DNA of 64,000 bases from an uncultured bacterium. Lineage in GTDB: Bacteria; Cyanobacteriota; Vampirovibrionia; Gastranaerophilales; Gastranaerophilaceae. Below are positions 1 to 64,000 of the stretch, piece by piece. The stretch is taken from positions 1-64,000 of the forward strand of contig CASDWY010000031.1 of assembly GCA_949284985.1 (NCBI GenBank), in the 5' to 3' direction. Within the stretch, counting starts at the first letter, position 1; each line of letters opens with the position of its first letter. Under the pieces are notes generated by a model that was given only the letters and a program-made list of their open reading frames with translations, was not told where the DNA came from and searched no databases. Both the position numbers and the translations under genes were made by a program.

Positions 1-315
1 AAGTTCATATGATACCTCCATATTCAAATAAAAATATTTAACTAAAAAAGAGAATAAAAATTCACACAAAAAATCAAGCCTCATTATGTGGCTTGAAAAA
101 CAACTTGCTAAATCCTTAAAACCCTTGCTACGACTTAGTATTCGGGGGGGGGGGGGGCAAGTTAAATGTACAACAGGAGTGTGCTTTAACTTATTAATCA
201 TATTAAAACTAAGGTGCATCAAAACTCTCCTGTTTAAGTATTACTTTCCTATTTTACAAAGCTTTTGTGAAAAAATCAAGATTAAAGGATTTAATTAAAA
301 AAAGTTCAACTGATT
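1..315. other. Intergenic region with a 14-G tract
   Basis: No convincing gene is seen. The region holds a hairpin at 74-96 (listed separately) and an uninterrupted run of 14 G at 144-157, very unusual in DNA this AT-rich. A short plus-strand reading frame crosses the G run but has no ribosome binding site and an unlikely composition. The region lies downstream of nadE. Confidence 0.7.
68..96 (-). terminator. Intrinsic terminator, minus strand
   Basis: A 7-bp stem (TCAAGCC at 74-80 with GGCTTGA at 90-96, 9-nt loop) is followed on the minus strand by TTTTTTGTG. It could end the murC-nadE transcript, although it lies about 220 nt beyond the nadE stop codon. Confidence 0.55.
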
Positions 316-1830
316 TTAATAGTATTTAAACGAGTTGATTGGCGGATAATTTCTGTCACTGAGTGCTTTTTTACTAATTTTTATAGAAAAAGTCATTTGG
401 TTTCGTTTAAATTCCATTGTATTTAGTTTATTTATTATTTCGCAAACAAGTTTTTTATCAAATTTTTTTGCTATTGTTTCAATTTCTTCGTTCATTTCTA
501 AATAGCGGTAAAGAATTTCATCGAGTACTTCATATTCCGGCAGGGAATCTTGGTCTTTTTGATCGGGGCGGAGTTCTGCTGATGGTGCTTTTTGTATCGT
601 ATTTATAGGTATTATTTCATTGTTTCGATTTATCCATTTTGAAACAGCATAAACTTCTTGCTTATAAAGGTCGCAAATTAAGTTAATACCTCCGCATGTG
701 TCGCCGTATAGCGTGCAGTATCCCATTGACGCTTCTGATTTATTGCCTGTTGAAACTAAAATGCGATTTTCTCTGTTAGAAAATGACATAAGAATGTTCC
801 CTCTTAGACGAGCTTGGAGATTTTCTTCTGCTGTATCGTAATATGGTTGGTTTTGAATGTCATTTATAAAAGTATCAAAAAGTGGTTTAATAGAAATTGT
901 TTTACATTCCATGCCCAGATTTTTTGCTAAGTCGTAAGAATCGTTCCAGCTGCTTTCTGTTGAATATTTGCTTGGCATTGTTATTCCTAAAACATTATCT
1001 GCTCCAATTGCATTGCACATTATGGTTGCGCTTAGGGCGGAATCTATTCCGCCTGATAGCCCTATAACGGCTTTGTTAAATTTGTTTATTCTGCAAAACT
1101 CTTTGAAGGCAAATGATAGTGTTGTGAATATTTTTTCTTCTTTGCAAGGAGAAATTTCGTTAATTAATTGGCAGTCTTTTGTGTCAAATATTGAGAGAGT
1201 TTCTTCGAGCAGGGGTGCTTTTATTAAATAAAAGCCGTTTTTGTCCGATACAAATGATCCGCCATTGTAAACAAGGTTATTTCCAAGTCCTGTATGGTTT
1301 ATATATATTGTTTGTTTGTTTTTAAGAGGTTTTACGTCTTTATCCTTAATATAAGGTGTTGAGTTTAAAACTATTATAAAATCTGTTTGATTTTCATTAT
1401 TTGGACTTTCGCCAACTTGTACACTAAAGGTATATTCATCTAATTTAAATGTTTTATTATATTTTTCTGCTTCAAACCAAGTTTGTTCGTCTTCAGAAAT
1501 TTGAGATGCTGAGGAAATTTTTTCTATTTTCCCATTTTGTATTAGTAATGCAGCATTTATTAATTTTGAGTTGTTCTTAATAGCGGCACCAAGAAGAATG
1601 GTTATTTTGTCAGAATATGGAACAAGCTGTTCTATAATTTTGTTAGCTTGAGTTAGATATTGTGGAATAAGGAGTAGGTCTTTTGCACCTTTAACGGTAT
1701 TGCATTGTTCTGGGAAAATAATTAGTTTTGCATTTTGTTCTATAGCTTTTTCTATTAAGCTTATAATGTTTTCGAAATTTGATTGAATATTTCCAATGGT
1801 TAGGTTTACTTGTCCAAGTGCAATTTTCAT
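316..1830 (-). CDS. nadE: NAD+ synthetase, glutaminase-domain type with degenerate glutaminase site
   Basis: This enzyme amidates nicotinic acid adenine dinucleotide to NAD+ with ATP, the last step of NAD synthesis. The 504-aa layout is a nitrilase-fold N-terminal half followed by a PP-loop synthetase half, with SGGIDS at about residues 259-264, STGNKSEASMGY, and KAPSAELRPDQKDQDSLPEYE near the end. The synthetase half looks intact. In the nitrilase half, Glu41 (IIFPEQ) is kept. However, the ICEDxW segment that carries the catalytic Cys in this family reads VQVGESPN, so Gly140 sits where the Cys is expected, and the catalytic Lys position (about 108) appears to be Ser/Ala. It starts 3 nt after the ftsQ stop codon, last gene of a mur/fts run. 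Confidence is high for NadE and moderate for loss of glutamine use. Confidence 0.95.
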   Translation of the reverse strand: MKIALGQVNLTIGNIQSNFENIISLIEKAIEQNAKLIIFPEQCNTVKGAKDLLLIPQYLTQANKIIEQLVPYSDKITILLGAAIKNNSKLINAALLIQNGKIEKISSASQISEDEQTWFEAEKYNKTFKLDEYTFSVQVGESPNNENQTDFIIVLNSTPYIKDKDVKPLKNKQTIYINHTGLGNNLVYNGGSFVSDKNGFYLIKAPLLEETLSIFDTKDCQLINEISPCKEEKIFTTLSFAFKEFCRINKFNKAVIGLSGGIDSALSATIMCNAIGADNVLGITMPSKYSTESSWNDSYDLAKNLGMECKTISIKPLFDTFINDIQNQPYYDTAEENLQARLRGNILMSFSNRENRILVSTGNKSEASMGYCTLYGDTCGGINLICDLYKQEVYAVSKWINRNNEIIPINTIQKAPSAELRPDQKDQDSLPEYEVLDEILYRYLEMNEEIETIAKKFDKKLVCEIINKLNTMEFKRNQMTFSIKISKKALSDRNYPPINSFKYY

Positions 1831-1833
1831 TTT

Positions 1834-2709
1834 TTACTCCAATTTAATATAAAAAGTTTCTTCCCAACGTAAATCTATGTATTTTACTGGTTTGTCCATT
1901 TTTTTAACCTGCTCAAGAATTGGAGAAATTGCACTAACACGTTTTATTGCTGTGCTGTTAAGCTCTCCTATTCGTAGTGTAGTGGTTTGTAGTTTAACAT
2001 AAATATCTTTTGGGTTTCTAAAATCCAGATAAGTTATTTTTTCTCCGGAATTTGCCTCTATTGAGCGTGCGAGTTTTTCAATTCTTGAAACTTTTTTTTC
2101 ATCCCAGTTTCTATAGTCATCACCTCTTGTGCCGTAAGTGAGAACTAAATATGTTTTGTAGGAGGGATTTAGGGGCATATAATCTCTGCCAATTAAAGTT
2201 CCGCCTTGTGCAAAAAATGCTATGGGTGCAACATCTTCGCTAGGTGAAATTGTTAATACAGGCAGTCTTTCGTCTACCATAATAACAAATCTTGCTGGCC
2301 ACCAAAAACGTCTAATATATACGTTTTTTATTGGTTTTAAGGTTTCTACGTTTTTCGATAGTTCTTTTGTATCCATCATAAAAATTGGAACATGTTCTAC
2401 ACCTGTTCGCCTAAGTTCGTTTAATATTTTATAGCTTGGTGTAATTTTATTTCCGATTATTTTAAGTGACTTATTTTCAATAGAGTTGAACGCAGTTGCA
2501 CTAACGTACCACATTTTGCAGTGATAAAGTCGGTAACCTCCATAGATAAGAATTGCAATTAATAAAATCCGTAGCAAAGTGCGTAATCTGTTGAGTTTTA
2601 TTTTGCTGCGTCGGACATTTCTTTGTAATTGATTTGCCCTTACTCTGCGTTTTATAGCCAGATCTGGGTTTCTTTGATATTCATCTTCTGTAAAATCTTC
2701 TTCGCTCAT
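1834..2709 (-). CDS. ftsQ: Cell division protein FtsQ/DivIB family
   Basis: FtsQ is a bitopic inner-membrane protein that links early and late divisome proteins. The sequence shows a basic cytoplasmic N-terminus, one membrane segment at about residues 44-62, then a POTRA-like domain (about 75-145, including NVYIRRFWWPARFVIMVDE) and a beta-rich C-terminal domain ending in YIDLRWEETFYIKL, the usual FtsQ pattern. At 291 aa it is normal for the family. It abuts ddl (start directly after the ddl stop codon) and precedes nadE, in the classical ddl-ftsQ order, so it is translated from the murC-nadE operon. Confidence 0.88.
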   Translation of the reverse strand: MSEEDFTEDEYQRNPDLAIKRRVRANQLQRNVRRSKIKLNRLRTLLRILLIAILIYGGYRLYHCKMWYVSATAFNSIENKSLKIIGNKITPSYKILNELRRTGVEHVPIFMMDTKELSKNVETLKPIKNVYIRRFWWPARFVIMVDERLPVLTISPSEDVAPIAFFAQGGTLIGRDYMPLNPSYKTYLVLTYGTRGDDYRNWDEKKVSRIEKLARSIEANSGEKITYLDFRNPKDIYVKLQTTTLRIGELNSTAIKRVSAISPILEQVKKMDKPVKYIDLRWEETFYIKLE

Positions 2710-3660
2710 TTATTTTTGTAAACCTGCTGAGTTTAAAATAAGTTGTACAAGTTGATCATAACTTATGCCGATATGTTTTGATTGTGCGGGTAAGTCGCTT
2801 AGATCTGTCATTCCGGGACTGGTATTGATTTCCAGTACATATGGAATATTGTTTACTACAAGAAAATCTACTCTGGATAATGAATTACATCCACAAGCAA
2901 GATGCGATTTTATTGCTATATTTTTAATTTCTTCTGTAAGGCTGGGTGAAAATTCTGCAGGAAGAATAAATTCTGTCATACCTTCCGTGTATTTTGCATC
3001 ATAATCGTACCATTCTGTTTTTGTACGAAATTCAAGAATAGCTGTTGCAAAAAGTTCGTCTTTGTTTTGCAAAACTCCTACAGTTGCACAGGTTCCCACT
3101 AAAAATTCTTCTATTAAAATATCTTGGTTTAGCTTTTCTGCTTCAGCAAATTTTTTGATTAATTCATCTTTGTTTTCTACTTTAAACATTCCAATACTGG
3201 AGCCTTCGCATACCGGCTTAATCATCATAGGATATTTGAGGGGTTTAACTTTTTCTAGAAGATTTTCACTTTTTCTTATAAAAACTGATTTTATTAATGG
3301 AATTCCTGCTGATTTAAGCATTTCTTTTGTATAATATTTATTCATGCAAAGAGCAGATGACATAACTCCGCACCCGGTGTATTTTATTCCGAGTATTTCT
3401 AATAAGCCTTGTATGCATCCGTCTTCACCAAATTTACCATGAAGCGCATTGTAGGCTACTTCAATTTTGTTATCTTTTAGGTTTTTTGTTATATTCTCAT
3501 CAACGTCAATAAGTATAGCATTTTTATAACCAAGTCGATGCAGTGCTGCAAGACAATTTTTACCTGAGCGTAGTGATACTTCCCTTTCGTTTGACATTCC
3601 TCCTGCTAGGACTGCTATTTTTGTGTTTGTATCGATTAATTTCTCAAAAGTTCGTTCCAT
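2710..3660 (-). CDS. ddl: D-alanine--D-alanine ligase
   Basis: Ddl joins two D-alanines with ATP to make the dipeptide added by MurF to the peptidoglycan precursor. The 316-aa protein has the ATP-grasp layout: an N-terminal AGGMSNEREVSLRSG segment, HGKFGEDGCIQGLLE, KYTGCGVMSSALCMNK, the ATP-binding PMMIKPVCEGSSIGM, and the magnesium-binding VLEINTSPGMTDLSDLP near the C-terminus. The chosen ATG overlaps the end of murB by 25 nt and the stop is immediately followed by ftsQ, so the two flanking genes are probably translationally coupled to it. Confidence 0.95.
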   Translation of the reverse strand: MERTFEKLIDTNTKIAVLAGGMSNEREVSLRSGKNCLAALHRLGYKNAILIDVDENITKNLKDNKIEVAYNALHGKFGEDGCIQGLLEILGIKYTGCGVMSSALCMNKYYTKEMLKSAGIPLIKSVFIRKSENLLEKVKPLKYPMMIKPVCEGSSIGMFKVENKDELIKKFAEAEKLNQDILIEEFLVGTCATVGVLQNKDELFATAILEFRTKTEWYDYDAKYTEGMTEFILPAEFSPSLTEEIKNIAIKSHLACGCNSLSRVDFLVVNNIPYVLEINTSPGMTDLSDLPAQSKHIGISYDQLVQLILNSAGLQK

Positions 3661-4535
3661 ATTTTTTGCTCTTCCTTGCTCATTTCGCCAATGAACTTAA
3701 CTTCGGGTTGAAGTTTTATCTTGAATTTTTCATTGACTATATTATACATATTTTTTATCAAATGGGAAACATCTTCACTTTTTGCATTTCCTGTGTTGAT
3801 AATAAAATTTGCGTGGTTTTCATAGACTTTGGCTTCGCCATATGAAAGTAATTTTGCACCTGAATCTTCAAGTAATTTGCCTGCAGAAAAATTTTTCGGG
3901 TTTTTGAATACACTGCCACAATTTGGTTTGCTTAAATTTGGTTGCTTGTTTGCTCTAAATTCTTTGTTGGCTTGCATTTGGGCATTTATTTCTTCTGCCG
4001 GTTTAAAGTCTAGTGTAAAATTAGCATCTATTAGAATATAATTTTTACTTTGTAGGATTGATTTTCTGTAATCAAATTGAATATCATTTTTGAGTAATGT
4101 TTTTATTGTTTTTTTTGTTTGATCGAAAACAGTTGCAGATGTAAAAATATTTGCAATTGATTGATTATGGGCTGAGGCATTCATACAAACCATTCCACCA
4201 ATTGAACCGGGAAAACCGCACATAAATTCCATCCCAGAAAGACTTGCTTTTGCTGCTGCTTTTGAAATAAGTGGACCCATTGCTCCGGCTTGAGCGTAAA
4301 TTGTATTTGATTTTATTTCAAAGTGTGATAATTTCTTTGTAAGAATAACATCTTGGTTTATTCCGTTTGATGAAATTATGACGTTTGACATACCGCCTAA
4401 AATAATTGGGTTTTGAAGATTTTTTAGAAGTTGAATAAATTCTTCGTTTGTTTCTGGGAAATATACATTTTTAGCTTTGCCGCCAATTTTAAAACTTGTA
4501 TAATTTTTTAAATTGAAGTCTTTAAAATGCTGCAT
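3636..4535 (-). CDS. murB: UDP-N-acetylenolpyruvoylglucosamine reductase
   Basis: MurB is an FAD enzyme that reduces UDP-GlcNAc-enolpyruvate with NADPH to UDP-MurNAc. Visible features are TSFKIGGKA at the N-terminus, the FAD-binding ILGGMSNVIIS, GFPGSIGGMVCMNASAH, the catalytic-serine region KPNCGSVFKNP (about residue 205-210), LLEDSGAKLLSYGEAKVYENH and the C-terminal LQPEVKFIGE holding the catalytic Glu. At 299 aa it matches the short (type II) form. It starts 15 nt after the murC stop codon and overlaps ddl. Confidence 0.94.
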   Translation of the reverse strand: MQHFKDFNLKNYTSFKIGGKAKNVYFPETNEEFIQLLKNLQNPIILGGMSNVIISSNGINQDVILTKKLSHFEIKSNTIYAQAGAMGPLISKAAAKASLSGMEFMCGFPGSIGGMVCMNASAHNQSIANIFTSATVFDQTKKTIKTLLKNDIQFDYRKSILQSKNYILIDANFTLDFKPAEEINAQMQANKEFRANKQPNLSKPNCGSVFKNPKNFSAGKLLEDSGAKLLSYGEAKVYENHANFIINTGNAKSEDVSHLIKNMYNIVNEKFKIKLQPEVKFIGEMSKEEQKIWNELLRN

Positions 4536-4550
4536 AAGTTTGTACCTTGT

Positions 4551-5963
4551 TTAATTATATTTGCTTCTAAACTCAGCTAAAGCATTGCCGACTTTTGTTA
4601 CATCTCCAGCCCCAAGGGTTATTGCTAAATCTCCGGGTAAGAGTTCTTTTGATATTGCAGGAATCACATCTGAAATTTTCCCTCCAATATATTTTGCGAC
4701 ATCTTTTTTTAATTTTTTGTTTAAGTCATTAGCAAATTCTTGCGAGTTGTGACCATTAATTGGCGTTTCGCTAGCAGCAAAGGTGTCTAATACAATAACT
4801 TTATCTGCGTTTGTAAAGCAGTTAAGAAATTCGTTGTATAATCCGTTTAATCTGGTATATCTGTGCGGTTGAAATATAGCTATTAAGTGTTTTTGAGGAT
4901 TACAACTTTTTGCGCATTCAAGCGTAGCAGCAATTTCGCTTGGGTGGTGAGCATAATCATCTATTATTGTTATGTTGTCAAACTCTGCAACTTGTTGATA
5001 TCTGCGTCCCATCCCTGTAAAAGTTGTAAAACAATCTGCTATTTCTTTGATGTCTATTCCTGCTTCAATTAAAGCTGCCGCAACAGACAATGCATTGTAT
5101 ACGTTGTGTTTACCTGGTATTGAAATATTTAGTTTGCATAAAAAGGCATTATTTTTATATATGTTAAAACTTGTTTTATTTGTGTCATAAACGATATCTT
5201 TTGCTATGTAGTCTGCTTGTGAATTTATACTATAAGTAATAAATTTTGTTTGAGGATTATTGTTAATTAGTTTTTGAGTACCTTCGCAATCTTTGTTAAT
5301 TAAAATTTGTGCGTTATTTTTTAAGCTTGATAAAAATGTTGAAAAAGTTGATAACAATGAATCTAATCCGTTTTTATAAAAATCAATATGATCTGTTTCA
5401 AGGTTGTTGATTACAATAATATCAGGTGAATATTTTAAAATTGTTCCGTCAGATTCATCAAGTTCAGCAGTAAAAAATTTTCCTGAAGAGAATTTTGCAT
5501 TTGTGTCCAATTCCGGAATTATTCCCCCTACTACATAAGATGGATTAAGACCGGCTTTTTCCATAACGTAAGCAGCAAGTCCGCTTGTTGTTGTTTTTCC
5601 ATGTGTACCTGAAAAACCTATAAATTTGCCGTTATTTTGTTGAAAGTTTTCTGCTATAAATTTTAATAAATCGGAGCGGTGAAGAATTTTCATATTATTC
5701 TTTTTTGCTTTTTGAAGTTCCGGATTATTTGGTTTTATGGCTGTACTTGCAATTACTATGGAATTTTGTGGTAGGTTTGCTTCATTATGTCCTAAAAAAA
5801 CTTTTGCACCAAGTTTTTTTATTTTGTTAAAATATTTGCTTTCTGATATATCAGAGCCACTTACGGAGTAGCCTTCTTCTAAAAGATATTTTGCCAGTCC
5901 GCTCATTCCTACTCCACCTATAGCTATAAAGTGAAAATTTTTGTCTTTGTTTATGCAATCCAT
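4551..5963 (-). CDS. murC: UDP-N-acetylmuramate--L-alanine ligase
   Basis: MurC adds the first amino acid (L-Ala) to UDP-MurNAc in the cytoplasm. The 470-aa protein shows the three Mur-ligase domains: an N-terminal UDP-binding HFIAIGGVGMSGLA and SGSD, the ATP P-loop GTHGKTTTSG at about residues 119-128, ELDESDGTI, NNLETDHIDFY, and the C-terminal DDYAHHPSEIAATL and FQPHRYTRL motifs. It is the first gene of the minus-strand murC-murB-ddl-ftsQ-nadE run, so the operon promoter should lie in 5964-6116. I do not see a convincing -35/-10 pair there on the minus strand. Confidence 0.96.
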   Translation of the reverse strand: MDCINKDKNFHFIAIGGVGMSGLAKYLLEEGYSVSGSDISESKYFNKIKKLGAKVFLGHNEANLPQNSIVIASTAIKPNNPELQKAKKNNMKILHRSDLLKFIAENFQQNNGKFIGFSGTHGKTTTSGLAAYVMEKAGLNPSYVVGGIIPELDTNAKFSSGKFFTAELDESDGTILKYSPDIIVINNLETDHIDFYKNGLDSLLSTFSTFLSSLKNNAQILINKDCEGTQKLINNNPQTKFITYSINSQADYIAKDIVYDTNKTSFNIYKNNAFLCKLNISIPGKHNVYNALSVAAALIEAGIDIKEIADCFTTFTGMGRRYQQVAEFDNITIIDDYAHHPSEIAATLECAKSCNPQKHLIAIFQPHRYTRLNGLYNEFLNCFTNADKVIVLDTFAASETPINGHNSQEFANDLNKKLKKDVAKYIGGKISDVIPAISKELLPGDLAITLGAGDVTKVGNALAEFRSKYN

Positions 5964-6089
5964 TCTTTTTAAATATTCCTTTGTTATTTACCTTATTTTA
6001 TTACAAAAACACTTTAAAGAGTACTACATTAAACAATGTAAAATATGTAGATTTATCATAAAAAATATAGCAAAGTATATATTATATGT

Positions 6090-6095
6090 TATAAT
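6090..6095 (+). promoter_or_regulatory. Possible -10 box upstream of the small lipoprotein gene
   Basis: A TATAAT hexamer lies 21 nt upstream of the ATG at 6117. No good -35 box is visible at the right spacing, so this is only a candidate. Confidence 0.3.
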
Positions 6096-6116
6096 AGTAG
6101 TATAAGAGTTCTAAAA

Positions 6117-6362
6117 ATGGTTAAAAAGTTTTTTGTTAGCTTAATAATATTATCTTGCAGCCCATTTTTATCTGCGTGTAATAATGGGTCAATTGTTACG
6201 TCTACAGGGTCTCTTGGTAAAAGAGCCGAAGTGATTAATAAATATATGCATCAAAACTCACCTAAGAAAAGTAATGATAGAAAATCATCGGTTATTTATC
6301 TTGGGCGAGATTACGAAAACAATCAGTTTGGACCGTCTAATATAAAATTTGTTTTTGAATAA
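6117..6362 (+). CDS. Small predicted lipoprotein
   Basis: The 81-aa product begins with a Lys-Lys N-terminus, a hydrophobic stretch and a lipobox LSAC with the Cys at residue 21, so it should be exported and lipid-anchored. The mature part is hydrophilic, Asn/Ser/Lys rich, with no recognisable domain. There is no clear Shine-Dalgarno sequence before the ATG. It is followed 90 nt later by a BlaI-type regulator on the same strand. Function unknown. Confidence 0.6.
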   Translation: MVKKFFVSLIILSCSPFLSACNNGSIVTSTGSLGKRAEVINKYMHQNSPKKSNDRKSSVIYLGRDYENNQFGPSNIKFVFE

Positions 6363-6452
6363 ATTTGTGTTTGGTCTTAGCTGTAAATTCAACTGGACTT
6401 TTAATATTTTTATTTTATTATAATTGTAATACATGAAACTAAGGAGTCTATA

Positions 6453-6812
6453 ATGAGTAATTCTCATGGCAGTCTTGAAAATACAATACTTAATGCTATA
6501 TGGTATATAGAAGAAAATAAATTAGCCAAAGATATTACAGTTAATGAGGTTTTTGTTCTTGTAAAGAGAACAGAAACCCCAAGAGCATATACTACAATAA
6601 AAACAGTTATGGATAGGCTTGTAGATAAAGGTATTCTTATTCGTAGAAAAAACGGTAAGAAGTTTACATATGCTTCTGTAAAATCACGTGAGCAAGCAGC
6701 ACAAGAAGCAATTTGCAAAGTTGCTAAGATATATTTTAATGATGATTTGACTGTATTGAGTGAGGCAGTTAATAAAATATGCGCTTCTTCCAAAGTTTAT
6801 TTACAAAGATAG
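6453..6812 (+). CDS. BlaI/MecI/CopY-family transcriptional repressor
   Basis: A 119-aa winged-helix protein of the BlaI/MecI/CopY type. LENTILNAIWYIEENK forms the first helix, VNEVFVLVKRTETPRAYTT and IKTVMDRLVDKGILIRRK are the recognition-helix and wing region, and the C-terminal helices are the dimerisation part. A strong AAGGAG ribosome binding site lies 8-13 nt before the ATG. BlaI partners are usually a BlaR1-type sensor protease, and none is present here. The gene instead overlaps by 34 nt an unknown gene followed by a TadE-like gene, so a role in controlling this small cluster is inferred. Confidence 0.8.
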   Translation: MSNSHGSLENTILNAIWYIEENKLAKDITVNEVFVLVKRTETPRAYTTIKTVMDRLVDKGILIRRKNGKKFTYASVKSREQAAQEAICKVAKIYFNDDLTVLSEAVNKICASSKVYLQR

Positions 6813-7234
6813 GTAATTTTTTGTATAAAATTCATCAAAAAAGTTTACAGCGGTCTTCTTTAAAAAAAGATTATTTAAAAGAACGCAAGTTGGTTGCTGA
6901 ATTGATTATGGATGTATTAGTAGGAAAACTTTCTGTTAGAGAAGCATTGTTGAAATTTCCTAAGAATTGTGATGATACTTGCTGCGCTGTTGCTTGGCAT
7001 GCGATTATGCACTTTGAGGCGGATGAAGATATTGCTGCAGCTGATCTTTTGTTTAGAGATGTTCAAGTGGATTTTTTAGAGGGGCTGTATAATATTATGG
7101 TCGAGGGTGGAGATTTGCCTGAAAATTTAATCGCAGAATATAATAAGTACCATAAAAATGTTGATACATGTCAATGTATGGGGAGAGAGTATTTTTGGCA
7201 CGAAATGAAAAAAAATATAAATATTTTTCCTTGA
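6779..7234 (+). CDS. Hypothetical protein, 151 aa
   Basis: I do not recognise a family. The sequence has a basic, aromatic N-terminus, mostly helical content with a cluster of cysteines and histidines (DDTCCAVAWHAIMHFEADED at about 67-86), and a C-terminal CQCMGREYFWHEMKK. It starts inside the end of the BlaI-type gene and its end overlaps the TadE-like gene, so the three appear co-translated. The Cys/His clusters could bind metal, but this is only a suggestion. Confidence 0.6.
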   Translation: MRFFQSLFTKIGNFLYKIHQKSLQRSSLKKDYLKERKLVAELIMDVLVGKLSVREALLKFPKNCDDTCCAVAWHAIMHFEADEDIAAADLLFRDVQVDFLEGLYNIMVEGGDLPENLIAEYNKYHKNVDTCQCMGREYFWHEMKKNINIFP

Positions 7235-7752
7235 GTAAAGACAAAAAAAATGCTCAGAGTACGCTAGAATATGCATTAATATTTCCTGTTTTATTTTTAA
7301 TGATTTTAGCAATATTTGAACTTGCGCTTATGTGGCATCAATATTATTCTCTAGAAAATGCAACAAGAGAAATTAGTGCTAATATTGTTTTGGATGATGA
7401 ATATAGATGCGTTAATCAAGAAGATGCTTTAAGTATAATAAAGAAAAAAACGGCATTTTTACAAGAAAAAAATTTGAGTTTTGACACAAATATTTTAAAT
7501 AATATTGTGACATTTACTTCTAATGAGAGTTATAAAGGAAAACCCTTTGTTGTGGTAAAAATTGATTGTACTTTGTCCGGGTTTAATCCAGGCAAATATC
7601 AGCCTGCAGCACAAGTACAACTTCAAGCTGTTCATAGATTACATTTCTTTGCGGCGAGTTTACCTAATTTTCGAACAGGAAAACGTATAGTTATTATTCC
7701 TGATAATGTAGTTTTGGTTTCAACTAAGGTTGCTACGCTTTCAAGAAATTAG
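7168..7752 (+). CDS. TadE-like pseudopilin
   Basis: The protein has the TadE signature: a short basic N-terminus, then AQSTLEYALIFPVLFLMILA, i.e. a prepilin-like Glu followed by a single hydrophobic helix, then an extracytoplasmic domain of about 140 residues. TadE proteins are minor pilins of Tad (tight adherence) systems. The start is uncertain: the ATG at 7168 has no ribosome binding site, whereas a TTG at 7195 is preceded by GGGAGAGAG at good spacing and reduces overlap with the upstream gene. No TadA, TadB or RcpA is in the window. The stop codon overlaps the aroB stop codon on the other strand. Confidence 0.75.
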   Translation: MSMYGERVFLARNEKKYKYFSLSKDKKNAQSTLEYALIFPVLFLMILAIFELALMWHQYYSLENATREISANIVLDDEYRCVNQEDALSIIKKKTAFLQEKNLSFDTNILNNIVTFTSNESYKGKPFVVVKIDCTLSGFNPGKYQPAAQVQLQAVHRLHFFAASLPNFRTGKRIVIIPDNVVLVSTKVATLSRN

Positions 7753-8834
7753 CCTAGTGAGTTTTTGGCTTCTATGTCGGATGTAAGCTCTACTTCGCAA
7801 AAATCTTTTGGAAGAACAAATCTTACTTTACTGCATTGAACCTTTTTATCAAAGTACATTGCAGATATAAGTTCTTCTTTTGTTATATTTTGAGGTATTA
7901 CATATGTTAAGCCATATTTAGTCAAAAGGCTTATGGCTTGGGAATAGTAGGTGTTTGATATAGCGTTTCTGCTTTTTGCAAGATCAAAAGCAAGTCTCAT
8001 TCCTATTGCTACAGCTTCTCCATGTGTAAAATGTGTGAAGTTTGTTGCTTTTTCTATCGCATGAGCAAAAGTGTGACCAAAGTTTAAAATTGTTCTTAAT
8101 CCTTTTTCTTGTTCGTCTTCATTTACGACTTTTGCCTTTATTTCACAACAAATTTTAATCATTTCTTTCAGTGTTTGAGGATCTTTAGCTTTTATTTTGT
8201 CTGTGTTGTGTTCCATAAATTCAAAGAAATTGAAATTACATTTTGCTGTCTTTTCTATGAATGCATATTTTACCACTTCTGCTAAACCTGTTTTGTATTG
8301 ACGTTTATCTAAAGTTTTTAGAGTATTTGTATCAGACAAAACGAGTTTAGGTTGATAAAAGGCTCCTACAAGATTTTTTCCATAACTGGTATTTATTGCA
8401 ACTTTTCCGCCAACTGATGAATCAACTTGAGCTAAAAGAGTTGTTGGAATTTGTATAAAATCAATCCCCCTTAAATAGGTTGCAGCACAAAACCCTGTAA
8501 CATCTCCAATTACACCGCCACCAAAGGCAATTAATGCATCTTGGCGTTCAAGTTTTAATTCAAGCGCTTTTTCCATAATTTGTTTATAGGTGTCAAAATT
8601 TTTGTATTGTTCTCCGTCTTCAAGTATTATAAATTCTGCATTTTTAAGTTTAAGTGTTTGGGGATATAAACTCATAATGGTTTTGTTAGTTACTACAAGT
8701 AATTTTTGAGCTTTTGTGTATTGATTAATGTATTCCTGTGCATTTTGAATTAGGTTTTCTCCTATGAAAACAGGATAGTAGTATTCTTTTTTTTCGTTAA
8801 TTTTTACTTTAACATCAGGTAATTTATTTTCCAT
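7749..8834 (-). CDS. aroB: 3-dehydroquinate synthase
   Basis: AroB converts DAHP to 3-dehydroquinate, the second shikimate-pathway step, using NAD+ and a divalent metal. The 361-aa protein contains the NAD-binding LIAFGGGVIGDVTGFCAATY, the IPTTLLAQVDSSVGGKVAIN stretch, GLAEVVKYAFI, and the metal ligands in ILNFGHTFAHAIE and HGEAVAIGM. It overlaps the end of aroK by 11 nt and is the last gene of the lptC-lptA-aroC-aroK-aroB run. Confidence 0.96.
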   Translation of the reverse strand: MENKLPDVKVKINEKKEYYYPVFIGENLIQNAQEYINQYTKAQKLLVVTNKTIMSLYPQTLKLKNAEFIILEDGEQYKNFDTYKQIMEKALELKLERQDALIAFGGGVIGDVTGFCAATYLRGIDFIQIPTTLLAQVDSSVGGKVAINTSYGKNLVGAFYQPKLVLSDTNTLKTLDKRQYKTGLAEVVKYAFIEKTAKCNFNFFEFMEHNTDKIKAKDPQTLKEMIKICCEIKAKVVNEDEQEKGLRTILNFGHTFAHAIEKATNFTHFTHGEAVAIGMRLAFDLAKSRNAISNTYYSQAISLLTKYGLTYVIPQNITKEELISAMYFDKKVQCSKVRFVLPKDFCEVELTSDIEAKNSLG

Positions 8835-9357
8835 ATTTTTTGTATATCTCCAAAATTTCTTCTGCTGCTTGAAATGGTGTTTTATTATCTGTAATAATTT
8901 CTATTTTAGCTAGTTTATAGTATTTTTCACGTTCATTAATTAATTCAGCAATTTTTTTTTGAGGGTTTTCGCAATTTAATAGTGGTCTGTTAGTGTCGTT
9001 TTTAACTCTTTCAAAGATAGTTGTTGGCGAGGCAGAAAGATAGAAAGTTAAGGAGTTTTGGCACAAAAGATTTCTGTTTATTTCTTTTAAAAACATTCCA
9101 CCGCCAGTTGATATTATCAAGTTTGTTTTAGTTTTAAGATTTTTTAATAATGTTGTTTCACATTGTCTAAAATATTCCTCTCCTTTTTGGGAAAATATTT
9201 GAGATATAGTAAGCTTTTCAAGTTTTTCTATTTCAAAATCCGTTTCAAGTAGTATTAAATTAGGCATTAATTCAGCTAGAGCTTTTGCTGTAGTGGATTT
9301 TCCGCTACCCATCATACCAATTAAGGATATATTGTTTTTAAGATAGCAAGTATCCAT
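8824..9357 (-). CDS. aroK: Shikimate kinase
   Basis: Shikimate kinase phosphorylates shikimate at O3 with ATP. The 177-aa protein has the Walker A GMMGSGKST at about residues 14-22, the substrate Asp region LLETDFEIE, the GGGM segment (STGGGMF), and the lid RPLLN. A run of nine A in the mRNA sense (8952-8960) codes for QKK near residue 135. It overlaps aroC by 1 nt and aroB by 11 nt. Confidence 0.94.
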   Translation of the reverse strand: MDTCYLKNNISLIGMMGSGKSTTAKALAELMPNLILLETDFEIEKLEKLTISQIFSQKGEEYFRQCETTLLKNLKTKTNLIISTGGGMFLKEINRNLLCQNSLTFYLSASPTTIFERVKNDTNRPLLNCENPQKKIAELINEREKYYKLAKIEIITDNKTPFQAAEEILEIYKKYGK

Positions 9358-10541
9358 TAAATATTCTCCAAGCGTTGCAGGTAGGCGTGGAAATTGTTTT
9401 TTATATCAAATAAGTTATCAGAACCAAATTTTTCAAGGAAAGAATTGGCAAATACATAAGCGCACATTGCTTCAGCGACAACGCCACAAGCCGGAACCGC
9501 ACAGACATCTGCCCTTTCAAAGTGAGCTTCTAATGGTTGTTTAGTTTCAATGTCTATTGATTTTAAAGCTTTGCGCATGGTTGGAATGGGCTTCATTGTA
9601 ATTGTTATAATTACAGGTTCACCGTTTGTCATTCCGCCTTCGAGCCCTCCGGCGTTATTGGTAGTTCTTGTAATTTTATTATCTTTATAAAAAATTTCAT
9701 CATGAACATCATGTCCGCATTTTTTCCCGGATAGTGCGCCAAGACCTATTTCAACAGATTTGACTGCAGGAATGGACATTAAAGCTTGAGCAAGTTGTGA
9801 ATCAAGTCTTTTGTCCCAATGCACATATGAGCCTAAACCTACCGGAAGATTTTTAAATATAATTTGTATTTTTCCACCAAGTGATGTTCCTATTTGTTGT
9901 GCTTTGTCTATTTCTTCTTTCATTTTTAATGTTGTTTCAAAGTTTGCGCATCTTAATTCAGATTTTTCTGCGTCTTTTTGAAGTTTGTTTAAGTCTGATA
10001 AGTTAAAGGAAGATTGGATTTCTCCAATTTCAATAACATGAGAAAAGCCTGTTATTCCAAATTCTTTGAGTAAAAGTTTGCAAATAGCACCAGTAGCTGT
10101 TCTTGTTGCAGTTTCTCTTGCAGATGATCTTTCTAAAACATTGCGTATATCATCGAAGTTATATTTTATAAATCCTGCGTAATCGGCATGACCTGGACGT
10201 AGTTTAGTAATTTTTTTTGATGCTATTATCTCTGCAATATTTTTATCAGAAAAATCTTGTGGCTCTGTACTCATTGCTGTTTGCCAGTTTTCCCAATCTT
10301 TGTTCTTAATTTCAAGACAAATTGGAGAACCGGTACTAATACCAAATCTTACCCCGGATAGAATTTCTACTTGATCAGATTCTATTTTCATTCTTCCGCC
10401 GCGCCCATAGCCCATTTGACGTCTGGAAAGCTCATTGTTTATAAAGGCTTTGTCTATTGAAACTCCTGAGGGGAGTCCTTCAATAATAGTATTTAAACAT
10501 TTTCCATGCGATTCACCTGCAGTTAAAAATCTAATGGGCAT
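9357..10541 (-). CDS. aroC: Chorismate synthase
   Basis: AroC makes chorismate from EPSP using reduced FMN. The signatures are GESHGKCLNTIIEGLPSGV at the N-terminus, RRQMGYGRGGRMKIE, RPGHADYAGFIKYNF, and RSSARETATRTATGA. At 394 aa it is slightly longer than many homologues. Three shikimate genes (aroC, aroK, aroB) lie together, with 3 nt separating aroC from the upstream lptA-like gene and a 1-nt overlap with aroK. Confidence 0.96.
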   Translation of the reverse strand: MPIRFLTAGESHGKCLNTIIEGLPSGVSIDKAFINNELSRRQMGYGRGGRMKIESDQVEILSGVRFGISTGSPICLEIKNKDWENWQTAMSTEPQDFSDKNIAEIIASKKITKLRPGHADYAGFIKYNFDDIRNVLERSSARETATRTATGAICKLLLKEFGITGFSHVIEIGEIQSSFNLSDLNKLQKDAEKSELRCANFETTLKMKEEIDKAQQIGTSLGGKIQIIFKNLPVGLGSYVHWDKRLDSQLAQALMSIPAVKSVEIGLGALSGKKCGHDVHDEIFYKDNKITRTTNNAGGLEGGMTNGEPVIITITMKPIPTMRKALKSIDIETKQPLEAHFERADVCAVPACGVVAEAMCAYVFANSFLEKFGSDNLFDIKNNFHAYLQRLENI

Positions 10542-10544
10542 AGT

Positions 10545-11507
10545 TTATTTCCCTTTTTCATTAATGTCTTTTATATTACGAATGCTTGTGTAAACGTTAC
10601 CTTCTGCATAAAAATCTTTTGGGTCCATAAACATTGTAATTTTATCTGCTTCAATTGATCTGGCTTGTTCTATAATTTTAGAACGACCTGTAAAAACAAC
10701 TTGGTTAAGTTGTTTAGTTTTTTTATCAGGTAAAACTGTTGCTTTCGGACCTGATGCTATGTAGTCTTTGTAATGGACTCTAACGTTTCCGCTAGCCATG
10801 ATTATGTTGTTTTTTTTATCATATTGCTGATAATTTGACCAAACTTGTATTCTATCACCTTTTTCTGAGGTTAGATCTGTGTATGCATTCCCTTCTGATA
10901 TAGCAAGCTCGTTTGCAGTTGTGTAAACAAATTTGTCTGCCATTAAGGTGTTTGTGCCTTGAGTTATTTTGGCATTTCCAATGAGTTCCATTCTTTCAAG
11001 ATCGCTGTTAGAGTTTACTTTAGCAATAGCTTTGTCTGAGTAACTTTTAATATCGTCATAATTTATAATTGTTCCGCCTGTAGCTGTCATTATGTTTGTT
11101 TTGGTGTTATATTCTTGTTCATCAGATGTTATAATTACTGTTGGTTTTTTGAGTGTTGTTATAATAGTTTGGGCGTCACCTGATGCAGTTATAACTTTAT
11201 TTAGCAAAGAAACTTTAAGTATATTTGATTTTAATTCACTTTTTTTACCGCTTTTTATCTGATAAGCATAGGGCTTGTTAAAAAAAGTAGCTTCATCAAG
11301 TTGTCCTTTGTTCGGGTCAACTGTAGCTTCAGCATAAGGGCTTTTTACATGTATATCATCTATTTGTACTTGTACATTTCCTTCAAATTTTCCTTTATTT
11401 TCATTTGTACGGAAGGTTTGTTTGTCTGATTTTATTGTTAAATCTGCACAATGTGCAGCCAGTGTAGCGCAAATTATTATTGTTAAAATTGCTATAAACT
11501 TTTTCAT
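10545..11507 (-). CDS. lptA: LptA/OstA-like periplasmic LPS transport protein
   Basis: A 320-aa exported protein with a signal peptide ending near AAHCADLTIKSDK and a beta-rich body with repeated OstA-type segments (FEGNVQVQIDDIHVKSPYAE, ASGNVRVHYKDYIASGPKA, AEGNVYTSI). This is the LptA fold, which bridges the periplasm and hands LPS from LptC to LptD. It is about twice the length of E. coli LptA, so it may have extra jellyroll segments, as cyanobacterial OstA_N proteins can. It overlaps lptC by 4 nt, and an LptD-like gene is present at the end of the window. Confidence 0.82.
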   Translation of the reverse strand: MKKFIAILTIIICATLAAHCADLTIKSDKQTFRTNENKGKFEGNVQVQIDDIHVKSPYAEATVDPNKGQLDEATFFNKPYAYQIKSGKKSELKSNILKVSLLNKVITASGDAQTIITTLKKPTVIITSDEQEYNTKTNIMTATGGTIINYDDIKSYSDKAIAKVNSNSDLERMELIGNAKITQGTNTLMADKFVYTTANELAISEGNAYTDLTSEKGDRIQVWSNYQQYDKKNNIIMASGNVRVHYKDYIASGPKATVLPDKKTKQLNQVVFTGRSKIIEQARSIEADKITMFMDPKDFYAEGNVYTSIRNIKDINEKGK

Positions 11508-12079
11508 AATTTCTTTCCCTCACCACCAAAAAGTTCTGTTCTGACATTTCCTGTTATTTTAAAGTCTGACCAATCAGGAGTAAGCGATGCTTTATTTCCA
11601 TATAATTTTATTTGGTCTTTCTTTTCCATTACAATATTTCCTTGTGCTGTTATATCAGCTTCTTTTCCTTGCCAAGTAATTCTATCGGATTTAATATATT
11701 CTCCATTTTTATATACAATAAGAGAATTTTTATAAAGTACGACTTTTTGAGTTTCTTCAGTAAGAGTTCCTTGATCAGATTTAAAACTCATAATTACATT
11801 ACCGTCGCGATAAAAATTACCCATGACATTTGTTAAAAGAACAACTTTGTCTTTGTTGTTATAATGACCTTCGTCAGCATATATTTCCCAGTATTTTGAA
11901 TTATCTTTTGTTTCTGTAACGATTAGTCCATGGACAATAACTTCTTGTTTTTCCATAGCATTAGAAAGGATATCTTTACGAAAATTTTTTGTAATCATCC
12001 GTCCGGCTATAAAAGCCCAAATTAGACCAATAGTAACTACAAAAGCCAAAGTTATGTATAAAATATTACGCTTTTTCAT
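11504..12079 (-). CDS. lptC: LptC-like LPS export protein
   Basis: LptC is the bitopic inner-membrane partner of the LptBFG transporter that passes LPS to LptA. The 191-aa protein has one N-terminal membrane helix (residues about 6-25, ILYITLAFVVTIGLIWAF) and a periplasmic LptC domain (VIVHGLIVTETKDNSKYWEI, YADEGHYN, DGNVIMSFKSDQGTL, ITWQGKEADITAQGNIVME). AGAGGTTTAA just before the ATG is a good ribosome binding site. It is the first gene of the lpt-aro run. Confidence 0.83.
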   Translation of the reverse strand: MKKRNILYITLAFVVTIGLIWAFIAGRMITKNFRKDILSNAMEKQEVIVHGLIVTETKDNSKYWEIYADEGHYNNKDKVVLLTNVMGNFYRDGNVIMSFKSDQGTLTEETQKVVLYKNSLIVYKNGEYIKSDRITWQGKEADITAQGNIVMEKKDQIKLYGNKASLTPDWSDFKITGNVRTELFGGEGKKL

Positions 12080-12097
12080 TTAAACCTCTATTATGTA

Positions 12098-12127
12098 ATT
12101 TTAGCATAAAAGAGCTTGAGATAACAA
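12098..12127 (-). promoter_or_regulatory. Candidate promoter of the lptC-aroB operon
   Basis: On the minus strand TTGTTA (12122-12127) and TAAAAT (12098-12103) are 18 bp apart. Transcription would start about 10-15 nt upstream of lptC. This is a sequence-only prediction. Confidence 0.4.
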
Positions 12128-12149
12128 TTGTAAATAAGTTTTTACAGAA

Positions 12150-12800
12150 CTACTTAAAATTTAAAGTTAGTTGTGCAGATTGTTGAGACTCTAAAATTTT
12201 TCTAACAAATAGTTTTCTGTGGTATTCAGTTATTCCATATGATTTTATAGCCTCAATATGTGCATTTGACAGGTATCCTTTATTTGATGCCCAGTGATAT
12301 TGAGGATATTTTTTATCGAGTTTCATCATAATCCTATCCCGTTCTACTTTTGCTAAAATACTTGCTGCTGCAATTGTGGCGGATTTTGTGTCGCCTTTTG
12401 TAAAACATTTTTGTTCAAATTTGAATGGCTTTATTAATTTATTTCCATCAACAAAAACTTCTACATCTGTTGAATTTAGTTGTCTTGCTACGTGGTAGCA
12501 GGCTCTTCGCATAGCATCCAGTGCGGCAATTAGAATATTTGTTTTTTCGATTTGTTCTATAGTAGATCGTCTTATTGAATATATGGAGTTTGCTTTGATT
12601 ACTTCATAAAGCTGTTCTCTTTTAGCTTCTGAAAGTTGTTTGGAATCATTTAATTCTTCTAAAAGCCCACATGGCTCGTTAATGAAACATACTGCAGCAG
12701 CGTATACATCGCCTGCTGCCGGACCTCTGCCTACTTCATCCGTTCCTATTAAAAATTGTTTTTTTTTGTTTTTTCTATCAAAATTTATTAGTTCACTCAT
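12150..12800 (-). CDS. rnhB: Ribonuclease HII
   Basis: RNase HII cleaves RNA in RNA-DNA hybrids and removes misincorporated ribonucleotides. The 216-aa protein shows the Asp-Glu active-site GTDEVGRGPAAGDVYAAAV at about residues 18-36, ELNDSKQLSEAKRE, VFVDGNKL, and the DTKSATIAAASILAKVERD segment with further acidic ligands. It overlaps rbgA by 8 nt, giving the rplS-rbgA-rnhB order also known from Firmicutes. A second type-2 RNase H (HIII) lies at 55351-56244. Confidence 0.95.
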   Translation of the reverse strand: MSELINFDRKNKKKQFLIGTDEVGRGPAAGDVYAAAVCFINEPCGLLEELNDSKQLSEAKREQLYEVIKANSIYSIRRSTIEQIEKTNILIAALDAMRRACYHVARQLNSTDVEVFVDGNKLIKPFKFEQKCFTKGDTKSATIAAASILAKVERDRIMMKLDKKYPQYHWASNKGYLSNAHIEAIKSYGITEYHRKLFVRKILESQQSAQLTLNFK

Positions 12801-13638
12801 TTATGCTATCCAGTGTAAATTTACCTATTTTACCATCTCTAAAATCTTTAAGAATATATGCTGCTGTTCGTGTTATGTCGGGATTAGAACCTGAAACTAA
12901 CCAATTTCTCGAAATAGCAATGTTTTCCAGTGTAGGTTCTTGTTCTGCTAAAAGCTTGTAATGGCAGTAAAATTCTTTTTTATATAGAGTACAAAGTTCT
13001 TCAATTAAGGCAATTGCTACTTCTTCATTTTGGTATGCGTTTTCACTCACAGAATTAACAAAAGCTAGTTTTTGAGCTGTTTTTTGATCGTCTAACTTAA
13101 GTGGAATGATGCCAGGAGTATCTAATAAATCGATACGAGGGTTTACTCTTACCCATTGTTGCATTCTTGTTACTCCTGCTTTTGCGCCTGTTTTTGTTTT
13201 GGATTTTTTAATAAGTTTGTTAATTATACTGGATTTTCCCACATTTGGCATTCCTACAACCATAACTCTAACGGGTCTGGGTAGAAGTCCTTTTTGAATG
13301 AGCTTAATCATTTTAGGTTTACCTAGTTCAATGAGTTTGTTGATTATTGATGAGTAATCATTTCCTTTGTGGGAGGAAGAAATTATTACAGGATGATCAA
13401 ATTTGTTTTCTAATTTAGCTTTCCACGCTTTTGTCAAGCCTTCGTCTGCTAAGTCAGCTTTATTTAGGATTATAAGTCTTGGAATTTCTCCAAGCAGTTT
13501 TTTAATTTCAGGATAGATACTGCTTTGAGGAATTCTTGCATCTAAAACTTCTATTACAACGTCAACAAGGCTGAGTTGTTCTTTTAGTTTTCTCTCAGCC
13601 TTGGCAATATGTCCTGGATACCAATGTATGTGTGACAT
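12793..13638 (-). CDS. rbgA: Ribosome biogenesis GTPase RbgA/YlqF
   Basis: A circularly permuted GTPase involved in late assembly of the 50S ribosomal subunit. The sequence starts with HIHWYPGHIAKAERKLKEQL, has the permuted order G4 (ILNKADL) - G1 (VGMPNVGKSSIINKL) - G3 (DLLDTPGI), and ends in the RbgA-type helical C-terminal domain. The 281-aa length is normal. It lies between rplS (14-nt gap) and rnhB (8-nt overlap), a conserved context that supports the assignment. Confidence 0.94.
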   Translation of the reverse strand: MSHIHWYPGHIAKAERKLKEQLSLVDVVIEVLDARIPQSSIYPEIKKLLGEIPRLIILNKADLADEGLTKAWKAKLENKFDHPVIISSSHKGNDYSSIINKLIELGKPKMIKLIQKGLLPRPVRVMVVGMPNVGKSSIINKLIKKSKTKTGAKAGVTRMQQWVRVNPRIDLLDTPGIIPLKLDDQKTAQKLAFVNSVSENAYQNEEVAIALIEELCTLYKKEFYCHYKLLAEQEPTLENIAISRNWLVSGSNPDITRTAAYILKDFRDGKIGKFTLDSINE

Positions 13639-13652
13639 TTGGTAAAATCTTC

Positions 13653-14006
13653 TTATCTTCTTTCAAGTTTTTCTTTGATTCTTGTAGCTTTACCTGAGCG
13701 TTCTCTCAAGTAGTATAATTTAGCACGTCTAACTTCACCGCGTCTAAGTACGGCAATTTTTTCAATTCTTGGAGAGTATACAGGGAAAACTCTTTCAACA
13801 CCTACACCTTGGAATATTTTTCTAACGGTAATAGTCTTTCCTACTCCAGAACCGCGTTTTTTAATAATAGTACCTTCGAATGCTTGTGTTCTTTCTTTGT
13901 TTCCTTCAATAATTCTTACGAAAACTTTAACCGTATCTCCAGGGTTTAGTTCCGGAAGTTCTTTATCCAAGTATTGTTTTTCTAATTCTTTAATTATAGG
14001 GTTCAT
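13653..14006 (-). CDS. rplS: 50S ribosomal protein L19
   Basis: L19 sits at the 30S-50S interface. The 117-aa protein contains the family hallmarks [58 protein letters not shown] and [17 protein letters not shown]. An AAAAGGAA ribosome binding site precedes the ATG. A TTGACA at 14079-14084 on the minus strand could be part of its promoter but the -10 match is poor. Confidence 0.97.
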
Positions 14007-14138
14007 ATCTTTATTCCTTTTATCATTGTCTTAGTTACTTAATGCTAAGCAAAACATGAAAAAATTTCAAGTACCTTTTGTCAAAAAACAGCTTAATATA
14101 AATGAAATGTAACAAAATGCCTATTGAAAAAGATTATG

Positions 14139-14144
14139 TATAAT
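14139..14144 (+). promoter_or_regulatory. -10 box placing the start site on the maf-like ATG
   Basis: TATAAT at 14139-14144 ends 7 nt before the ATG at 14151, so the expected transcription start falls on the start codon. There is no Shine-Dalgarno sequence. The -35 region is weak. Confidence 0.35.
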
Positions 14145-14150
14145 GTTTAT

Positions 14151-16103
14151 ATGGCAGAATTAAATGAAATTTTGAAAAATAATCTTTCGTATATTAATAT
14201 TTATGATGCGGAATTATGTAGGCGTATAGAGTCTGTTGATGAGCTTTCTATGCCAATTGAGATGACATATACCGCTCAAAATGAGCCTAATTTATCTGTA
14301 GCCGGTTTTCCGATAAGTGATTATTCAGGTGCTCAGCAAGAAGCTCAAAGGTTGGTTGATTCATTGTCTCATAACTGTAGAGCGTCTGTTCATGTTTTAT
14401 TTGGATTAGGTTTTGGTTATATTTTTAAGCAGCTTGTGCAGTTTTCGAGTGGAACGGTAATTCTTTATGAGCCTTGTTTAGAGCTTTTAAGAGTTGCGCT
14501 TGAAATGGTTGATTTTTCTGAAGATTTGTCTCAAGGGAGAGTTTTTGTTACAGACAATTTGGATATGCTAGAGAAACATTTTGTTGCGTCCTATCGCCCA
14601 GGAACCAGAACTTCGTTGCTTTTTACAAAGTATCATAAAAGTCAACTTGTTATTCAAATGAATAAACTTTTAGAAAAACTTGGGGTTCTTCAAGGCATGA
14701 TGGAAGTTGATTCCAGACAGAGAGCAGAAATTGGTGGTAGCTACGTAGGAATGCTTGCAGCCAATCTGTTTGAGTTGCAGAAGTATCCCTATATCGGTCA
14801 ATTTGAGAATGCGCTTTTGAATGTTCCAGCTATTATTGCAGCTGCAGGTCCGAGTTTGAGTGAAAATATTGCTGCCATTAAAAAATATCGTAATAAAGCG
14901 GTTTTGTTTACTGTTTCTACTGCTTTGGGTGTTCTTCATGCAAATGATATTACTCCCGATTTTGTTTCTATGGTTGAGCTTTTTAATGCAGTTAATTTGG
15001 TTCAAAATTTTGGTATTGAGCAAACGTGTTTAATTGCTGAGCCATATGTAAATACCGCAGTTTTGCGTTTGCCTTTTAAAAATAAAATTATAACCTCATC
15101 TCAAGAAAATCGTGCTAATGAAATTTATGATAAAGCTTTTGATATAGACAAAGTTTATTTTGAATCAAAAGGAACTGTCGCTTATAATGCGTTGTTTGCA
15201 GCCAAGTTTATGGGGTGTAATCCTATAATACTTGTTGGACAAGATTTAGCTTATGTTGATGGAAATTGTTATAGCAAAGATTCTCCATTAGCGGATTATA
15301 AATGCAAAAAAACTGCTTCTGGTTGGGAAGTTTGGATTGATGATAAAAATAGACTTAAAGAAAATCTTTATGGTCATTATGCATATATGAGTGAAGAGAG
15401 AAAAGATGCTGCAATTGACGCAAGATTAAAGGAACTTAATACATTTATTATGACAGCTAAAACGCTTGAGGGAAAAGAGGTTGCAACGTCAAGTGCTTTT
15501 GCATTGTTTGCTGAATATTATAAAAACTTTGCTAAAAAATATTCTCAAAATATTAAACTTTATACAACTACAAAAAAAGGTGCTTATTTGGGCGAGTTTC
15601 AATATAAGGAGTTAGAGGAGATATTAAAAGATTTTGAGGATTGTAATGCTTCTGAGGTTGTTAAAAAGATACATGACTCTACTTCAGATAATAAATGGTC
15701 TATTGAGTTTTTAAGAGATGAATATAAGATTTTGGCCCGTGCTTATAACCTTGTGGGTTTGGAGGTAGAGACCTTTAAACAATTTTCTGAGGAGCTTCAA
15801 AGTAAAAAACTGAGTGAGCGTATTTTACGTATGACAAAAGAATTGCTTAAAGTATATTTAAAGATTCAAGATGAATGTATGAAGTTCTCTTTGTTTTATC
15901 GTGAGACTACATATGCATCTAGGTATTATATTGGTAAAATTATTCCTGGTTTGAATACGTTGACTGTGGAGTCTGTGTGTCAACTTCGCGATGCACTTGA
16001 AATTTTTTATGTAAAAGATTATGAGAGAATTGGAAATTTGATGAAAAGTATAGACATAATATTAAATAGGATTGAAGATGAAAGTTGTAGTACAAAGAGT
16101 TAA
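14151..16103 (+). CDS. Maf/DUF115 family protein (motility accessory factor-like)
   Basis: A 650-aa protein of the DUF115 (MptE-like / Maf) family. The recognisable core is [15 protein letters not shown] at about residues 222-236, followed by [20 protein letters not shown] and the [21 protein letters not shown] stretch. Maf proteins transfer pseudaminic or legionaminic acid to flagellin in several flagellated bacteria, an established link. fliD at 50232 and a PseA-like amidotransferase at 23288 make a flagellin-glycosylation role plausible but not proven. The start is uncertain: I choose the ATG at 14151, although a TTG at 14124 and an ATG at 14136 are in frame. Its end overlaps dtd. Confidence 0.75.
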
Positions 16104-16518
16104 GAAAGCGTCTGTTTCTATTGATGATAACTTGTATAGCAGTATAGGTAAAGGATTGCTTGTTTTATTCGGTGTCGAAAAAGGTGATGAGTTTGAGAGT
16201 GCAAAATGGCTTGCTGATAAACTCTTGAAGCTTCGTATCTTTGAAGATGAAAATGATAAAATGAATTTTTCTGTTAAAGATATTGGCGGTGAAATTCTTG
16301 TAGTTTCGCAGTTTACGCTTGCAGGAGATTGTAAAAAAGGTACTCGACCGAGTTTTGATGGTGCTGAAAATCCTAAGCGAGCACAGATAATTTATGAAGA
16401 TTTTTGTAAATTGCTTAATGAGAGTATTCCTGTAAAAACTGGAGTATTTGGTGCAATGATGGAGGTTTCTTTGGTAAATGACGGACCTGTTACTTTTGTG
16501 CTCGAAAAAACTAATTAG
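16078..16518 (+). CDS. dtd: D-aminoacyl-tRNA deacylase
   Basis: Dtd removes D-amino acids (and glycine mischarged on tRNA-Ala) from tRNA, a translation proofreading step. The protein starts MKVVVQRV, has the [17 protein letters not shown] motif with the catalytic region, and the cross-subunit Gly-Pro pair in [10 protein letters not shown]. At 146 aa it is full length. The ATG at 16078 is preferred to an upstream TTG at 16072 because family members begin MKVVVQRV. It overlaps the maf-like gene by 26 nt. Confidence 0.95.
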
Positions 16519-16547
16519 TTGATATTACATAAAGTTTTTAATACAAT
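16519..16547 (+). promoter_or_regulatory. Promoter of trhP-like gene, near-leaderless
   Basis: TTGATA (16519-16524) and TACAAT (16542-16547) have the ideal 17-bp spacing. The -10 box ends 9 nt before the ATG, giving a leader of only 2-4 nt. Confidence 0.5.
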
Positions 16548-16556
16548 AGTTGTGCT

Positions 16557-17792
16557 ATGAAGAAACCAGAATTACTGATGCCTGCCGGCAATAAAGAAAA
16601 ATTAGAATATGCAATAAAATATGGTGCAGATGCAGTTTACCTGGGTTTGGGTGATTTTAGCTTGAGGTCAATGAGAAAAGGTGAAATTATAACTGCAGAA
16701 AACTTAAAATCTTCTATTGACTTAGCACATAAATTAGGCGCTAAGGCTTATCTGACCTTAAATATTTTTGCATTTAATAACGATATTCGTAATCTTGAAG
16801 AAAGTTTTGAAATAATTTCTGATGCAAACCCAGATGCGATAATCTTTTCAGATTTTGGTGTTTATAGAACAATTAAAAAATATATGCCTAATGTAGCTTT
16901 GCATGTTAGTACTCAAACAAATATTTTAAATTATGAAGCAGTTAAGTTTTGGCAAGATCTTGGAGCTCAAAGAACAATACTTGCAAGAGAATTGTCAATA
17001 GAAGAAATTGCAGATATAAAGGATAAAGTTCCAAATATGGAGTTGGAAGTTTTTGTGCATGGTGCACAATGTGTATCTTTCTCCGGCAGATGTTTGCTTA
17101 GTGATTATATGACAAAGGGGGAAAGAAAAGCTAATCATGGTGGGTGTGCGCAGGCATGCCGGTGGAGTTATAAGCTTGTTGAAAAAACACGTCCAAATGA
17201 ACCTATGGAAATAGAGGAAGATGAACGTGGAACTCATATATTAAGTACTAAAGATTTGAATTTAATTAAACTTATCCCGGATTTAGTAAACGCAGGTGTT
17301 GATAGCTTTAAAATTGAAGGAAGAACAAAAAGTTTGTATTATGTTTCTGCTGTTGCAAAAGCTTATAGAGAGGCAATTGATAGATATTGCTTGGAAGACC
17401 GTAGAGAGGTTGATGATTTATATGAAGATTTGTTGAAAGTCGGTAACCGTGGTTATACTCAAGGTTTTTATGTAGGTAAACCCAATAGTGATGGCTATAG
17501 CTACGATGTTTCAAAAGGCCTCGCAGGGGCGGATTTCTTATGTGAGTTTTGGGATAAAAAAAATGATACTTTTTTAGTTAAAGTAAAAAATAAGATTCTT
17601 TTAAATGATGAAGTCGAGATTATAACTCCCAAGGAAAAATTTGTTGCAAAAGTAGAGCTAATTTTGGACAAGGACGGAGTTGAGCTTGGAGTTGCTAATA
17701 CTAATGATGAATTATATTTGAAATTTTCTCAAGCTCCTGTGGATTACAATTATGCAATTGCTCGAACTGTAGGAATAAAAAATGAGAGATAA
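16557..17792 (+). CDS. trhP: U32-family protein, TrhP-type tRNA hydroxylation factor
   Basis: The 411-aa protein belongs to the U32 peptidase family: PELLMPAGNKEKLEYAIKYG and ADAVYLGLGDFSLR at the start, VHGAQCVSFSGRCLLSDYM, NHGGCAQACRWSY, and FKIEGRTKSLYYVS. The four cysteines in the C-x6-C...C-x3-C arrangement are the ligands used by the RNA-modifying U32 proteins (TrhP/YegQ, RlhA). TrhP makes 5-hydroxyuridine at tRNA position 34. Length and motif order fit TrhP best; RlhA-like 23S rRNA modification is the alternative. The next gene starts 6 nt downstream. Confidence 0.82.
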   Translation: MKKPELLMPAGNKEKLEYAIKYGADAVYLGLGDFSLRSMRKGEIITAENLKSSIDLAHKLGAKAYLTLNIFAFNNDIRNLEESFEIISDANPDAIIFSDFGVYRTIKKYMPNVALHVSTQTNILNYEAVKFWQDLGAQRTILARELSIEEIADIKDKVPNMELEVFVHGAQCVSFSGRCLLSDYMTKGERKANHGGCAQACRWSYKLVEKTRPNEPMEIEEDERGTHILSTKDLNLIKLIPDLVNAGVDSFKIEGRTKSLYYVSAVAKAYREAIDRYCLEDRREVDDLYEDLLKVGNRGYTQGFYVGKPNSDGYSYDVSKGLAGADFLCEFWDKKNDTFLVKVKNKILLNDEVEIITPKEKFVAKVELILDKDGVELGVANTNDELYLKFSQAPVDYNYAIARTVGIKNER

Positions 17793-17798
17793 GATGTT

Positions 17799-18278
17799 AT
17801 GCTTTTAAAACCGGATTTTAATATTTTATCAATTAAGGATATAAAGGTAGATGCCCTTATTGAACAAGGTGTAGAAGCTATTCTTTTTGACCTGGATAGT
17901 ACAGTTATGGCATCTAAAAGTGGGATTTTTGAACCTTGGGTTCTTGAGTTTTTTGATGAACTTTCTAAACATTTTTGCGTGGCAATACTTAGTAACAATA
18001 AAAATAAGGACTATATTGCTAAAGCTCAGCAACAGTGCAAAATTGATGTTGTGGGGCATGCAAATAAGCCTAATCCCAAAATATTGTTGGAATATCTGCA
18101 TTCAAAAAACATTTCCCCCTGTAATGCCGTAATGATAGGTGATAGACCATTAACAGATATTCTTGCAGGTCAAATTGCCGGAACAAAAACAATATTAGTT
18201 GACTCTATAACTCGCACAACAGAACCAAAGCTTACGAGATTTGTTCGTTTTTTGGAGCGTTTGACAATTCGACGTTAA
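17799..18278 (+). CDS. YqeG family HAD phosphatase
   Basis: A 159-aa HAD-superfamily protein of the YqeG type. The nucleophile motif is ILFDLDSTVM (about residues 29-38), motif II is AILSNNKNKD, the Lys is in HANKPNPKI, and the acidic motif is MIGDRPLTDILAGQIAGTKT. YqeG proteins resemble mitochondrial phosphatidylglycerophosphate phosphatases, so PGP dephosphorylation in phospholipid synthesis is possible, but the bacterial function is poorly defined. It follows trhP by 6 nt and converges with secG. Confidence 0.88.
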   Translation: MLLKPDFNILSIKDIKVDALIEQGVEAILFDLDSTVMASKSGIFEPWVLEFFDELSKHFCVAILSNNKNKDYIAKAQQQCKIDVVGHANKPNPKILLEYLHSKNISPCNAVMIGDRPLTDILAGQIAGTKTILVDSITRTTEPKLTRFVRFLERLTIRR

Positions 18279-18288
18279 GTTTTTAAGT

Positions 18289-18513
18289 TTATTTGAGCAC
18301 GTTATATGCAAGGATAAAAGAACATATTATAAAGACTATGGAAACGTACATAGTAAGCTTGTTAAGTCCTTTTTCTGCATTTTTCTGTGATGAAAAAAGT
18401 TGAGATGTTCCACCAAATGAGGCAATGCCATCGCCTTTAGGTGAGTGCATTAATACAAGAGCTATAAGCAAAATTGCTGCTATAATTTGTACAATCCATA
18501 TAAATGTTTGCAT
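18289..18513 (-). CDS. secG: Preprotein translocase subunit SecG
   Basis: SecG is the small accessory subunit of the SecYEG channel. The 74-aa protein has two membrane helices (about residues 5-20 and 53-71) separated by the family loop SPKGDGIASFGGTSQLF. It ends 10 nt from the convergent YqeG gene, and a good AGGAG-like site precedes its ATG. Confidence 0.9.
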   Translation of the reverse strand: MQTFIWIVQIIAAILLIALVLMHSPKGDGIASFGGTSQLFSSQKNAEKGLNKLTMYVSIVFIICSFILAYNVLK

Positions 18514-18582
18514 AATTAAAATTCTCCTTGAGTCTAATTTAAAACAAGATTAGCATGAAAATACAAAATGTCCAATATATCC

Positions 18583-19932
18583 TTAAGCTTTATTTTGATT
18601 TTCTTCTACGTCTTGGGGTTCTTGAGCAAGCTTTTTGATTTTTAATTTCAAGATTCTAGCTCCGTCAATCTCAATAACGGTAAATTCTAATCCCTTATAA
18701 ACAACTTTATCTTTAAGTTCAGCAATTCTGCCAAGTTCTTTGACAACAATTCCTGCTACAGTTTCTACATCTTCTTCTTCAATACGTCCAATGTCAAACA
18801 TTTCTTCAAGTTCATCCAGACGAAGTTTGGCATTAACAATATATTCATCTTCACCAATTTGCCTAATATCAGCTTCTTCTTCGTCAAATTCGTCTTGAAC
18901 TTCTCCAAAAATTTCTTCGAGAACATCTTCAAGCGTAATAAGTCCGGAAGTGCCTCCAAATTCGTCAATAACAATAGCTAATTGGTTTTTTGTTGTTTTA
19001 AAATCTCTCACGAGTTGATCCATTTTTACTGTTTCAGGAACTAAAAGTGGTTCTCTAAGAAGATTATGAATATTAAATTCACCATTTGTTCGTCTTAGTG
19101 CGTATAAATCTTTAACATGCAAAATGCCTATAACGTGATCTAAATCTTCTTCATAAACCGGATATCTTGTATATTGGTTTTCAGAAACTATAGCTTCTAT
19201 TTCATCAAGAGACATAATAGATTCTATGGCAATCATGTCAGGACGCGGTACCATTATTTGTTTTGCTACTAGATCAGTAAATTTTAAAACATTTTGCAGC
19301 ATGTCTTTTTCTGTTTCATTAAGCATCCCTTCATTACAGCTTGCGTCGATTATAATATTAAGTTCTTCTGCAGAGTGAGACAAGTGTGTTCCTGTAGCAG
19401 GCGGTATTTTTAAAAGCTTTAATAGAATGTTGCCAAATCCGTTAAGAATAAAAATAAAAGGTGTAAATATTTTAGTGATAAATGCCATTGGACGAGTAAC
19501 AAATAATGCTGTTCTTTCAGGGTATTGTAGTGCAATGGATTTTGGCATGAGCTCACCGATTACTACGTGAAGTAATGTAATTAATGCAAATGCGAGTGTA
19601 ACAGATACCGAATGAACAGCGATGTCTTTACCAATAAAAGGTAAAAAAGAAAATAGCGGTTCAATTAATTTTGCGATAGCACCTTCTCCAACCCAACCTA
19701 TACCTATGCTGGAGATTGTTATTCCTAATTGCACTGCAGCAATATACCTGTCAAGGTGCTCTAGAGCATGTATCGCAATTTCTGCAGTTGTATTACCTTC
19801 TTTTGATAGTTGAAGTATTCTTGACTGTCTTACGCTAACGAGCGCAAATTCTGATGCAACGAAAAATGCATTTGCAAGTAGTAAAATAACTACTATTATT
19901 AGGTTAAATATAATTTTATTGTCTATGTCCAT
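18583..19932 (-). CDS. CNNM/CorC (TlyC-like) membrane protein with CBS pair
   Basis: A 449-aa integral membrane protein with the layout DUF21 (three to four membrane helices, about residues 8-160, containing IGITISSIGIGWVGEGAIA), a CBS pair (about 215-335, MVPRPDMIAIES and GILHVKDLYAL) and a C-terminal CorC_HlyC domain (EIFGEVQDEFDEEEADI). Members are implicated in Mg2+ or Na+/Mg2+ transport and are often called hemolysins. Substrate here is not determinable from sequence. It is probably a single-gene transcript. Confidence 0.88.
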   Translation of the reverse strand: MDIDNKIIFNLIIVVILLLANAFFVASEFALVSVRQSRILQLSKEGNTTAEIAIHALEHLDRYIAAVQLGITISSIGIGWVGEGAIAKLIEPLFSFLPFIGKDIAVHSVSVTLAFALITLLHVVIGELMPKSIALQYPERTALFVTRPMAFITKIFTPFIFILNGFGNILLKLLKIPPATGTHLSHSAEELNIIIDASCNEGMLNETEKDMLQNVLKFTDLVAKQIMVPRPDMIAIESIMSLDEIEAIVSENQYTRYPVYEEDLDHVIGILHVKDLYALRRTNGEFNIHNLLREPLLVPETVKMDQLVRDFKTTKNQLAIVIDEFGGTSGLITLEDVLEEIFGEVQDEFDEEEADIRQIGEDEYIVNAKLRLDELEEMFDIGRIEEEDVETVAGIVVKELGRIAELKDKVVYKGLEFTVIEIDGARILKLKIKKLAQEPQDVEENQNKA

Positions 19933-19993
19933 TTATTATCCTTATATCTACTTTTTTAATTATACAATAATATCAGATTATAGCAAGAATGTT

Positions 19994-20021
19994 AAAAGGG
20001 GCAAGTTAAGTTGCCCCTTTT
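19994..20021 (-). terminator. Intrinsic terminator of the NhaD-like gene
   Basis: An 11-bp stem, AAAAGGGGCAA (19994-20004) with TTGCCCCTTTT (20011-20021), encloses a 6-nt loop. It lies 4 nt after the minus-strand gene ending at 20025 and has T-rich ends on both strands, so it may also act for plus-strand transcripts. Confidence 0.75.
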
Positions 20022-20024
20022 TAT

Positions 20025-21356
20025 TTATGATGCATTAGTTAAAAATCGGAAATATATGTAAATAGAAGAAATTATTAACGAAATTATCATAATACTCAGC
20101 CCATATTTTAAATAACGCATAAAGGTTATTTTGTGGCCTTTAGCTGCTGCAGTTTCAGAAACAATAACGTTTGCAGCGGCACCGATAATTGTTGCGTTAC
20201 CTCCAAGACAAGCCCCTAAAGCTAAGCACCACCATAGCGGATGAGCGTATACAGCACCTTGGGTAACTTGGATTTGGTAGATTAATGGAGCCATGGTCGC
20301 TGTGTAAGGAATGTTATCAATAATTCCAGATAAAATACCTGAACCCCAGAGAATTATCATTGCTGTAGCTTTTTCGCTTCCATCAGTAACATTTAGTAGC
20401 CATTCAGCCATAAGTTTTATGCCGCCGGAAGCTTCTAAACCTCCAATTATAATGAATAATCCTACAAAAAAGAAAATTGTGTTCCATTCTATAGCTTCAA
20501 GAATTCCTTTTGGTTTTTCAAAGATTAGCAAAAAGCTTGCACCCATCATTGCCATAAGGTAGGTTTCAATGTGGGTAATATCATGAAGCATAAAGCCTAT
20601 AATGACAATTAAAAGTGTTAATCCGGATCTCCAAAGAAGGGCTTTGTCTGTGATTGTGTGTGAGTTGTCTAGATTTGCAACTTTTGCCATATTTTCCGGT
20701 GTTGCTTTAAGTTTTTTCCTAAATACAGCAATAAGAATTATTACGGTTACCAATAATATAAAAGTAACTACGCCTGTAAGCTCATTTACAAAGTCCATAA
20801 AAGAAAAGCCTGCTTTACTTCCTATAATTATATTTGGTGGATCACCAATTAGTGTAGCTGTTCCACCAATATTTGAGGCAAGAATTTCTGTCATTAAGTA
20901 TGGTATAGGGTCAATTTCTAACTCTTTTGCTATAACAAATGTTATTGGCATTATTAAAATAACAGTAGTTACATTGTCTAAAAATGCTGATGCTATAGCA
21001 GTAAAAAGAGCAAGAGCAATAAGAATTTTAATTGGATGCCCTTTTGTAAAACGCAACAGTTGATTTGCTGCCCAATTAAACATACCGCTTTGTGCAGAAA
21101 TATGGACAATAATCATCATACTAATTAGTAGAAAGATTACATTAAAGTCGATAAAGTTTGCGAAATAATGCGGAGGAATATCTGCTTGACCTCTGCTTGC
21201 AGTTACTAGTCCAAGAAGTATTGTTATTGATGCCCCTATGAGTGCAACTGTTACTTTTGAAATTTTTTCGGTAGCTATGAATATATAAGCAATAAGTAAT
21301 ATAATCCCTGATACCAGGACGGCATTTTGCGCTACCAGTGCGTGTAATGCATCCAT
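20025..21356 (-). CDS. ArsB/NhaD-type ion transporter
   Basis: A 443-aa polytopic membrane protein with about 11-12 hydrophobic segments. ALFTAIASAFLDNVTTVILI and ASNIGGTATLIGDPPNIIIG are the two hairpin motifs of the ion-transporter superfamily group that includes ArsB, NhaD and the eukaryotic P protein. The second half holds the repeat-related GILSGIIDNIPYTATMAPLI and GACLGGNATIIGAAANVIVS. The latter sequences resemble the NhaD/P-protein Na+/H+ antiporters more than arsenite pumps, and no ars genes are adjacent. Substrate unproven. Confidence 0.85.
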   Translation of the reverse strand: MDALHALVAQNAVLVSGIILLIAYIFIATEKISKVTVALIGASITILLGLVTASRGQADIPPHYFANFIDFNVIFLLISMMIIVHISAQSGMFNWAANQLLRFTKGHPIKILIALALFTAIASAFLDNVTTVILIMPITFVIAKELEIDPIPYLMTEILASNIGGTATLIGDPPNIIIGSKAGFSFMDFVNELTGVVTFILLVTVIILIAVFRKKLKATPENMAKVANLDNSHTITDKALLWRSGLTLLIVIIGFMLHDITHIETYLMAMMGASFLLIFEKPKGILEAIEWNTIFFFVGLFIIIGGLEASGGIKLMAEWLLNVTDGSEKATAMIILWGSGILSGIIDNIPYTATMAPLIYQIQVTQGAVYAHPLWWCLALGACLGGNATIIGAAANVIVSETAAAKGHKITFMRYLKYGLSIMIISLIISSIYIYFRFLTNAS

Positions 21357-21534
21357 TGTTTTCTCCTCATAAAAATGATAGCTATTTCAATGGTATCGCA
21401 AAAATATTAAGATTTATAGTAATCTTTAAGTATGTTAATATTTGTAACAAAAGTTTTTATATAAAGTCAATTTAGGAAGTAAAAAAGTTTTTATATATGT
21501 GTAAGGTTAGATAGAATTAATTTTGGAGGTTAGT

Positions 21535-22449
21535 ATGGCTAATGCACTAGCGTTAAATGTGGCAGCTTGTGGTCAATATCCTTATGTAAATCCCTATATG
21601 ACTAATGGTTTTATTGGCGCTGGAGATTCAATCTTTGAAGATGGCTTTTATAATGGATATTATATGGGCTATTCGCCGATGAAAGCACCTGTTATGCCTT
21701 ATGGACTAAATAATATGTATTTAGGTGGAGGTTTTGTTCCAACTTTTGGTGCCGGAGTTAACTCTACTGAATTTGCAAAAATTAGAAATATGAGTCAGGA
21801 AGAACGTTTAGTTTATTTTGACAATATTCAAGAAAGACAAGAAGAACTTTTTGCAAAAAGACAAGAAAGATTAGAAGATAGAAACTTAGACAGACAATTG
21901 AGCAGAATTCAGCGTAGTAACGGCCTTCAAGAAAGCGAAAGAGCTGCAAAAGTAGCAGTTGAGACTTTGTTCTATGTTATAGAAGACAATAGAAAAGACG
22001 AAGTTATGTCATGCTTTAATCAATTAAAAGCTCAAATTGCAAAAATGCCGCAAAACAAAAAGCTTGTTAAAGGTCCTGACGGAAAATATTTAGAGAAAGA
22101 ACTTGATGATAAAGAATTGTCTGCTAAAGCAAGAGAATATTATCAACAAGTTACCGGTAAAAACCTTGTTGCTCATATCAATGAATCTCTTTCGGGTTCT
22201 TTTGTTCAAGGGCTTAAAAACGGTATAAGTCTTGGACTAGCTGAAAACGAAGATGCAGATTCATTAACAGAAAAGGTAATGGGCTTAAAACGAGATAGCA
22301 CCAATAAAGTAGTAAAAGGAATAGGACGAGTCAGCGGAGCAGCAGCAGTTGGTGCTGCGGTCGGAACAGCTATCGCCCCGGGTATTGGTTCTGCTATCGG
22401 AGCAGGAGTCGGTTTTGCATACGGTCTTCTGTCTTGTATCTGGGATTAA
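21535..22449 (+). CDS. Hypothetical protein with C-terminal glycine zipper
   Basis: I do not recognise a named family. The 304-aa protein has a Gly/Tyr/Pro/Met-rich N-terminus (YMGYSPMKAPVMPYGLNNMY), a charged helical middle rich in Glu, Arg and Gln (about 85-240, likely coiled coil), and a C-terminal glycine zipper (GAAAVGAAVGTAIAPGIGSA) followed by a hydrophobic tail ending CIWD. Glycine zippers insert in or associate with membranes. The ATG at 21535 is chosen because GGAGG precedes it by 5 nt. A terminator follows directly. Confidence 0.7.
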   Translation: MANALALNVAACGQYPYVNPYMTNGFIGAGDSIFEDGFYNGYYMGYSPMKAPVMPYGLNNMYLGGGFVPTFGAGVNSTEFAKIRNMSQEERLVYFDNIQERQEELFAKRQERLEDRNLDRQLSRIQRSNGLQESERAAKVAVETLFYVIEDNRKDEVMSCFNQLKAQIAKMPQNKKLVKGPDGKYLEKELDDKELSAKAREYYQQVTGKNLVAHINESLSGSFVQGLKNGISLGLAENEDADSLTEKVMGLKRDSTNKVVKGIGRVSGAAAVGAAVGTAIAPGIGSAIGAGVGFAYGLLSCIWD

Positions 22450-22453
22450 TAAA

Positions 22454-22479
22454 AAAAAAGACCCTTTAGGGTCTTTTTT
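22454..22479. terminator. Bidirectional intrinsic terminator
   Basis: AAAAAAGACCC and GGGTCTTTTTT form a GC-capped stem with a 4-nt loop at 22465-22468. The T run on the plus strand ends the glycine-zipper gene and the A run gives a T run for cysE on the minus strand. Confidence 0.8.
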
Positions 22480-23128
22480 ATTGCATATTTTTAATATTTT
22501 CAACTTGTTCTTTTAAATCGGATAATTCATACTTTAGTCTGTTGAGACTACAAGTTACTGGGTCTGGAATTCTATTGTGTTGAAGTTGACCATCTACAAC
22601 AACTCTTTGGTGTACTATTTTGCCTGGAATACCAACAACCGTACAGTCATTAGGAACATTATCTATTACCACCGAGCCTGCACCTATTCTGGAGTTGTCT
22701 CCTATTGTTATGTTCCCCAGTATTTTTGCTCCTGCACCGATTACTACATTATTACCTATTGTTGGGTGTCGTTTGCCATGTGTCATTGTTGTGCCGCCAA
22801 GTGTTACCTGTTGGTAGATTAGAACGTCATTCCCAATTATTGTTGTTTCTCCGATTACAATCCCCATACCATGGTCAATAAACAATCTTCGTCCTATTGT
22901 TGCACCGGGGTGAATTTCAATTCCTGTAAAAAATCTCATTATTTGTGAAATAAGTCTTGGTATAAAAGGAATTTTCCAATATCTGAGTTTGTGTGCGATT
23001 CTGTGCGCAATTAAAGAATGCAGACCAGGGTAGCAAAATAAGACCTCAAAAATGTTTGCTGCTGCAGGGTCATTTTTATATATTGTATGAATATCTTCTA
23101 TTATTTGTTTTATTGCTTTTATAATCAT
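22478..23128 (-). CDS. cysE: Serine O-acetyltransferase
   Basis: CysE acetylates L-serine to O-acetylserine, the acceptor of sulfide in cysteine synthesis. The protein shows the N-terminal helical part with [20 protein letters not shown], then the left-handed hexapeptide-repeat helix ([40 protein letters not shown] and following repeats) including the active-site Asp-His ([13 protein letters not shown]). I prefer the ATG at 23128 (MIIKAIKQ), which matches family length at 216 aa; an ATG at 23164 is in frame. Confidence 0.93.
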
Positions 23129-23287
23129 ATTTTTACCAAGTTCTTTGTGGTCTAAACATATCATAGGTGCTTTGTATTTTCAAGTTATTTAATTGTTGCG
23201 TGAATGTTTTTTTGAATATTTAGAATGTTGTTAAAAAACAACTTTTAACATATAATTTCAATAAATAATAAAAAGAGAATTTATAGT

Positions 23288-24412
23288 ATGAAATTTTGCA
23301 AAAAATGTGTAATGCCTGATACACGGCCGGGAATAGTTTTTAACGAGCAAGGTGTGTGTTTGCCTTGTATACGAGCAGAACAAAAAAAGAACATTGACTG
23401 GGATTTGAGATTTCAAGAATTAAAGCAACTTTGTGATAAATATCGTAGAAAATCGGAAGATGAATATGATTGCTTAATAGCTGTTTCAGGCGGAAAAGAT
23501 AGCCATTATCAAGTCTATGTGATGAAAGAGCTTATGGGAATGAATCCTTTGTTGATAACTGTTGAGGATTTGTTTACACCTACTGAAGCTGCAAAAAGTA
23601 ATATTTATAATATAACAAAAACCTTTAATTGTAATCTTTTGGCTTTTAAACCAAATCCAGTAGCTGGTAAGAAAATAAGCAGATATATGTTTGAAAAATA
23701 CGGTAGACCTACTTGGTATTTTGATCGTCTTTTGTACTCTGTTCCTTTGCATTACTCGGCTATGCTTAATTTACCTTTGTTAGTTTACGGAGAAAACGTT
23801 TCATATGAGTATGGCGGGATTGATGATAAAGAAACTTATTCTGCAAGAGAATTGATATATAACGGTGTTGCTCCGGATGTTGATATGAATGAATTGTTAA
23901 AACTTGGCGTAGCCAGAAATGAGTTAATATATTTAAAAGCACCGTCTTGGGAGTGCCTTAATAAGATTGATCCGATTTATTTAAGTTATTTTGTTGAGTG
24001 GGATGATATAAAAAATTATGAGTTTGCGAAGTCAAGAGGGTTTAAAGATCTTTCTAATGAATGGATCCGATCAAATTATATTGATAATTTTAGCCATATT
24101 GATTCTTTTGGATTTGTTATAGGTTCTTGGATGAAGTATCCTAAGTTCGGTCATGCTTTTGCTACTGATTTTGCATCAAGACTTGTTCGTAAGGGGTTAA
24201 TTACTCGTGATGAAGCTGTTAAGCTTGTTGAAAAAAAAGATTATAATGTAGATATTAAAATTGTTGAAGATTTTTGTAAATTTGTGGAAATTTCTTTGGA
24301 TGAATTTTATTCTGCGTTGGATAATCTTTATAATAAAGAAATTTTCTTTAAAGATGAAAATGGACAGTGGAAATTAAAACCAGAGCTTGTTTCCCTAAGA
24401 AGATCTCCATAA
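23288..24412 (+). CDS. N-acetyl sugar amidotransferase (PseA/WbpG-like)
   Basis: The 374-aa protein begins with a zinc-ribbon-like KFCKKCVMPDTRPGIVF...CLPC, followed by the PP-loop LIAVSGGKDSHYQVYVM at about residues 62-78, the layout of the PseA/WbpG/LegN amidotransferases. These use ammonia from a HisH/HisF-type partner to turn an N-acetyl group into an acetamidino group on sugars such as pseudaminic acid or in O-antigen. No glutaminase partner is adjacent here. With the Maf-like protein and FliD, modification of a flagellar or surface sugar is the likely role, though inferred. Confidence 0.82.
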   Translation: MKFCKKCVMPDTRPGIVFNEQGVCLPCIRAEQKKNIDWDLRFQELKQLCDKYRRKSEDEYDCLIAVSGGKDSHYQVYVMKELMGMNPLLITVEDLFTPTEAAKSNIYNITKTFNCNLLAFKPNPVAGKKISRYMFEKYGRPTWYFDRLLYSVPLHYSAMLNLPLLVYGENVSYEYGGIDDKETYSARELIYNGVAPDVDMNELLKLGVARNELIYLKAPSWECLNKIDPIYLSYFVEWDDIKNYEFAKSRGFKDLSNEWIRSNYIDNFSHIDSFGFVIGSWMKYPKFGHAFATDFASRLVRKGLITRDEAVKLVEKKDYNVDIKIVEDFCKFVEISLDEFYSALDNLYNKEIFFKDENGQWKLKPELVSLRRSP

Positions 24413-24452
24413 AAATTAAGAAATTGTTGCTTAGAGTTTATTGGCGGTAAAT

Positions 24453-24773
24453 TTAATTTACAACTGAATAAATTATTTTATATATAAGTTTTTTTTCTTT
24501 GATTGAGGCTTTTTTTATTAAGCTTATAATTTCTTTTTCAATATCAATTTTATCTTCAAGGTGTTTTGTTGAAAATAAATCCCTTATTTCTACATTAAAA
24601 GCAGTTGCAAACTTTTCTAAGTTATCGTAGCTGGTAAAGTAATAACCTGTTTCAATTCGGCTAATTGTTTGGTAATCTAACTCTAGTATTTCAGCTAATT
24701 TTTCTTGAGTTAAATTATTTTTTTCTCTAAGTTCTTTTATTCTTTTGCCGAATAGTTTGTTGCCAGATGCCAT
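24453..24773 (-). CDS. XRE-family HTH transcriptional regulator
   Basis: A 106-aa protein with an N-terminal Cro/C1-type helix-turn-helix (LFGKRIKELREKNNLTQEKL, AEILELDYQTISRIETG) and a helical C-terminal tail of about 40 residues (KEIISLIKKASIKEKKLIYK) that may dimerise. The ATG at 24773 is preferred because GGGAGA lies 8 nt upstream; an in-frame ATG at 24809 is possible. A long palindrome inside the promoter at 24844-24872 lies between this gene and the divergent pyruvyltransferase gene and is the likely operator. Confidence 0.85.
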   Translation of the reverse strand: MASGNKLFGKRIKELREKNNLTQEKLAEILELDYQTISRIETGYYFTSYDNLEKFATAFNVEIRDLFSTKHLEDKIDIEKEIISLIKKASIKEKKLIYKIIYSVVN

Positions 24774-24843
24774 GTTTATGTCTCCCAGAGTTATATTAAC
24801 GAATAACATTACAATAAAGAATGTAGTTTTACATCTTAATATA

Positions 24844-24871
24844 TTGACAAAGTATACGTATAGCGTATACT
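24844..24871 (+). promoter_or_regulatory. Strong plus-strand promoter overlapped by a palindromic operator
   Basis: TTGACA (24844-24849) and TATACT (24866-24871) are 16 bp apart. A 9-bp inverted repeat, AAGTATACG at 24850-24858 and CGTATACTT at 24864-24872, fills the spacer and covers the -10 box. Binding of a dimeric repressor here would block transcription of the gene at 24932. The neighbouring XRE protein is the obvious candidate. Confidence 0.7.
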
Positions 24872-24931
24872 TATAATATTAATATGTACACTTTTTTGAA
24901 AATATGATATGTTAGTAGATAAGGATTTTGT

Positions 24932-25819
24932 ATGAAAAATAGTCTTGTTTTATATTATGTAGGAACGCGTGGAATTAATTTTGGTGATTCGATTAATCCT
25001 GTTTTTTTTGAGCGTATTTTAGGAATGAAGGTAAAAAGAGGGTATCCGACAAATAGTGATGTCGTTGGTATAGGATCACTTATGCAAATGCTTACTATGC
25101 AAAACATTATTAAGTATAAAAAGTTTTTTTATTTATTAAAGTTTAATCCACGACCAATTTTTACGCTGAGTACTGGTTTTAGGAATGATTTTGACGTTGA
25201 TAATAATTTTTTAATTCGAACATATAGAAAAGTAAAACCTGTTATATTACGAGGAGTGCTTTCGCATAAAACATTAGAGAAAATAAATAAACAAAAATAT
25301 GATAATGTTTCTTACGGAGATTTGGGGCTTTTATTCCCATATTTGTTGAATAAAAAAATTCCAAAGAAATATAAGCTTGGAATTGTGCCTCATAAATATG
25401 ACTATAACAATCCTATAATAGGTGAAATATCAAATAAAATTCCTGATTCTGTGTTGATTGATTTAAGGAGACCGCCAATGGAAACTTTAGAAAAAATTGC
25501 TGAATGTGAAACTATTATTTCATCTAGTTTGCATGGGTTGATAGTCGCTGATAGTATGAATATTCCTAATAAAAGAATAAAATTATCTAATTTAGGCCTT
25601 AATGAAAATTCAGATTTTAAATTTGACGATTATTATTCAATATATTCAAATAGTTTGCCTAATTATATTTCTTTAACACAAGAAAATTATAAGATGTTTA
25701 TAAATGATTTATCTAGTGATAGTTTTTTTGAGGATTACTGTATTTCATACAATGAAGTTCAGAAGCATCAAGAAAATCTTTATAAAGTATGCTTGAATTT
25801 TAGGGATATGGTTGTGTAA
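24932..25819 (+). CDS. Polysaccharide pyruvyltransferase family protein
   Basis: The 295-aa protein has the N-terminal VGTRGINFGDSINPVFFERI and the C-terminal ISSSLHGLIVADSMNIP typical of the pyruvyltransferase (CsaB/WcaK/Pvg1) family, which add pyruvate ketals from PEP to sugars in extracellular or surface polysaccharides. AAGGAT precedes the ATG. It is transcribed from the operator-controlled promoter at 24844. The base composition is slightly more AT-rich than its neighbours, with a low GC third position, which may mark horizontal acquisition, but I have not measured it. Confidence 0.78.
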   Translation: MKNSLVLYYVGTRGINFGDSINPVFFERILGMKVKRGYPTNSDVVGIGSLMQMLTMQNIIKYKKFFYLLKFNPRPIFTLSTGFRNDFDVDNNFLIRTYRKVKPVILRGVLSHKTLEKINKQKYDNVSYGDLGLLFPYLLNKKIPKKYKLGIVPHKYDYNNPIIGEISNKIPDSVLIDLRRPPMETLEKIAECETIISSSLHGLIVADSMNIPNKRIKLSNLGLNENSDFKFDDYYSIYSNSLPNYISLTQENYKMFINDLSSDSFFEDYCISYNEVQKHQENLYKVCLNFRDMVV

Positions 25820-25849
25820 GTAAACTATAAGTAGAAAATGCTAAGAGTT

Positions 25850-26815
25850 TTAGTGGTTTAATTTAGGGGTATAAAATTTATCTCGATATTTTTCTTGTAT
25901 TTGGTAATCGTCTTTATACAATTCTTTTAATCTTGATAATTGTTTTTCTGTAAGCATTTCGGATGTTATTTTCTTTTCTTTAAGAACGTGATAATGTTTT
26001 GGTTTTATATTCATGTTTTCTAGCATAAAATCATCTACATCTTTCAACCAAACAAAATCAGTAATGTCGTCCATAAAATCTTTAAGATACAAACTCAAAG
26101 GAACTATATGTTGGTCATAACCGCAAGAGTTTAAGGTTTGCATTTGAACAGCCAAAATCATTTTATCTAAAAATTTGCTTATATCATCATTTAACTTTGG
26201 GCATGGTATAGTCGAAGCAATTCCGACATGACCGCTAATTTTATCGTTTACTGCGCTTAAAAAGCGTTTAATAGGGTCCTCATAAACAGTAAATTTCTTC
26301 CAATTTGAAAAAAAAGATTTTGTTATAGCATAATCTTCTTTTTTTAATAGAAAAGACTTCATCTTATTCAATTTAATCCAGATTTCGAACCATTCTTTTT
26401 CTCCTGTAACTATTGGCTGATCAGGTGTTTTCCAAAAATAGTTGTAAATTTCCGAAACTATTGATGTTGAAGCGTTTTTTGGGGAATCAAAATAAACAAT
26501 ATTTTTTTGATATACAGGATAAAAGCTAGGACCTTGAAAATAATGCATAGATTGCATATCAATTTGGCTCAAAATCCCGAAATTCTCATCATGAATAATT
26601 GCGGTTTTCCCTTTAAGATTTGGGATATTAACATATAATATGTTATTTGATTCGCCAATAATCTCAAACTTTTTCTTGTCAGCTAAGCGTACAGCAACAC
26701 TTGCAGAGGTATCGACCAAAAGTTGGAATTGACCAAACGTAGAATAAACTTCTAATTTAAAAGGTCTTTTATTTATCATAGCTATAAAACTAGCATGAAG
26801 ATTGAAAAAACTCAA
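25850..26815 (-). CDS. Sulfotransferase-like protein
   Basis: The 321-aa protein has a beta-rich N-terminal 100 residues with no recognised domain, then IVYFDSPKNASTSIVSEIY at about residues 106-124, resembling the 5'-phosphosulfate loop of carbohydrate sulfotransferases, and FTVYEDPIKRFLSAVND at about 174-190, resembling their 3'-phosphate loop (usually RDPxxRxxS; the first Arg is Glu here). The family transfers sulfate from PAPS to sugars. It converges with the pyruvyltransferase gene. The N-terminal part and the altered motif leave some doubt. Confidence 0.6.
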   Translation of the reverse strand: MSFFNLHASFIAMINKRPFKLEVYSTFGQFQLLVDTSASVAVRLADKKKFEIIGESNNILYVNIPNLKGKTAIIHDENFGILSQIDMQSMHYFQGPSFYPVYQKNIVYFDSPKNASTSIVSEIYNYFWKTPDQPIVTGEKEWFEIWIKLNKMKSFLLKKEDYAITKSFFSNWKKFTVYEDPIKRFLSAVNDKISGHVGIASTIPCPKLNDDISKFLDKMILAVQMQTLNSCGYDQHIVPLSLYLKDFMDDITDFVWLKDVDDFMLENMNIKPKHYHVLKEKKITSEMLTEKQLSRLKELYKDDYQIQEKYRDKFYTPKLNH

Positions 26816-26899
26816 TTAACAAAATAACAAAACAAATTGTTATTATGGATTCTATGCCAGTTTGTTTGAACAGTGTTTACAATTTTATAAAAATAAAAA

Positions 26900-26971
26900 T
26901 GGGCCCGGCTGGATTCGAACCAGCGACCAAAGGATTATGAGTCCTCTGCGCTACCGCTGCGCCACAAGCCC
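26900..26971 (-). tRNA. tRNA with CAU anticodon (Met or Ile2)
   Basis: A full cloverleaf can be folded: acceptor stem GGGCTTG/CGGGCCC with two G-U pairs, D stem GCGC/GCGC, anticodon stem with loop CTCATAA (anticodon CAT), variable loop TGGTC, and T arm GCTGG-TTCGAAT-CCAGC, discriminator A. CCA is not encoded. CAU can mean elongator tRNA-Met, initiator, or tRNA-Ile2 (lysidine-modified). The initiator is unlikely because the first pair is G-C. The anticodon arm plus TGGTCGCTGG resembles Ile2, but I cannot decide between Ile2 and elongator Met by eye. Confidence 0.93.
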
Positions 26972-27079
26972 ACATGCGTGAAGTTTTAACTTCCATATGT
27001 AAAATACCATTAACCAAAAAAAAAATCAAGATGTTTTGCAATCACAGATTTTGTTCCCTGTTATTTAAACAATTAAACT

Positions 27080-27109
27080 AAGAGGCACATTATTAATAAT
27101 GTGCCTCTT
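27080..27109. terminator. Perfect 30-nt palindrome, probable terminator
   Basis: AAGAGGCACATTATT followed by its exact reverse complement, then TTTATCTG on the plus strand. It lies 22 nt beyond the stop codon of the minus-strand gene that ends at 27132 and is its likely terminator. The minus-strand T tract is weak (CTTAGTTTAATT). Confidence 0.6.
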
Positions 27110-27131
27110 TATCTGATTACATTTTTTATAA

Positions 27132-28148
27132 TTATGCTAATGCGTTAAGTTTTTTAGTGTTTGATGATGTAGGTTCTTCACTTTTATCCGCGGAAGTTAC
27201 TTGGTTTGTATTGTCGTCTAAAAGATCTTTACTGGGCATTTCAGAGTCTATAATTTCTGCTTGTATTGCATTGTTAAATGCGTTTGCAATTAATCCTGAG
27301 TTTATGAGATTTAATTGCATACGATTTAATTCTCTTGCAGCCAATAAATTTTGGTATGTATCTTTAATTTTCTCTGACTTTTCATTTTTATCTGTGATTG
27401 ATTTAAATATTGTACCTATAACTAAAGCAGGAACACTAAGAGCAAGTGCAGTTAATCCGTAACCGGCAACTTTAGGGTGTTTTACTGCGGTTTCAGCAAT
27501 TTTATTTTTTATAGGCGTTATAACTTTTTTATTGAGATTAGAATTGTTGATAAAGCTAGCAGCTTTAGACTTTGTTTCTGCAAGAATAGCAGCAGTTTTA
27601 GGTAATTTGGTGGGAATGGTGGTAGCGAGTTTTGAAATAGCTTTATGAGCTCCAACAAGTACAGCTGCAAAACCTGCTAATCTTAGTATAGAGCTGATTA
27701 TAGGGTGTCTGTCTTCACTTCTTTTTATGACTGGAGAAACTGCTGTAATTTTATCTACCATCCCATTGTAAAGACCAGCTAGCGCAAATGCACCAATCCA
27801 TCCTGCGCCAACTTTTCCCATAGTGCTGAGCTTACCTGACAGTCCGGGTGCCCTTGAAAATGCTCCGCTTATAAGTGTATCTGCAACAGGAATACCAATT
27901 AATGCAGTAGTATATGTTTTTGCTTTATATTTGTCGTCTTTGTTTGCGTCGGCTTTTGCTATGCTAAGAAGTTCTTGATCTTTTAAATTAGCAATTCTAA
28001 CAGCATCCATATACTTATTGTATAGTTCTTCTTTGTTTAAATTGTTTGGAGTATAATTTCTGCTTTCCCTTGATTTATAAGGTTTCTCGTGTTTATTTTG
28101 ATCAATTCTATATTCTAATGGTATTTTTGATAAAGAAACTGGTTGCAT
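27132..28148 (-). CDS. Hypothetical membrane protein, 338 aa
   Basis: No named family is recognised. The N-terminal 85 residues are hydrophilic and Lys/Asn/Tyr rich. The middle has several hydrophobic segments (IGIPVADTLISGAFS, GKVGAGWIGAFALAGLYNG, LRLAGFAAVLVGAHKA, GYGLTALALSVPALVIGTIF) suggesting three or four membrane spans, and the C-terminus is acidic and Ser/Thr rich. The ATG at 28148 is chosen because AAGGTGGGGAAA lies directly before it; a longer in-frame start is possible. Its organisation resembles the other lineage-type membrane hypotheticals at 33300 and 40822. Confidence 0.65.
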   Translation of the reverse strand: MQPVSLSKIPLEYRIDQNKHEKPYKSRESRNYTPNNLNKEELYNKYMDAVRIANLKDQELLSIAKADANKDDKYKAKTYTTALIGIPVADTLISGAFSRAPGLSGKLSTMGKVGAGWIGAFALAGLYNGMVDKITAVSPVIKRSEDRHPIISSILRLAGFAAVLVGAHKAISKLATTIPTKLPKTAAILAETKSKAASFINNSNLNKKVITPIKNKIAETAVKHPKVAGYGLTALALSVPALVIGTIFKSITDKNEKSEKIKDTYQNLLAARELNRMQLNLINSGLIANAFNNAIQAEIIDSEMPSKDLLDDNTNQVTSADKSEEPTSSNTKKLNALA

Positions 28149-28242
28149 TTTCCCCACCTTTGTTACACAATTCACTACTAGTATAATACTTATTATCAAA
28201 TTTGTTTGCTAGTTTTAATTATATTATGAAGAAATTGTTACA

Positions 28243-29532
28243 ATGAAAAAATTTTGTATAAAAACACTTGGATGTAAGACAAATCAAATAGAATCGGATT
28301 TTATTATAGAGCAACTTAAAGGTGCAGGTTATGAATATTCTAAGAATCAAACAGAGGCTGATATTTTTATATTAAATTCCTGCAGTGTTACTTCAAATGC
28401 TGATAGTGAAGCGGTTCGTATTTTGAGAAAAGCAAAGAAAGATAATCCGAGTACATTTGTTGTTTTGACAGGTTGTATGGCGCAGTTGGAGGCAGATGCA
28501 TTTGAAAAATGCGATTACATTGATTTGGTATTAGGTAATTCTGAAAAAATGAATATTGTGGACTACCTTAAAGAACAAATTAAAATTAATGTAAGCGATA
28601 TTTTTAACCAGAAAGAGTTTATTTATAAAGAGGTGTTAAACCCGACCAAAACTAGAGCATATTTAAAAATACAAGATGGATGCAATAATCGTTGTTCGTA
28701 TTGTACTATTTGGCGAGCAAGAGGCTATTCTAGAAGTAATTCTGTTGAGAATATACAAAAACAAATTCAATTGTATGTTGATCATGGGTTTAAAGAGGTA
28801 GTTCTTACAGGCATTCATATAGGTCAGTGGGGTAAAGATTTAACTCCAAGAAAATCATTTCTTGATTTGGTTAAAATAGTAGAAGATACTGATATCAAAA
28901 GGTTTAGACTTGGTTCTTTGGATCCTTTTGAGCTTAGCGAAGAATTAATTGATTATTTGGCGACATCAACAAAGTTTTGTCCACATTTTCATCTGTCTTT
29001 GCAATCTGCATGTAATAAGACTCTTAAAACCATGAATAGACACTATACAGTTGAACATTATCTTGCACAAATTGATAAAATTAACGATAAATTTAATTTA
29101 CCGTTTATAGGGTGTGATATAATAGTCGGTTTCCCTGGTGAAACTGAGGATGATTTTGAAACTACATATAGTAATATAGAGCGTTCCGGATTGACCATGG
29201 CTCATATATTTCCTTATAGCATAAGAAAAAATACTAAAGCAGCAACTATGGCTAATCAAATTCCAAAACAAATAAAAAATGAGCGACTTAATAAACTTAA
29301 ATCTTTGGTTTTAAAAAAATTCGGTGAGTTTCAATTGAAAAATATTGGAACAATTCAAAATGTTGTGTTTGAAAAAAATAAGTCTTCTAAAACAGGAATG
29401 TATAAAGGTTTAACAGGGAATTATTTGACAGTTTATGCGGATAGTTCAAAAAATTTAGGGTCTGATTTGTGCAATTGCTATTTATCAGAAATTCGTGATG
29501 GTGTTTTTATTTGTGAACCAATTAAGAATTAA
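28243..29532 (+). CDS. mtaB: MtaB-type tRNA methylthiotransferase
   Basis: MtaB adds a methylthio group to t6A37 of tRNA using two iron-sulfur clusters and SAM. The 429-aa protein carries the N-terminal UPF0004 cluster cysteines (TLGCKTNQIESD, LNSCSVTSNAD, LTGCMAQLEAD) and the radical SAM CxxxCxxC motif in GCNNRCSYCTIWRARG. The C-terminal extension of about 60 residues replaces a typical TRAM domain sequence that I cannot firmly identify. MtaB rather than MiaB or RimO is chosen from the LGCKTNQIES and YCTIWRARGYSRS segments. Transcribed alone on the plus strand. Confidence 0.9.
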   Translation: MKKFCIKTLGCKTNQIESDFIIEQLKGAGYEYSKNQTEADIFILNSCSVTSNADSEAVRILRKAKKDNPSTFVVLTGCMAQLEADAFEKCDYIDLVLGNSEKMNIVDYLKEQIKINVSDIFNQKEFIYKEVLNPTKTRAYLKIQDGCNNRCSYCTIWRARGYSRSNSVENIQKQIQLYVDHGFKEVVLTGIHIGQWGKDLTPRKSFLDLVKIVEDTDIKRFRLGSLDPFELSEELIDYLATSTKFCPHFHLSLQSACNKTLKTMNRHYTVEHYLAQIDKINDKFNLPFIGCDIIVGFPGETEDDFETTYSNIERSGLTMAHIFPYSIRKNTKAATMANQIPKQIKNERLNKLKSLVLKKFGEFQLKNIGTIQNVVFEKNKSSKTGMYKGLTGNYLTVYADSSKNLGSDLCNCYLSEIRDGVFICEPIKN

Positions 29533-29615
29533 TGTAAATTTTTTTTAACAAATTAAAGTTGTATTCTAAAGATTTTTATTTATTTGCCGAAGTATAAATT
29601 ACAAGGAGTAAAAAC

Positions 29616-29645
29616 CAAGTAAGTAAAAAAGTAAGTAAGTAAAAA
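29616..29645 (+). repeat. AAGT-type short tandem repeats
   Basis: CAAGTAAGTAAAAAAGTAAG continues into further GTAAGTAAGT units just upstream of the gene at 29669. A near-identical 14-nt segment occurs in inverted orientation (TTTTTACTTACTTG) at 30207-30220 downstream of the same gene. Confidence 0.7.
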
Positions 29646-29668
29646 CAAAGTCTGAAAAGGGGAACGAA

Positions 29669-30193
29669 ATGAACTTTGGTATCGGCAAAGGTGTATCTGC
29701 TATAGATTCTGCGGCAATAAAAGAAGTTGCAAGTCAGATTTTTACAAATGCACAGAGTAAAGATCTTAACAGCCAAACATTTAAAGTTGATTATTCAAAA
29801 TTCAACAGACCAGAATTAGGGGCCGATCTTTATAGTTCAAGATTGGACATTGAACAAGTTCAACAAATTTCTGTAAGAAATGCAGGCTTAGATACAAATT
29901 TTGTTCAAAACCAAGCTATTGTTGCAAGTGTTCAGTATTTAAACAAGGTTGCTGCATTGGGAACGTATGCTATGCCGTCAAATATGGATGGTAAAATTAA
30001 CGTTCCGCAAGAAGCTAAGCAGCAAGATCTTAAAGCGAGAGAAGTTTTTGCTCTTCCTGCATCATCAGTAACAACAGAGATTCAAGATATGACAGGCGAA
30101 AACAAAGGCTCAAATCCTTTTAATTTCATTACACTCACGGTGGATTCAAAAGAAGAAGAAAAAGATTCCCAAAATACTAGCATTTTCGGCTAG
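29669..30193 (+). CDS. Hypothetical protein, 174 aa
   Basis: I do not recognise it. It is hydrophilic, with no signal peptide or membrane segment, Gln/Ala/Ser rich, and a short acidic tail near the C-terminus (KEEEKDSQN). GGGGAACG lies just before the ATG as ribosome binding site. The gene is followed by a strong terminator and flanked by inverted AAGTAAGTAAAAA repeats. Its length, composition and lack of paralogues suggest a lineage-restricted gene. Confidence 0.6.
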   Translation: MNFGIGKGVSAIDSAAIKEVASQIFTNAQSKDLNSQTFKVDYSKFNRPELGADLYSSRLDIEQVQQISVRNAGLDTNFVQNQAIVASVQYLNKVAALGTYAMPSNMDGKINVPQEAKQQDLKAREVFALPASSVTTEIQDMTGENKGSNPFNFITLTVDSKEEEKDSQNTSIFG

Positions 30194-30225
30194 TATAACG
30201 TTCCACTTTTTACTTACTTGTTTAC

Positions 30226-30254
30226 AAGACAACTTAGCGGTTGTCTTTTTTTTT
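30226..30254 (+). terminator. Intrinsic terminator
   Basis: AAGACAAC (30226-30233), a 6-nt loop and GTTGTCTT (30240-30247) are followed by a run of T. It ends the 174-aa hypothetical gene. The 3' part overlaps the stop codon region of the convergent gene at 30253. Confidence 0.85.
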
Positions 30255-30561
30255 AATCATTGTTAGGGGTATCGTAAAACTCGTAAGTATTGGAGTTTGG
30301 TTTTTGGTCTAAGTATTTGTTATCTATAACAGGCTCAGAATTGTCTTTTTCGTAAAAATTTATTTGAGGTGCAAAATTTTGTCCTGTTAATCCTTGCATA
30401 GCTTGAGGCGTATTTGGTGAGAGCGGTTGCGTATACAGATTTACCGGTAATTTTTGTTTTTTTGACGGTTTACTTTTTGTTGCAAAAGTGGTATCTGCAG
30501 CCAAAACTACATTAGACGCTAAAAATAACAATAAAAGTGTTATGCTTAGAATTTTTTGCAT
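30253..30561 (-). CDS. Small exported protein
   Basis: A 102-aa protein with a clear Sec signal peptide (MQKILSITLLLLFLASNV, cleavage after about VLAA) and a Pro/Asn/Gln-rich mature part with no recognised domain (LSPNTPQAMQGLTGQN). Such proteins can be periplasmic or secreted. AGGAGG-like sequence precedes the ATG. No partner gene is adjacent in the same direction. Confidence 0.6.
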   Translation of the reverse strand: MQKILSITLLLLFLASNVVLAADTTFATKSKPSKKQKLPVNLYTQPLSPNTPQAMQGLTGQNFAPQINFYEKDNSEPVIDNKYLDQKPNSNTYEFYDTPNND

Positions 30562-30719
30562 ATATCCTCCTAAATAATACCTTTATTTTAGCACATTTTT
30601 TGGAGCTGTACAACTGATTTAAATATACTTTATTTATAGCATTGTAAACAAATATAAATTATTTTTTAATATAAAAAAAGGTAGTAAAATGTTAAGTATA
30701 AGTTTGTATAGAGGGAATT

Positions 30720-31844
30720 ATGGATGATTTTAAAATAGTACCGTTTTTGAAAGGAGTTGTGAAGCAAGGAGTTTCAGACGTGCATTTGCATGTTGATGAG
30801 CACCCTATAGTGAGAAAAGATGGTAGAATCCTTAAGATTGCTAATTTAGAAAAACTCACAGAGGAAAACCTTGACGAAGCATTACAAACAATGTTGCCTA
30901 CAGTTTTGAAAAACAGAGCGGATCAAGTTTATGATCTGGATTTTGCATATGAAATAAAAGGTGTGTCTCGGTTTCGTGTAAATATGTCAAGGCAGTTGGG
31001 CAAACTGGCTATAGTTATGAGAACTATTCCTTATGCAATTCCAAAGTTTAATGAATTGGGGCTTCCTGTTTCTGTTGAACAATTTGCTACATTAAACAAC
31101 GGTATTGTACTCGTTACCGGCCCGACAGGAAGTGGTAAATCTACTACTATTGCGGCGTTAATAGATTATATAAATCAGAATTTTCAAAAACATATTATTA
31201 CTATAGAAGATCCTATTGAGTTTATTTATACTAATAAGCGGTGTGTCATCTCTCAAAGGCAAATTGATGTTGATACGGCTTCTTTTCCAGATGGTGTAAA
31301 ATATGCGTTAAGGCAAGATCCTGATGTTATATTGATTGGGGAAATTCGAGATAGAGAGACGCTGTCTTCTGCATTAAAAGCTGCAGAAACTGGGCATTTG
31401 GTCTTTGCAACGATGCATACAAATGATGCAATTCAGACTGTTAATCGTATTATTAATCTTTATGAACCACAAGATAGAGATTTTGTAAGAAAGCAGCTAT
31501 CAGAAACTCTTAGAGGCACTCTTGCTCAAAAACTTTTGCCAAGAAAAGAGGGTAGTGGGCGGATTCCGGCATGTGAAGTTCTTGTTGTTACACCAACGGT
31601 TAAAGATTTTATTCTGAAAGATAAGCTTGATGAAGTATATGCGTTAGTAAAAAAAGGCTCATTTAATGATATGTTGACGTTTAATATGTCGTTGTATGAG
31701 CTTTGCATTCGTGATTTTGTTGCAAAAGAGGTTGCAGTTTCTGCATCAGATAATAAAAATGAGTTTAATCAAATGCTTCGTGGCGCATATCATGGAGCAA
31801 ATTCTCAAGTTGTTAAGATGAAAGAAGAGTTCTCAGGTGAGTAG
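30720..31844 (+). CDS. pilT: PilT-family type IV pilus retraction ATPase
   Basis: A 374-aa hexameric secretion-type ATPase. VTGPTGSGKSTTIAALIDY (about residues 136-154) is Walker A, IITIEDPIEF is the Asp box, RQDPDVILIGEIRDRET Walker B, and ETGHLVFATMHTNDA the His box. The retraction-specific AIRNLIRE motif of PilT reads TVKDFILKDK here, so it is diverged. PilB and other pilus genes are not in the window. The gene ends inside recO (8-nt overlap), an unusual pairing that suggests co-translation. Confidence 0.88.
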   Translation: MDDFKIVPFLKGVVKQGVSDVHLHVDEHPIVRKDGRILKIANLEKLTEENLDEALQTMLPTVLKNRADQVYDLDFAYEIKGVSRFRVNMSRQLGKLAIVMRTIPYAIPKFNELGLPVSVEQFATLNNGIVLVTGPTGSGKSTTIAALIDYINQNFQKHIITIEDPIEFIYTNKRCVISQRQIDVDTASFPDGVKYALRQDPDVILIGEIRDRETLSSALKAAETGHLVFATMHTNDAIQTVNRIINLYEPQDRDFVRKQLSETLRGTLAQKLLPRKEGSGRIPACEVLVVTPTVKDFILKDKLDEVYALVKKGSFNDMLTFNMSLYELCIRDFVAKEVAVSASDNKNEFNQMLRGAYHGANSQVVKMKEEFSGE

Positions 31845-32604
31845 TAATTATCTTACTGATGCTATAAATATAAAGTCTTATAGTCTTAGCGAGGCAGATA
31901 AGATTGTTTTAATGTATTCTCGTGAAAAAGGACTTATGAGAGGGGTTGCTAAAGGCTCTAAAAAGATGAAGAGTAAATTAGGCGGACGAATGGAAATGTT
32001 AGTCGCAAATAAACTTATGCTTTATAGAGGGAAAAACCTTGATACAATCTGTCAGGCAGAAGCGTTAAATACTTTTAATAATCTGAGAACAGATATGGAT
32101 AAAATGGTTTATGCCATGTATATGTCTGAGATTGTTACTAATTTTGGTTCTGAGGATGATCCAAATAGTGAAGAAATTTATGATTTGCTTTATAAAGCAC
32201 TTGCACAGATGTCTTTAGCGAAAAATCTTGTGGAAATTTTATTGTGTGTGATGCGTTTTCAGCTTAAAATGATGAGAGTTTGCGGCTATGAGTTGCAGCT
32301 TAAAAATTGTATAAGATGTAATTGTGAGTTTACGAAGCAGTCTGAATATGGAATTCTTTCTTTGGAAAAAGGAGGAATGCAGTGTGCTCAGTGTGCAATT
32401 GAGGGCTCTGTCGGAGGAGGAATTAAATTTCCGGAAAAATTGCGAGCATTTTTGTTTGCTTTAAGTGTGTCTAATTTTGATGAAAAGACATATTATGATG
32501 AAAAAGCCAATGAGAAAGTTTCAATTTATTGTTTTTCATTGTTGAAAAAGTATGTTGCACTGCATTGTTCTAAGCAATTTAAAACGATAAAAATGATAGT
32601 GTAG
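31837..32604 (+). CDS. recO: DNA repair protein RecO
   Basis: RecO loads RecA at gaps together with RecR. The 255-aa protein has the OB-fold N-terminus (LTDAINIKSYSLSEADKIVL, MRGVAKGSKKMKSKLGGRME) and a zinc-finger-bearing helical C-terminus (CIRCNCEF and MQCAQC). The start is GTG at 31837, overlapping pilT by 8 nt. RecR is encoded at 58091-58684. Confidence 0.88.
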   Translation: MSSNYLTDAINIKSYSLSEADKIVLMYSREKGLMRGVAKGSKKMKSKLGGRMEMLVANKLMLYRGKNLDTICQAEALNTFNNLRTDMDKMVYAMYMSEIVTNFGSEDDPNSEEIYDLLYKALAQMSLAKNLVEILLCVMRFQLKMMRVCGYELQLKNCIRCNCEFTKQSEYGILSLEKGGMQCAQCAIEGSVGGGIKFPEKLRAFLFALSVSNFDEKTYYDEKANEKVSIYCFSLLKKYVALHCSKQFKTIKMIV

Positions 32605-32681
32605 CTTAGCCTTAGATACTTTGATTTTTTTAAAAAAAGATAGTAAGCTTGATATTTAGCAGATAAAATTAGGAGAGAATA

Positions 32682-33053
32682 ATGAAAAATTTGTTGTCAA
32701 TATTAATTATTTGTTTAGTGTGTATTTTAGGGATTAAAGGAGTGTGTGCGTCTCGTACTTTTACGCCGCATGATGTGACAGTTGTAAAAGCAAGTCATAT
32801 TCTTGTCCCGACTGAAGAAGAAGCAAAAGCTATAAAAGTTATGTTGGATGAAGGTGAAGATTTTGCTGTTTTGGCAAGACAATATTCTCAGTGTCCGTCT
32901 AAAGCTGCAGGTGGAGATTTGGGATATTTTAAGCGTGGACAAATGGTTAAAGCATTTGAGGAGGTTGCATTTGAGCTTCCTGTAAACACTGTTTCAGATC
33001 CGGTAAAGACACAGTTTGGTTGGCATTTGATTAAGGTGACTGACCGCAGGTAG
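32682..33053 (+). CDS. Exported parvulin-type peptidyl-prolyl isomerase
   Basis: A 123-aa protein with an N-terminal hydrophobic signal segment (about residues 4-22) and one parvulin domain: [58 protein letters not shown] and [12 protein letters not shown]. Parvulins catalyse cis-trans proline isomerisation and here would act outside the cytoplasmic membrane, probably helping protein folding. It is shorter than PpiC/SurA because it lacks chaperone domains. The stop lies 1 nt from the convergent S4 protein gene. Confidence 0.88.
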
Positions 33054-33054
33054 T

Positions 33055-33297
33055 TTACAGCTCTTCATAGAGAGTTGAAGCAGACTGCACAGAAACATTA
33101 CCGGTTGGAATTTCAATTACTCGAACAATTACTGTTTTATTGTATTGCTCAATTTTGATAATGTCCCCGACTTTAAGCTGCTTTGCAGGTTTGGCAATCG
33201 CATCGTTAACGTAAATACGACCTTGTTCTGCAACATCATTTGCAACAGTGCGTCGTTTTATTAATCGTGAAACTTTTAAAAATTTATCTAAACGCAT
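33055..33297 (-). CDS. rqcP: S4-domain RNA-binding protein (RqcP/Hsp15-like)
   Basis: An 80-aa protein consisting of one S4 RNA-binding domain: MRLDKFLKVSRLIKRRTVA, GRIYVNDAIAKPAKQLKVGD. This matches RqcP (YlmH/YabO), which acts in ribosome-associated quality control (Ala-tail synthesis with RqcH), or Hsp15. It starts 2 nt after the upstream 441-aa hypothetical gene ends, so the two are co-transcribed on the minus strand. Confidence 0.85.
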   Translation of the reverse strand: MRLDKFLKVSRLIKRRTVANDVAEQGRIYVNDAIAKPAKQLKVGDIIKIEQYNKTVIVRVIEIPTGNVSVQSASTLYEEL

Positions 33298-33299
33298 AA

Positions 33300-34625
33300 T
33301 TACATTTTATTAGCTGAAAATGATTGAGCAAGTTTTTCTTTGATTTGATTTGCTACGTGGAAATCTTTTGTTCCGGCTTTTTTCTTTCTGTATTCAAACA
33401 TTATTTTGGGCATTATGTATCCTAAAGCAGCGCAGCAAATGCCAATGTTTGATATTATTGCCGCAATTTTATAATTTCTGGCTCTTTTTACAAAACTTCC
33501 CAGTGTGTGCTCTGATTCAGCTGCTTTTTTGCTAAAGTTTTCTAATGATTTTGCAAGAGATTTAATATCATTTGTGTCAATATAGGCAGCTGGGTTTATT
33601 TCTCCATTTTTAAATTTTGCAATTAAGCCAGAAAGCTTTGCTCCTTCAACTATTACAGATTTTTGGTTTTGGGCAATGTAGTCTAAAATTTCTTTTTGCG
33701 TATTTAAGCTAAGAACTGTTTTTATTTCGTCATTAAGTTCTTTTGTTCCTAATGCGTTTTTAAGTGTGTCTGAATTTATAAATCTTAAATCCATGTCGAT
33801 TGGAGTTTTAAGGTATTTGCTTACGGCTTTTTGAATTCCATTTTGAATCCACTCTCCCGCTGCGTACATAAAAAACAGTAATGAACCTTCTTTAATAGCG
33901 TATTCTGCAAATTCATACTTATTTCTTGATTTATGTAGTCTTTCTGTGGTAATTCCTGCATCTATTAGCATCATGTTTTTAACAGGGTTAAACATGAATG
34001 ATTCAATCCCTTTAAAGGATTGTATTTTTTTTGTTTTACCGGCAAATGCCATTTTATGAAAATTTTTGAATTGTTTTGTATCTTTTGTTTTGCTGAGTAA
34101 GAAATCTTTGTTAGCTTTTTGTTGAATATATTCTTTTGTTATAGCTTTTTCTGTAATATTTTGTTTATATTTTGTAAGCGCAAAATACGATGCAAAAGTT
34201 AAAATGGTAGCAATAGCAAATTTTGAGTAGAATAGAGCTTTGAATGTCGGTAATTTTTGTATAGCATTATTTAATGATTGGAGCGTTTTTTTTGCTTCAT
34301 CTCCTTTGTTATTTAAAACTTTTGCTGCAAATTCTGCGTGATCTTTAGAGGCAGCTACTCGCACGTCAATATTGGGATCAAGTTTTTTAAACTTGTAAAG
34401 GGTTTTATCAGCGATTTTTTTAAATATTGGCAGCCCGAAAAGCCATATGGCTTGTGTTCCAAATTCATCTATAAATCTGTCTTTTCCCTCAAGTTTGCCA
34501 CCTGCGTCGTAAGAAAAATAGGTAATTCCTGAGCTGTTAATTGTATCTTTTATTCCTAAAGGGATCCGTGATGATGGGTCTCCAAGTTTTGAAATTATTA
34601 TATTTGATATAGTGTTTGCTTGCAT
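33300..34625 (-). CDS. Hypothetical membrane protein, 441 aa
   Basis: No named family is recognised. There are hydrophobic segments near residues 140-165 (KFAIATILTFASYFALTKY), 250-265 (SLLFFMYAAGEWI) and 395-412 (AAIISNIGICCAALGYIMP), so it is probably a membrane protein, with a Lys-rich remainder. It carries two SFxG/AFxG-type tripeptide contexts (HKMAFAGKTK, IQSFKGIES) like other hypotheticals in this window. AGAAAGGGTAGG precedes the ATG. The S4 protein gene follows 2 nt downstream. Confidence 0.65.
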   Translation of the reverse strand: MQANTISNIIISKLGDPSSRIPLGIKDTINSSGITYFSYDAGGKLEGKDRFIDEFGTQAIWLFGLPIFKKIADKTLYKFKKLDPNIDVRVAASKDHAEFAAKVLNNKGDEAKKTLQSLNNAIQKLPTFKALFYSKFAIATILTFASYFALTKYKQNITEKAITKEYIQQKANKDFLLSKTKDTKQFKNFHKMAFAGKTKKIQSFKGIESFMFNPVKNMMLIDAGITTERLHKSRNKYEFAEYAIKEGSLLFFMYAAGEWIQNGIQKAVSKYLKTPIDMDLRFINSDTLKNALGTKELNDEIKTVLSLNTQKEILDYIAQNQKSVIVEGAKLSGLIAKFKNGEINPAAYIDTNDIKSLAKSLENFSKKAAESEHTLGSFVKRARNYKIAAIISNIGICCAALGYIMPKIMFEYRKKKAGTKDFHVANQIKEKLAQSFSANKM

Positions 34626-34654
34626 TTTACCTACCCTTTCTTACTTGCAATTAA

Positions 34655-34825
34655 TCATAAGCCCCAAACTAAATTCATTAATTTAGTCAAAGGAGCAGCT
34701 GCTTTTCTGTAACCGCACAAGCGACCTTGTTGACCGCCGGCTTCTTGCATGTTGGCAGCTAAACAGTATCGACGTAGTGCCGTTTTGCTGTTTATGATAT
34801 TTTGCTGTTTGAAAGTGTTTTTCAT
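34655..34825 (-). CDS. Small hypothetical protein, 56 aa
   Basis: A 56-codon reading frame with ATG at 34825 preceded by AAAGGGTAGC. The product is basic, with NMQEAGGQQGRLCGYRKAAA and a C-terminal NLVWGL. Codon choice uses GGC, GCC, CGC, TGC and TAC more than the neighbours, so it stands out in composition. The gene for the 441-aa protein starts 29 nt after its stop codon. A weak promoter (TTGTTA 34898-34903, TATTAA 34875-34880) lies upstream. I do not know its function, and it could be non-coding RNA with coding-like sequence. Confidence 0.45.
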   Translation of the reverse strand: MKNTFKQQNIINSKTALRRYCLAANMQEAGGQQGRLCGYRKAAAPLTKLMNLVWGL

Positions 34826-34901
34826 GCTACCCTTTATAGCTGTTAATGTTTCTGAAAAATTATTTGTGCTTATTTTAATATAAATCTTTTCATTTTGTAA
34901 C

Positions 34902-34929
34902 AAAAAAGCTTTTCGATTGTTCGAAAAGC
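34902..34929 (-). terminator. Intrinsic terminator of the candidate small RNA
   Basis: GCTTTTCGA and TCGAAAAGC form a 9-bp stem (34908-34916 with 34921-34929, 4-nt loop) followed on the minus strand by TTTTTT. No minus-strand protein gene ends upstream of it, so it must end a transcript initiated at about 35030. Confidence 0.8.
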
Positions 34930-35030
34930 CCGAAATTAAACATAACTTACATCGCAGTGTTTAAATGCGGACCTTAAAAATATTTATGTTACGTCGTATT
35001 AATATAATCATTTTTCTTTCTCTGTATTAC
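34902..35030 (-). ncRNA. Candidate small non-coding RNA, about 129 nt
   Basis: A consensus promoter (TTGACA, 16 bp, TATACT at 35037-35064) and a strong terminator (34902-34929) bracket about 129 nt with no substantial gene. Besides the terminator stem, the RNA can form a 7-bp stem (AACATAA at 34984-34990 with TTATGTT at 34939-34945) enclosing a small CGCA/TGCG hairpin (34953-34969). A 16-codon frame (34961-35011) is also present but has only a weak AGAGAAAG ribosome binding site. It does not match my memory of 6S, SRP, tmRNA or RNase P RNA. Confidence 0.6.
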
Positions 35031-35036
35031 ATTTTT

Positions 35037-35064
35037 AGTATATCAGCAAACGATTGATTGTCAA
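35037..35064 (-). promoter_or_regulatory. Near-consensus promoter for the candidate small RNA
   Basis: On the minus strand, TTGACA (35059-35064) is 16 bp from TATACT (35037-35042). This is among the best -35/-10 matches in the window. Confidence 0.7.
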
Positions 35065-35175
35065 CAAAGCTTAATTTAATAATAAAGTTAATTGTTAATT
35101 TTTATTAATAAAAAGCAATTTTTTGTACGTAAATGTTTTTTAAATGTAGAAGGATAAATATTGGGAGTTTTTATT

Positions 35176-35823
35176 ATGGGAGAAACACCACTTTTTGCAG
35201 GTACAATATCATTGTCAACAAGTCCGTACTATATGCCGACAAGCGGTAGTTGTTCGGTTCATGGTTCAGGGATTAATTATGCTACATCCCCAATTCAAAA
35301 TAGCATATATTCTGATGCAACAAGCAGCTCTGTTACTCAAGACAGTTCTGGAAGTATTTTTGGTTCTATTGGAAATGGAATAGCAAGTTTTGGCAGTGCA
35401 TTGTGGGACGGCACTAAAGCTGTAGGCGGTGCTATTGGCGATTTCGGTATAGCTACAGGTGAGGTCGCTTGGGACAGTGCAAAAGCAGTTGGTAGAGGTA
35501 CAGGAAAAGTTATTGGCGGTGCATTTAATTGTGTTGGCAATATTCTTGAATTTTGCGGAGATCTTTTAGGCGGCATCGGAGTAGGCTATGGATTTGGCGC
35601 AGGATTTGGAATGGGATATGGCTTAGGTGCTGTTGGTTTTCCGTATACATTCCCTGGATTTTACGGCGGATGCTACCCACCGGCTTTTGTTGGGTTTGGT
35701 GCATGTAGACCTTTGCCACCTCCGGTAAGATTAGCTGGTCCGGTTTTCCCTGTAGGGGGTGTTGTGCCACATACTCGTTATATCCCTAATTGGGGTGCAT
35801 GTATGCCAAGACCGCGCTTTTAA
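35176..35823 (+). CDS. Gly/Pro-rich hypothetical protein with internal repeats
   Basis: A 215-aa protein with no recognised family. After a Ser/Thr-rich N-terminus, two copies of an amphipathic repeat appear (ALWDGTKAVGGAIG and VAWDSAKAVGRGTG, about residues 75-110), then a Gly/Phe/Tyr-rich tract (GYGFGAGFGMGYGLGAVGFP) and a Pro-rich C-terminus with several Cys. The composition suggests a membrane-associated or surface-layer-like structural protein. The ATG at 35176 has GGGAG 8 nt upstream; an upstream TTG at 35161 is also possible. Confidence 0.6.
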   Translation: MGETPLFAGTISLSTSPYYMPTSGSCSVHGSGINYATSPIQNSIYSDATSSSVTQDSSGSIFGSIGNGIASFGSALWDGTKAVGGAIGDFGIATGEVAWDSAKAVGRGTGKVIGGAFNCVGNILEFCGDLLGGIGVGYGFGAGFGMGYGLGAVGFPYTFPGFYGGCYPPAFVGFGACRPLPPPVRLAGPVFPVGGVVPHTRYIPNWGACMPRPRF

Positions 35824-35835
35824 TTTCGGGAATTT

Positions 35836-37758
35836 TTAATCCATATATTTACCGTTAAACAGTTCAAGAATCATTTTTGCTTGATCAGAATGATGCTCGG
35901 GAATTTTAGTTTCAAGTTCATTTTTATGATTAAGTTGTTTTTCGTAGTATTCTATGTCGGATTCATTCTCATTTTTGATGTCATTGTTTTTTATAGTTGA
36001 TTGAGGTTTTGACGTAGAACTTATATTAGATTTTTTTTTTGTTTCGGCTTTTAAAGTTTCTGCTTCTTGTTCACTTATAAGCTTAATATCAATTGGCATA
36101 TCTGAATTACCAAAAAGCTCTGTAAGTGCCAACTTTAGTGGAGTTATTCTTCCTGGTTCTTTTGATTGTTTTACAAAAGCTTCTTTTGTAAAGCCTATAG
36201 CCACTTTGTCTTTTGTTATTGTTAGAGGATAAGAGAGGTTGGCAAAAAACATTCTGCTAGGTAGGCTGGCAACTTTTGATAATAAGGTTTCCCATAACTC
36301 AAGACCATTTTCGCTTGATTGCTCAAGTTGTATTGTTTGATGTGGGTGAATACTCTCTTCAGCTATAACAGCATCTGTTGGAGAAATAATATGAGTTTCT
36401 TCTTTTATGATAATTTCCGGGTCTGATTTTTTTGTAATAGTTTGTTGTTTATTTTCTTGGGGCTCAGAGTTGTTAGATTGTTTTTTTGTGTTGTCTTTTT
36501 CAGAAGAAGAAAGTGGACTGAAGTCTGATGCTTGTGAAATAGCAGGTTTTACTGAAGGTCTTTGTGCTGAATTAAATTGAGGTTGTATTCCATTGTTTAT
36601 GGCTTTTTCTAAAACTTCTATACGTTCAACCAAATTTGAAAATCCAGTATTTGATAATTTGTTTGATAGTTCAATAATGCAAATTTCAAGCCAAAGATAT
36701 CTGTCCGGAGTATTTTTTATTTCTCGCATGTATACTGCTAATTTATCTATTACGTAATTTATTGCAATAGTGTCAAGAGTTTGAGCTTGAGGTGTTAGTT
36801 TTGTTAGCAAATCTTCATTTAGTTGAGTTAGCATCAAAACAGATTCTTTATCATTGCAAGTTTTAATTATTAGTAAGTTTCTAAAGTATTCAATAAGATT
36901 TGAAAGTATTTGAAGCGGTTCATTACCTTTAGAGTAAATTTTATTTATTTCAAGTACTGCATCTTGAGGTTTGTTAGAAATAATTTTTTCAGTTAGTTCA
37001 AAGAGTGCATTTGCAGAAATTTTTCCCAATAGGTTTTCTACGTCTTCTACATCAATTTGTTTTTGTGTATCAAGAATGCTAAGTTGGTCAAGCAGAGCTA
37101 AAGCATCTCTCATACCACCTTGTGCAGATTTTGCAATAGAACTTAAGGCTTCTTTGGAGATATTTATTTCTTCTTTTTTAGCAATGTATTCAAGTCTTTT
37201 TATAATGTCTTCAATAGTAATTCTTTTAAAATCAAATCTTTGGCAGCGGCTTATAATTGTTTCTAAAACTTTGTGTGCTTCTGTTGTTGCCAGAATAAAT
37301 ATAACATTTTCGGGTGGCTCTTCAAGGGTTTTTAAAAGTGCATTAAATGCTGTTGTGGAAAGCATATGAACTTCATCTATAATATAAATTTTGTATTTCC
37401 CATGAATAGGCACATATTGTATTTTTTCTAAAATATTTTGGGCATCTTCAACTGAACGATTACTTGCGGCATCAATTTCTATGACATCAACAGGTGTAGA
37501 ATTTGTAATATCTATACAGCTTGGACATTTACCGCATGGCTCGGTTGTCGGACCGTTAATGCAATTTAGGGATTTAGCTAAAATTCTTGCAGATGATGTT
37601 TTTCCTGTTCCTCTGGGACCACAAAAAAGATAAGCATGAGCAACTTTATTTAATTTAATAGCATTTGAAAGTGCTTGTGTAATATTTTCTTGCCCTATAA
37701 GATCATTAAAGGTTTGTGGCCTGTATTTTCGGTATAAAGGAATGTATCTGTTACTCAA
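35836..37758 (-). CDS. dnaX: DNA polymerase III subunit gamma/tau
   Basis: DnaX is the clamp-loader ATPase that also couples polymerase and helicase. The 640-aa protein starts YRPQTFNDLIGQENITQAL, has Walker A CGPRGTGKTSSA (about residues 47-58), the zinc module CGKCPSC, IIDEVHMLSTTAFNALLKTL and the sensor ATTEAHKVLETIISRCQRFD. The C-terminal 250 residues are low-complexity and divergent, as usual for tau. The start codon is TTG, supported by AGGG 8 nt upstream. An uninterrupted A10 run occurs at codons 573-576 (36031-36040), and both other frames hit stop codons within a few codons, which recalls the slippage that makes gamma in other bacteria. Confidence 0.95.
   Translation of the reverse strand: MSNRYIPLYRKYRPQTFNDLIGQENITQALSNAIKLNKVAHAYLFCGPRGTGKTSSARILAKSLNCINGPTTEPCGKCPSCIDITNSTPVDVIEIDAASNRSVEDAQNILEKIQYVPIHGKYKIYIIDEVHMLSTTAFNALLKTLEEPPENVIFILATTEAHKVLETIISRCQRFDFKRITIEDIIKRLEYIAKKEEINISKEALSSIAKSAQGGMRDALALLDQLSILDTQKQIDVEDVENLLGKISANALFELTEKIISNKPQDAVLEINKIYSKGNEPLQILSNLIEYFRNLLIIKTCNDKESVLMLTQLNEDLLTKLTPQAQTLDTIAINYVIDKLAVYMREIKNTPDRYLWLEICIIELSNKLSNTGFSNLVERIEVLEKAINNGIQPQFNSAQRPSVKPAISQASDFSPLSSSEKDNTKKQSNNSEPQENKQQTITKKSDPEIIIKEETHIISPTDAVIAEESIHPHQTIQLEQSSENGLELWETLLSKVASLPSRMFFANLSYPLTITKDKVAIGFTKEAFVKQSKEPGRITPLKLALTELFGNSDMPIDIKLISEQEAETLKAETKKKSNISSTSKPQSTIKNNDIKNENESDIEYYEKQLNHKNELETKIPEHHSDQAKMILELFNGKYMD
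36031..36040 (-). promoter_or_regulatory. A10 run in dnaX mRNA, candidate slippage site
   Basis: Ten consecutive T on the plus strand give A10 in the mRNA, read ACA AAA AAA AAA. Slippage of one nucleotide either way leads to TAA after 1 extra codon (+1 A) or 3 (-1 A). In Thermus and E. coli dnaX, slippage at A-runs makes the short gamma form. Here the product would be about 577 aa. Confidence 0.4.
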
Positions 37759-37822
37759 TGTTTTGCCCTAATCTCACTCTGATAATATAATTATATATGA
37801 AAAATATGAAATAAGGTGAAAT

Positions 37823-38725
37823 ATGAACATAATTAAACCCAAAACTTTGAGGAGAGAAGCTACAGTTGGATTTTTAACTGCTTCAGGCCCTGTTCGTGAT
37901 ATGCAGCGTTTAGAAAGAGCAAAATTATATTTTATAAACAAAGGGTACAATGTTTTGTTTTCGGATACGACTTATGAACAGAGCGAAATTTATGCCGGGG
38001 ACGATGATAAACGTTTATGTGCACTTTATGATTTTTTTCTTGATCCTAATATTGATGCGATTTTTTGTACACGTGGGGGTTATGGTGCAATTAGATTGTT
38101 AAATAAGATAGATTATAAAATTATAGAAAAAAATCCCAAATTATTTTGTGGATTTTCGGATGCCACTGCTTTTTTAACCGCAATATATGCCAATACAGGA
38201 CTTGTCACGTATCATTCGCCAATGCCTTATCCTGATTTTGGAAATGAAACAGTTTCCGAATTAACGGAAAAATCTTTTTTTGAGATTTTGGAAGGAAACG
38301 CTTTTAGCGCAAAATTAGAGGGACGTGTTTATAAGCATGGCTTTTCTTGTGGAATTCTTTGGGGTGGAAATTTAGCAACTTTGGCTTCTATGGTTGGAAC
38401 ATGTTTTGTTCCAAATGAAAAATTTATTTTGTTTATAGAGGACGTTAATGAACCAGCATATAAAATTGATAGGTATTTAACGCAATTGATGTTTGATAAA
38501 AATTTTATCAACAACTTAGCAGGTGTTATTTTGGGTGAGTTTAGCGGAGTGGACGATGATTCACTGTTAGAGGGTGTTTTTGAAAAATTTTCGATGAACT
38601 TTAATATACCTGTAATTTCAGGACTAAAAATCGGGCATGTTTATGACAAAATTACAGTACCTGTTGGAATTTTTGTAAAATTAGATACTACTAAAGGTCT
38701 AGTCGAAGAAGCTTCTAGGAGTTAG
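37823..38725 (+). CDS. ldcA: LD-carboxypeptidase (S66 family)
   Basis: The 300-aa protein has the S66 hallmarks: TVGFLTASGPVRDMQRLERA at the start, CTRGGYGAIRLLNKIDY, the Ser-bearing FCGFSDATAFLTAIY, WGGNLATLASMVGT, the acidic FIEDVNEPAYKIDRYLTQLM and IGHVYDKITVPVG with the His. These serine peptidases cleave the L,D-peptide bond of murein tetrapeptides during peptidoglycan recycling and act in the cytoplasm. AAGGTG precedes the ATG. Confidence 0.9.
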   Translation: MNIIKPKTLRREATVGFLTASGPVRDMQRLERAKLYFINKGYNVLFSDTTYEQSEIYAGDDDKRLCALYDFFLDPNIDAIFCTRGGYGAIRLLNKIDYKIIEKNPKLFCGFSDATAFLTAIYANTGLVTYHSPMPYPDFGNETVSELTEKSFFEILEGNAFSAKLEGRVYKHGFSCGILWGGNLATLASMVGTCFVPNEKFILFIEDVNEPAYKIDRYLTQLMFDKNFINNLAGVILGEFSGVDDDSLLEGVFEKFSMNFNIPVISGLKIGHVYDKITVPVGIFVKLDTTKGLVEEASRS

Positions 38726-38865
38726 AAGTTTTTATTCGTAGAAATAAGTAAAACTCTTTTGCGAATTAATTTTCAGTGGGTATGCATAATGGTTGTTTTT
38801 ATAAAGTAATGTAACAATGCTACTCTTGTCGTATGAAAATTGATGAAGTTTCGTAACAAAAGTGT

Positions 38866-38871
38866 TATAAT
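38866..38871 (+). promoter_or_regulatory. -10 box upstream of the hidden 54-aa ORF
   Basis: TATAAT at 38866-38871 lies 16 nt before the ATG at 38888, so transcription would begin about 10 nt upstream of the ORF, leaving just room for its TAAGGT ribosome binding site. The -35 match is weak. Confidence 0.4.
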
Positions 38872-38887
38872 AGAAATGTAAGGTAAA

Positions 38888-39052
38888 ATGTTTATAAGGA
38901 GACAAAACAAAAAGAAAAAACGTCTTGTTGTATCAGAGGATTGTAACCGCAAAGAATGGGGTCGGATGTCTGAGGGGACATCACATGGCGAAGCTAGCAC
39001 AGACTACATAACCTTTGTTAAGTGCAGTTCTCAAATCGAAAGGACCATATGA
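38888..39052 (+). CDS. Hidden small protein, 54 aa, coupled to the R3H ATPase gene
   Basis: A 54-codon frame starts at ATG 38888 after TAAGGT and ends in TGA at 39050-39052, overlapping the ATG of the next gene (ATGA). The product is basic at the N-terminus (RRQNKKKKRLVV) and Ser/Thr/Gly/Glu rich in the middle (GRMSEGTSHGEASTDYITFV). The ATGA overlap and the lack of any other explanation for 38880-39048 support translation. No family is recognised. Confidence 0.55.
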   Translation: MFIRRQNKKKKRLVVSEDCNRKEWGRMSEGTSHGEASTDYITFVKCSSQIERTI

Positions 39053-40641
39053 ACGAAGTTAAATTTCACAGTGACCTTGATAGGTTAATTGAGATTTTGC
39101 CCCCAAAGATAGGGCGGTACCTTAACAATGATAAGCTTAATGATGTAATAGAAATAGTTATGGATTTAGGCAGAGTGGCGGAAATTAGGCACGCATCAGG
39201 GGAAACAGAATTTATAAGTGGTGAGCTCATCACAGATGATGATTTATCTTTTATCACCCAACGTATACCGGCTTTTACGAATGATAATCGTTCAGGAATA
39301 GCAGGAACTTTACATAGGATAAGCGCAATCAGAAATCGACAAGGAAAAGTGGTTGGGCTGACATGTCGTATTGGACGTGTTGTTACAGGGACGATTGAAT
39401 GTATAAAGGATTATGTATTAACAGGAAAAAGTATCTTGTTTTTAGGTCGACCCGGCGTAGGCAAGACAACTAAATTAAGAGAAATATCAAGGCTTGTAGC
39501 AGATGATTTAAAAAAGAGGGTTGTAATAGTTGATACATCGAATGAGATAGCCGGTGATGGAGATACACCTCATCCTGCAATTGGACATGCCAGACGTATG
39601 CAAGTATCGCAACCTGAACACCAAAAAGATATAATGATAGAAGCTGTTGAAAATCATACTCCGCAAGTTATTGTTGTTGATGAGATAGGGACAGAAGAAG
39701 AAGCTCAAGCAGCAAGAACTATTGCAGAGCGTGGGGTCATGCTTATTGCAACAGCGCATGGTAATAAATTAGAAAACCTTATTAAGAACCCAATTCTTTC
39801 AGATTTAGTAGGCGGTATACAGTCTGTGACGTTGGGTGATGATGAAGCTAAAAGACGTTCCAGTCAAAAGACTGTACTAGAACGTGAAAAACAACCAACG
39901 TTTGATATTGTTATTGAAATTATAGATAGAAATACGTTGGCTGTTTATAAGGATACAGCGGAAGCGGTTGATTGTATTCTTAGAGGATGGCCGCTTAAGC
40001 CGGAAATTAGAAAAGTTGATCAAAAATATGATGAAAAGAAACCGTCTATTATTGATAAAGTAAATGAACTTGATAACAAAATCAATAAAGCCAATAGTAT
40101 GAATTTTTCTTTTTCAAGACAGCAATATGTTGAGCAGGTTAAAAATTTCAAAAAGATATACATATATGCAGTTTCTCGAACAATTGTAGATAAGGTGCTT
40201 GAGCGTTTAGATTTAAATGCAGAGATAACGAAGAATATAGACGATGCGGACATAGTTATAGCCCATAAAAATTTTGCTAAAGGTGGTAATAAAATTTTAA
40301 GCTTGGCAAATGATTACAGATTGCCGATTTATTATGTGAGATCAAATTCTATGGCACAAATTCAAAAAGTAGTTAAAGAAGCATTAGGAATTAAAGAAAG
40401 TGCCGAAACGCTGCAAGGATACTACGATGATGCTGAACGTGCGCTTGATGAAGCAAAGAAAGCTATTGAGAAAATTCAACAAGGGGCATTGGATGTTGAA
40501 TTGGCACCACAAAGTCATCAGATTAGAAAGTTGCAGCATGAACTTGTAGAACAACACAATTTGCAATCAGAAAGTGTTGGCGAGGGCACAACAAGAAGGT
40601 TGCGAATTGTAGGTGGAAAAGATTATAAAAATGCAGGATAG
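39049..40641 (+). CDS. Ycf45-like AAA ATPase with R3H-type C-terminus
   Basis: A 530-aa protein related to cyanobacterial/plastid Ycf45 and to SpoIIIAA-type ATPases. The core has Walker A LFLGRPGVGKTTKLREISRL (about 137-156), VVIVDTSNEIAGDGDTPHPA, RRMQVSQPEHQKDIMIEAVE, and Walker B VIVVDEIGTEEEAQAARTIA, with LIATAHGNKLENLIKNP. The C-terminal part after a linker holds an R3H-like single-strand nucleic-acid binding segment, RKLQHELVEQHNLQSESVGE, found with this ATPase in cyanobacteria. AAAGGA lies before the ATG at 39049. Function is uncertain, probably nucleic-acid related. This architecture is strong evidence for the cyanobacterial affinity of the genome. Confidence 0.85.
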   Translation: MNEVKFHSDLDRLIEILPPKIGRYLNNDKLNDVIEIVMDLGRVAEIRHASGETEFISGELITDDDLSFITQRIPAFTNDNRSGIAGTLHRISAIRNRQGKVVGLTCRIGRVVTGTIECIKDYVLTGKSILFLGRPGVGKTTKLREISRLVADDLKKRVVIVDTSNEIAGDGDTPHPAIGHARRMQVSQPEHQKDIMIEAVENHTPQVIVVDEIGTEEEAQAARTIAERGVMLIATAHGNKLENLIKNPILSDLVGGIQSVTLGDDEAKRRSSQKTVLEREKQPTFDIVIEIIDRNTLAVYKDTAEAVDCILRGWPLKPEIRKVDQKYDEKKPSIIDKVNELDNKINKANSMNFSFSRQQYVEQVKNFKKIYIYAVSRTIVDKVLERLDLNAEITKNIDDADIVIAHKNFAKGGNKILSLANDYRLPIYYVRSNSMAQIQKVVKEALGIKESAETLQGYYDDAERALDEAKKAIEKIQQGALDVELAPQSHQIRKLQHELVEQHNLQSESVGEGTTRRLRIVGGKDYKNAG

Positions 40642-40643
40642 TT

Positions 40644-40674
40644 AAAAAAGGGAGAGCGTGTATCTCCCTTTTTT
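40644..40674 (+). terminator. Intrinsic terminator of the Ycf45-like gene
   Basis: AAAAAAGGGAGA (40644-40655) and TCTCCCTTTTTT (40663-40674) form a 12-bp stem with a 7-nt loop, closed by T-rich sequence. It follows the stop codon directly. Confidence 0.85.
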
Positions 40675-40821
40675 ATTTTATATTGTGTCCGCTAAACTGT
40701 TGCTAAATATGGTGTTTACCTGTTTACTTTTTGTAAAAATATCTTAATATAGAGCTTAATAAAAGCAACTTTTTTTCTTGTTGTGCATTAAAATATACGA
40801 GTACAAACAGCTAGTGTGAAG

Positions 40822-42261
40822 ATGAACATAAACATTAATAACAGTCCTGCATTTCAAGGCGGAACGAACCCGGCTGCATTAAAAAAAGCCGGTAATAAAG
40901 CCAAATTGGTTCTGTATGATTTGCCTAAGGGAATAGTTATAGAAAATAATAAATTGGGCTCGTTTTTTAAAAAGGTGAGCCGTAATGTTTCTGCACCTGA
41001 ACAACGTCTTATAATGGGCGTTACTGCTTTGTTCTCACAGCCATATATAGATTTAAACAATAAACGTGTTAACGAGGAGACACGTTTGATGTCATTTTCA
41101 CGTACTCTTGCAAAAATAATAGTAGGTACTACAGTTGGGGTTTTAGTTCGAAAAGGATGTACAAAAGTTGTTAGTAAGTATACACAGATGGATGCTGTTG
41201 CAAAAACTAAAGAAATAGGATTGTGGGCTAAACCGAAATTAAAGCATTCTTTTCTTGCACCGGATTGTGTGAGAACTTATAACAAAGATTATCATCTTAA
41301 TTATGTAAATGCTTTGGGCAGTGTGTCGGGTATTCTTGTATCATTGTTTACTAATTTTTTGATTGATGCGCCGTTAACACAAATAATGACTAATGGTGTA
41401 TTTAAGTTTCTTAAAAACGTAGATGAAAAACCGACACAAAATGCAAAAGATAGTAAAAGCAAAATTATTTCACACAAAAGCACTAATTTACTTGAGGCGA
41501 AAAAAATTAGTTTTTCCGGAAATTCTGCTGCCACTGGAATAGAGATTGCCAAAAATGCATTTAAAAAGGTAAAAGTTAGCTTTTGGGAAAAGTTTGTACC
41601 TGATGAAAATAAAGATCCAATATTTAGTATTTTTGATCCAAGACGTTTAAAGCAATGGTTTTGGAAGAAAGTTTCAGTTAATCCTGGAAGTATGTTAATG
41701 CATACAGGTGCGCTTGGTTGGGCGGCAAGTTCTGCTGCGCAAATTACAGGGATTATTCGTAATGATAAAATTGATTCTAGTAAGAAAAAATTCTTAATTC
41801 CTCAAGAGTTTGCTGATGCAGCAGGTAACATTGCTCTTTATTATTTGCTTACAGTTAGTTTTAAACGATTTGTTGAATCATTATTTGAAAAAGGCAAAAT
41901 TCGTATAAAATATGTTATGGAACGAATTGAAAAAGAAGGTGCAAAGAAGAATCTATCTTTAGGTAATATTTTTAAAGGAGATAAGCCTGTAGCAGAATAT
42001 TTAAGAGGGATTCCGAAAGCTAAGCGAGCATTTGCAGCTAGTAAAAATGGGGCAAGTATTTTGGCAACTCTTGTTGCAAGTGTGATTTCTTGTAATATTT
42101 TGACTCCATATATTAGGAATTTTTATGGTTCATATTGCCATGATTTATTAAGAAAGCGAAACGCAAAAATGAATGCTACTATTTTTGATATAAAGATGCA
42201 TACTGGCGGATTAAATCAAAATATAAGTGATGATAGCCCGTTTAATAAATTTAAGATGTAA
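40822..42261 (+). CDS. Large hypothetical membrane protein with SFxG-type motifs
   Basis: A 479-aa protein of no named family. It begins MNININNSPAFQGG and contains KKISFSGNSAATG near residue 229, two occurrences of a short aromatic-x-Gly motif also seen in other hypotheticals of this window. Several hydrophobic stretches (about 87-105, 166-190, 290-310, 330-350, 405-430) indicate multiple membrane passes, separated by basic loops. The ATG at 40822 is chosen, with GTGAAG as weak ribosome binding site. No genes are clearly co-transcribed with it. Confidence 0.65.
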   Translation: MNININNSPAFQGGTNPAALKKAGNKAKLVLYDLPKGIVIENNKLGSFFKKVSRNVSAPEQRLIMGVTALFSQPYIDLNNKRVNEETRLMSFSRTLAKIIVGTTVGVLVRKGCTKVVSKYTQMDAVAKTKEIGLWAKPKLKHSFLAPDCVRTYNKDYHLNYVNALGSVSGILVSLFTNFLIDAPLTQIMTNGVFKFLKNVDEKPTQNAKDSKSKIISHKSTNLLEAKKISFSGNSAATGIEIAKNAFKKVKVSFWEKFVPDENKDPIFSIFDPRRLKQWFWKKVSVNPGSMLMHTGALGWAASSAAQITGIIRNDKIDSSKKKFLIPQEFADAAGNIALYYLLTVSFKRFVESLFEKGKIRIKYVMERIEKEGAKKNLSLGNIFKGDKPVAEYLRGIPKAKRAFAASKNGASILATLVASVISCNILTPYIRNFYGSYCHDLLRKRNAKMNATIFDIKMHTGGLNQNISDDSPFNKFKM

Positions 42262-42271
42262 TGTTGAAATT

Positions 42272-42300
42272 TTGACAGTAATCTTTTGTGTGGGTAAAAT
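42272..42300 (+). promoter_or_regulatory. Consensus promoter placing the start on the ATG (leaderless)
   Basis: TTGACA (42272-42277), a 17-bp spacer and TAAAAT (42295-42300). Transcription is expected at about 42306-42308 and the ATG is 42307. No Shine-Dalgarno sequence is present. Confidence 0.6.
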
Positions 42301-42306
42301 TAAAGA

Positions 42307-43710
42307 ATGAAAAAGATTTTATTAATTTATCCGCCATCAGTGGTGATGAATAGAGAGGATAGATGTCAACAACCGGTAAAAGAGTTGTTGACGATACCTC
42401 CACTTCCGCCCACAGATTTAATGTATATGGCAGCAGTAGCAAGAGATTGCGGATGTATTTGTAAGATAAGAGATTATAGCCTCGGTAGACATGGATGGGA
42501 CGATTATAGGAAAGATTTAGTTGACTTTAAGCCTGATATTATTGTTGTGAATGTTGCGACACCAACTTTGGCTGAGGATTTATCTGTTTTGGCGGTTGCA
42601 AAGGAAGTTCTTCCCAAAGTATTAACAATAGCTAAAGGTGCATATTTCCTTGTAAAGAATACGGAAGTGCTTAAAGAATACACTAGTTTGGATGTTATAA
42701 TAAGAGGAGAGCCTGAGTTTACATTTAAAGAAATTGTTATTGGAAATGATTTTGAAAAAATTAAGGGCATAACGTACAGGCAAGGCGGATGTGTATATAA
42801 TAATGAGTCTAGAGAATTTATTTCTAATTTAGATGAACTCCCTTTTCCGGCAAGAGAGCTTGTAGATATGGAAATTTACCGCAGACCGGATAATAACAAA
42901 AAGCAGGCAGTAATTAAAGTTTCCAGGGGGTGTCCGTTTCATTGTTTTTTTTGTCTTGCAACGCCGGTGTCAGGTTCGGTTGTTAGAAAACGTTCTGTTA
43001 ATAATATTATTGCAGAAATTAAAGAGTGTAAAGAAAAGTATGGAGTTAATAATTTTCTGTTTTGGTCAGATATTTTTGATTTGGACAGAAATTGGACGGT
43101 TATGTTATGTCAAAAAATAATTGAGGAAAAACTTAATATAGTGTGGTCAGCAAATACCAGAGCAGACACTGCGGATTTAGAATTGGCAAAATTAATGAAA
43201 AAATCAGGTTGTGGATTAGTTTCAATTGGTATTGAGTCAGGTTCACAATATATGCTTGACAAAATGGGGAAAAAGATTACCCTGGAACAAGTAGAAACAA
43301 CAGTAAAAGCTTTTAGGACAGCAAAAATTAAAGTATACGGTTATTTTGTATTGGGGCTTCCTTGGGAAACAGAAAAAACAGCAAGAGAAACTATTGAGTT
43401 TGCCAAAAAATTAGATATAAATTATGCTAATTTTTATACGGCTACTGTTTTTCCCGGGTCAAGATTTTGGGATTATGCACTTGAAAATGGGCTTTTTGAC
43501 AAAGATGATAAGTATAAAAGTGCCTATTATTACCCTTCTGTAAAAACGCATGAACTTTCTAAAGATAGGGTTTTTGAGTTGCATAAAACTGCAGTAAGAG
43601 CTTTTTATTTAAGATGGTCTTTTGTCTTTAAAACATTGTTCGAAATAAAATCTTTTACGGAATTAAAAAGTTATTTTGTTGCAGGTTTGCGGCTTTTATT
43701 TAAAAGGTAG
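42307..43710 (+). CDS. B12-binding-domain radical SAM protein
   Basis: A 467-aa protein with an N-terminal cobalamin-binding-like Rossmann domain (KKILLIYPPSVVMN; DIIVVNVATPTLAEDLSVLA; IIRGEPEFTFKEI) followed by a radical SAM core with CPFHCFFC (CxxxCxxC, about residues 211-218), and SIGIESGSQYMLDKMGKK. The DxHxxG cobalamin motif is not visible, as in many BchE/class B members. The reaction cannot be told: methylations and ring chemistries are both known. It begins a four-gene operon (42307-45966) with a pilin-like peptide and two dehydrogenases. Confidence 0.82.
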   Translation: MKKILLIYPPSVVMNREDRCQQPVKELLTIPPLPPTDLMYMAAVARDCGCICKIRDYSLGRHGWDDYRKDLVDFKPDIIVVNVATPTLAEDLSVLAVAKEVLPKVLTIAKGAYFLVKNTEVLKEYTSLDVIIRGEPEFTFKEIVIGNDFEKIKGITYRQGGCVYNNESREFISNLDELPFPARELVDMEIYRRPDNNKKQAVIKVSRGCPFHCFFCLATPVSGSVVRKRSVNNIIAEIKECKEKYGVNNFLFWSDIFDLDRNWTVMLCQKIIEEKLNIVWSANTRADTADLELAKLMKKSGCGLVSIGIESGSQYMLDKMGKKITLEQVETTVKAFRTAKIKVYGYFVLGLPWETEKTARETIEFAKKLDINYANFYTATVFPGSRFWDYALENGLFDKDDKYKSAYYYPSVKTHELSKDRVFELHKTAVRAFYLRWSFVFKTLFEIKSFTELKSYFVAGLRLLFKR

Positions 43711-43729
43711 TTTGTTGGTGGTATATTTG

Positions 43730-43912
43730 ATGTGTAATATGAAAGCAGCACAAGGATTAATTGAATATATTTTGGTTTTTCTCTTTGCAACAGTTGTATT
43801 GTATTTCTTTGCGTCAAAAATTGATTTATCTAAACTAAAAGGATTTGCAGTTTATGGTGTAAAGAAACAAGGTTCGGTTAATAAAATAATCTTGCCGGCT
43901 ATGACGGAGTGA
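43730..43912 (+). CDS. Small Flp/TadE-like single-helix protein
   Basis: A roughly 60-aa protein, MCNMKAAQGLIEYILVFLFA..., with a prepilin-like AAQGLIEY followed by one hydrophobic helix and a basic tail. This resembles Flp pilins and the TadE N-terminus (both have a Glu five residues into the mature helix). It lies 19 nt after the radical SAM gene and 6 nt before a dehydrogenase gene, an unexpected place for a pilin. GGTGGTA about 8 nt upstream is a weak ribosome binding site. Confidence 0.55.
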   Translation: MCNMKAAQGLIEYILVFLFATVVLYFFASKIDLSKLKGFAVYGVKKQGSVNKIILPAMTE

Positions 43913-43918
43913 TAGAGG

Positions 43919-44932
43919 ATGAGAGCAGCAGTAGTTGATAATGAAAAGATAGTTGAAAAAAATATTGAAAAGCCTATTTTAAGAGGCAAAGGAGCGTTAA
44001 TTAAAGTTTTAGGTTGTGGGCTTTGTGGGTCTGATATCGTAAAATTTAAACATAAAATTGCAAATAATAATGCGGTGCTCGGGCATGAAATAGTTGGAGA
44101 GATTGTTGAAATTAATTCCCAGACTGAGTTTAAAGTAGGGGATAAAATTGTTATGGGGCATCATTATCCTTGCTTTAAATGTGTTTATTGTAAAGGTGAA
44201 AATTATTCGATGTGTTCTGTATTTAAGTCTTCAAATATAATTCCCGGAGGATTTGCAGAGTATATTGTAGCAGATGAAAATCATTTAAAACAAACAGTTT
44301 TTAAAGTGCCGGATAATTTGGATGACCAAGAAGCATCTTTTTTAGAGCCTTTATCTTGTTGTATTAGAGCAGTAAGACGTGCGGAGTTAAAGCCGTCTTC
44401 GAAAGTTTTGGTGCTAGGGTTAGGTTCGATAGGCTTTCTGATGGGACAAGCATTAAAATCTTTTGGGCATGAGGTTGTTGGTGCAGATTTGTCAGAGGAG
44501 CGATTGGAGCTTGCTAAGAAGCATGGCTTTGATTATACTGTTAAGTCATCAAATTTAGTAGAAAAATCTGCTTTAGAAATAAAAAAAGTTACACAAAAAG
44601 AAGGAGTTGATGCTGTATTTATGACTTCCGGTTCGGAGAAGACTTTTGAACTTTGTTTAAAAAGTATTAGAAACGGTGGAACGATATTGGTTTTTTCATC
44701 GGTTCCTGAAGATAGGTTTGGTTTTTCGAACAATGATATTTATTATAGAGAGCTTAAGATTTTGGGAAGTTATTCCCCATCCCCGGCGGATATAGCTCAG
44801 TCTATGGAGTTTTTAAAAACAGGTCGAGTACAAGTTAAAGGTATTTCTGTTGAGTATTCTCTAAATGAAGTTCAGCAGGCTATAGATGACACATTAGGAC
44901 ATAAAATTTTTAAGGCGTATATAAAAATATGA
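43919..44932 (+). CDS. Zinc-dependent medium-chain dehydrogenase (first of pair)
   Basis: A 337-aa MDR-family oxidoreductase. The catalytic zinc ligands are in CGLCGSDIVKFKH and AVLGHEIVGE, the structural zinc in CFKCVYCKGENYSMC, and the cofactor fold in KVLVLGLGSIGFLMGQALKS. The substrate cannot be told from sequence. It overlaps the next dehydrogenase gene by 4 nt (ATGA). Of the pair, this has the more diverged N-terminal half. Confidence 0.88.
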   Translation: MRAAVVDNEKIVEKNIEKPILRGKGALIKVLGCGLCGSDIVKFKHKIANNNAVLGHEIVGEIVEINSQTEFKVGDKIVMGHHYPCFKCVYCKGENYSMCSVFKSSNIIPGGFAEYIVADENHLKQTVFKVPDNLDDQEASFLEPLSCCIRAVRRAELKPSSKVLVLGLGSIGFLMGQALKSFGHEVVGADLSEERLELAKKHGFDYTVKSSNLVEKSALEIKKVTQKEGVDAVFMTSGSEKTFELCLKSIRNGGTILVFSSVPEDRFGFSNNDIYYRELKILGSYSPSPADIAQSMEFLKTGRVQVKGISVEYSLNEVQQAIDDTLGHKIFKAYIKI

Positions 44933-45966
44933 AAATGAAAGCTATTCAATATTGGGGAATAAATGACATAAGGTATGAAGAAGTGGAAGTGAAAGAGCCA
45001 CAAAAAGGTGAGGTGCTTGTTAAGGTTGAGGCAGCGTTAACTTGTGGTACAGATGTAAAGACATATAGACGCTCTCATCCTGTGCTTATAAAAAGTATTC
45101 CTTCAGGCTTTGGACATGAATTTTCCGGAGTTGTAGCTAAAGTTGGAGCGGGTGTTAGCAGCTTTAAAGTAGGAGATAGAGTTGTTGCCGCAAATTCAGC
45201 GCCTTGTGGAAAGTGTTTTTTTTGTCGTCAAGAACAATATAATTTGTGCGAGCATTTGGAATTTTTAAATGGAGCTTACGCTGAATATATTACTGTACCT
45301 AAAAGGATTGTTGAAAAAAATATGATACAATTACCTCATAATTTACCTTTTGAACTTGCAGCTTTTGCAGAGCCATTAGCCAATGTTGTTCATGGAGTTG
45401 AAAGAACAGGTATTAAAAAGGGAGATGTTGTTGGTGTAGTTGGGACTGGACCTATAGGGTTAATGTTTGCCAGATTGGCAAAATTGAAAGGTGCAACAGT
45501 AATTTCAGCAGGAAGAAATCCTGAAAAATTAAAATTAGCAAAAGAGTTTGCTAGTGTGGATGAAGTTGTGGATTTGAAGAAGTATGCAAATCCTGAAAAA
45601 ATATTTAAATCTTTGTCCAGAGAAGGCAAAGGGTTAGATGTTGCAGTTGAGTGTGTTGGCTTGCCTGAAATTTGGGAATTGATTATGCGTTGTGTTAGAA
45701 AAGGTGGAATTGTGCATTTTTTTGGTGGGTGCAAATCCGGTTCAACTATTAGTCTTGATACAACGCATTTGCATTATGATGATATAAAAATAATGAGCGT
45801 CTTTCACCATACACCTAAATATTTTAGAATGGCTTTGGATTTAATTGCGGCTGGTCATGTTGATGTTGAAAAATTAATTGGTAAAAAAATGAAGCTTTCT
45901 CAAGCAAAAGAGGCCTTAGAAATTCATGAACGAGGTGAAGCTGTAAAAGTGCTTCTTACTCCTTAA
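44929..45966 (+). CDS. Zinc-dependent medium-chain dehydrogenase (second of pair)
   Basis: A 345-aa MDR-family protein, with LTCGTDVKTYRR and GFGHEFSGVV carrying the catalytic zinc ligands, CGKCFFCRQEQYNLC the structural zinc, AEPLANVVHG, and VVGVVGTGPIGLMFARLAKL the nucleotide fold. Sorbitol/threonine-type dehydrogenases are the closest in appearance. ATG overlaps the previous stop codon. It ends 11 nt inside the convergent dxr gene. Together with the radical SAM protein it hints at a small-molecule or sugar modification pathway. Confidence 0.88.
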   Translation: MKMKAIQYWGINDIRYEEVEVKEPQKGEVLVKVEAALTCGTDVKTYRRSHPVLIKSIPSGFGHEFSGVVAKVGAGVSSFKVGDRVVAANSAPCGKCFFCRQEQYNLCEHLEFLNGAYAEYITVPKRIVEKNMIQLPHNLPFELAAFAEPLANVVHGVERTGIKKGDVVGVVGTGPIGLMFARLAKLKGATVISAGRNPEKLKLAKEFASVDEVVDLKKYANPEKIFKSLSREGKGLDVAVECVGLPEIWELIMRCVRKGGIVHFFGGCKSGSTISLDTTHLHYDDIKIMSVFHHTPKYFRMALDLIAAGHVDVEKLIGKKMKLSQAKEALEIHERGEAVKVLLTP

Positions 45967-47110
45967 TTAAAAGATTGTTAATAATTTCACGAGTTTGTTT
46001 TCGTGTTTTTTCATCTAGTTCTAAAATTTGTTCAAGTGATGCATTTTCAATAGGTTTGTGAGTGTTAAGTACTGATTTTGTAATTTCTGTTATATCAGTA
46101 AGTCTTATTTTACCGTCAAGAAAAGCCATAACTGCTTCTTCGTTAGCTGCATTTAACACGGTTGGGAATGTTTTCCCTTTTATACCTGCTTCAAAGGCAA
46201 TTTTAAGTGCTGGAAATTTTTCAAAATCCGGGTTTTCAAAGGTTAATTGAGCAATTTTAGAGAAGTCAAAGCTGTTTGATTCAATTCCTTTAATACGTTT
46301 AGGATATGTTAAAGCGTACTGTATTGGGATATGCATGCTAGGTAAGCCCATTTGAGCGATTATACTGCCGTCTTCGTGCTCTATTGCGCTATGAATAATG
46401 CTTTGTGGGTGAATTACAACTTTTATATCTTTATAATCCATATTAAAAAGATGATGAGCTTCAATAACTTCAAGACCTTTGTTCATGAGCGTAGCAGAAT
46501 CAATTGTTATTTTTCTGCCCATGTTCCATCTTGGGTGGTTCAAAGCTTCATTTGCTGTTGCTGATTTTATTTCTTCAATTGACTTATTGCGGAATGGACC
46601 GCCAGAAGCTGTTATTATAAGTTTTTTAGGTTTTACTCCGTTTAAACATTGAAAAATTGCGCTGTGTTCGCTATCAACCGGTAGAATTTTTACGCCGTAT
46701 TCTTTTGCTAGCGGCATAACTATATCTCCTGCCATTACTAATGTTTCTTTATTTGCCAGAGCGATATTTTTTTTATTTTTTATTGCTGCAATTGTAGGCT
46801 TTAATCCGATTTTACCTGAAACTGCAATCAAAACGATATCAATATCTTTGTCAGAAGACAATATTTCCAGACCTTCATCTCCATACAAAAAGTCAGTTTG
46901 TGGAAATTCATTAGACAGTTTCAATGCATCTTCTTTATCAAGGACACTTACTTTGCGCGGTGCAAATATTTTTATTTGTTCTTTTAAAAGATTTATATTT
47001 TTTCCGGCTGCAAGTGACACAACTTCTATCTTTTCAGATAATTGTGAAATAACCTCAAGTGCTTGAGTTCCTATTGAACCTGTAGAGCCTAAAATGGATA
47101 ACTTTTTCAT
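45956..47110 (-). CDS. dxr: 1-deoxy-D-xylulose 5-phosphate reductoisomerase
   Basis: Dxr (IspC) turns DXP into MEP with NADPH, the first committed step of the MEP isoprenoid pathway. Visible motifs are LGSTGSIGTQALEVISQL, ANKETLVMAGDIV, PVDSEHSAIFQCL, ASGGPFR, NHPRWNMGRKITIDSATLM and NKGLEVIEAHHLFN. The 384-aa length is normal. It converges with and overlaps the last dehydrogenase gene by 11 nt. Confidence 0.96.
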   Translation of the reverse strand: MKKLSILGSTGSIGTQALEVISQLSEKIEVVSLAAGKNINLLKEQIKIFAPRKVSVLDKEDALKLSNEFPQTDFLYGDEGLEILSSDKDIDIVLIAVSGKIGLKPTIAAIKNKKNIALANKETLVMAGDIVMPLAKEYGVKILPVDSEHSAIFQCLNGVKPKKLIITASGGPFRNKSIEEIKSATANEALNHPRWNMGRKITIDSATLMNKGLEVIEAHHLFNMDYKDIKVVIHPQSIIHSAIEHEDGSIIAQMGLPSMHIPIQYALTYPKRIKGIESNSFDFSKIAQLTFENPDFEKFPALKIAFEAGIKGKTFPTVLNAANEEAVMAFLDGKIRLTDITEITKSVLNTHKPIENASLEQILELDEKTRKQTREIINNLLIKE

Positions 47111-47155
47111 ACGAAAAATTATATATCAAAACTTAAAAAAAACAATAAAATCCAT

Positions 47156-47185
47156 AAGCCTCACAAAAATTGATTTGTGAGGCTT
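47156..47185 (-). terminator. Hairpin downstream of the HdeD-like gene
   Basis: AAGCCTCACAAA (47156-47167) and TTTGTGAGGCTT (47174-47185) form a 12-bp stem, lying 12 nt beyond the stop codon of the minus-strand gene. The following minus-strand sequence ATGGATTTTATTG is moderately T-rich. Confidence 0.6.
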
Positions 47186-47197
47186 GAGGTTAGGTTT

Positions 47198-47743
47198 TTA
47201 AATATTTTCAGCAATGTATTTTTTAGCTCCCGAGTAAAGTATAATCATAGAAATTCCGCTTATTAGCATGTTTATACCGATTAAAACACCTATAACCCAT
47301 ATTGCGCTTAAAGGGAGTGCAAATATAATCAAAAGAGCAAGGATAAATTGCATAATGGCTGCAAATAAACCAATTATCCATTTTTTTGTAATTTTTCGAT
47401 TTTGTATTGATACCGCAAGTGTGTTGGCACCGTCAAAAATAAAGTAAATACCTATTATAAGTGTTAGCAGGAGCATGCTTATAATCGGTTGTGCGCTTAG
47501 ATATGTGCCTAGTATTATCATTAATATACTTACCATGCCTGAAACCCATGGTGTATCAAGTTCTTTTCTTAAAATTATAGAGCTGATTAATTTATGTATT
47601 CCGGCGACAACAAGTCCTATACTGATAACAAGTGTTGCTGCAAGTGACATAAATTGAGGCATCAAAATTATTAAAATCCCAAGTATACTTAGTACAATTC
47701 CTTCTATGAGCAGAGTGTAAAAAAAATTTTTTGATGGATTCAT
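47198..47743 (-). CDS. HdeD-like (DUF308) membrane protein
   Basis: A 181-aa protein made of six hydrophobic segments with very short loops (LIEGIVLSILGILIILMPQF, LVISIGLVVAGIHKLISSII, MVSILMIILGTYLS, LLLTLIIGIYFIFDGANTL, IMQFILALLIIFALPL, GVLIGINMLISGISMIIL). This is the HdeD/DUF308 layout. E. coli HdeD is an acid-resistance membrane protein of unknown mechanism. Transcribed alone. Confidence 0.85.
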   Translation of the reverse strand: MNPSKNFFYTLLIEGIVLSILGILIILMPQFMSLAATLVISIGLVVAGIHKLISSIILRKELDTPWVSGMVSILMIILGTYLSAQPIISMLLLTLIIGIYFIFDGANTLAVSIQNRKITKKWIIGLFAAIMQFILALLIIFALPLSAIWVIGVLIGINMLISGISMIILYSGAKKYIAENI

Positions 47744-47902
47744 TTTTATCTCCTTAAAATTTATATATTACTTATCAATAATTATGTAAAATATACCATT
47801 TATAATATCTTTGTTTTAGAGCCATAAGTGGAATTTTCGGAGTAATCTGTTTAGGTAATTTTTAATATTTATGGTATTATATTTTCGAAAATAAGGAGAA
47901 TT

Positions 47903-48919
47903 ATGCCTAAAGTTAGTGTTTTGATGCCTGTTTATAATGAAAAAGAGGATTATTTGAGAGAAGCGATATCAAGTATTTTGGAGCAGACTTTTCGAGATTT
48001 TGAATTTATGATTATAAATGATGGCTCTGACAACAATGTGGAAGAAGTTATTTTTTCATATGACGATGATAGAATTGTTTATATAAAAAATGAAGAAAAT
48101 TTAAAACTTATAAAAACATTAAATAAAGGCTTAAAGCTGGCGAAGGGAGAATATATTGTTCGAATGGATTCGGATGATATTTCTAAGCCTAATAGAATTG
48201 AAGCGTCAGTAGATTTTATGGAAAAACATCCAAAAGTTGTAGCAGCAGGTTCGTATGCAATTGGGATTCCTCGCCCGGTAAAATATACTCTTCCTACTGA
48301 TAATACATATATAAGAGCATTTTGTCGTTATATTGCAAATTGTATGATGCATCCGGCTATGATTCTTAGAGCTTCTGTGTTAAGAGAGAATAATCTTAGT
48401 TATGATGAAAATTATCTTCATTGTGAAGATTTTAAGTTGTGGATTGAGCTGAATAAAATAGGTGAACTTGCAAATATTCCGGAATTTCTTTTGGAGCACA
48501 GACTTCATGATGAGAGTGTATCTTTTAAGTATGCTAAAGTACAGCAAAGAAATACTATGAAAATATTATTTGAATGTTTGTTTGAAGATTTCGGAAATAA
48601 TAATAATGCAGTAAAAGAAGTCATTGATAAGTTCTTTAAAGACAAAACATTGTCTTTGAAAGAGTTTCGTATAATGGACAAATTTTTAAGCAGAGTTCTA
48701 AAGCGTTTATTTAAGATATTTACAGACGAAGTTAGACCATATATAAATAATGTTTATACTGATGTTCGACATGCAGTTTTGAGCCAGACAAAACCATCTG
48801 GAGGACTAATGTTTTCTGTTTTCTTTTCTAAAATGAATAAATATCTTTTAGTAGAACTGGAATATAAGTTACAAATATTACAGTGGATTTTTGAACGAAT
48901 GATAAATGAGGCAGGATAA
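47903..48919 (+). CDS. Family 2 glycosyltransferase
   Basis: A 338-aa GT-A protein. VSVLMPVYNEKEDYLREAIS starts the fold, FMIINDGSDN the nucleotide-sugar site, and YIVRMDSDDISKPNRIEAS holds the DxD metal site, followed by NCMMHPAMILRAS. The acceptor is unknown. It has an AAGGAG ribosome binding site and overlaps the next glycosyltransferase by 1 nt, so both probably act on the same surface glycan. Confidence 0.9.
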   Translation: MPKVSVLMPVYNEKEDYLREAISSILEQTFRDFEFMIINDGSDNNVEEVIFSYDDDRIVYIKNEENLKLIKTLNKGLKLAKGEYIVRMDSDDISKPNRIEASVDFMEKHPKVVAAGSYAIGIPRPVKYTLPTDNTYIRAFCRYIANCMMHPAMILRASVLRENNLSYDENYLHCEDFKLWIELNKIGELANIPEFLLEHRLHDESVSFKYAKVQQRNTMKILFECLFEDFGNNNNAVKEVIDKFFKDKTLSLKEFRIMDKFLSRVLKRLFKIFTDEVRPYINNVYTDVRHAVLSQTKPSGGLMFSVFFSKMNKYLLVELEYKLQILQWIFERMINEAG

Positions 48920-50115
48920 TGGGGATAAAAATTCTTTTAATTTCTCAAGAAAAAGTGTTGGAAGCTGTTAATGGAGCAACTCGTATTTTGTACTACTTTT
49001 CAAATAAACTTGTTGAAAAGGGCTATGAGGTAGTTGTTGCATATCCTAATGAAAAAAATCCGGAAGGTGATAAGTTTTTGGATGAAAAAGTAAAGTTTTA
49101 TAACCTAAATTATATTGATATGAGCGGGTTTAAGTCTAGGTATAAACGTATTACGCTTTTTGAAAGGTTATTAATGATACGTTGCCAAAAAGAGTTAAAG
49201 ATGCTTAATATCCCCCAAATTACTGATAGGATAGAGGCGGTTATTCAGCGCGAGCAACCTGATATTATTATTCCTTTTTTTGCACATGTGACATCTCAAC
49301 TTGTCTTTGGGCGAGATTATAATATTCCTATTATTCAAATGTATCATACACATCCAAAGGTTTATCACGCAGTAAGTCCAATACTAAATCCAACATCAAA
49401 ACCTATGGCAATTTTGTTTAATTATACGGTAAAAAAAGTTTCTTATCTTCAGTTATTTTTTGAGTCTTATGTTGAGTTTATGTCTCAATATTACAAAGGA
49501 CCAAAACGAGTTATTCATAATCCTGTAAAAATTCCAAATCAGATGGCAAATCTTGAAGAGAAGAAGAGAAAAATAATTTATCTTTCCCGAATAGATAAAA
49601 ATAAAGGACAAGACATTTTAATAAATGCTTTTTCACTTATTGCGAAAAATTATCCGGAGTGGGAAGTATTATTGTATGGAGATTTTGAACCGAAAGCATA
49701 TAGAGGAGTAATAAATGGGTTGATTACTCATAATAACCTTGAGCGTCAGGTTAAAATTATGGGTGTAACAAATGATACAGTAGGTGCATTTTTAGAAGCT
49801 GATTTGGGAGCGTATACGAGTGCCTTTGAAGGTTTTCCATTGGGGCTATCTGAGGCATTGGCAGCAGGGCTTCCTTGTATAGGGTTAAAGACGGCGACTG
49901 GCGTTAATGAACTTATTGAAGATAGAAAAAATGGTCTTCTTGCGGAAAATAATGTAATGGATGTTGCTCGAAAATTAACGGAACTTATGAATAATACACC
50001 ATTAAGAGTAAAATATGGACAATACGCTAGAGAATCTATGAAACAGTATTCCGAAGATTTATTTTGGGAAAAATGGGAAGCTTTATTTAAAGAAGCCTTA
50101 AAAAATAAAAAATAA
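48919..50115 (+). CDS. Family 4 glycosyltransferase
   Basis: A 398-aa GT-B protein. The N-terminal domain has LYYFSNKLVEKGYEVVVAYP; the C-terminal domain begins IIYLSRIDKNKGQDILINAF and has the E-x7-E motif in SAFEGFPLGLSEALAAGLPC. It follows the GT2 gene with a 1-nt overlap and is followed 116 nt later by fliD. Both glycosyltransferases may build LPS or flagellar glycan, but the sequence does not say which. Confidence 0.88.
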   Translation: MGIKILLISQEKVLEAVNGATRILYYFSNKLVEKGYEVVVAYPNEKNPEGDKFLDEKVKFYNLNYIDMSGFKSRYKRITLFERLLMIRCQKELKMLNIPQITDRIEAVIQREQPDIIIPFFAHVTSQLVFGRDYNIPIIQMYHTHPKVYHAVSPILNPTSKPMAILFNYTVKKVSYLQLFFESYVEFMSQYYKGPKRVIHNPVKIPNQMANLEEKKRKIIYLSRIDKNKGQDILINAFSLIAKNYPEWEVLLYGDFEPKAYRGVINGLITHNNLERQVKIMGVTNDTVGAFLEADLGAYTSAFEGFPLGLSEALAAGLPCIGLKTATGVNELIEDRKNGLLAENNVMDVARKLTELMNNTPLRVKYGQYARESMKQYSEDLFWEKWEALFKEALKNKK

Positions 50116-50231
50116 TCGTGTAATTTGATGCGTTGTTAATTAATTTAATAAATTGATTACAAAGACATCAGTTAAATATAGGATATCAAAGTTGTTAAAT
50201 CCTTGTATATTATAGTCAGAGGAGAAATAAT

Positions 50232-52013
50232 ATGACTATATCATTTAGTGGACTAGCGTCTGGCCTGGATACATCATCATGGGTTGAAGCATTGGTTTCT
50301 GCAAAGGAACAATCACTTATTACGCCGCTTCAAACACAATATAAAACTTTAAGTGCTCAAAAAACAACACTTGATAAGGTTAAGGCTACATATTCAACAT
50401 TGTTAACATCAACGCAAGCCTTTACTGATGCAAAATTTGGTGTATCAAAAGATATATTTTCATCAAATATTGTTTCTTCTTCCGATGAAAAAAAGATAGT
50501 AGCAAGTGTTACAAATTCAACCCCAAGACAAACGATATCTGTAGAGGTGCTAAAATTGGCAACAGCAACAAAAGTAACAAGCCAAAACCCTATAGCTGCA
50601 ATGATAGATGAAAACACAAATATAAGCTCGATTGCTAGCGGAAATGTTAAAGAAGGGGTTTTGAGTTTCTATGTTGGCGGAAAAAGATATTCTATAGATG
50701 TAGAGGCGGCTGATACATTAGGTGCTGTTGCAGATAAAATGGAGTCTGCTGCTGTTGGTGAAGATGGAAGTTCTCTTATTGACGTAAGTTTTGAGGACGG
50801 AAAGTTTACAATTGTTTCTACAAATGGTGAAGAAGTTAGGGTAGGAACAAATTCCGATACTTCAAATTTGGCAAGTGCGCTTTCACTTTCTACCAAAGAT
50901 GATGGTGCTGTGCAAAGTCTATACTCTATTGGGGCACTTGATTTAAATGTGCCTTTGTTGAGCGTGGAGTCAGGATTTTATAAATATAACGATGCGGGCG
51001 AGAAAGTTTCATTGATTACAGAAGGGACATTTACAATAGGAGGGGCTGAATTTACTATTAATGAAAAAACTACAATGAATGAGTTGATTTCTAAAATAAA
51101 TACCTCTTCTACGGCTGAAGCAACTGCTTTTTATGATTCAGTTCAAAATAAATTAGTTCTTACTTCAAAACAAGAAGGCGCATTTAATGTTAATATAGAG
51201 GGTGGAACATCTAATATAACTGATATTTTAGGTTTAACAAGCGATGGAAACATTATTCCCGAGACTCAAGATTTGGGGCATAATGCAGAAGTTGTAATAA
51301 ATGGATCAACAGTTCAGTCATATTCTAATACGTTAACGAGTGAAGTCTCTGGTATTTCGGGTTTGACGTTGGATCTTAAGGATGTAACGGAAACAGGTAA
51401 GGCTGTTAGTATAGTTGTTGGTCAAGATACTGATAAAATTATCAAGCAGTTTGAAGATCTTATTAATTCTCTAAATTCACTTATATCTACAACTGATAGT
51501 GCTACGGCATCAGGAGGGGATCTTCAGTATGATTCTACGTTAAATAGTATGAGGTCTAGTATTAGAGTAACTGCTGCGAGTGCTATTCAAGATGCAGGTA
51601 CATATAAAACGCTTGCTTCTATCGGAATTACAACAGGAAAGGTAGGAGCAAGTGTTGATGCTGAAACTAATCAATTTACTATTGATAAAGAAATGTTGAA
51701 AGAAGCATTATCTACTGACCCTGAATCTGTTAGATTATTATTAATTGGTGATGAGTCAAGTGGTATTACAGGTTTAGTTCAGCAAATCCAAGATATAACT
51801 GATAATGCATTGGATGTTTCAAGTGGATTTTTCAAAACCAGATCGAATACGTTGGATTCGCAAATTGAAAATGTAAATACAAAAATTACGAATAAGACAG
51901 CATATATTGAAAGTTATCAAGAACAGCTTGAGAAAAAATTTCAAGCAATGGAAACACAAATATCAAATCTTCAGTCTCAATATAGTCAAATGAGTTCTAT
52001 AATAGGCTCTTAA
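50232..52013 (+). CDS. fliD: Flagellar hook-associated protein 2 (filament cap)
   Basis: FliD forms the cap that folds flagellin at the filament tip. The 593-aa protein has the conserved N-terminal SFSGLASGLDTSSWVEALVS, FliD_N and FliD_C regions, and a C-terminal coiled coil (TRSNTLDSQIENVNTKITNK; QEQLEKKFQAMETQISNLQS) that assembles the cap. AGAGGAGAA precedes the ATG. No other flagellar gene is in the window, so the organism either has flagellar genes elsewhere or fliD is a remnant. The gene looks intact. Confidence 0.93.
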   Translation: MTISFSGLASGLDTSSWVEALVSAKEQSLITPLQTQYKTLSAQKTTLDKVKATYSTLLTSTQAFTDAKFGVSKDIFSSNIVSSSDEKKIVASVTNSTPRQTISVEVLKLATATKVTSQNPIAAMIDENTNISSIASGNVKEGVLSFYVGGKRYSIDVEAADTLGAVADKMESAAVGEDGSSLIDVSFEDGKFTIVSTNGEEVRVGTNSDTSNLASALSLSTKDDGAVQSLYSIGALDLNVPLLSVESGFYKYNDAGEKVSLITEGTFTIGGAEFTINEKTTMNELISKINTSSTAEATAFYDSVQNKLVLTSKQEGAFNVNIEGGTSNITDILGLTSDGNIIPETQDLGHNAEVVINGSTVQSYSNTLTSEVSGISGLTLDLKDVTETGKAVSIVVGQDTDKIIKQFEDLINSLNSLISTTDSATASGGDLQYDSTLNSMRSSIRVTAASAIQDAGTYKTLASIGITTGKVGASVDAETNQFTIDKEMLKEALSTDPESVRLLLIGDESSGITGLVQQIQDITDNALDVSSGFFKTRSNTLDSQIENVNTKITNKTAYIESYQEQLEKKFQAMETQISNLQSQYSQMSSIIGS

Positions 52014-52058
52014 TTATAGGGGAATTTGTTAACTTTTTTTTCAAAACAGTGTCTTAGT

Positions 52059-52086
52059 TTGTTTTTATAGCGGTTCATGGTACAAT
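52059..52086 (+). promoter_or_regulatory. Candidate gyrA promoter
   Basis: TTGTTT (52059-52064) and TACAAT (52081-52086) are 16 bp apart, and the start would be near 52093, 30 nt before the TTG start codon of gyrA. Confidence 0.4.
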
Positions 52087-52122
52087 ATAGCTATACACAA
52101 ATAACATGGGGAGTATAGAATA

Positions 52123-54681
52123 TTGGGAAGCCAAAAAAATTTATTTGAAGACGGAAAAATAGTTCCCGTTAATATTAGGGATGAGATGAAGCGTTCGTAC
52201 ATCGATTATGCAATGTCAGTTATAGTAGGACGAGCATTGCCTGATGTTAGAGACGGATTAAAGCCTGTACACAGACGTATTTTGTTTGCAATGAATGAAT
52301 TAGGTATGACACCTGATAAGCCTTTTAAGAAAAGTGCAAGAATCGTCGGAGAAGTACTTGGTAAATATCACCCCCATGGAGATACTGCAGTTTATGAAAC
52401 ATTAGTTCGGATGGCTCAACCATTTGCAACGAGATATTTAACAATAGACGGACATGGGAATTTTGGGTCTGTAGATGGTGACTCTGCTGCAGCAATGCGT
52501 TATACAGAAGCACGCATGCACAAAATTACCCAATCAATGCTAGCTGATATTGATTGTGAAACAGTAGATTTTGAGCCAAATTTTGACGGTTCTTTAGAAG
52601 AACCATCTGTATTGCCAGTGCGGCTTCCAATGATGCTATTAAACGGTGTTTCCGGTATTGCGGTTGGTATGGCAACAAATATTCCTCCTCATAATCTTGG
52701 AGAAGTTGTTGATGGAACAATTGCATTAATTGATAATCCGGAAATTTCCATAGAAGAGTTGATGCATTATATAAAAGGACCAGATTTTCCGACAGCGGCT
52801 ACTATAGTAGGCTTGGGAGATATAAAGCAAGCTTATATGACAGGTAGGGGTTCTATTAAAATGCAGGCAGTTGCGCAGTTTGAAGAAATTCCAGGTGGAG
52901 CTGGACGTCAAGCGCGTACTGCAATTGTTGTTACTGAAATTCCTTATCAGGTTAATAAGGCTGTTCTTATTGAAAAAATTGCAGAATTAGTCCGTGATAA
53001 AAAAATTGATGGTATTTCTGATTTACGAGATGAGTCTGATCGTGAAGGAATGCGGATTGTAATTGAGCTTAAGAGAGACGCAAAACCTGAAGTTGTTAAA
53101 AATAACTTGTTTAAGTATACACAACTAAGAACATCATTTGGTGTTAATATGCTTGCTTTGGTTGGTAAACAACCGCGTTTGATGAATTTGTATGATGTAC
53201 TAAATGAGTTTGTTGAGCATAGAGTTGAAATTGTTACAAGAAGAACTGTGTTTTTCCTTAAGAAAGCACGTCAAAGAGCTCATATATTAGCGGGTTTACT
53301 TATTGCATTAGGTAGTTTGGATGAAGTTATAGAACTTATTAAAAAGTCTAAAACTACAGAGGACGCACGTAATGGCTTAATGAGCAGGTTTGGATTGGAT
53401 GCGGATCAGGCAAATGCAATTTTGGAAATGCAATTAAGACGTTTGACTGGTTTGGAACAAGACAAAATTAAGTCAGAGTATGAAGAATTAAAAATGAAAA
53501 TTGCAGAATATGAGGCTATCTTGGCGGACAGGCAAAAAGTTTTAAATATAATCAAAGATGAGCTTCGTGAGGATAAAGAGAAATATGGCGATGATCGTCG
53601 TACTCAAATTATTCCGGAGCAAGATGAAATGACAATTGAAGACCTTACTCCAAATGTTGCAATGGCAGTGTTTATAACCAGACAAGGGTATTTGAAACGT
53701 ATATCTATGGATACTTTTGAACGTCAAAATCGTGCAACAAGAGGTAAGGGAGGTATAAAGACTAAAGAAGATGATGATGTAGGTCATTTCTTTACTGCAA
53801 TGATGCATGATAAAGTTCTGTTTTTCTCTAGTAAAGGACTTGTCTATAGCTTGAATGTATATGATTTTCCGGAAGGACAACGCCAGGCGAAAGGGCTTCC
53901 GATTGTTAATGTTTTGCCTATTGAGCAAGATGAAAAAATTACTGCTGTTGTTCCTGTATCTAATTTTGATCCTAATCAAAATCTTATTATGCTTACTCAA
54001 AATGGTTATATCAAAAAGATTGGGCTTGATAACTTCTCAAACATTAGACGTTCTGGAATTATTGCTATTGGGCTTGAACAAGGGGATATGCTTAATTGGG
54101 TTAAACTTTCAAATGAAAATGATGAGATTGTTATTGGTACGTCATGTGGTATGGCGATTAGGTTCTCGCTTAATGAGCTTAGACCGCTCGGACGTTCTGC
54201 TCGCGGCGTAAATTCTATGAAACTTCGTCAAGGAGATAGTATTATCGGCTGTGATATTGTTCCTAAAAATTATGATGCTGATTTGCTTGTTGCAACTTCA
54301 GATGGATTTGGAAAACGTTCAAAACTTTCTGAATTTAGAACTCAAAATAGGGGCGGTATTGGTCTTATTGCAACTAAGTTTAAGACTACTCAGTCGAGAC
54401 TTGTTGCTTTAACAATCGTAGATGAAAATGATGAAATTATGGTAGTTACCGCAAATGGTGTAGTAAGTAGGATAAAAGCCTCTGATATTTCACGTCAAGG
54501 CAGACCGGCAACAGGAGTTAAAATTCAAAATCTTGGTGAACATGATTCTGTTGTTACCATTAACAAAATAATTTCTCCTGATGAGGATGATGTTGATATT
54601 GTTCAAAAAATGCCTACCGAGTCTGTAGAAAACAGTGGTGAAAATTTTGGACAAATAAAGTTGACTGATATATCAGAATAA
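52123..54681 (+). CDS. gyrA: DNA gyrase subunit A
   Basis: GyrA carries out strand breakage and reunion in supercoiling. The 852-aa protein contains [36 protein letters not shown], the catalytic-Tyr region [12 protein letters not shown] and the quinolone region [20 protein letters not shown]. The C-terminal beta-pinwheel starts around residue 500, and its GyrA box reads [20 protein letters not shown], as I recall from cyanobacterial GyrA rather than the QRRGGKG of enterobacteria. The start codon is TTG, supported by GGGGAG 9 nt upstream. GyrB is not in the window. Confidence 0.96.
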
Positions 54682-54816
54682 TCTATGAAACTTTATTATA
54701 TTTTGTCGGACTAGAAGCTATGAGTTATAAAATATGTTGTTGTATTTTAATGGCTTTTTATCGAGGATTGACAGTATTTCAATAAATTTTTATACTAAAG
54801 TAAAAAGAGGTTTAAT

Positions 54817-55332
54817 ATGGTAGATTATAAAAATGTTTTAATTTGTCCCGCATGTGGAGAAATAATGAAAAAACTTGCATTTCCGGAGTATAATTTTTCT
54901 ATTGATATATGTGTGGATGGTTGTGGCGGTATTTGGTTTGATAACAACGAACTTCAAAAATTTGATGAACAAACTGATAATATTGAAAAAATTTTAAAAG
55001 AGTTTGAAAACAAAACTTTTAAAGAGGTTGATAAGTCGATTACCAGATATTGTCCGGTTTGTGCAGTTAAGATGGTAAAAAATTATTGCTCTGTAAAACA
55101 TGAAATTCAAGTTGACGAATGTTATAATTGTGGTGGAAAGTTTTTTGATAGGGGTGAATTGATTTCGTTTAGAGCACAGTATAAAGATGAAAAAGAACGT
55201 ACCGAAGCAGTAGAAAAGCTTGCAGAAAACCTTTTTGGCAGTGAATTGGCTCGTTTAGACGGCGAGGTTGCAACGCTAAAGGCTTACAACCAAAAATCAA
55301 TATTGTATAAGTTGTTTAGTAGTATTAAATAA
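54817..55332 (+). CDS. Zinc-ribbon (zf-TFIIB-like) protein
   Basis: A 171-aa protein with two similar zinc-binding modules, CPACGEIMKKLAFP ... CVDGCGGIWFDNNELQKF and CPVCAVKMVKNYCS ... CYNCGGKFFDRGELISF, typical of the zf-TFIIB family found in bacteria. The C-terminal third is helical and charged. Members are poorly characterised and probably bind nucleic acid or metal. Both modules retain the four ligands (C-x2-C ... C-x2/3-C). AAAGAGG precedes the ATG. Confidence 0.85.
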   Translation: MVDYKNVLICPACGEIMKKLAFPEYNFSIDICVDGCGGIWFDNNELQKFDEQTDNIEKILKEFENKTFKEVDKSITRYCPVCAVKMVKNYCSVKHEIQVDECYNCGGKFFDRGELISFRAQYKDEKERTEAVEKLAENLFGSELARLDGEVATLKAYNQKSILYKLFSSIK

Positions 55333-55350
55333 CTTATATTTTTGTAGAAG

Positions 55351-56244
55351 TTAAAGTTGAGAAGTTGTCCTAAAGTGTAGTTTGGCTATAAGATTTAGTT
55401 TGTCTTTTCCGTAAAGAGAGACGAATTTTTTTGCTGTTTCTAATACTAGATTTGAAGCTCCTTTTGGTAGGTTGAGCTCGTATTTATTACACAAAGTATT
55501 CATTCTCTTTACGTATTCTGCACGTGCTAAAATGGATGCTGCTGCTACAGCAATATCTTCTTCTCCTCGTATTCTCTGTTCAAGTGTAATGTTGCGACCT
55601 TTTTCCAAAAGGGCATTTTTAATTAAGTTTTCGTTGCCGAATTTGTCAGAAAGTGCATATTTGCAAGATTGTTTTTCAAGTATATTTTCAATAACTCGAG
55701 CATGCCCCCAGGCTAAAAGTTTATTGAGATTATTAAATTTAGTGTATAATTCGTTGTATTTTTCATTTCCAATAATAACAACTGTATGTATTGAATTTGC
55801 TTTTATTATTCCTGCTAGTTTAAGGATTTTTTCGTCTGTAAGCTTTTTGCTATCTTTTACACCAGATTCAATAAATTTTGCGGTATTTGTTTTATCTGCA
55901 AGAACACCAGCAATAACCAAAGGTCCAAAATAATCCCCTTTACCTGATTCGTCTACTCCTATATGAGGTTCGTCAGAGAGGTTATTAATTATGTTTAACT
56001 CAGCTGGATGAATTTTCTCTTGATTATTTAACCCAAGAGCAGTATGGAGTTCTTGCACCAGCGTCGTTACATCTTTGCCTTGGATTAAGAGTTTTCCGCT
56101 TGAGTATAGGACTATTATTGCGCAAGGAAGTTTGGCTCTAAATATAGCATACTGTTGCGTTGAAAACTCTGCGTTTTTTGATTTTAAAAAAGCTTCTATT
56201 GCAGTAAAGTTTTCTTTGTCGATTTTTATAGTATATGTATTCAT
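55351..56244 (-). CDS. rnhC: Ribonuclease HIII
   Basis: RNase HIII degrades RNA in RNA-DNA hybrids. The 297-aa protein has an N-terminal TBP-like domain (about residues 1-85) and the catalytic part starting with PHIGVDESGKGDYFGPLVIA, the type-2 RNase H variant typical of HIII (DESGKGD versus DEVGRG in HII), with DSKKLTDEKI and EEDIAVAAASILARAEYVKR. RNase HII is also encoded in this window, so the genome has both enzymes. Confidence 0.92.
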   Translation of the reverse strand: MNTYTIKIDKENFTAIEAFLKSKNAEFSTQQYAIFRAKLPCAIIVLYSSGKLLIQGKDVTTLVQELHTALGLNNQEKIHPAELNIINNLSDEPHIGVDESGKGDYFGPLVIAGVLADKTNTAKFIESGVKDSKKLTDEKILKLAGIIKANSIHTVVIIGNEKYNELYTKFNNLNKLLAWGHARVIENILEKQSCKYALSDKFGNENLIKNALLEKGRNITLEQRIRGEEDIAVAAASILARAEYVKRMNTLCNKYELNLPKGASNLVLETAKKFVSLYGKDKLNLIAKLHFRTTSQL

Positions 56245-56779
56245 AGGTTATTTTATTTTTTGCAAAGGATCCTGTTGCTCTCTATAATTAATATTGCAGT
56301 TGGAATTTATATCTCTCAATTACTAACAATAAACTTACGCTACAAATATTTTGCGCGTAGTTTTATAAGTTTGTATAAGTACAAATATTTATTTTCGGTA
56401 ATTTACTGTAATAGCAACAGCCGCAAGCTTTTTGTTTCCGAAAACTTTATTCCCATCTTTAAAATTATAATATTTTTTAGAGGTTTTTGGTTCTTCTTTG
56501 CTGTAGTTTAAAAGGAACTTCATCAATTCAGGACTATACATTCAACACTCCTACAAGCTAATAAAAGCTATTATAAATTCACACACTTATAATAAGTATA
56601 ATACTACTATAAAAGTGCTTATTTAAACAAGTATTTTAAAATATTGTTACAATATCAAATTTTCTACAACTAAAGTTTAATAAAAAAGAGCTTTATTTAC
56701 ACTATATAGTTGATTGTTAGCGTTTAGTATTATGATAAATTGGTAAAGTTGAGTCAGATAAGAAAAGAGCAGGTAAACT
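56245..56779. other. Long intergenic region with a hidden small ORF
   Basis: Between rnhC and the 155-aa hypothetical there are 535 nt. The only convincing gene is the 50-aa ORF at 56389-56541 on the minus strand. The remainder is AT-rich, with a short palindrome ACTTATAATAAGT near 56586-56598 and promoter-like TATAAT runs. The plus-strand frames here have no ribosome binding site. Confidence 0.55.
56389..56541 (-). CDS. Hidden small protein, 50 aa
   Basis: An ATG at 56541 is preceded by TAGGAG with 6-8 nt spacing, a good ribosome binding site. The 50-codon frame reads MYSPELMKFLLNYSKEEP at the N-terminus and KKLAAVAITVNYRK at the C-terminus, with ordinary codon choice for this genome. It is transcribed in the same direction as rnhC. 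No family is recognised. Confidence 0.55.
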   Translation of the reverse strand: MYSPELMKFLLNYSKEEPKTSKKYYNFKDGNKVFGNKKLAAVAITVNYRK

Positions 56780-57247
56780 ATGACTAAAATTACTTTCAAT
56801 ACAAAGGGTGTAGGCCTTTTTAAATCTTTAAATAAATCAGAAAATAAAACAGTACAGCCGCATGCTTCAAATCCTTTTGGAATTAGTTTTAAAGGAAATG
56901 TTATTCAAGCAGATGTGTTTGAAACAACGTCAAACAAAGAAAATCCAGGACAAGCCATTAAGGAAAAAGGAAAAATGTTTATGTCAGCGGTAGTTGGAAA
57001 CATTAATTCTTTTAATAATGCTATTAAGTCACGTTTAAATTCTGTTGTTTCATTTGGAAAGCGTGTTAGAGATAATGTATCTAACTGGTGGGAACAAGCT
57101 AAAAATACAGAAATTTCTTTTGATTTAAATGAGCTTTCAAGATTTGTGAATGAAAAATTTCATATGAATGAGTATAGTGTAGGCAATTTAACAAAGCGGC
57201 CTGTAGGTGAGCTTGAAGAATTGTGGAAAGCTGAAATGGCAGTTTAG
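56780..57247 (+). CDS. Hypothetical protein with ISFKG motif
   Basis: A 155-aa protein, unrecognised. The N-terminal 45 residues are low-complexity, ending in NPFGISFKGNVIQ, with the SFxG motif seen in several other hypotheticals here. The remainder is helical with a central amphipathic part (SFNNAIKSRLNSVVSFGKRV) and a Trp pair (NWWEQ). It has AGCAGG-like sequence before the ATG and is followed 15 nt later by a HEAT-like gene on the same strand. No signal peptide or clear membrane segment. Confidence 0.6.
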   Translation: MTKITFNTKGVGLFKSLNKSENKTVQPHASNPFGISFKGNVIQADVFETTSNKENPGQAIKEKGKMFMSAVVGNINSFNNAIKSRLNSVVSFGKRVRDNVSNWWEQAKNTEISFDLNELSRFVNEKFHMNEYSVGNLTKRPVGELEELWKAEMAV

Positions 57248-57262
57248 TGGGAGGGCTTTTGA

Positions 57263-57628
57263 ATGAATATGTCAAGAATTAATAATATTATAGAGGCGTT
57301 GAGTTGCCATGAAGATGAAAAAGAAGCAGTTAGAGTTTTAAAGGAGATTGGTACTAATTCACCAATTGATGAGGTTCGTGAAAAAACTGCACAAGCTTTA
57401 ATTAAACGCAATACGCATGACTCTTTAGTTGTTGCGTTAATTGAAAAAGGAAAAGGAATTCATGACCTTTCTACAAGAGTTGCAATGAGTGCTATTAATG
57501 AAGTTTTGGCACTTGAGGATAAATCTGAAGCTATTAAAATTCTTGAAGATACAATGAATTTACACTCAGATGAAACCGTTCGTGACACAGCGCGTTCCGT
57601 AAGAGCATTGGTCGAGTTTTCAAGATAA
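57263..57628 (+). CDS. HEAT-repeat-like hypothetical protein
   Basis: A 121-aa all-helical protein with repeated helix pairs resembling HEAT repeats (DEVREKTAQALIKRN; STRVAMSAINEVLALEDKSE; DETVRDTARSVRALVEF). It probably mediates protein-protein contact. A GGGAGG ribosome binding site lies before the ATG. It is probably co-transcribed with the upstream ISFKG-motif gene and is followed by a terminator. Confidence 0.65.
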   Translation: MNMSRINNIIEALSCHEDEKEAVRVLKEIGTNSPIDEVREKTAQALIKRNTHDSLVVALIEKGKGIHDLSTRVAMSAINEVLALEDKSEAIKILEDTMNLHSDETVRDTARSVRALVEFSR

Positions 57629-57649
57629 TATAACAATATAGTATATATA

Positions 57650-57681
57650 AAAAGAGACGGTATTTAATATGGCCGTCTCTT
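57650..57681 (+). terminator. Intrinsic terminator
   Basis: AAAGAGACGG (57650-57659), a 12-nt loop and CCGTCTCTTT (57672-57681), with a moderately T-rich tail, directly after the HEAT-like gene. It separates this unit from ybaB. Confidence 0.75.
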
Positions 57682-57755
57682 TACTTTACTAGCTTGCATG
57701 TTGAGTATTTTAAAACTATAATATAATTATAAATGAATTTATGGAGGTTTAAATC

Positions 57756-58091
57756 ATGATGAACTTGGGAAATATGATGAAGCAGGCTCAACAAATGCAA
57801 AAAAGATTACAAGAGGTTCAAGAGGAGCTTGCGGCTCAAGAAATTGTTGGAGAATCAGCAGGCGGTGCAGTTAAAGTTACTTGTGATGGCAAAGGACAAT
57901 TTAAGTCAATAAAATTATCTAAGGAAGCAATTAATCCAGAAAATCCCTCATCTGTAGATGATGATACTGTTGAAATGCTTGAAGATATTATTACTACTGC
58001 TATATTAAGTGCTTCTAATACTGCTCAAGAAAAAATGGAAGCTAAAATGAAAACGATTACCGGCGGTATTAAAATTCCTGGTTTATTTTAA
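57756..58091 (+). CDS. ybaB: YbaB/EbfC nucleoid-associated protein
   Basis: YbaB/EbfC are small DNA-binding proteins. The 111-aa sequence shows [20 protein letters not shown], the central [15 protein letters not shown] and the C-terminal [20 protein letters not shown] lies 10 nt before the ATG. The stop codon overlaps the recR ATG by 1 nt, the standard ybaB-recR pairing. Confidence 0.93.
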
Positions 58092-58684
58092 TGTATACTA
58101 AACCGTTAGCAGATTTAATCGAAAGTTTTCAGAAACTTCCTGGGATTGGTCCTAAATCAGCTCAGAGGTTAGCTTTGCATGTATTAAAAATGCCGCAGAG
58201 TGAAGTGGACAGGTTTGTTGATTCGGTATTGGAGGCAAAGCGGACAATTCATTATTGTAGTATTTGTTATAACATGTCAGAACATGATCCTTGTGAAATT
58301 TGTTCATCAGAAAAGCGTGATCGTTCTTTGATTTGCGTAGTAGCGGAGACTAAAGATTTGCTTGCTATAGAAAAGACAAATGAGTATAGCGGTCTTTATC
58401 ATGTTTTGCAGGGGCTTATTTCGCCAATGGATGGAATTGGTGCAGAAGATATTAGAATTAAAGAATTGTTGATACGTGCAGCATCAGATAATGTAAAAGA
58501 GGTAATTCTTGCTTTACCCCCATCTATTGAAGGAGAAACGACGAGCCTTTATATAAATAAACTGCTTTCAACTTTTTCAATAAAAGTTACCAGAATAGCT
58601 TTTGGACTTCCTGTTGGTGCTGATATTGAATATGCTGATGAAATTACTCTTATACGTGCATTAGAAGGTCGTAGGGAACTTTAG
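58091..58684 (+). CDS. recR: Recombination protein RecR
   Basis: RecR works with RecO in gap-repair RecA loading. The 197-aa protein has the helix-hairpin-helix [18 protein letters not shown], the zinc finger [16 protein letters not shown] (about 57-72), the Toprim [21 protein letters not shown], and the Walker-like C-terminus [20 protein letters not shown]. RecO is at 31837-32604. Overlaps ybaB by 1 nt. Confidence 0.96.
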
Positions 58685-58693
58685 TTTTAGTTT

Positions 58694-59422
58694 TTATAAA
58701 AGTTTTGATTTAAATCTTTCTACATCTTCTATAGTATCAATTCCAACAGCATCATCATTTACAACGGATGTGATAATTTTCATTCCATTGTCAAGAACTC
58801 TTAGCTGCTCAAGACTTTCTGTCTTTTCAAGACTAGTTTGTGGCAGTGAAGTCATTTTAAAAAGTGCTTCTCTTTTATAGCCATAGATGCCTAAGTGTCC
58901 ATAGTATGTGTGATTTACGTCATTGCGTTTATAAGGGATTGCAGAGCGTGAAAAATACATTGCATAGCCTTGTAAGTTTTTTACACATTTGACAATATTT
59001 GGATTGTTTATTTCATCTGCGTCTTTAATTACTCTAAGTAATGTTGAAACATCTGCATCAGCAGTATTTTTAAGTGCAGAGATGCAAGCATCAATACTTT
59101 CAGGAGTAATTAACGGTTCATCTCCTTGCACGTTTATTATATAATCAATATCCGGTCTTTTTTGTGCAACTTCTGCAATTCTATCACTTCCGCATTGATG
59201 ATCAATCCTTGTCATCATTGCGTTTGCGCCAAATTTTTGGCATGCTTCAATTATTTTGGGGTGGTCAGTTGCTATTATTACTTCGTCTGCAAGTTTTGAT
59301 GCAGAAGCTTTTTCCCAGACATATTGAATAATAGTTTTTCCGTTTACTTCAATTAAAGCTTTTGCAGGGAGTCTGGTTGAGCCGTATCTTGAAGGTATTA
59401 TTATAGCTGTTTTTCCATTCAT
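58694..59422 (-). CDS. kdsB: 3-deoxy-manno-octulosonate cytidylyltransferase
   Basis: KdsB activates Kdo to CMP-Kdo for LPS inner-core synthesis. The 242-aa protein contains IIPSRYGSTRLPAKALIEV, TDHPKIIEACQKFGANAMMT, NVQGDEPLITPES and GIYGYKREALFKM. Its presence, with LptA/C/D-like proteins, supports a Kdo-containing LPS. It is the last gene of the lptD-accD-accA-prmA-kdsB run, 16 nt after prmA. Confidence 0.95.
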   Translation of the reverse strand: MNGKTAIIIPSRYGSTRLPAKALIEVNGKTIIQYVWEKASASKLADEVIIATDHPKIIEACQKFGANAMMTRIDHQCGSDRIAEVAQKRPDIDYIINVQGDEPLITPESIDACISALKNTADADVSTLLRVIKDADEINNPNIVKCVKNLQGYAMYFSRSAIPYKRNDVNHTYYGHLGIYGYKREALFKMTSLPQTSLEKTESLEQLRVLDNGMKIITSVVNDDAVGIDTIEDVERFKSKLL

Positions 59423-59438
59423 TTTTTGCCTCTTTCTT

Positions 59439-60392
59439 TTATTTTTTTACAATAAGCCCAACCCAGTTTCCTTCTGTTAGGTTTTTTTCGAGTTTTAAAT
59501 TTTCTCTTTCAATGGCGTTAAGTACAATTTGTTTTTTTTCATCTAAAATTCCGGATAATACAAGTTGGCCATTTGGTTTTAATAATTGTTTAAGTTCACC
59601 CATTATTTCATCTAGTACATTATGCAAAATATTTGCACATATAAAGTCATAAGTATTTCCAAGAAGTGCATTTGATGTAGCAGTAAAAAATTTTATTTTG
59701 TCGTCAACATTGTTTAAGGTAGCATTATCAATAGCTATAGGAATGGTAATCGGGTCATTATCAATAGCAACAGCTTTCTTTGCTCCTAATTTTATTCCAC
59801 ATATTGCCAGAATGCCGGAACCACATCCAATATCTGCAAGCTCTGCATTCTTAGGCATAAATTCTTCCATTGCACGCACACATAGTTGAGTTGTTGCGTG
59901 AGTACCGGTCCCAAAAGCCATACCCGGATTAAGATTAATAACAATTTCTTTGTCTTTTGCATTGTATTCGCGCCAAGTTGGGCAAATTACTATTTTTTGA
60001 GAAATTTTTGTGGGTTGCCATTGTTTTTTCCATTCTTCAGACCAATCTTTTTCTTCAATTTGAGACACAGAAAGGTTTATGTCTATTGTATCTGAAATAT
60101 TTTCTAATATAGTTTTTTTGACGTCATCAAGATTTGGTAGTTGTGAAAAAAATGCTTTTATTTTGTCAGATTTGCTGATTCTTTTGAATTCTTTAAAGGT
60201 TTCTTCAGCTAAAACAACACCTTCGCAGGGGAAATATTCAAATAAAATTTGAGAGATTATATCCCTAGTGTCTTCTGTTTCTCCAAAAGGCAAGGCTGTA
60301 TCATCTCCATCAGAAGTCATGTTTTGATCGAGATGTGATGATGGATTATTGAGGTTCGCAATTTCAATTTCAATTTGCCAGTAATTACTCAT
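59439..60392 (-). CDS. prmA: Ribosomal protein L11 methyltransferase
   Basis: PrmA trimethylates L11 with SAM. The 317-aa protein contains WSEEWKKQWQP, VINLNPGMAFGTGTHATTQL and the SAM-binding ADIGCGSGILAICGIKLGA with ANILHNVLDEI. The N-terminal 70 residues contain a hydrophilic insert (SSHLDQNMTSDGDDTAL) not typical of short homologues. It overlaps accA by 1 nt and precedes kdsB, an unusual operon mix of lipid, LPS and translation genes. Confidence 0.93.
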   Translation of the reverse strand: MSNYWQIEIEIANLNNPSSHLDQNMTSDGDDTALPFGETEDTRDIISQILFEYFPCEGVVLAEETFKEFKRISKSDKIKAFFSQLPNLDDVKKTILENISDTIDINLSVSQIEEKDWSEEWKKQWQPTKISQKIVICPTWREYNAKDKEIVINLNPGMAFGTGTHATTQLCVRAMEEFMPKNAELADIGCGSGILAICGIKLGAKKAVAIDNDPITIPIAIDNATLNNVDDKIKFFTATSNALLGNTYDFICANILHNVLDEIMGELKQLLKPNGQLVLSGILDEKKQIVLNAIERENLKLEKNLTEGNWVGLIVKK

Positions 60393-61342
60393 TATTCGTT
60401 AAAAACGCCCATTCTGCGGAATTTGTTATATCTGTCAGCTTTAAGTTCTTGAGCTGACATTTGCGACAATTCTTTAAGATTTGTTAGAATTTTATCTTTT
60501 AAGTTTTTCGCAGTTAGTTGCGGGTCGTAATGAGCTCCGCCGGTTGGTTCTTTTATAACATCATCAATTACATCAAATTTTAATAAATCATTAGCAGTAA
60601 TTTTAAGGGCTTCTGCTGCTTGAGAAGCTTTTGATGCATCACGCCATAGAATTGAAGCACAACCTTCAGGAGAAATAACTGTATAGTAGGCATGTTCAAG
60701 CATAAGAACTTTGTTTGCAACTGCAAGTCCAAGCGCACCTCCGGAGCAGCCTTCACCGGTTATTACAGCAATTACTGGAACTTCCAGTTTAGCCATTTCT
60801 TTTAAATTAACAGCAATAGCAATACCTTGTCCGGTTTCCTCTGCTTTGATGCCAGGAAACGCACCGGGTGTGTCTATTAATGTTATTATAGGAAGTCCAA
60901 ACCTGCTTGCATGTTCAAATAAGCGTAAAGCTTTTCTGTATCCTTGCGGTTGTGGCATACCAAAGTTATATTCTAAATTTTCTTTAGTTGTTTTACCTTT
61001 CATTGTTCCTATCAGCATAACAGGATTGTTATCTATCCTTGCAATTCCACCAATAATTGCTCTGTCATCGCTACCTTCACGGTCGCCATGCATTTCCATA
61101 AAGTCTGTTGTCATATAATTAACGTAATCCAAAAAATTTGGTCTTTCGCTATGTCTTGCAATTTGTAATTTCTGAAGTGGTTCCAAATTGCTGTATAGTT
61201 CTTTTTTGTATTCTTCTTTTTGTTTTTCAAATGTTTCTATTTCTTTGCTCAAGTCCAACCCCGATTCTGCACTGATTTTTTTAAGTTCTTCAATCTTATT
61301 TTCTATTTCATAAACATATTTTTCAAATTCCAGTACTGCCAT
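60392..61342 (-). CDS. accA: Acetyl-CoA carboxylase carboxyltransferase subunit alpha
   Basis: AccA and AccD form the carboxyltransferase that transfers CO2 from biotin to acetyl-CoA, giving malonyl-CoA. The 316-aa protein has YVYEIENKIEELKKIS (N-terminal helix), RPNFLDYVNYMTTDFMEMHG, GREGSDDRA-type loop (DREGSDDRAIIGGIARID), the oxyanion region ITGEGCSGGALGLAVANKVL and WRDASKASQAAEALK. It starts 3 nt downstream of accD and overlaps prmA by 1 nt. Confidence 0.97.
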   Translation of the reverse strand: MAVLEFEKYVYEIENKIEELKKISAESGLDLSKEIETFEKQKEEYKKELYSNLEPLQKLQIARHSERPNFLDYVNYMTTDFMEMHGDREGSDDRAIIGGIARIDNNPVMLIGTMKGKTTKENLEYNFGMPQPQGYRKALRLFEHASRFGLPIITLIDTPGAFPGIKAEETGQGIAIAVNLKEMAKLEVPVIAVITGEGCSGGALGLAVANKVLMLEHAYYTVISPEGCASILWRDASKASQAAEALKITANDLLKFDVIDDVIKEPTGGAHYDPQLTAKNLKDKILTNLKELSQMSAQELKADRYNKFRRMGVFNE

Positions 61343-61344
61343 AG

Positions 61345-62220
61345 TTATTGTCCTTTTCTCTTGTGAATTTTTAGTATGTTGCTAAGCATAGCTTTGAGTT
61401 CTGAACGTTTAGCTATGTTATCAATTTGACCATATTTAAGTAAGTATTCTGCTGTTTGGAAATCTGCCGGTAATTTTTGTCGAATAGTTTGCTCTATTAC
61501 TCGTCGACCAGCGAAGCCTATTCTTGCTCCTTGTTCAGCAATAATAATATCTCCTAGCGTACCAAAACTGGCTGTAACTCCACCAAAAGTTGGTTCTGTA
61601 AGAACAGTAATGTAAAGTAGTTTTTCTTCATTCATTTTTGCGACAGCGCAGCTTGTTTTTGCCATTTGCATAAGACTTAAAACACTCTCTTGCATGCGAG
61701 CGCCTCCTGATGCTGTAATCGCAATAACCGGGAGTTTTTGTTGGAGAGCTTCTTCTATAATTCTTGTAACTTTTTCACCAACAGCACTTCCCATTGAGCC
61801 GCCCATGTAATCGAAATCCATAACAGCAAGTGCTACGCGTTCTCCATCAATATTTCCAAGTCCGGTAATAACGGCTTCATCAATGTTATTTTTTTCTTTT
61901 GCTTTGCGTTGACGGTCTTTGTAGCTTTCGGTATCTACAAAATTAAGTGGATCACCTGCTGTAATATTGGCAAATTTTTCTTCAAAAGTGCCTTCATCTA
62001 TTAGTTGATTTATTCTGGTTCTTGCATTTATACGAAAATGATAGTCGCAGTGTGGGCATACCATCAAGTTATGTTCAAGTTCTTTTTTTAGAAGTTGTGT
62101 ATCGCAGTTGTAGCATTTTTGCCAAAGTTTAGCTATATCGTCATCTATTGCAACTACTTCGCTTGGTCTAGCTGCTAATTGTTCTTCTTTTCTGTTTTGG
62201 AACCAATCTTTGAGATTCAT
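61345..62220 (-). CDS. accD: Acetyl-CoA carboxylase carboxyltransferase subunit beta
   Basis: The 291-aa beta subunit carries the N-terminal zinc ribbon CYNCDTQLLKKELEHNLMVC with CPHCDYHF, then the crotonase-type fold with ALAVMDFDYMGGSMGSAVGE, TASGGARMQESVLSLMQMAK and LTEPTFGGVTASFGTLGDII. Length is normal. It lies immediately upstream of accA on the minus strand, so the two halves are co-transcribed in a fixed ratio. Confidence 0.97.
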   Translation of the reverse strand: MNLKDWFQNRKEEQLAARPSEVVAIDDDIAKLWQKCYNCDTQLLKKELEHNLMVCPHCDYHFRINARTRINQLIDEGTFEEKFANITAGDPLNFVDTESYKDRQRKAKEKNNIDEAVITGLGNIDGERVALAVMDFDYMGGSMGSAVGEKVTRIIEEALQQKLPVIAITASGGARMQESVLSLMQMAKTSCAVAKMNEEKLLYITVLTEPTFGGVTASFGTLGDIIIAEQGARIGFAGRRVIEQTIRQKLPADFQTAEYLLKYGQIDNIAKRSELKAMLSNILKIHKRKGQ

Positions 62221-62280
62221 TTTTTATTTCCTTTTTTTCTGTCATTGTTAGTATACAACAAATATATTATGTGTGAACTG

Positions 62281-64000
62281 TTAGTATCCCATATTTTGTA
62301 ACGGCATAATCATAGGTGTAAGCATTGGTGTTGTTTTTTCGTCATGGAGTCTGAACATTCCTGAATTGAATTTATTTGGCGCTATGCTTTCTGGTTTGGG
62401 TATTTCTCGGCTGTCTCTTACTTGAGGCACTATAATTTCGTGTTCAGGAATTTTATTTGTTATAGGTTGAATATTTTCGTCTATAATAATTTTTTCTTCT
62501 CTTTCAGGTTCAATGTTTAGGGGTTTAGTTCTGTTAAAAAGGCGGTCTGTAAATTTAGGTTTAATTTCTGCTTTTGCTTCCAAACTGGCTTTTTCTGCTT
62601 TTGTTTCTTTACTTGATGAAACCCCTAATTTATCTGGATTTTTTATATAAAGTTTTTTAAATTCAAGATCTGCATTTTTTGTTCCAAGCATCATAAAGCA
62701 TGTAAAAAACGTTCTTTCACGCACAGTATCATATCCTAAAGTAAACTTTATATCTTCCGGACCGACCATAACAAAAAATCTGTTTTCTTGCATTAGTTTT
62801 CCATCCCAAGCATCTTTGTTAAGAGCTAAAGAACCTGCCCACATTACTGAAAGATACTTGTTAAGTTTTAGTCCTTCACTTACATATAGGTTGTTTGTAC
62901 CGTACATATATTTATCAAACACAAAGGGTGAATCCCCATGTCGTGCTGTATAAAAGTATCCTAAAGTTTGTATCCATCTGTCAGTTTCTGTTCGTAATCT
63001 TGGTCCGACTCTTAACAAACCTAAGGTATCTCCGTTTCCGTATACGCCGGTAACAGCTTGAGTGCTTAATTCAAAGACAGCATATCTGTTGTTAACGTCA
63101 TCGCCATAGTACCAAATTGGTTTATCAGCTTGTGCCATCCAACGAAAACGAGCTGTAGACCAGTGTGAGTCAAAGTCACGAGCAATACCTCCGGAAAGTC
63201 TGTGCTCAAATCTAACTCCTATGTCTTCTAAATCATATTTTTTTCTGTAGGTAAGTTCTGCTATGCCTCCTGGTGCTCTGTCTCCCATAAACCATTCGTT
63301 TTGATAACCATTCATACCATAGCGAATACTCATATTATCTGTTATATCTTGTTCCCCAATTAATATTGCCTTACTTTCATTTGCTGAACTCATAGCAAAT
63401 TCTGTAATATTTTTTGCGTTTTTATATCTTATCATACCGCCGGCGCCAACGTTTCCTCTAAAAACATTTACTAGTGGAACAAGTTTTATTGCGCCTCCAA
63501 ATGGACCTTCGAATGAAAATCCCGGACCTGCGTAGGTACCAAATTGTCTTAAAAATCCAATTTCCGGCATATCTGTTTCAACATATTGTTGCTCTTTGTT
63601 GGTGATTAGTTTAATTTTCCCTGCAGTAGCTACTTTCATATCTTTTAGGAATATATCCGCATTACGTATTGTTACGGTATCATGTTCGCCTTTTGCGTCA
63701 ATTACTATTTCTTTTGTTTTTATGACATATTTTTCATCGTATTTTTCTTTAAGGTAGAAAACTTTTTGTGCATCGCTAAGTTCAGAGGTACCAAATTTGC
63801 TAAAATTGGTGTTTCCTACTACGATTGTTCTATCATCTTTTACGTTCGCAAAACCATTCTCAAGCATTATATCTTTACCACCGATAAGACTTGCATTTTC
63901 GGCTTTTAGTTTTATGAGCATGTTTTCAGTAGTAGGGTTTGTCATAAGAGCGTTGCTCTCATTGAGATCAATTGTTATAAAATCACCGTCCATAACGTTA
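62281..64000 (-). CDS. LptD-like outer-membrane protein (5' end cut by window edge)
   Basis: Only the C-terminal 572 or so residues are inside the window. The first in-frame ATG is at 63993, but the frame stays open to the edge, so the true start is probably outside. The sequence starts with OstA-like beta repeats (about residues 1-130), then an LptD-type beta-barrel domain rich in aromatic strands (GFSFEGPFGGAIKLVPLVNV; VGPRLRTETDRWIQTLGYFY; MVGPEDIKFTLGYDTVRERT), and ends in a 110-residue Pro/Lys/Glu-rich tail. LptD inserts LPS into the outer membrane. Only one Cys is visible, so the usual LptD disulfide pattern is not seen in this part. Confidence 0.75.
   Translation of the reverse strand, partial: NVMDGDFITIDLNESNALMTNPTTENMLIKLKAENASLIGGKDIMLENGFANVKDDRTIVVGNTNFSKFGTSELSDAQKVFYLKEKYDEKYVIKTKEIVIDAKGEHDTVTIRNADIFLKDMKVATAGKIKLITNKEQQYVETDMPEIGFLRQFGTYAGPGFSFEGPFGGAIKLVPLVNVFRGNVGAGGMIRYKNAKNITEFAMSSANESKAILIGEQDITDNMSIRYGMNGYQNEWFMGDRAPGGIAELTYRKKYDLEDIGVRFEHRLSGGIARDFDSHWSTARFRWMAQADKPIWYYGDDVNNRYAVFELSTQAVTGVYGNGDTLGLLRVGPRLRTETDRWIQTLGYFYTARHGDSPFVFDKYMYGTNNLYVSEGLKLNKYLSVMWAGSLALNKDAWDGKLMQENRFFVMVGPEDIKFTLGYDTVRERTFFTCFMMLGTKNADLEFKKLYIKNPDKLGVSSSKETKAEKASLEAKAEIKPKFTDRLFNRTKPLNIEPEREEKIIIDENIQPITNKIPEHEIIVPQVRDSREIPKPESIAPNKFNSGMFRLHDEKTTPMLTPMIMPLQNMGY

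Follow-up and report, generated by a model that had tools for sequence, protein, structure and literature searches.

A candidate ribosome-mediated attenuator with tandem arginine codons precedes a gene depleted of tRNA-Arg(ICG) codons in Gastranaerophilales

Results

The window analysed here is a stretch of 64,000 nucleotides of contig CASDWY010000031.1, from an uncultured cyanobacterial member of the Gastranaerophilaceae, and the element under study lies on its minus strand. A consensus scan located a promoter at 35037..35064 (-), with the -35 hexamer TTGACA (35064-35059) and the -10 hexamer TATACT (35042-35037) separated by 16 bp, which amounts to 11/12 consensus matches with a TG ahead of the -10 box and a predicted start near 35030. 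The transcript would run into an intrinsic terminator at 34902..34931 (-), whose stem (34931-34906, GGGCTTTTCGAACAATCGAAAAGCTT) is followed by a T-run; the 600 bases scanned contain no second terminator-like site, and shuffled sequence would be expected to contain 0.4. Both promoter hexamers are kept in the two other genomes of the genus, and so are the terminator and part of the leader. Promoter and terminator had already been picked out in a sequence-only reading of this DNA, which took the 129 nt between them for a folded RNA of no common family and with no clear gene. The RNA is indeed more stable than its shuffles (-24 versus -17.5 kcal/mol, z -2.24) and the Rfam search returned no family for the element; at gathering score, the Rfam families, including T-box and amino-acid leaders, gave a single tRNA in the whole window. 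The 129 nt do contain a gene, an ORF of 16 codons (MIILIRRNINIFKVRI and a stop, 34961..35011, -), which we call A and which is kept as a leader ORF in the relatives.

Two further ORFs follow on the same strand, B (34655..34825, 56 aa, ending in LMNLVWGL before the stop) and C (33300..34625, 441 aa). The weak separate promoter that had been proposed for B did not hold up, its best match (9/12) being at chance level. The noncoding block from the terminator to B (34826-34905, -) is conserved in the window and 79 related loci, with the consensus TGTTAAAAAAnGTAAAAA followed by GCAA, TTCAG and TTA at fixed spacing, and could act as another control element or as a promoter. On the other side of the leader, the window encodes a divergent Gly-rich protein of 220 aa (35161-35823, +) that has no match in Pfam or NCBIfam and a similar ORF of 222 aa at the equivalent place in genome G002. 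In ten related loci (L036, L039, L040, L042-L046, L053 and L054) a tRNA gene, tRNA-Glu by its sequence, lies directly 5' of A, and because of this position the leader is probably cotranscribed with it there. A few bases 3' of C lies a gene for an S4-domain protein like Hsp15/RqcP (33055-33297, -), which follows C in all three genomes of the genus (the window, L061 and L062) and not in the other loci read; all six of its Arg codons in the window are CGT, CGC or CGA.

Of 286 genomes of the order, 112 had matches to a profile built from three B proteins. Of the 89 B-bearing loci that were read, 83 share the same order of elements, with A carrying an Arg-Arg pair, the terminator, B ending in MNLxWGL directly before the stop, and C of ∼410-490 aa, C being counted where the locus was long enough. 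The complete unit of A, terminator, B and C (∼450 aa) recurs across the family and the B-C pair across the order, and the intrinsic terminator is present in all 84 leaders examined. Within the order, 222 of 241 genomes encode C; among the matches listed from 292 genomes sampled across the phylum, none lies outside the order. Out of 146 genomes, 72 had one match to a covariance model of the leader with an E value no worse than ∼1e-6, and the matches of this model adjoin C wherever coordinates were compared, including genomes outside the model. The window leader is the only match in its own genome (E 0.001), and the search for further genes under the same leader found none. As there is one strong match per genome and it sits beside C, the leader appears, from these comparisons, to be dedicated to C.

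The peptide encoded by A is variable outside the Arg-Arg pair. As A ends ahead of the KGLF tail in some loci, the tail is conserved as RNA and not as peptide. The opposite is the case for B, the C-terminal end of which is conserved as peptide, with varying synonymous codons and all three stop codons in use. B also has an Arg pair near its start (CGT-CGA, 34769..34774, -), found as CGACGA in 80 of the 85 B ORFs of other loci. We modelled whether a ribosome stalled on this pair could unmask the start of C and found no effect on that start; pairing between B and the sequence ahead of C is nevertheless stronger within a locus than between loci. B has no match in Pfam or NCBIfam, and C belongs to no family of either at cut-off, with scattered weak matches in single members across Pfam, NCBIfam, PADLOC, PHROGs and the PDB. 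An AlphaFold prediction of C from three sequences was unusable (mean pLDDT 40).

In the window the arginine pair of A is CGA-CGT (34991..34996, -). Across 83 leaders the pair is CGA-CGT in 38, CGA-CGA in 32, CGA-CGC in 11 and AGA-CGA in two, so that 81 of 83 have CGA-CGH and none has CGA-CGG. The strand CGACG is invariant in the leader alignment while its pairing partners change, so it must be fixed by more than pairing. At the wobble position the second Arg codon has A, U or C, with compensating partners, and never G. The genome contains one tRNA-Arg gene each for the anticodons ACG, TCT, CCG and CCT. In bacterial tRNA-Arg(ACG) A34 is converted to inosine, and a tRNA with inosine at position 34 reads CGU, CGC and CGA; judged by their letters, the CGT, CGC and CGA codons of the leader pair match the codon set of this tRNA, tRNA-Arg(ICG).

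The leader contains four segments ahead of the closing strand of the terminator (segment 5), all defined by duplex energies and covariation: segment 1 (GACGTAAC, 34988..34995, -), which overlaps the Arg-Arg codons and pairs with segment 3 (GTTATGTT, 34939..34946, -); segment 2 (AAGGTCCG, 34968..34975, -), which is located close to the end of A or overlaps it and is the 5' strand of an antiterminator; and segment 4 (CGGGCTTT, 34925..34932, -), common to the antiterminator 2:4 and the terminator 4:5. Helices 1:3 and 2:4 thus cross. In all three cases the partners bind better within than across loci, and both better than shuffles (-13.9, -9.4 and -5.6 kcal/mol for 1:3; -14.9, -11.5 and -5.3 for 2:4; -14.1, -10.0 and -3.7 for 4:5). 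In an alignment of 44 leaders none of 500 shuffles reached the observed covariation, either for 1:3 together with 4:5 or, separately, for 2:4. Slid controls were also far below the observed values for both sets, a control that favours the structure because it was drawn from one member; more weight attaches to the many double changes. Within the genus of the window helix 2:4 has been re-formed from different letters: the window has AAGGTCCG:CGGGCTTT where G002 has AAGGTTCG:CGAGCTTT, which is a clear compensatory change. The nested hairpin that had been drawn in the sequence-only reading survives in part: its AACATAA/TTATGTT stem belongs to helix 1:3, the equivalent of which covaries throughout the family, and the enclosed CGCA/TGCG pairing shows no conservation in the alignment.

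Folding 83 leaders under ribosome constraints, at the stage when segment 5 has yet to be transcribed, gave a mean probability of helix 2:4 of 0.93 with a ribosome on the Arg-Arg pair, 0.02 with a ribosome at the stop codon and 0.53 without a ribosome, in line with attenuation. For the complete leader at equilibrium the terminator was favoured in most ribosome states, and because of this an attenuation model would depend on timing. In the window leader the free (0.93) and stalled (0.97) states are alike and only a ribosome at the stop makes a difference (0.00).

The codons of tRNA-Arg(ICG) are nearly absent from C. The C genes contain four CGT, no CGC and four CGA among 1083 Arg codons (eight in total), compared with 798, 339 and 284 of 4370 (1421 in total, about one third) in a background that combines the window with 20-kb samples of 20 of these genomes. 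No ICG codon occurs in 83 of 88 C genes, compared with only five of the 196 background genes that have 10 or more Arg codons. Fisher's test gives p 1.3e-137 for the depletion, a value that overstates certainty since codons of related loci are not independent, although the gene counts point the same way. For all other codons of any amino acid the depletion in C is at most ∼1.7-fold, and CGG, a codon of a different tRNA, shows no depletion. C does not avoid arginine as an amino acid, as non-ICG Arg codons are 2.73% of the codons of C against 2.27% of the background. Codon reassignment is ruled out by the tRNA-Arg(ACG) gene and by the use of ICG codons in ordinary genes, where they represent 1.05% of codons. 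The C gene of the window retains one CGA, together with seven AGA and one CGG.

The depletion extends to C genes that have diverged further, as far as L226 in another family of the order; these genes have 10 ICG codons among 229 Arg codons, six of them in one B-less locus; most of these genes are preceded by a B-type ORF. It does not extend to 15 distant paralogs of C, with 78 ICG codons among 198. Such a distant paralog, with no leader and ordinary Arg codons, is found in many genomes among the loci L211-L215 and L196-L210, and several genomes of the same set have a further C-type copy, the one in L215 with its own leader ORF. In genus g24 (L216, L231 and L234) B has only 15 aa (for example MNKHSKKLMNLKWGL and a stop), contains no Arg and ends 4 nt before C. 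We found no Arg-Arg leader ORF in these three loci, and their C genes are still without CGT, CGC and CGA. In genus g29 (L219 and L228) B is decayed or missing, and C has regained CGT and CGC in L219 (6 of 22 Arg codons) and has one such codon in L228.

Discussion

In this work we have described a conserved leader in Gastranaerophilales that we consider likely to be the 5' leader of the A-B-C operon, acting as a ribosome-mediated transcription attenuator that senses the supply of tRNA-Arg(ICG) and leads to the expression of the codon-immune protein C. The comparisons among genomes demonstrate the architecture, the leader ORF, the identity of its codons, the covariation of the three helices and the purge of codons from C. 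As in an attenuator, the locus has a leader ORF with conserved codons, a terminator before the structural genes and an antiterminator that shares segment 4 with it; the choice between the two structures according to the position of the ribosome comes from constrained folding only. According to this model, when tRNA-Arg(ICG) is plentiful the ribosome would pass CGA-CGT, reach the stop codon of A and cover segment 2, so that segment 4 would pair with segment 5 and transcription would stop. If this tRNA is in short supply or uncharged, the ribosome would stall on CGA-CGT, block helix 1:3 and leave segment 2 free to capture segment 4 before segment 5 is made, allowing readthrough into B and C. The slow reading of Arg-Arg pairs with CGA in a his-leader assay in Salmonella (PMC4046918) speaks for such a reading. 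In the absence of a ribosome, 1:3 would compete with 2:4. A starved cell could still translate C, its gene being practically without ICG codons, and this may be the purpose of the purge. Several observations do not fit easily with this model: C is purged in genus g24 even though the Arg pair of B is lost and no Arg-Arg leader ORF was found, the window leader folds in the same way whether free or stalled, and the C gene of the window keeps one CGA.

The proposed mechanism resembles the trp, his, leu, thr and ilv attenuators in its short leader ORF with regulatory codons, its intrinsic terminator and its competing antiterminator, with the position of the ribosome predicted to decide. Classical amino-acid attenuators pair 1:2, 2:3 and 3:4. 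Unlike the trp/his class, the element described here pairs 1:3, 2:4 and 4:5 with crossing helices, has only two regulatory codons that are confined to one isoacceptor, contains a second conserved short ORF (B) after the terminator, and its target C is not a biosynthetic enzyme and is nearly free of the codons of that isoacceptor. The closest case involving arginine is orf34-speF of Salmonella, where slow reading of two consecutive Arg codons in the leader orf34/SpeFL switches the RNA structure (PMC6386406). Both leaders are short ORFs with two consecutive Arg codons, and in our element the switch is predicted. However, the pair in orf34 is AGG-CGG and can be made of rare or of frequent Arg codons to the same effect, with outputs through Rho, RNase G and translation on an ornithine decarboxylase (PMC6386406), whereas the pair in our element is nearly always CGA-CGH, the terminator is intrinsic and C is not in a known family. 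Membership of the speF orf34 leader family (DUF2618) found no backing, since neither B nor C has a family at cut-off and A, at 16 aa, is too short to be scanned. The strictly conserved end of B right before its stop codon is reminiscent of TnaC-type arrest peptides, a likeness from sequence alone, since B has no established sequence relation to them and, unlike them, carries its Arg pair near the start. We found no earlier description of this leader in the open-licence papers searched.

The trigger could possibly be a specific loss of tRNA-Arg(ICG) or a general arginine shortage. That the same attenuator responds to general arginine starvation, with the ICG isoacceptor becoming uncharged first and C using the isoacceptors that are still charged, is a possibility to which we give limited credence. 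Selective-charging theory accounts in this way for codon choice in known attenuators (PMC1183508), and orf34 senses arginine through its two consecutive Arg codons (PMC6386406). The codon and gene counts, taken by themselves, nevertheless favour a signal specific for ICG, because arginine is not avoided in C and because the demand for AGA (2439 codons) exceeds that for ICG codons (1421), with one gene per tRNA, so that with equal amounts of tRNA the one reading AGA would be expected to be uncharged first. Going beyond the attenuator itself, we can tentatively imagine, though we think it rather unlikely, a dedicated alarm for the loss of one tRNA isoacceptor: tRNA-Arg(ICG) might be destroyed, for example, by a phage-triggered nuclease or by that of a competitor, and its loss would open the attenuator so that codon-immune C is made when many genes cannot be finished, while B, which needs ICG and is made only with the tRNA present, might restrain C.

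Other readings were also weighed. In an attenuator of this shape, the CGA-CGN pair could serve only as a constant site of slow reading that sets the pace of ribosome and polymerase, the true signal being a different one, such as a general slow-down of translation or a ribosome-targeting drug; Arg-Arg pairs with CGA are read slowly in a his-leader assay in Salmonella, even without starvation (PMC4046918), but this reading, which we regard as improbable, leaves unexplained the loss of exactly CGT, CGC and CGA from C. The independent sRNA initially proposed for this site is very hard to reconcile with a leader that lies in cis, on the same strand and directly 5' of B and C in every relative where it is resolved, as a single strong copy per genome and with a conserved leader ORF; moreover, helices that swap letters by compensation leave little conserved sequence for targets. 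Its promoter and terminator are real and a further role in trans is conceivable for the terminated leader, yet it is the other option raised at the time, an attenuated leader, that our results support, the leader ORF, the antiterminator and the target C having been missed then. Least probable of all, and hardly credible to us, is that A or B is a tRNA-sequestering mini-ORF toxin, to which the tandem Arg codons in very short ORFs would correspond, as they do in the best-known CreT case. CreT toxins sequester tRNAs and are repressed by a CRISPR-guided RNA (PMC8501985), and the common point would be a short ORF engaging a specific tRNA; unlike CreTA, the ORF described here is part of a covarying attenuator upstream of a conserved gene, a design to which both the attenuator and the purged C are foreign, and the codons concerned are common in the ordinary genes of these bacteria.

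If the attenuator model is correct, this leader would be tuned to one tRNA isoacceptor and not to an amino acid, and the codons for that isoacceptor would have been removed from the target gene by selection across a bacterial order, which would provide a clean example, open to experiment, of codon choice that serves survival. It would also suggest that gut Gastranaerophilales repeatedly lose tRNA-Arg(ICG) and would give a first regulatory handle on C, a nearly universal and uncharacterised protein of the order.
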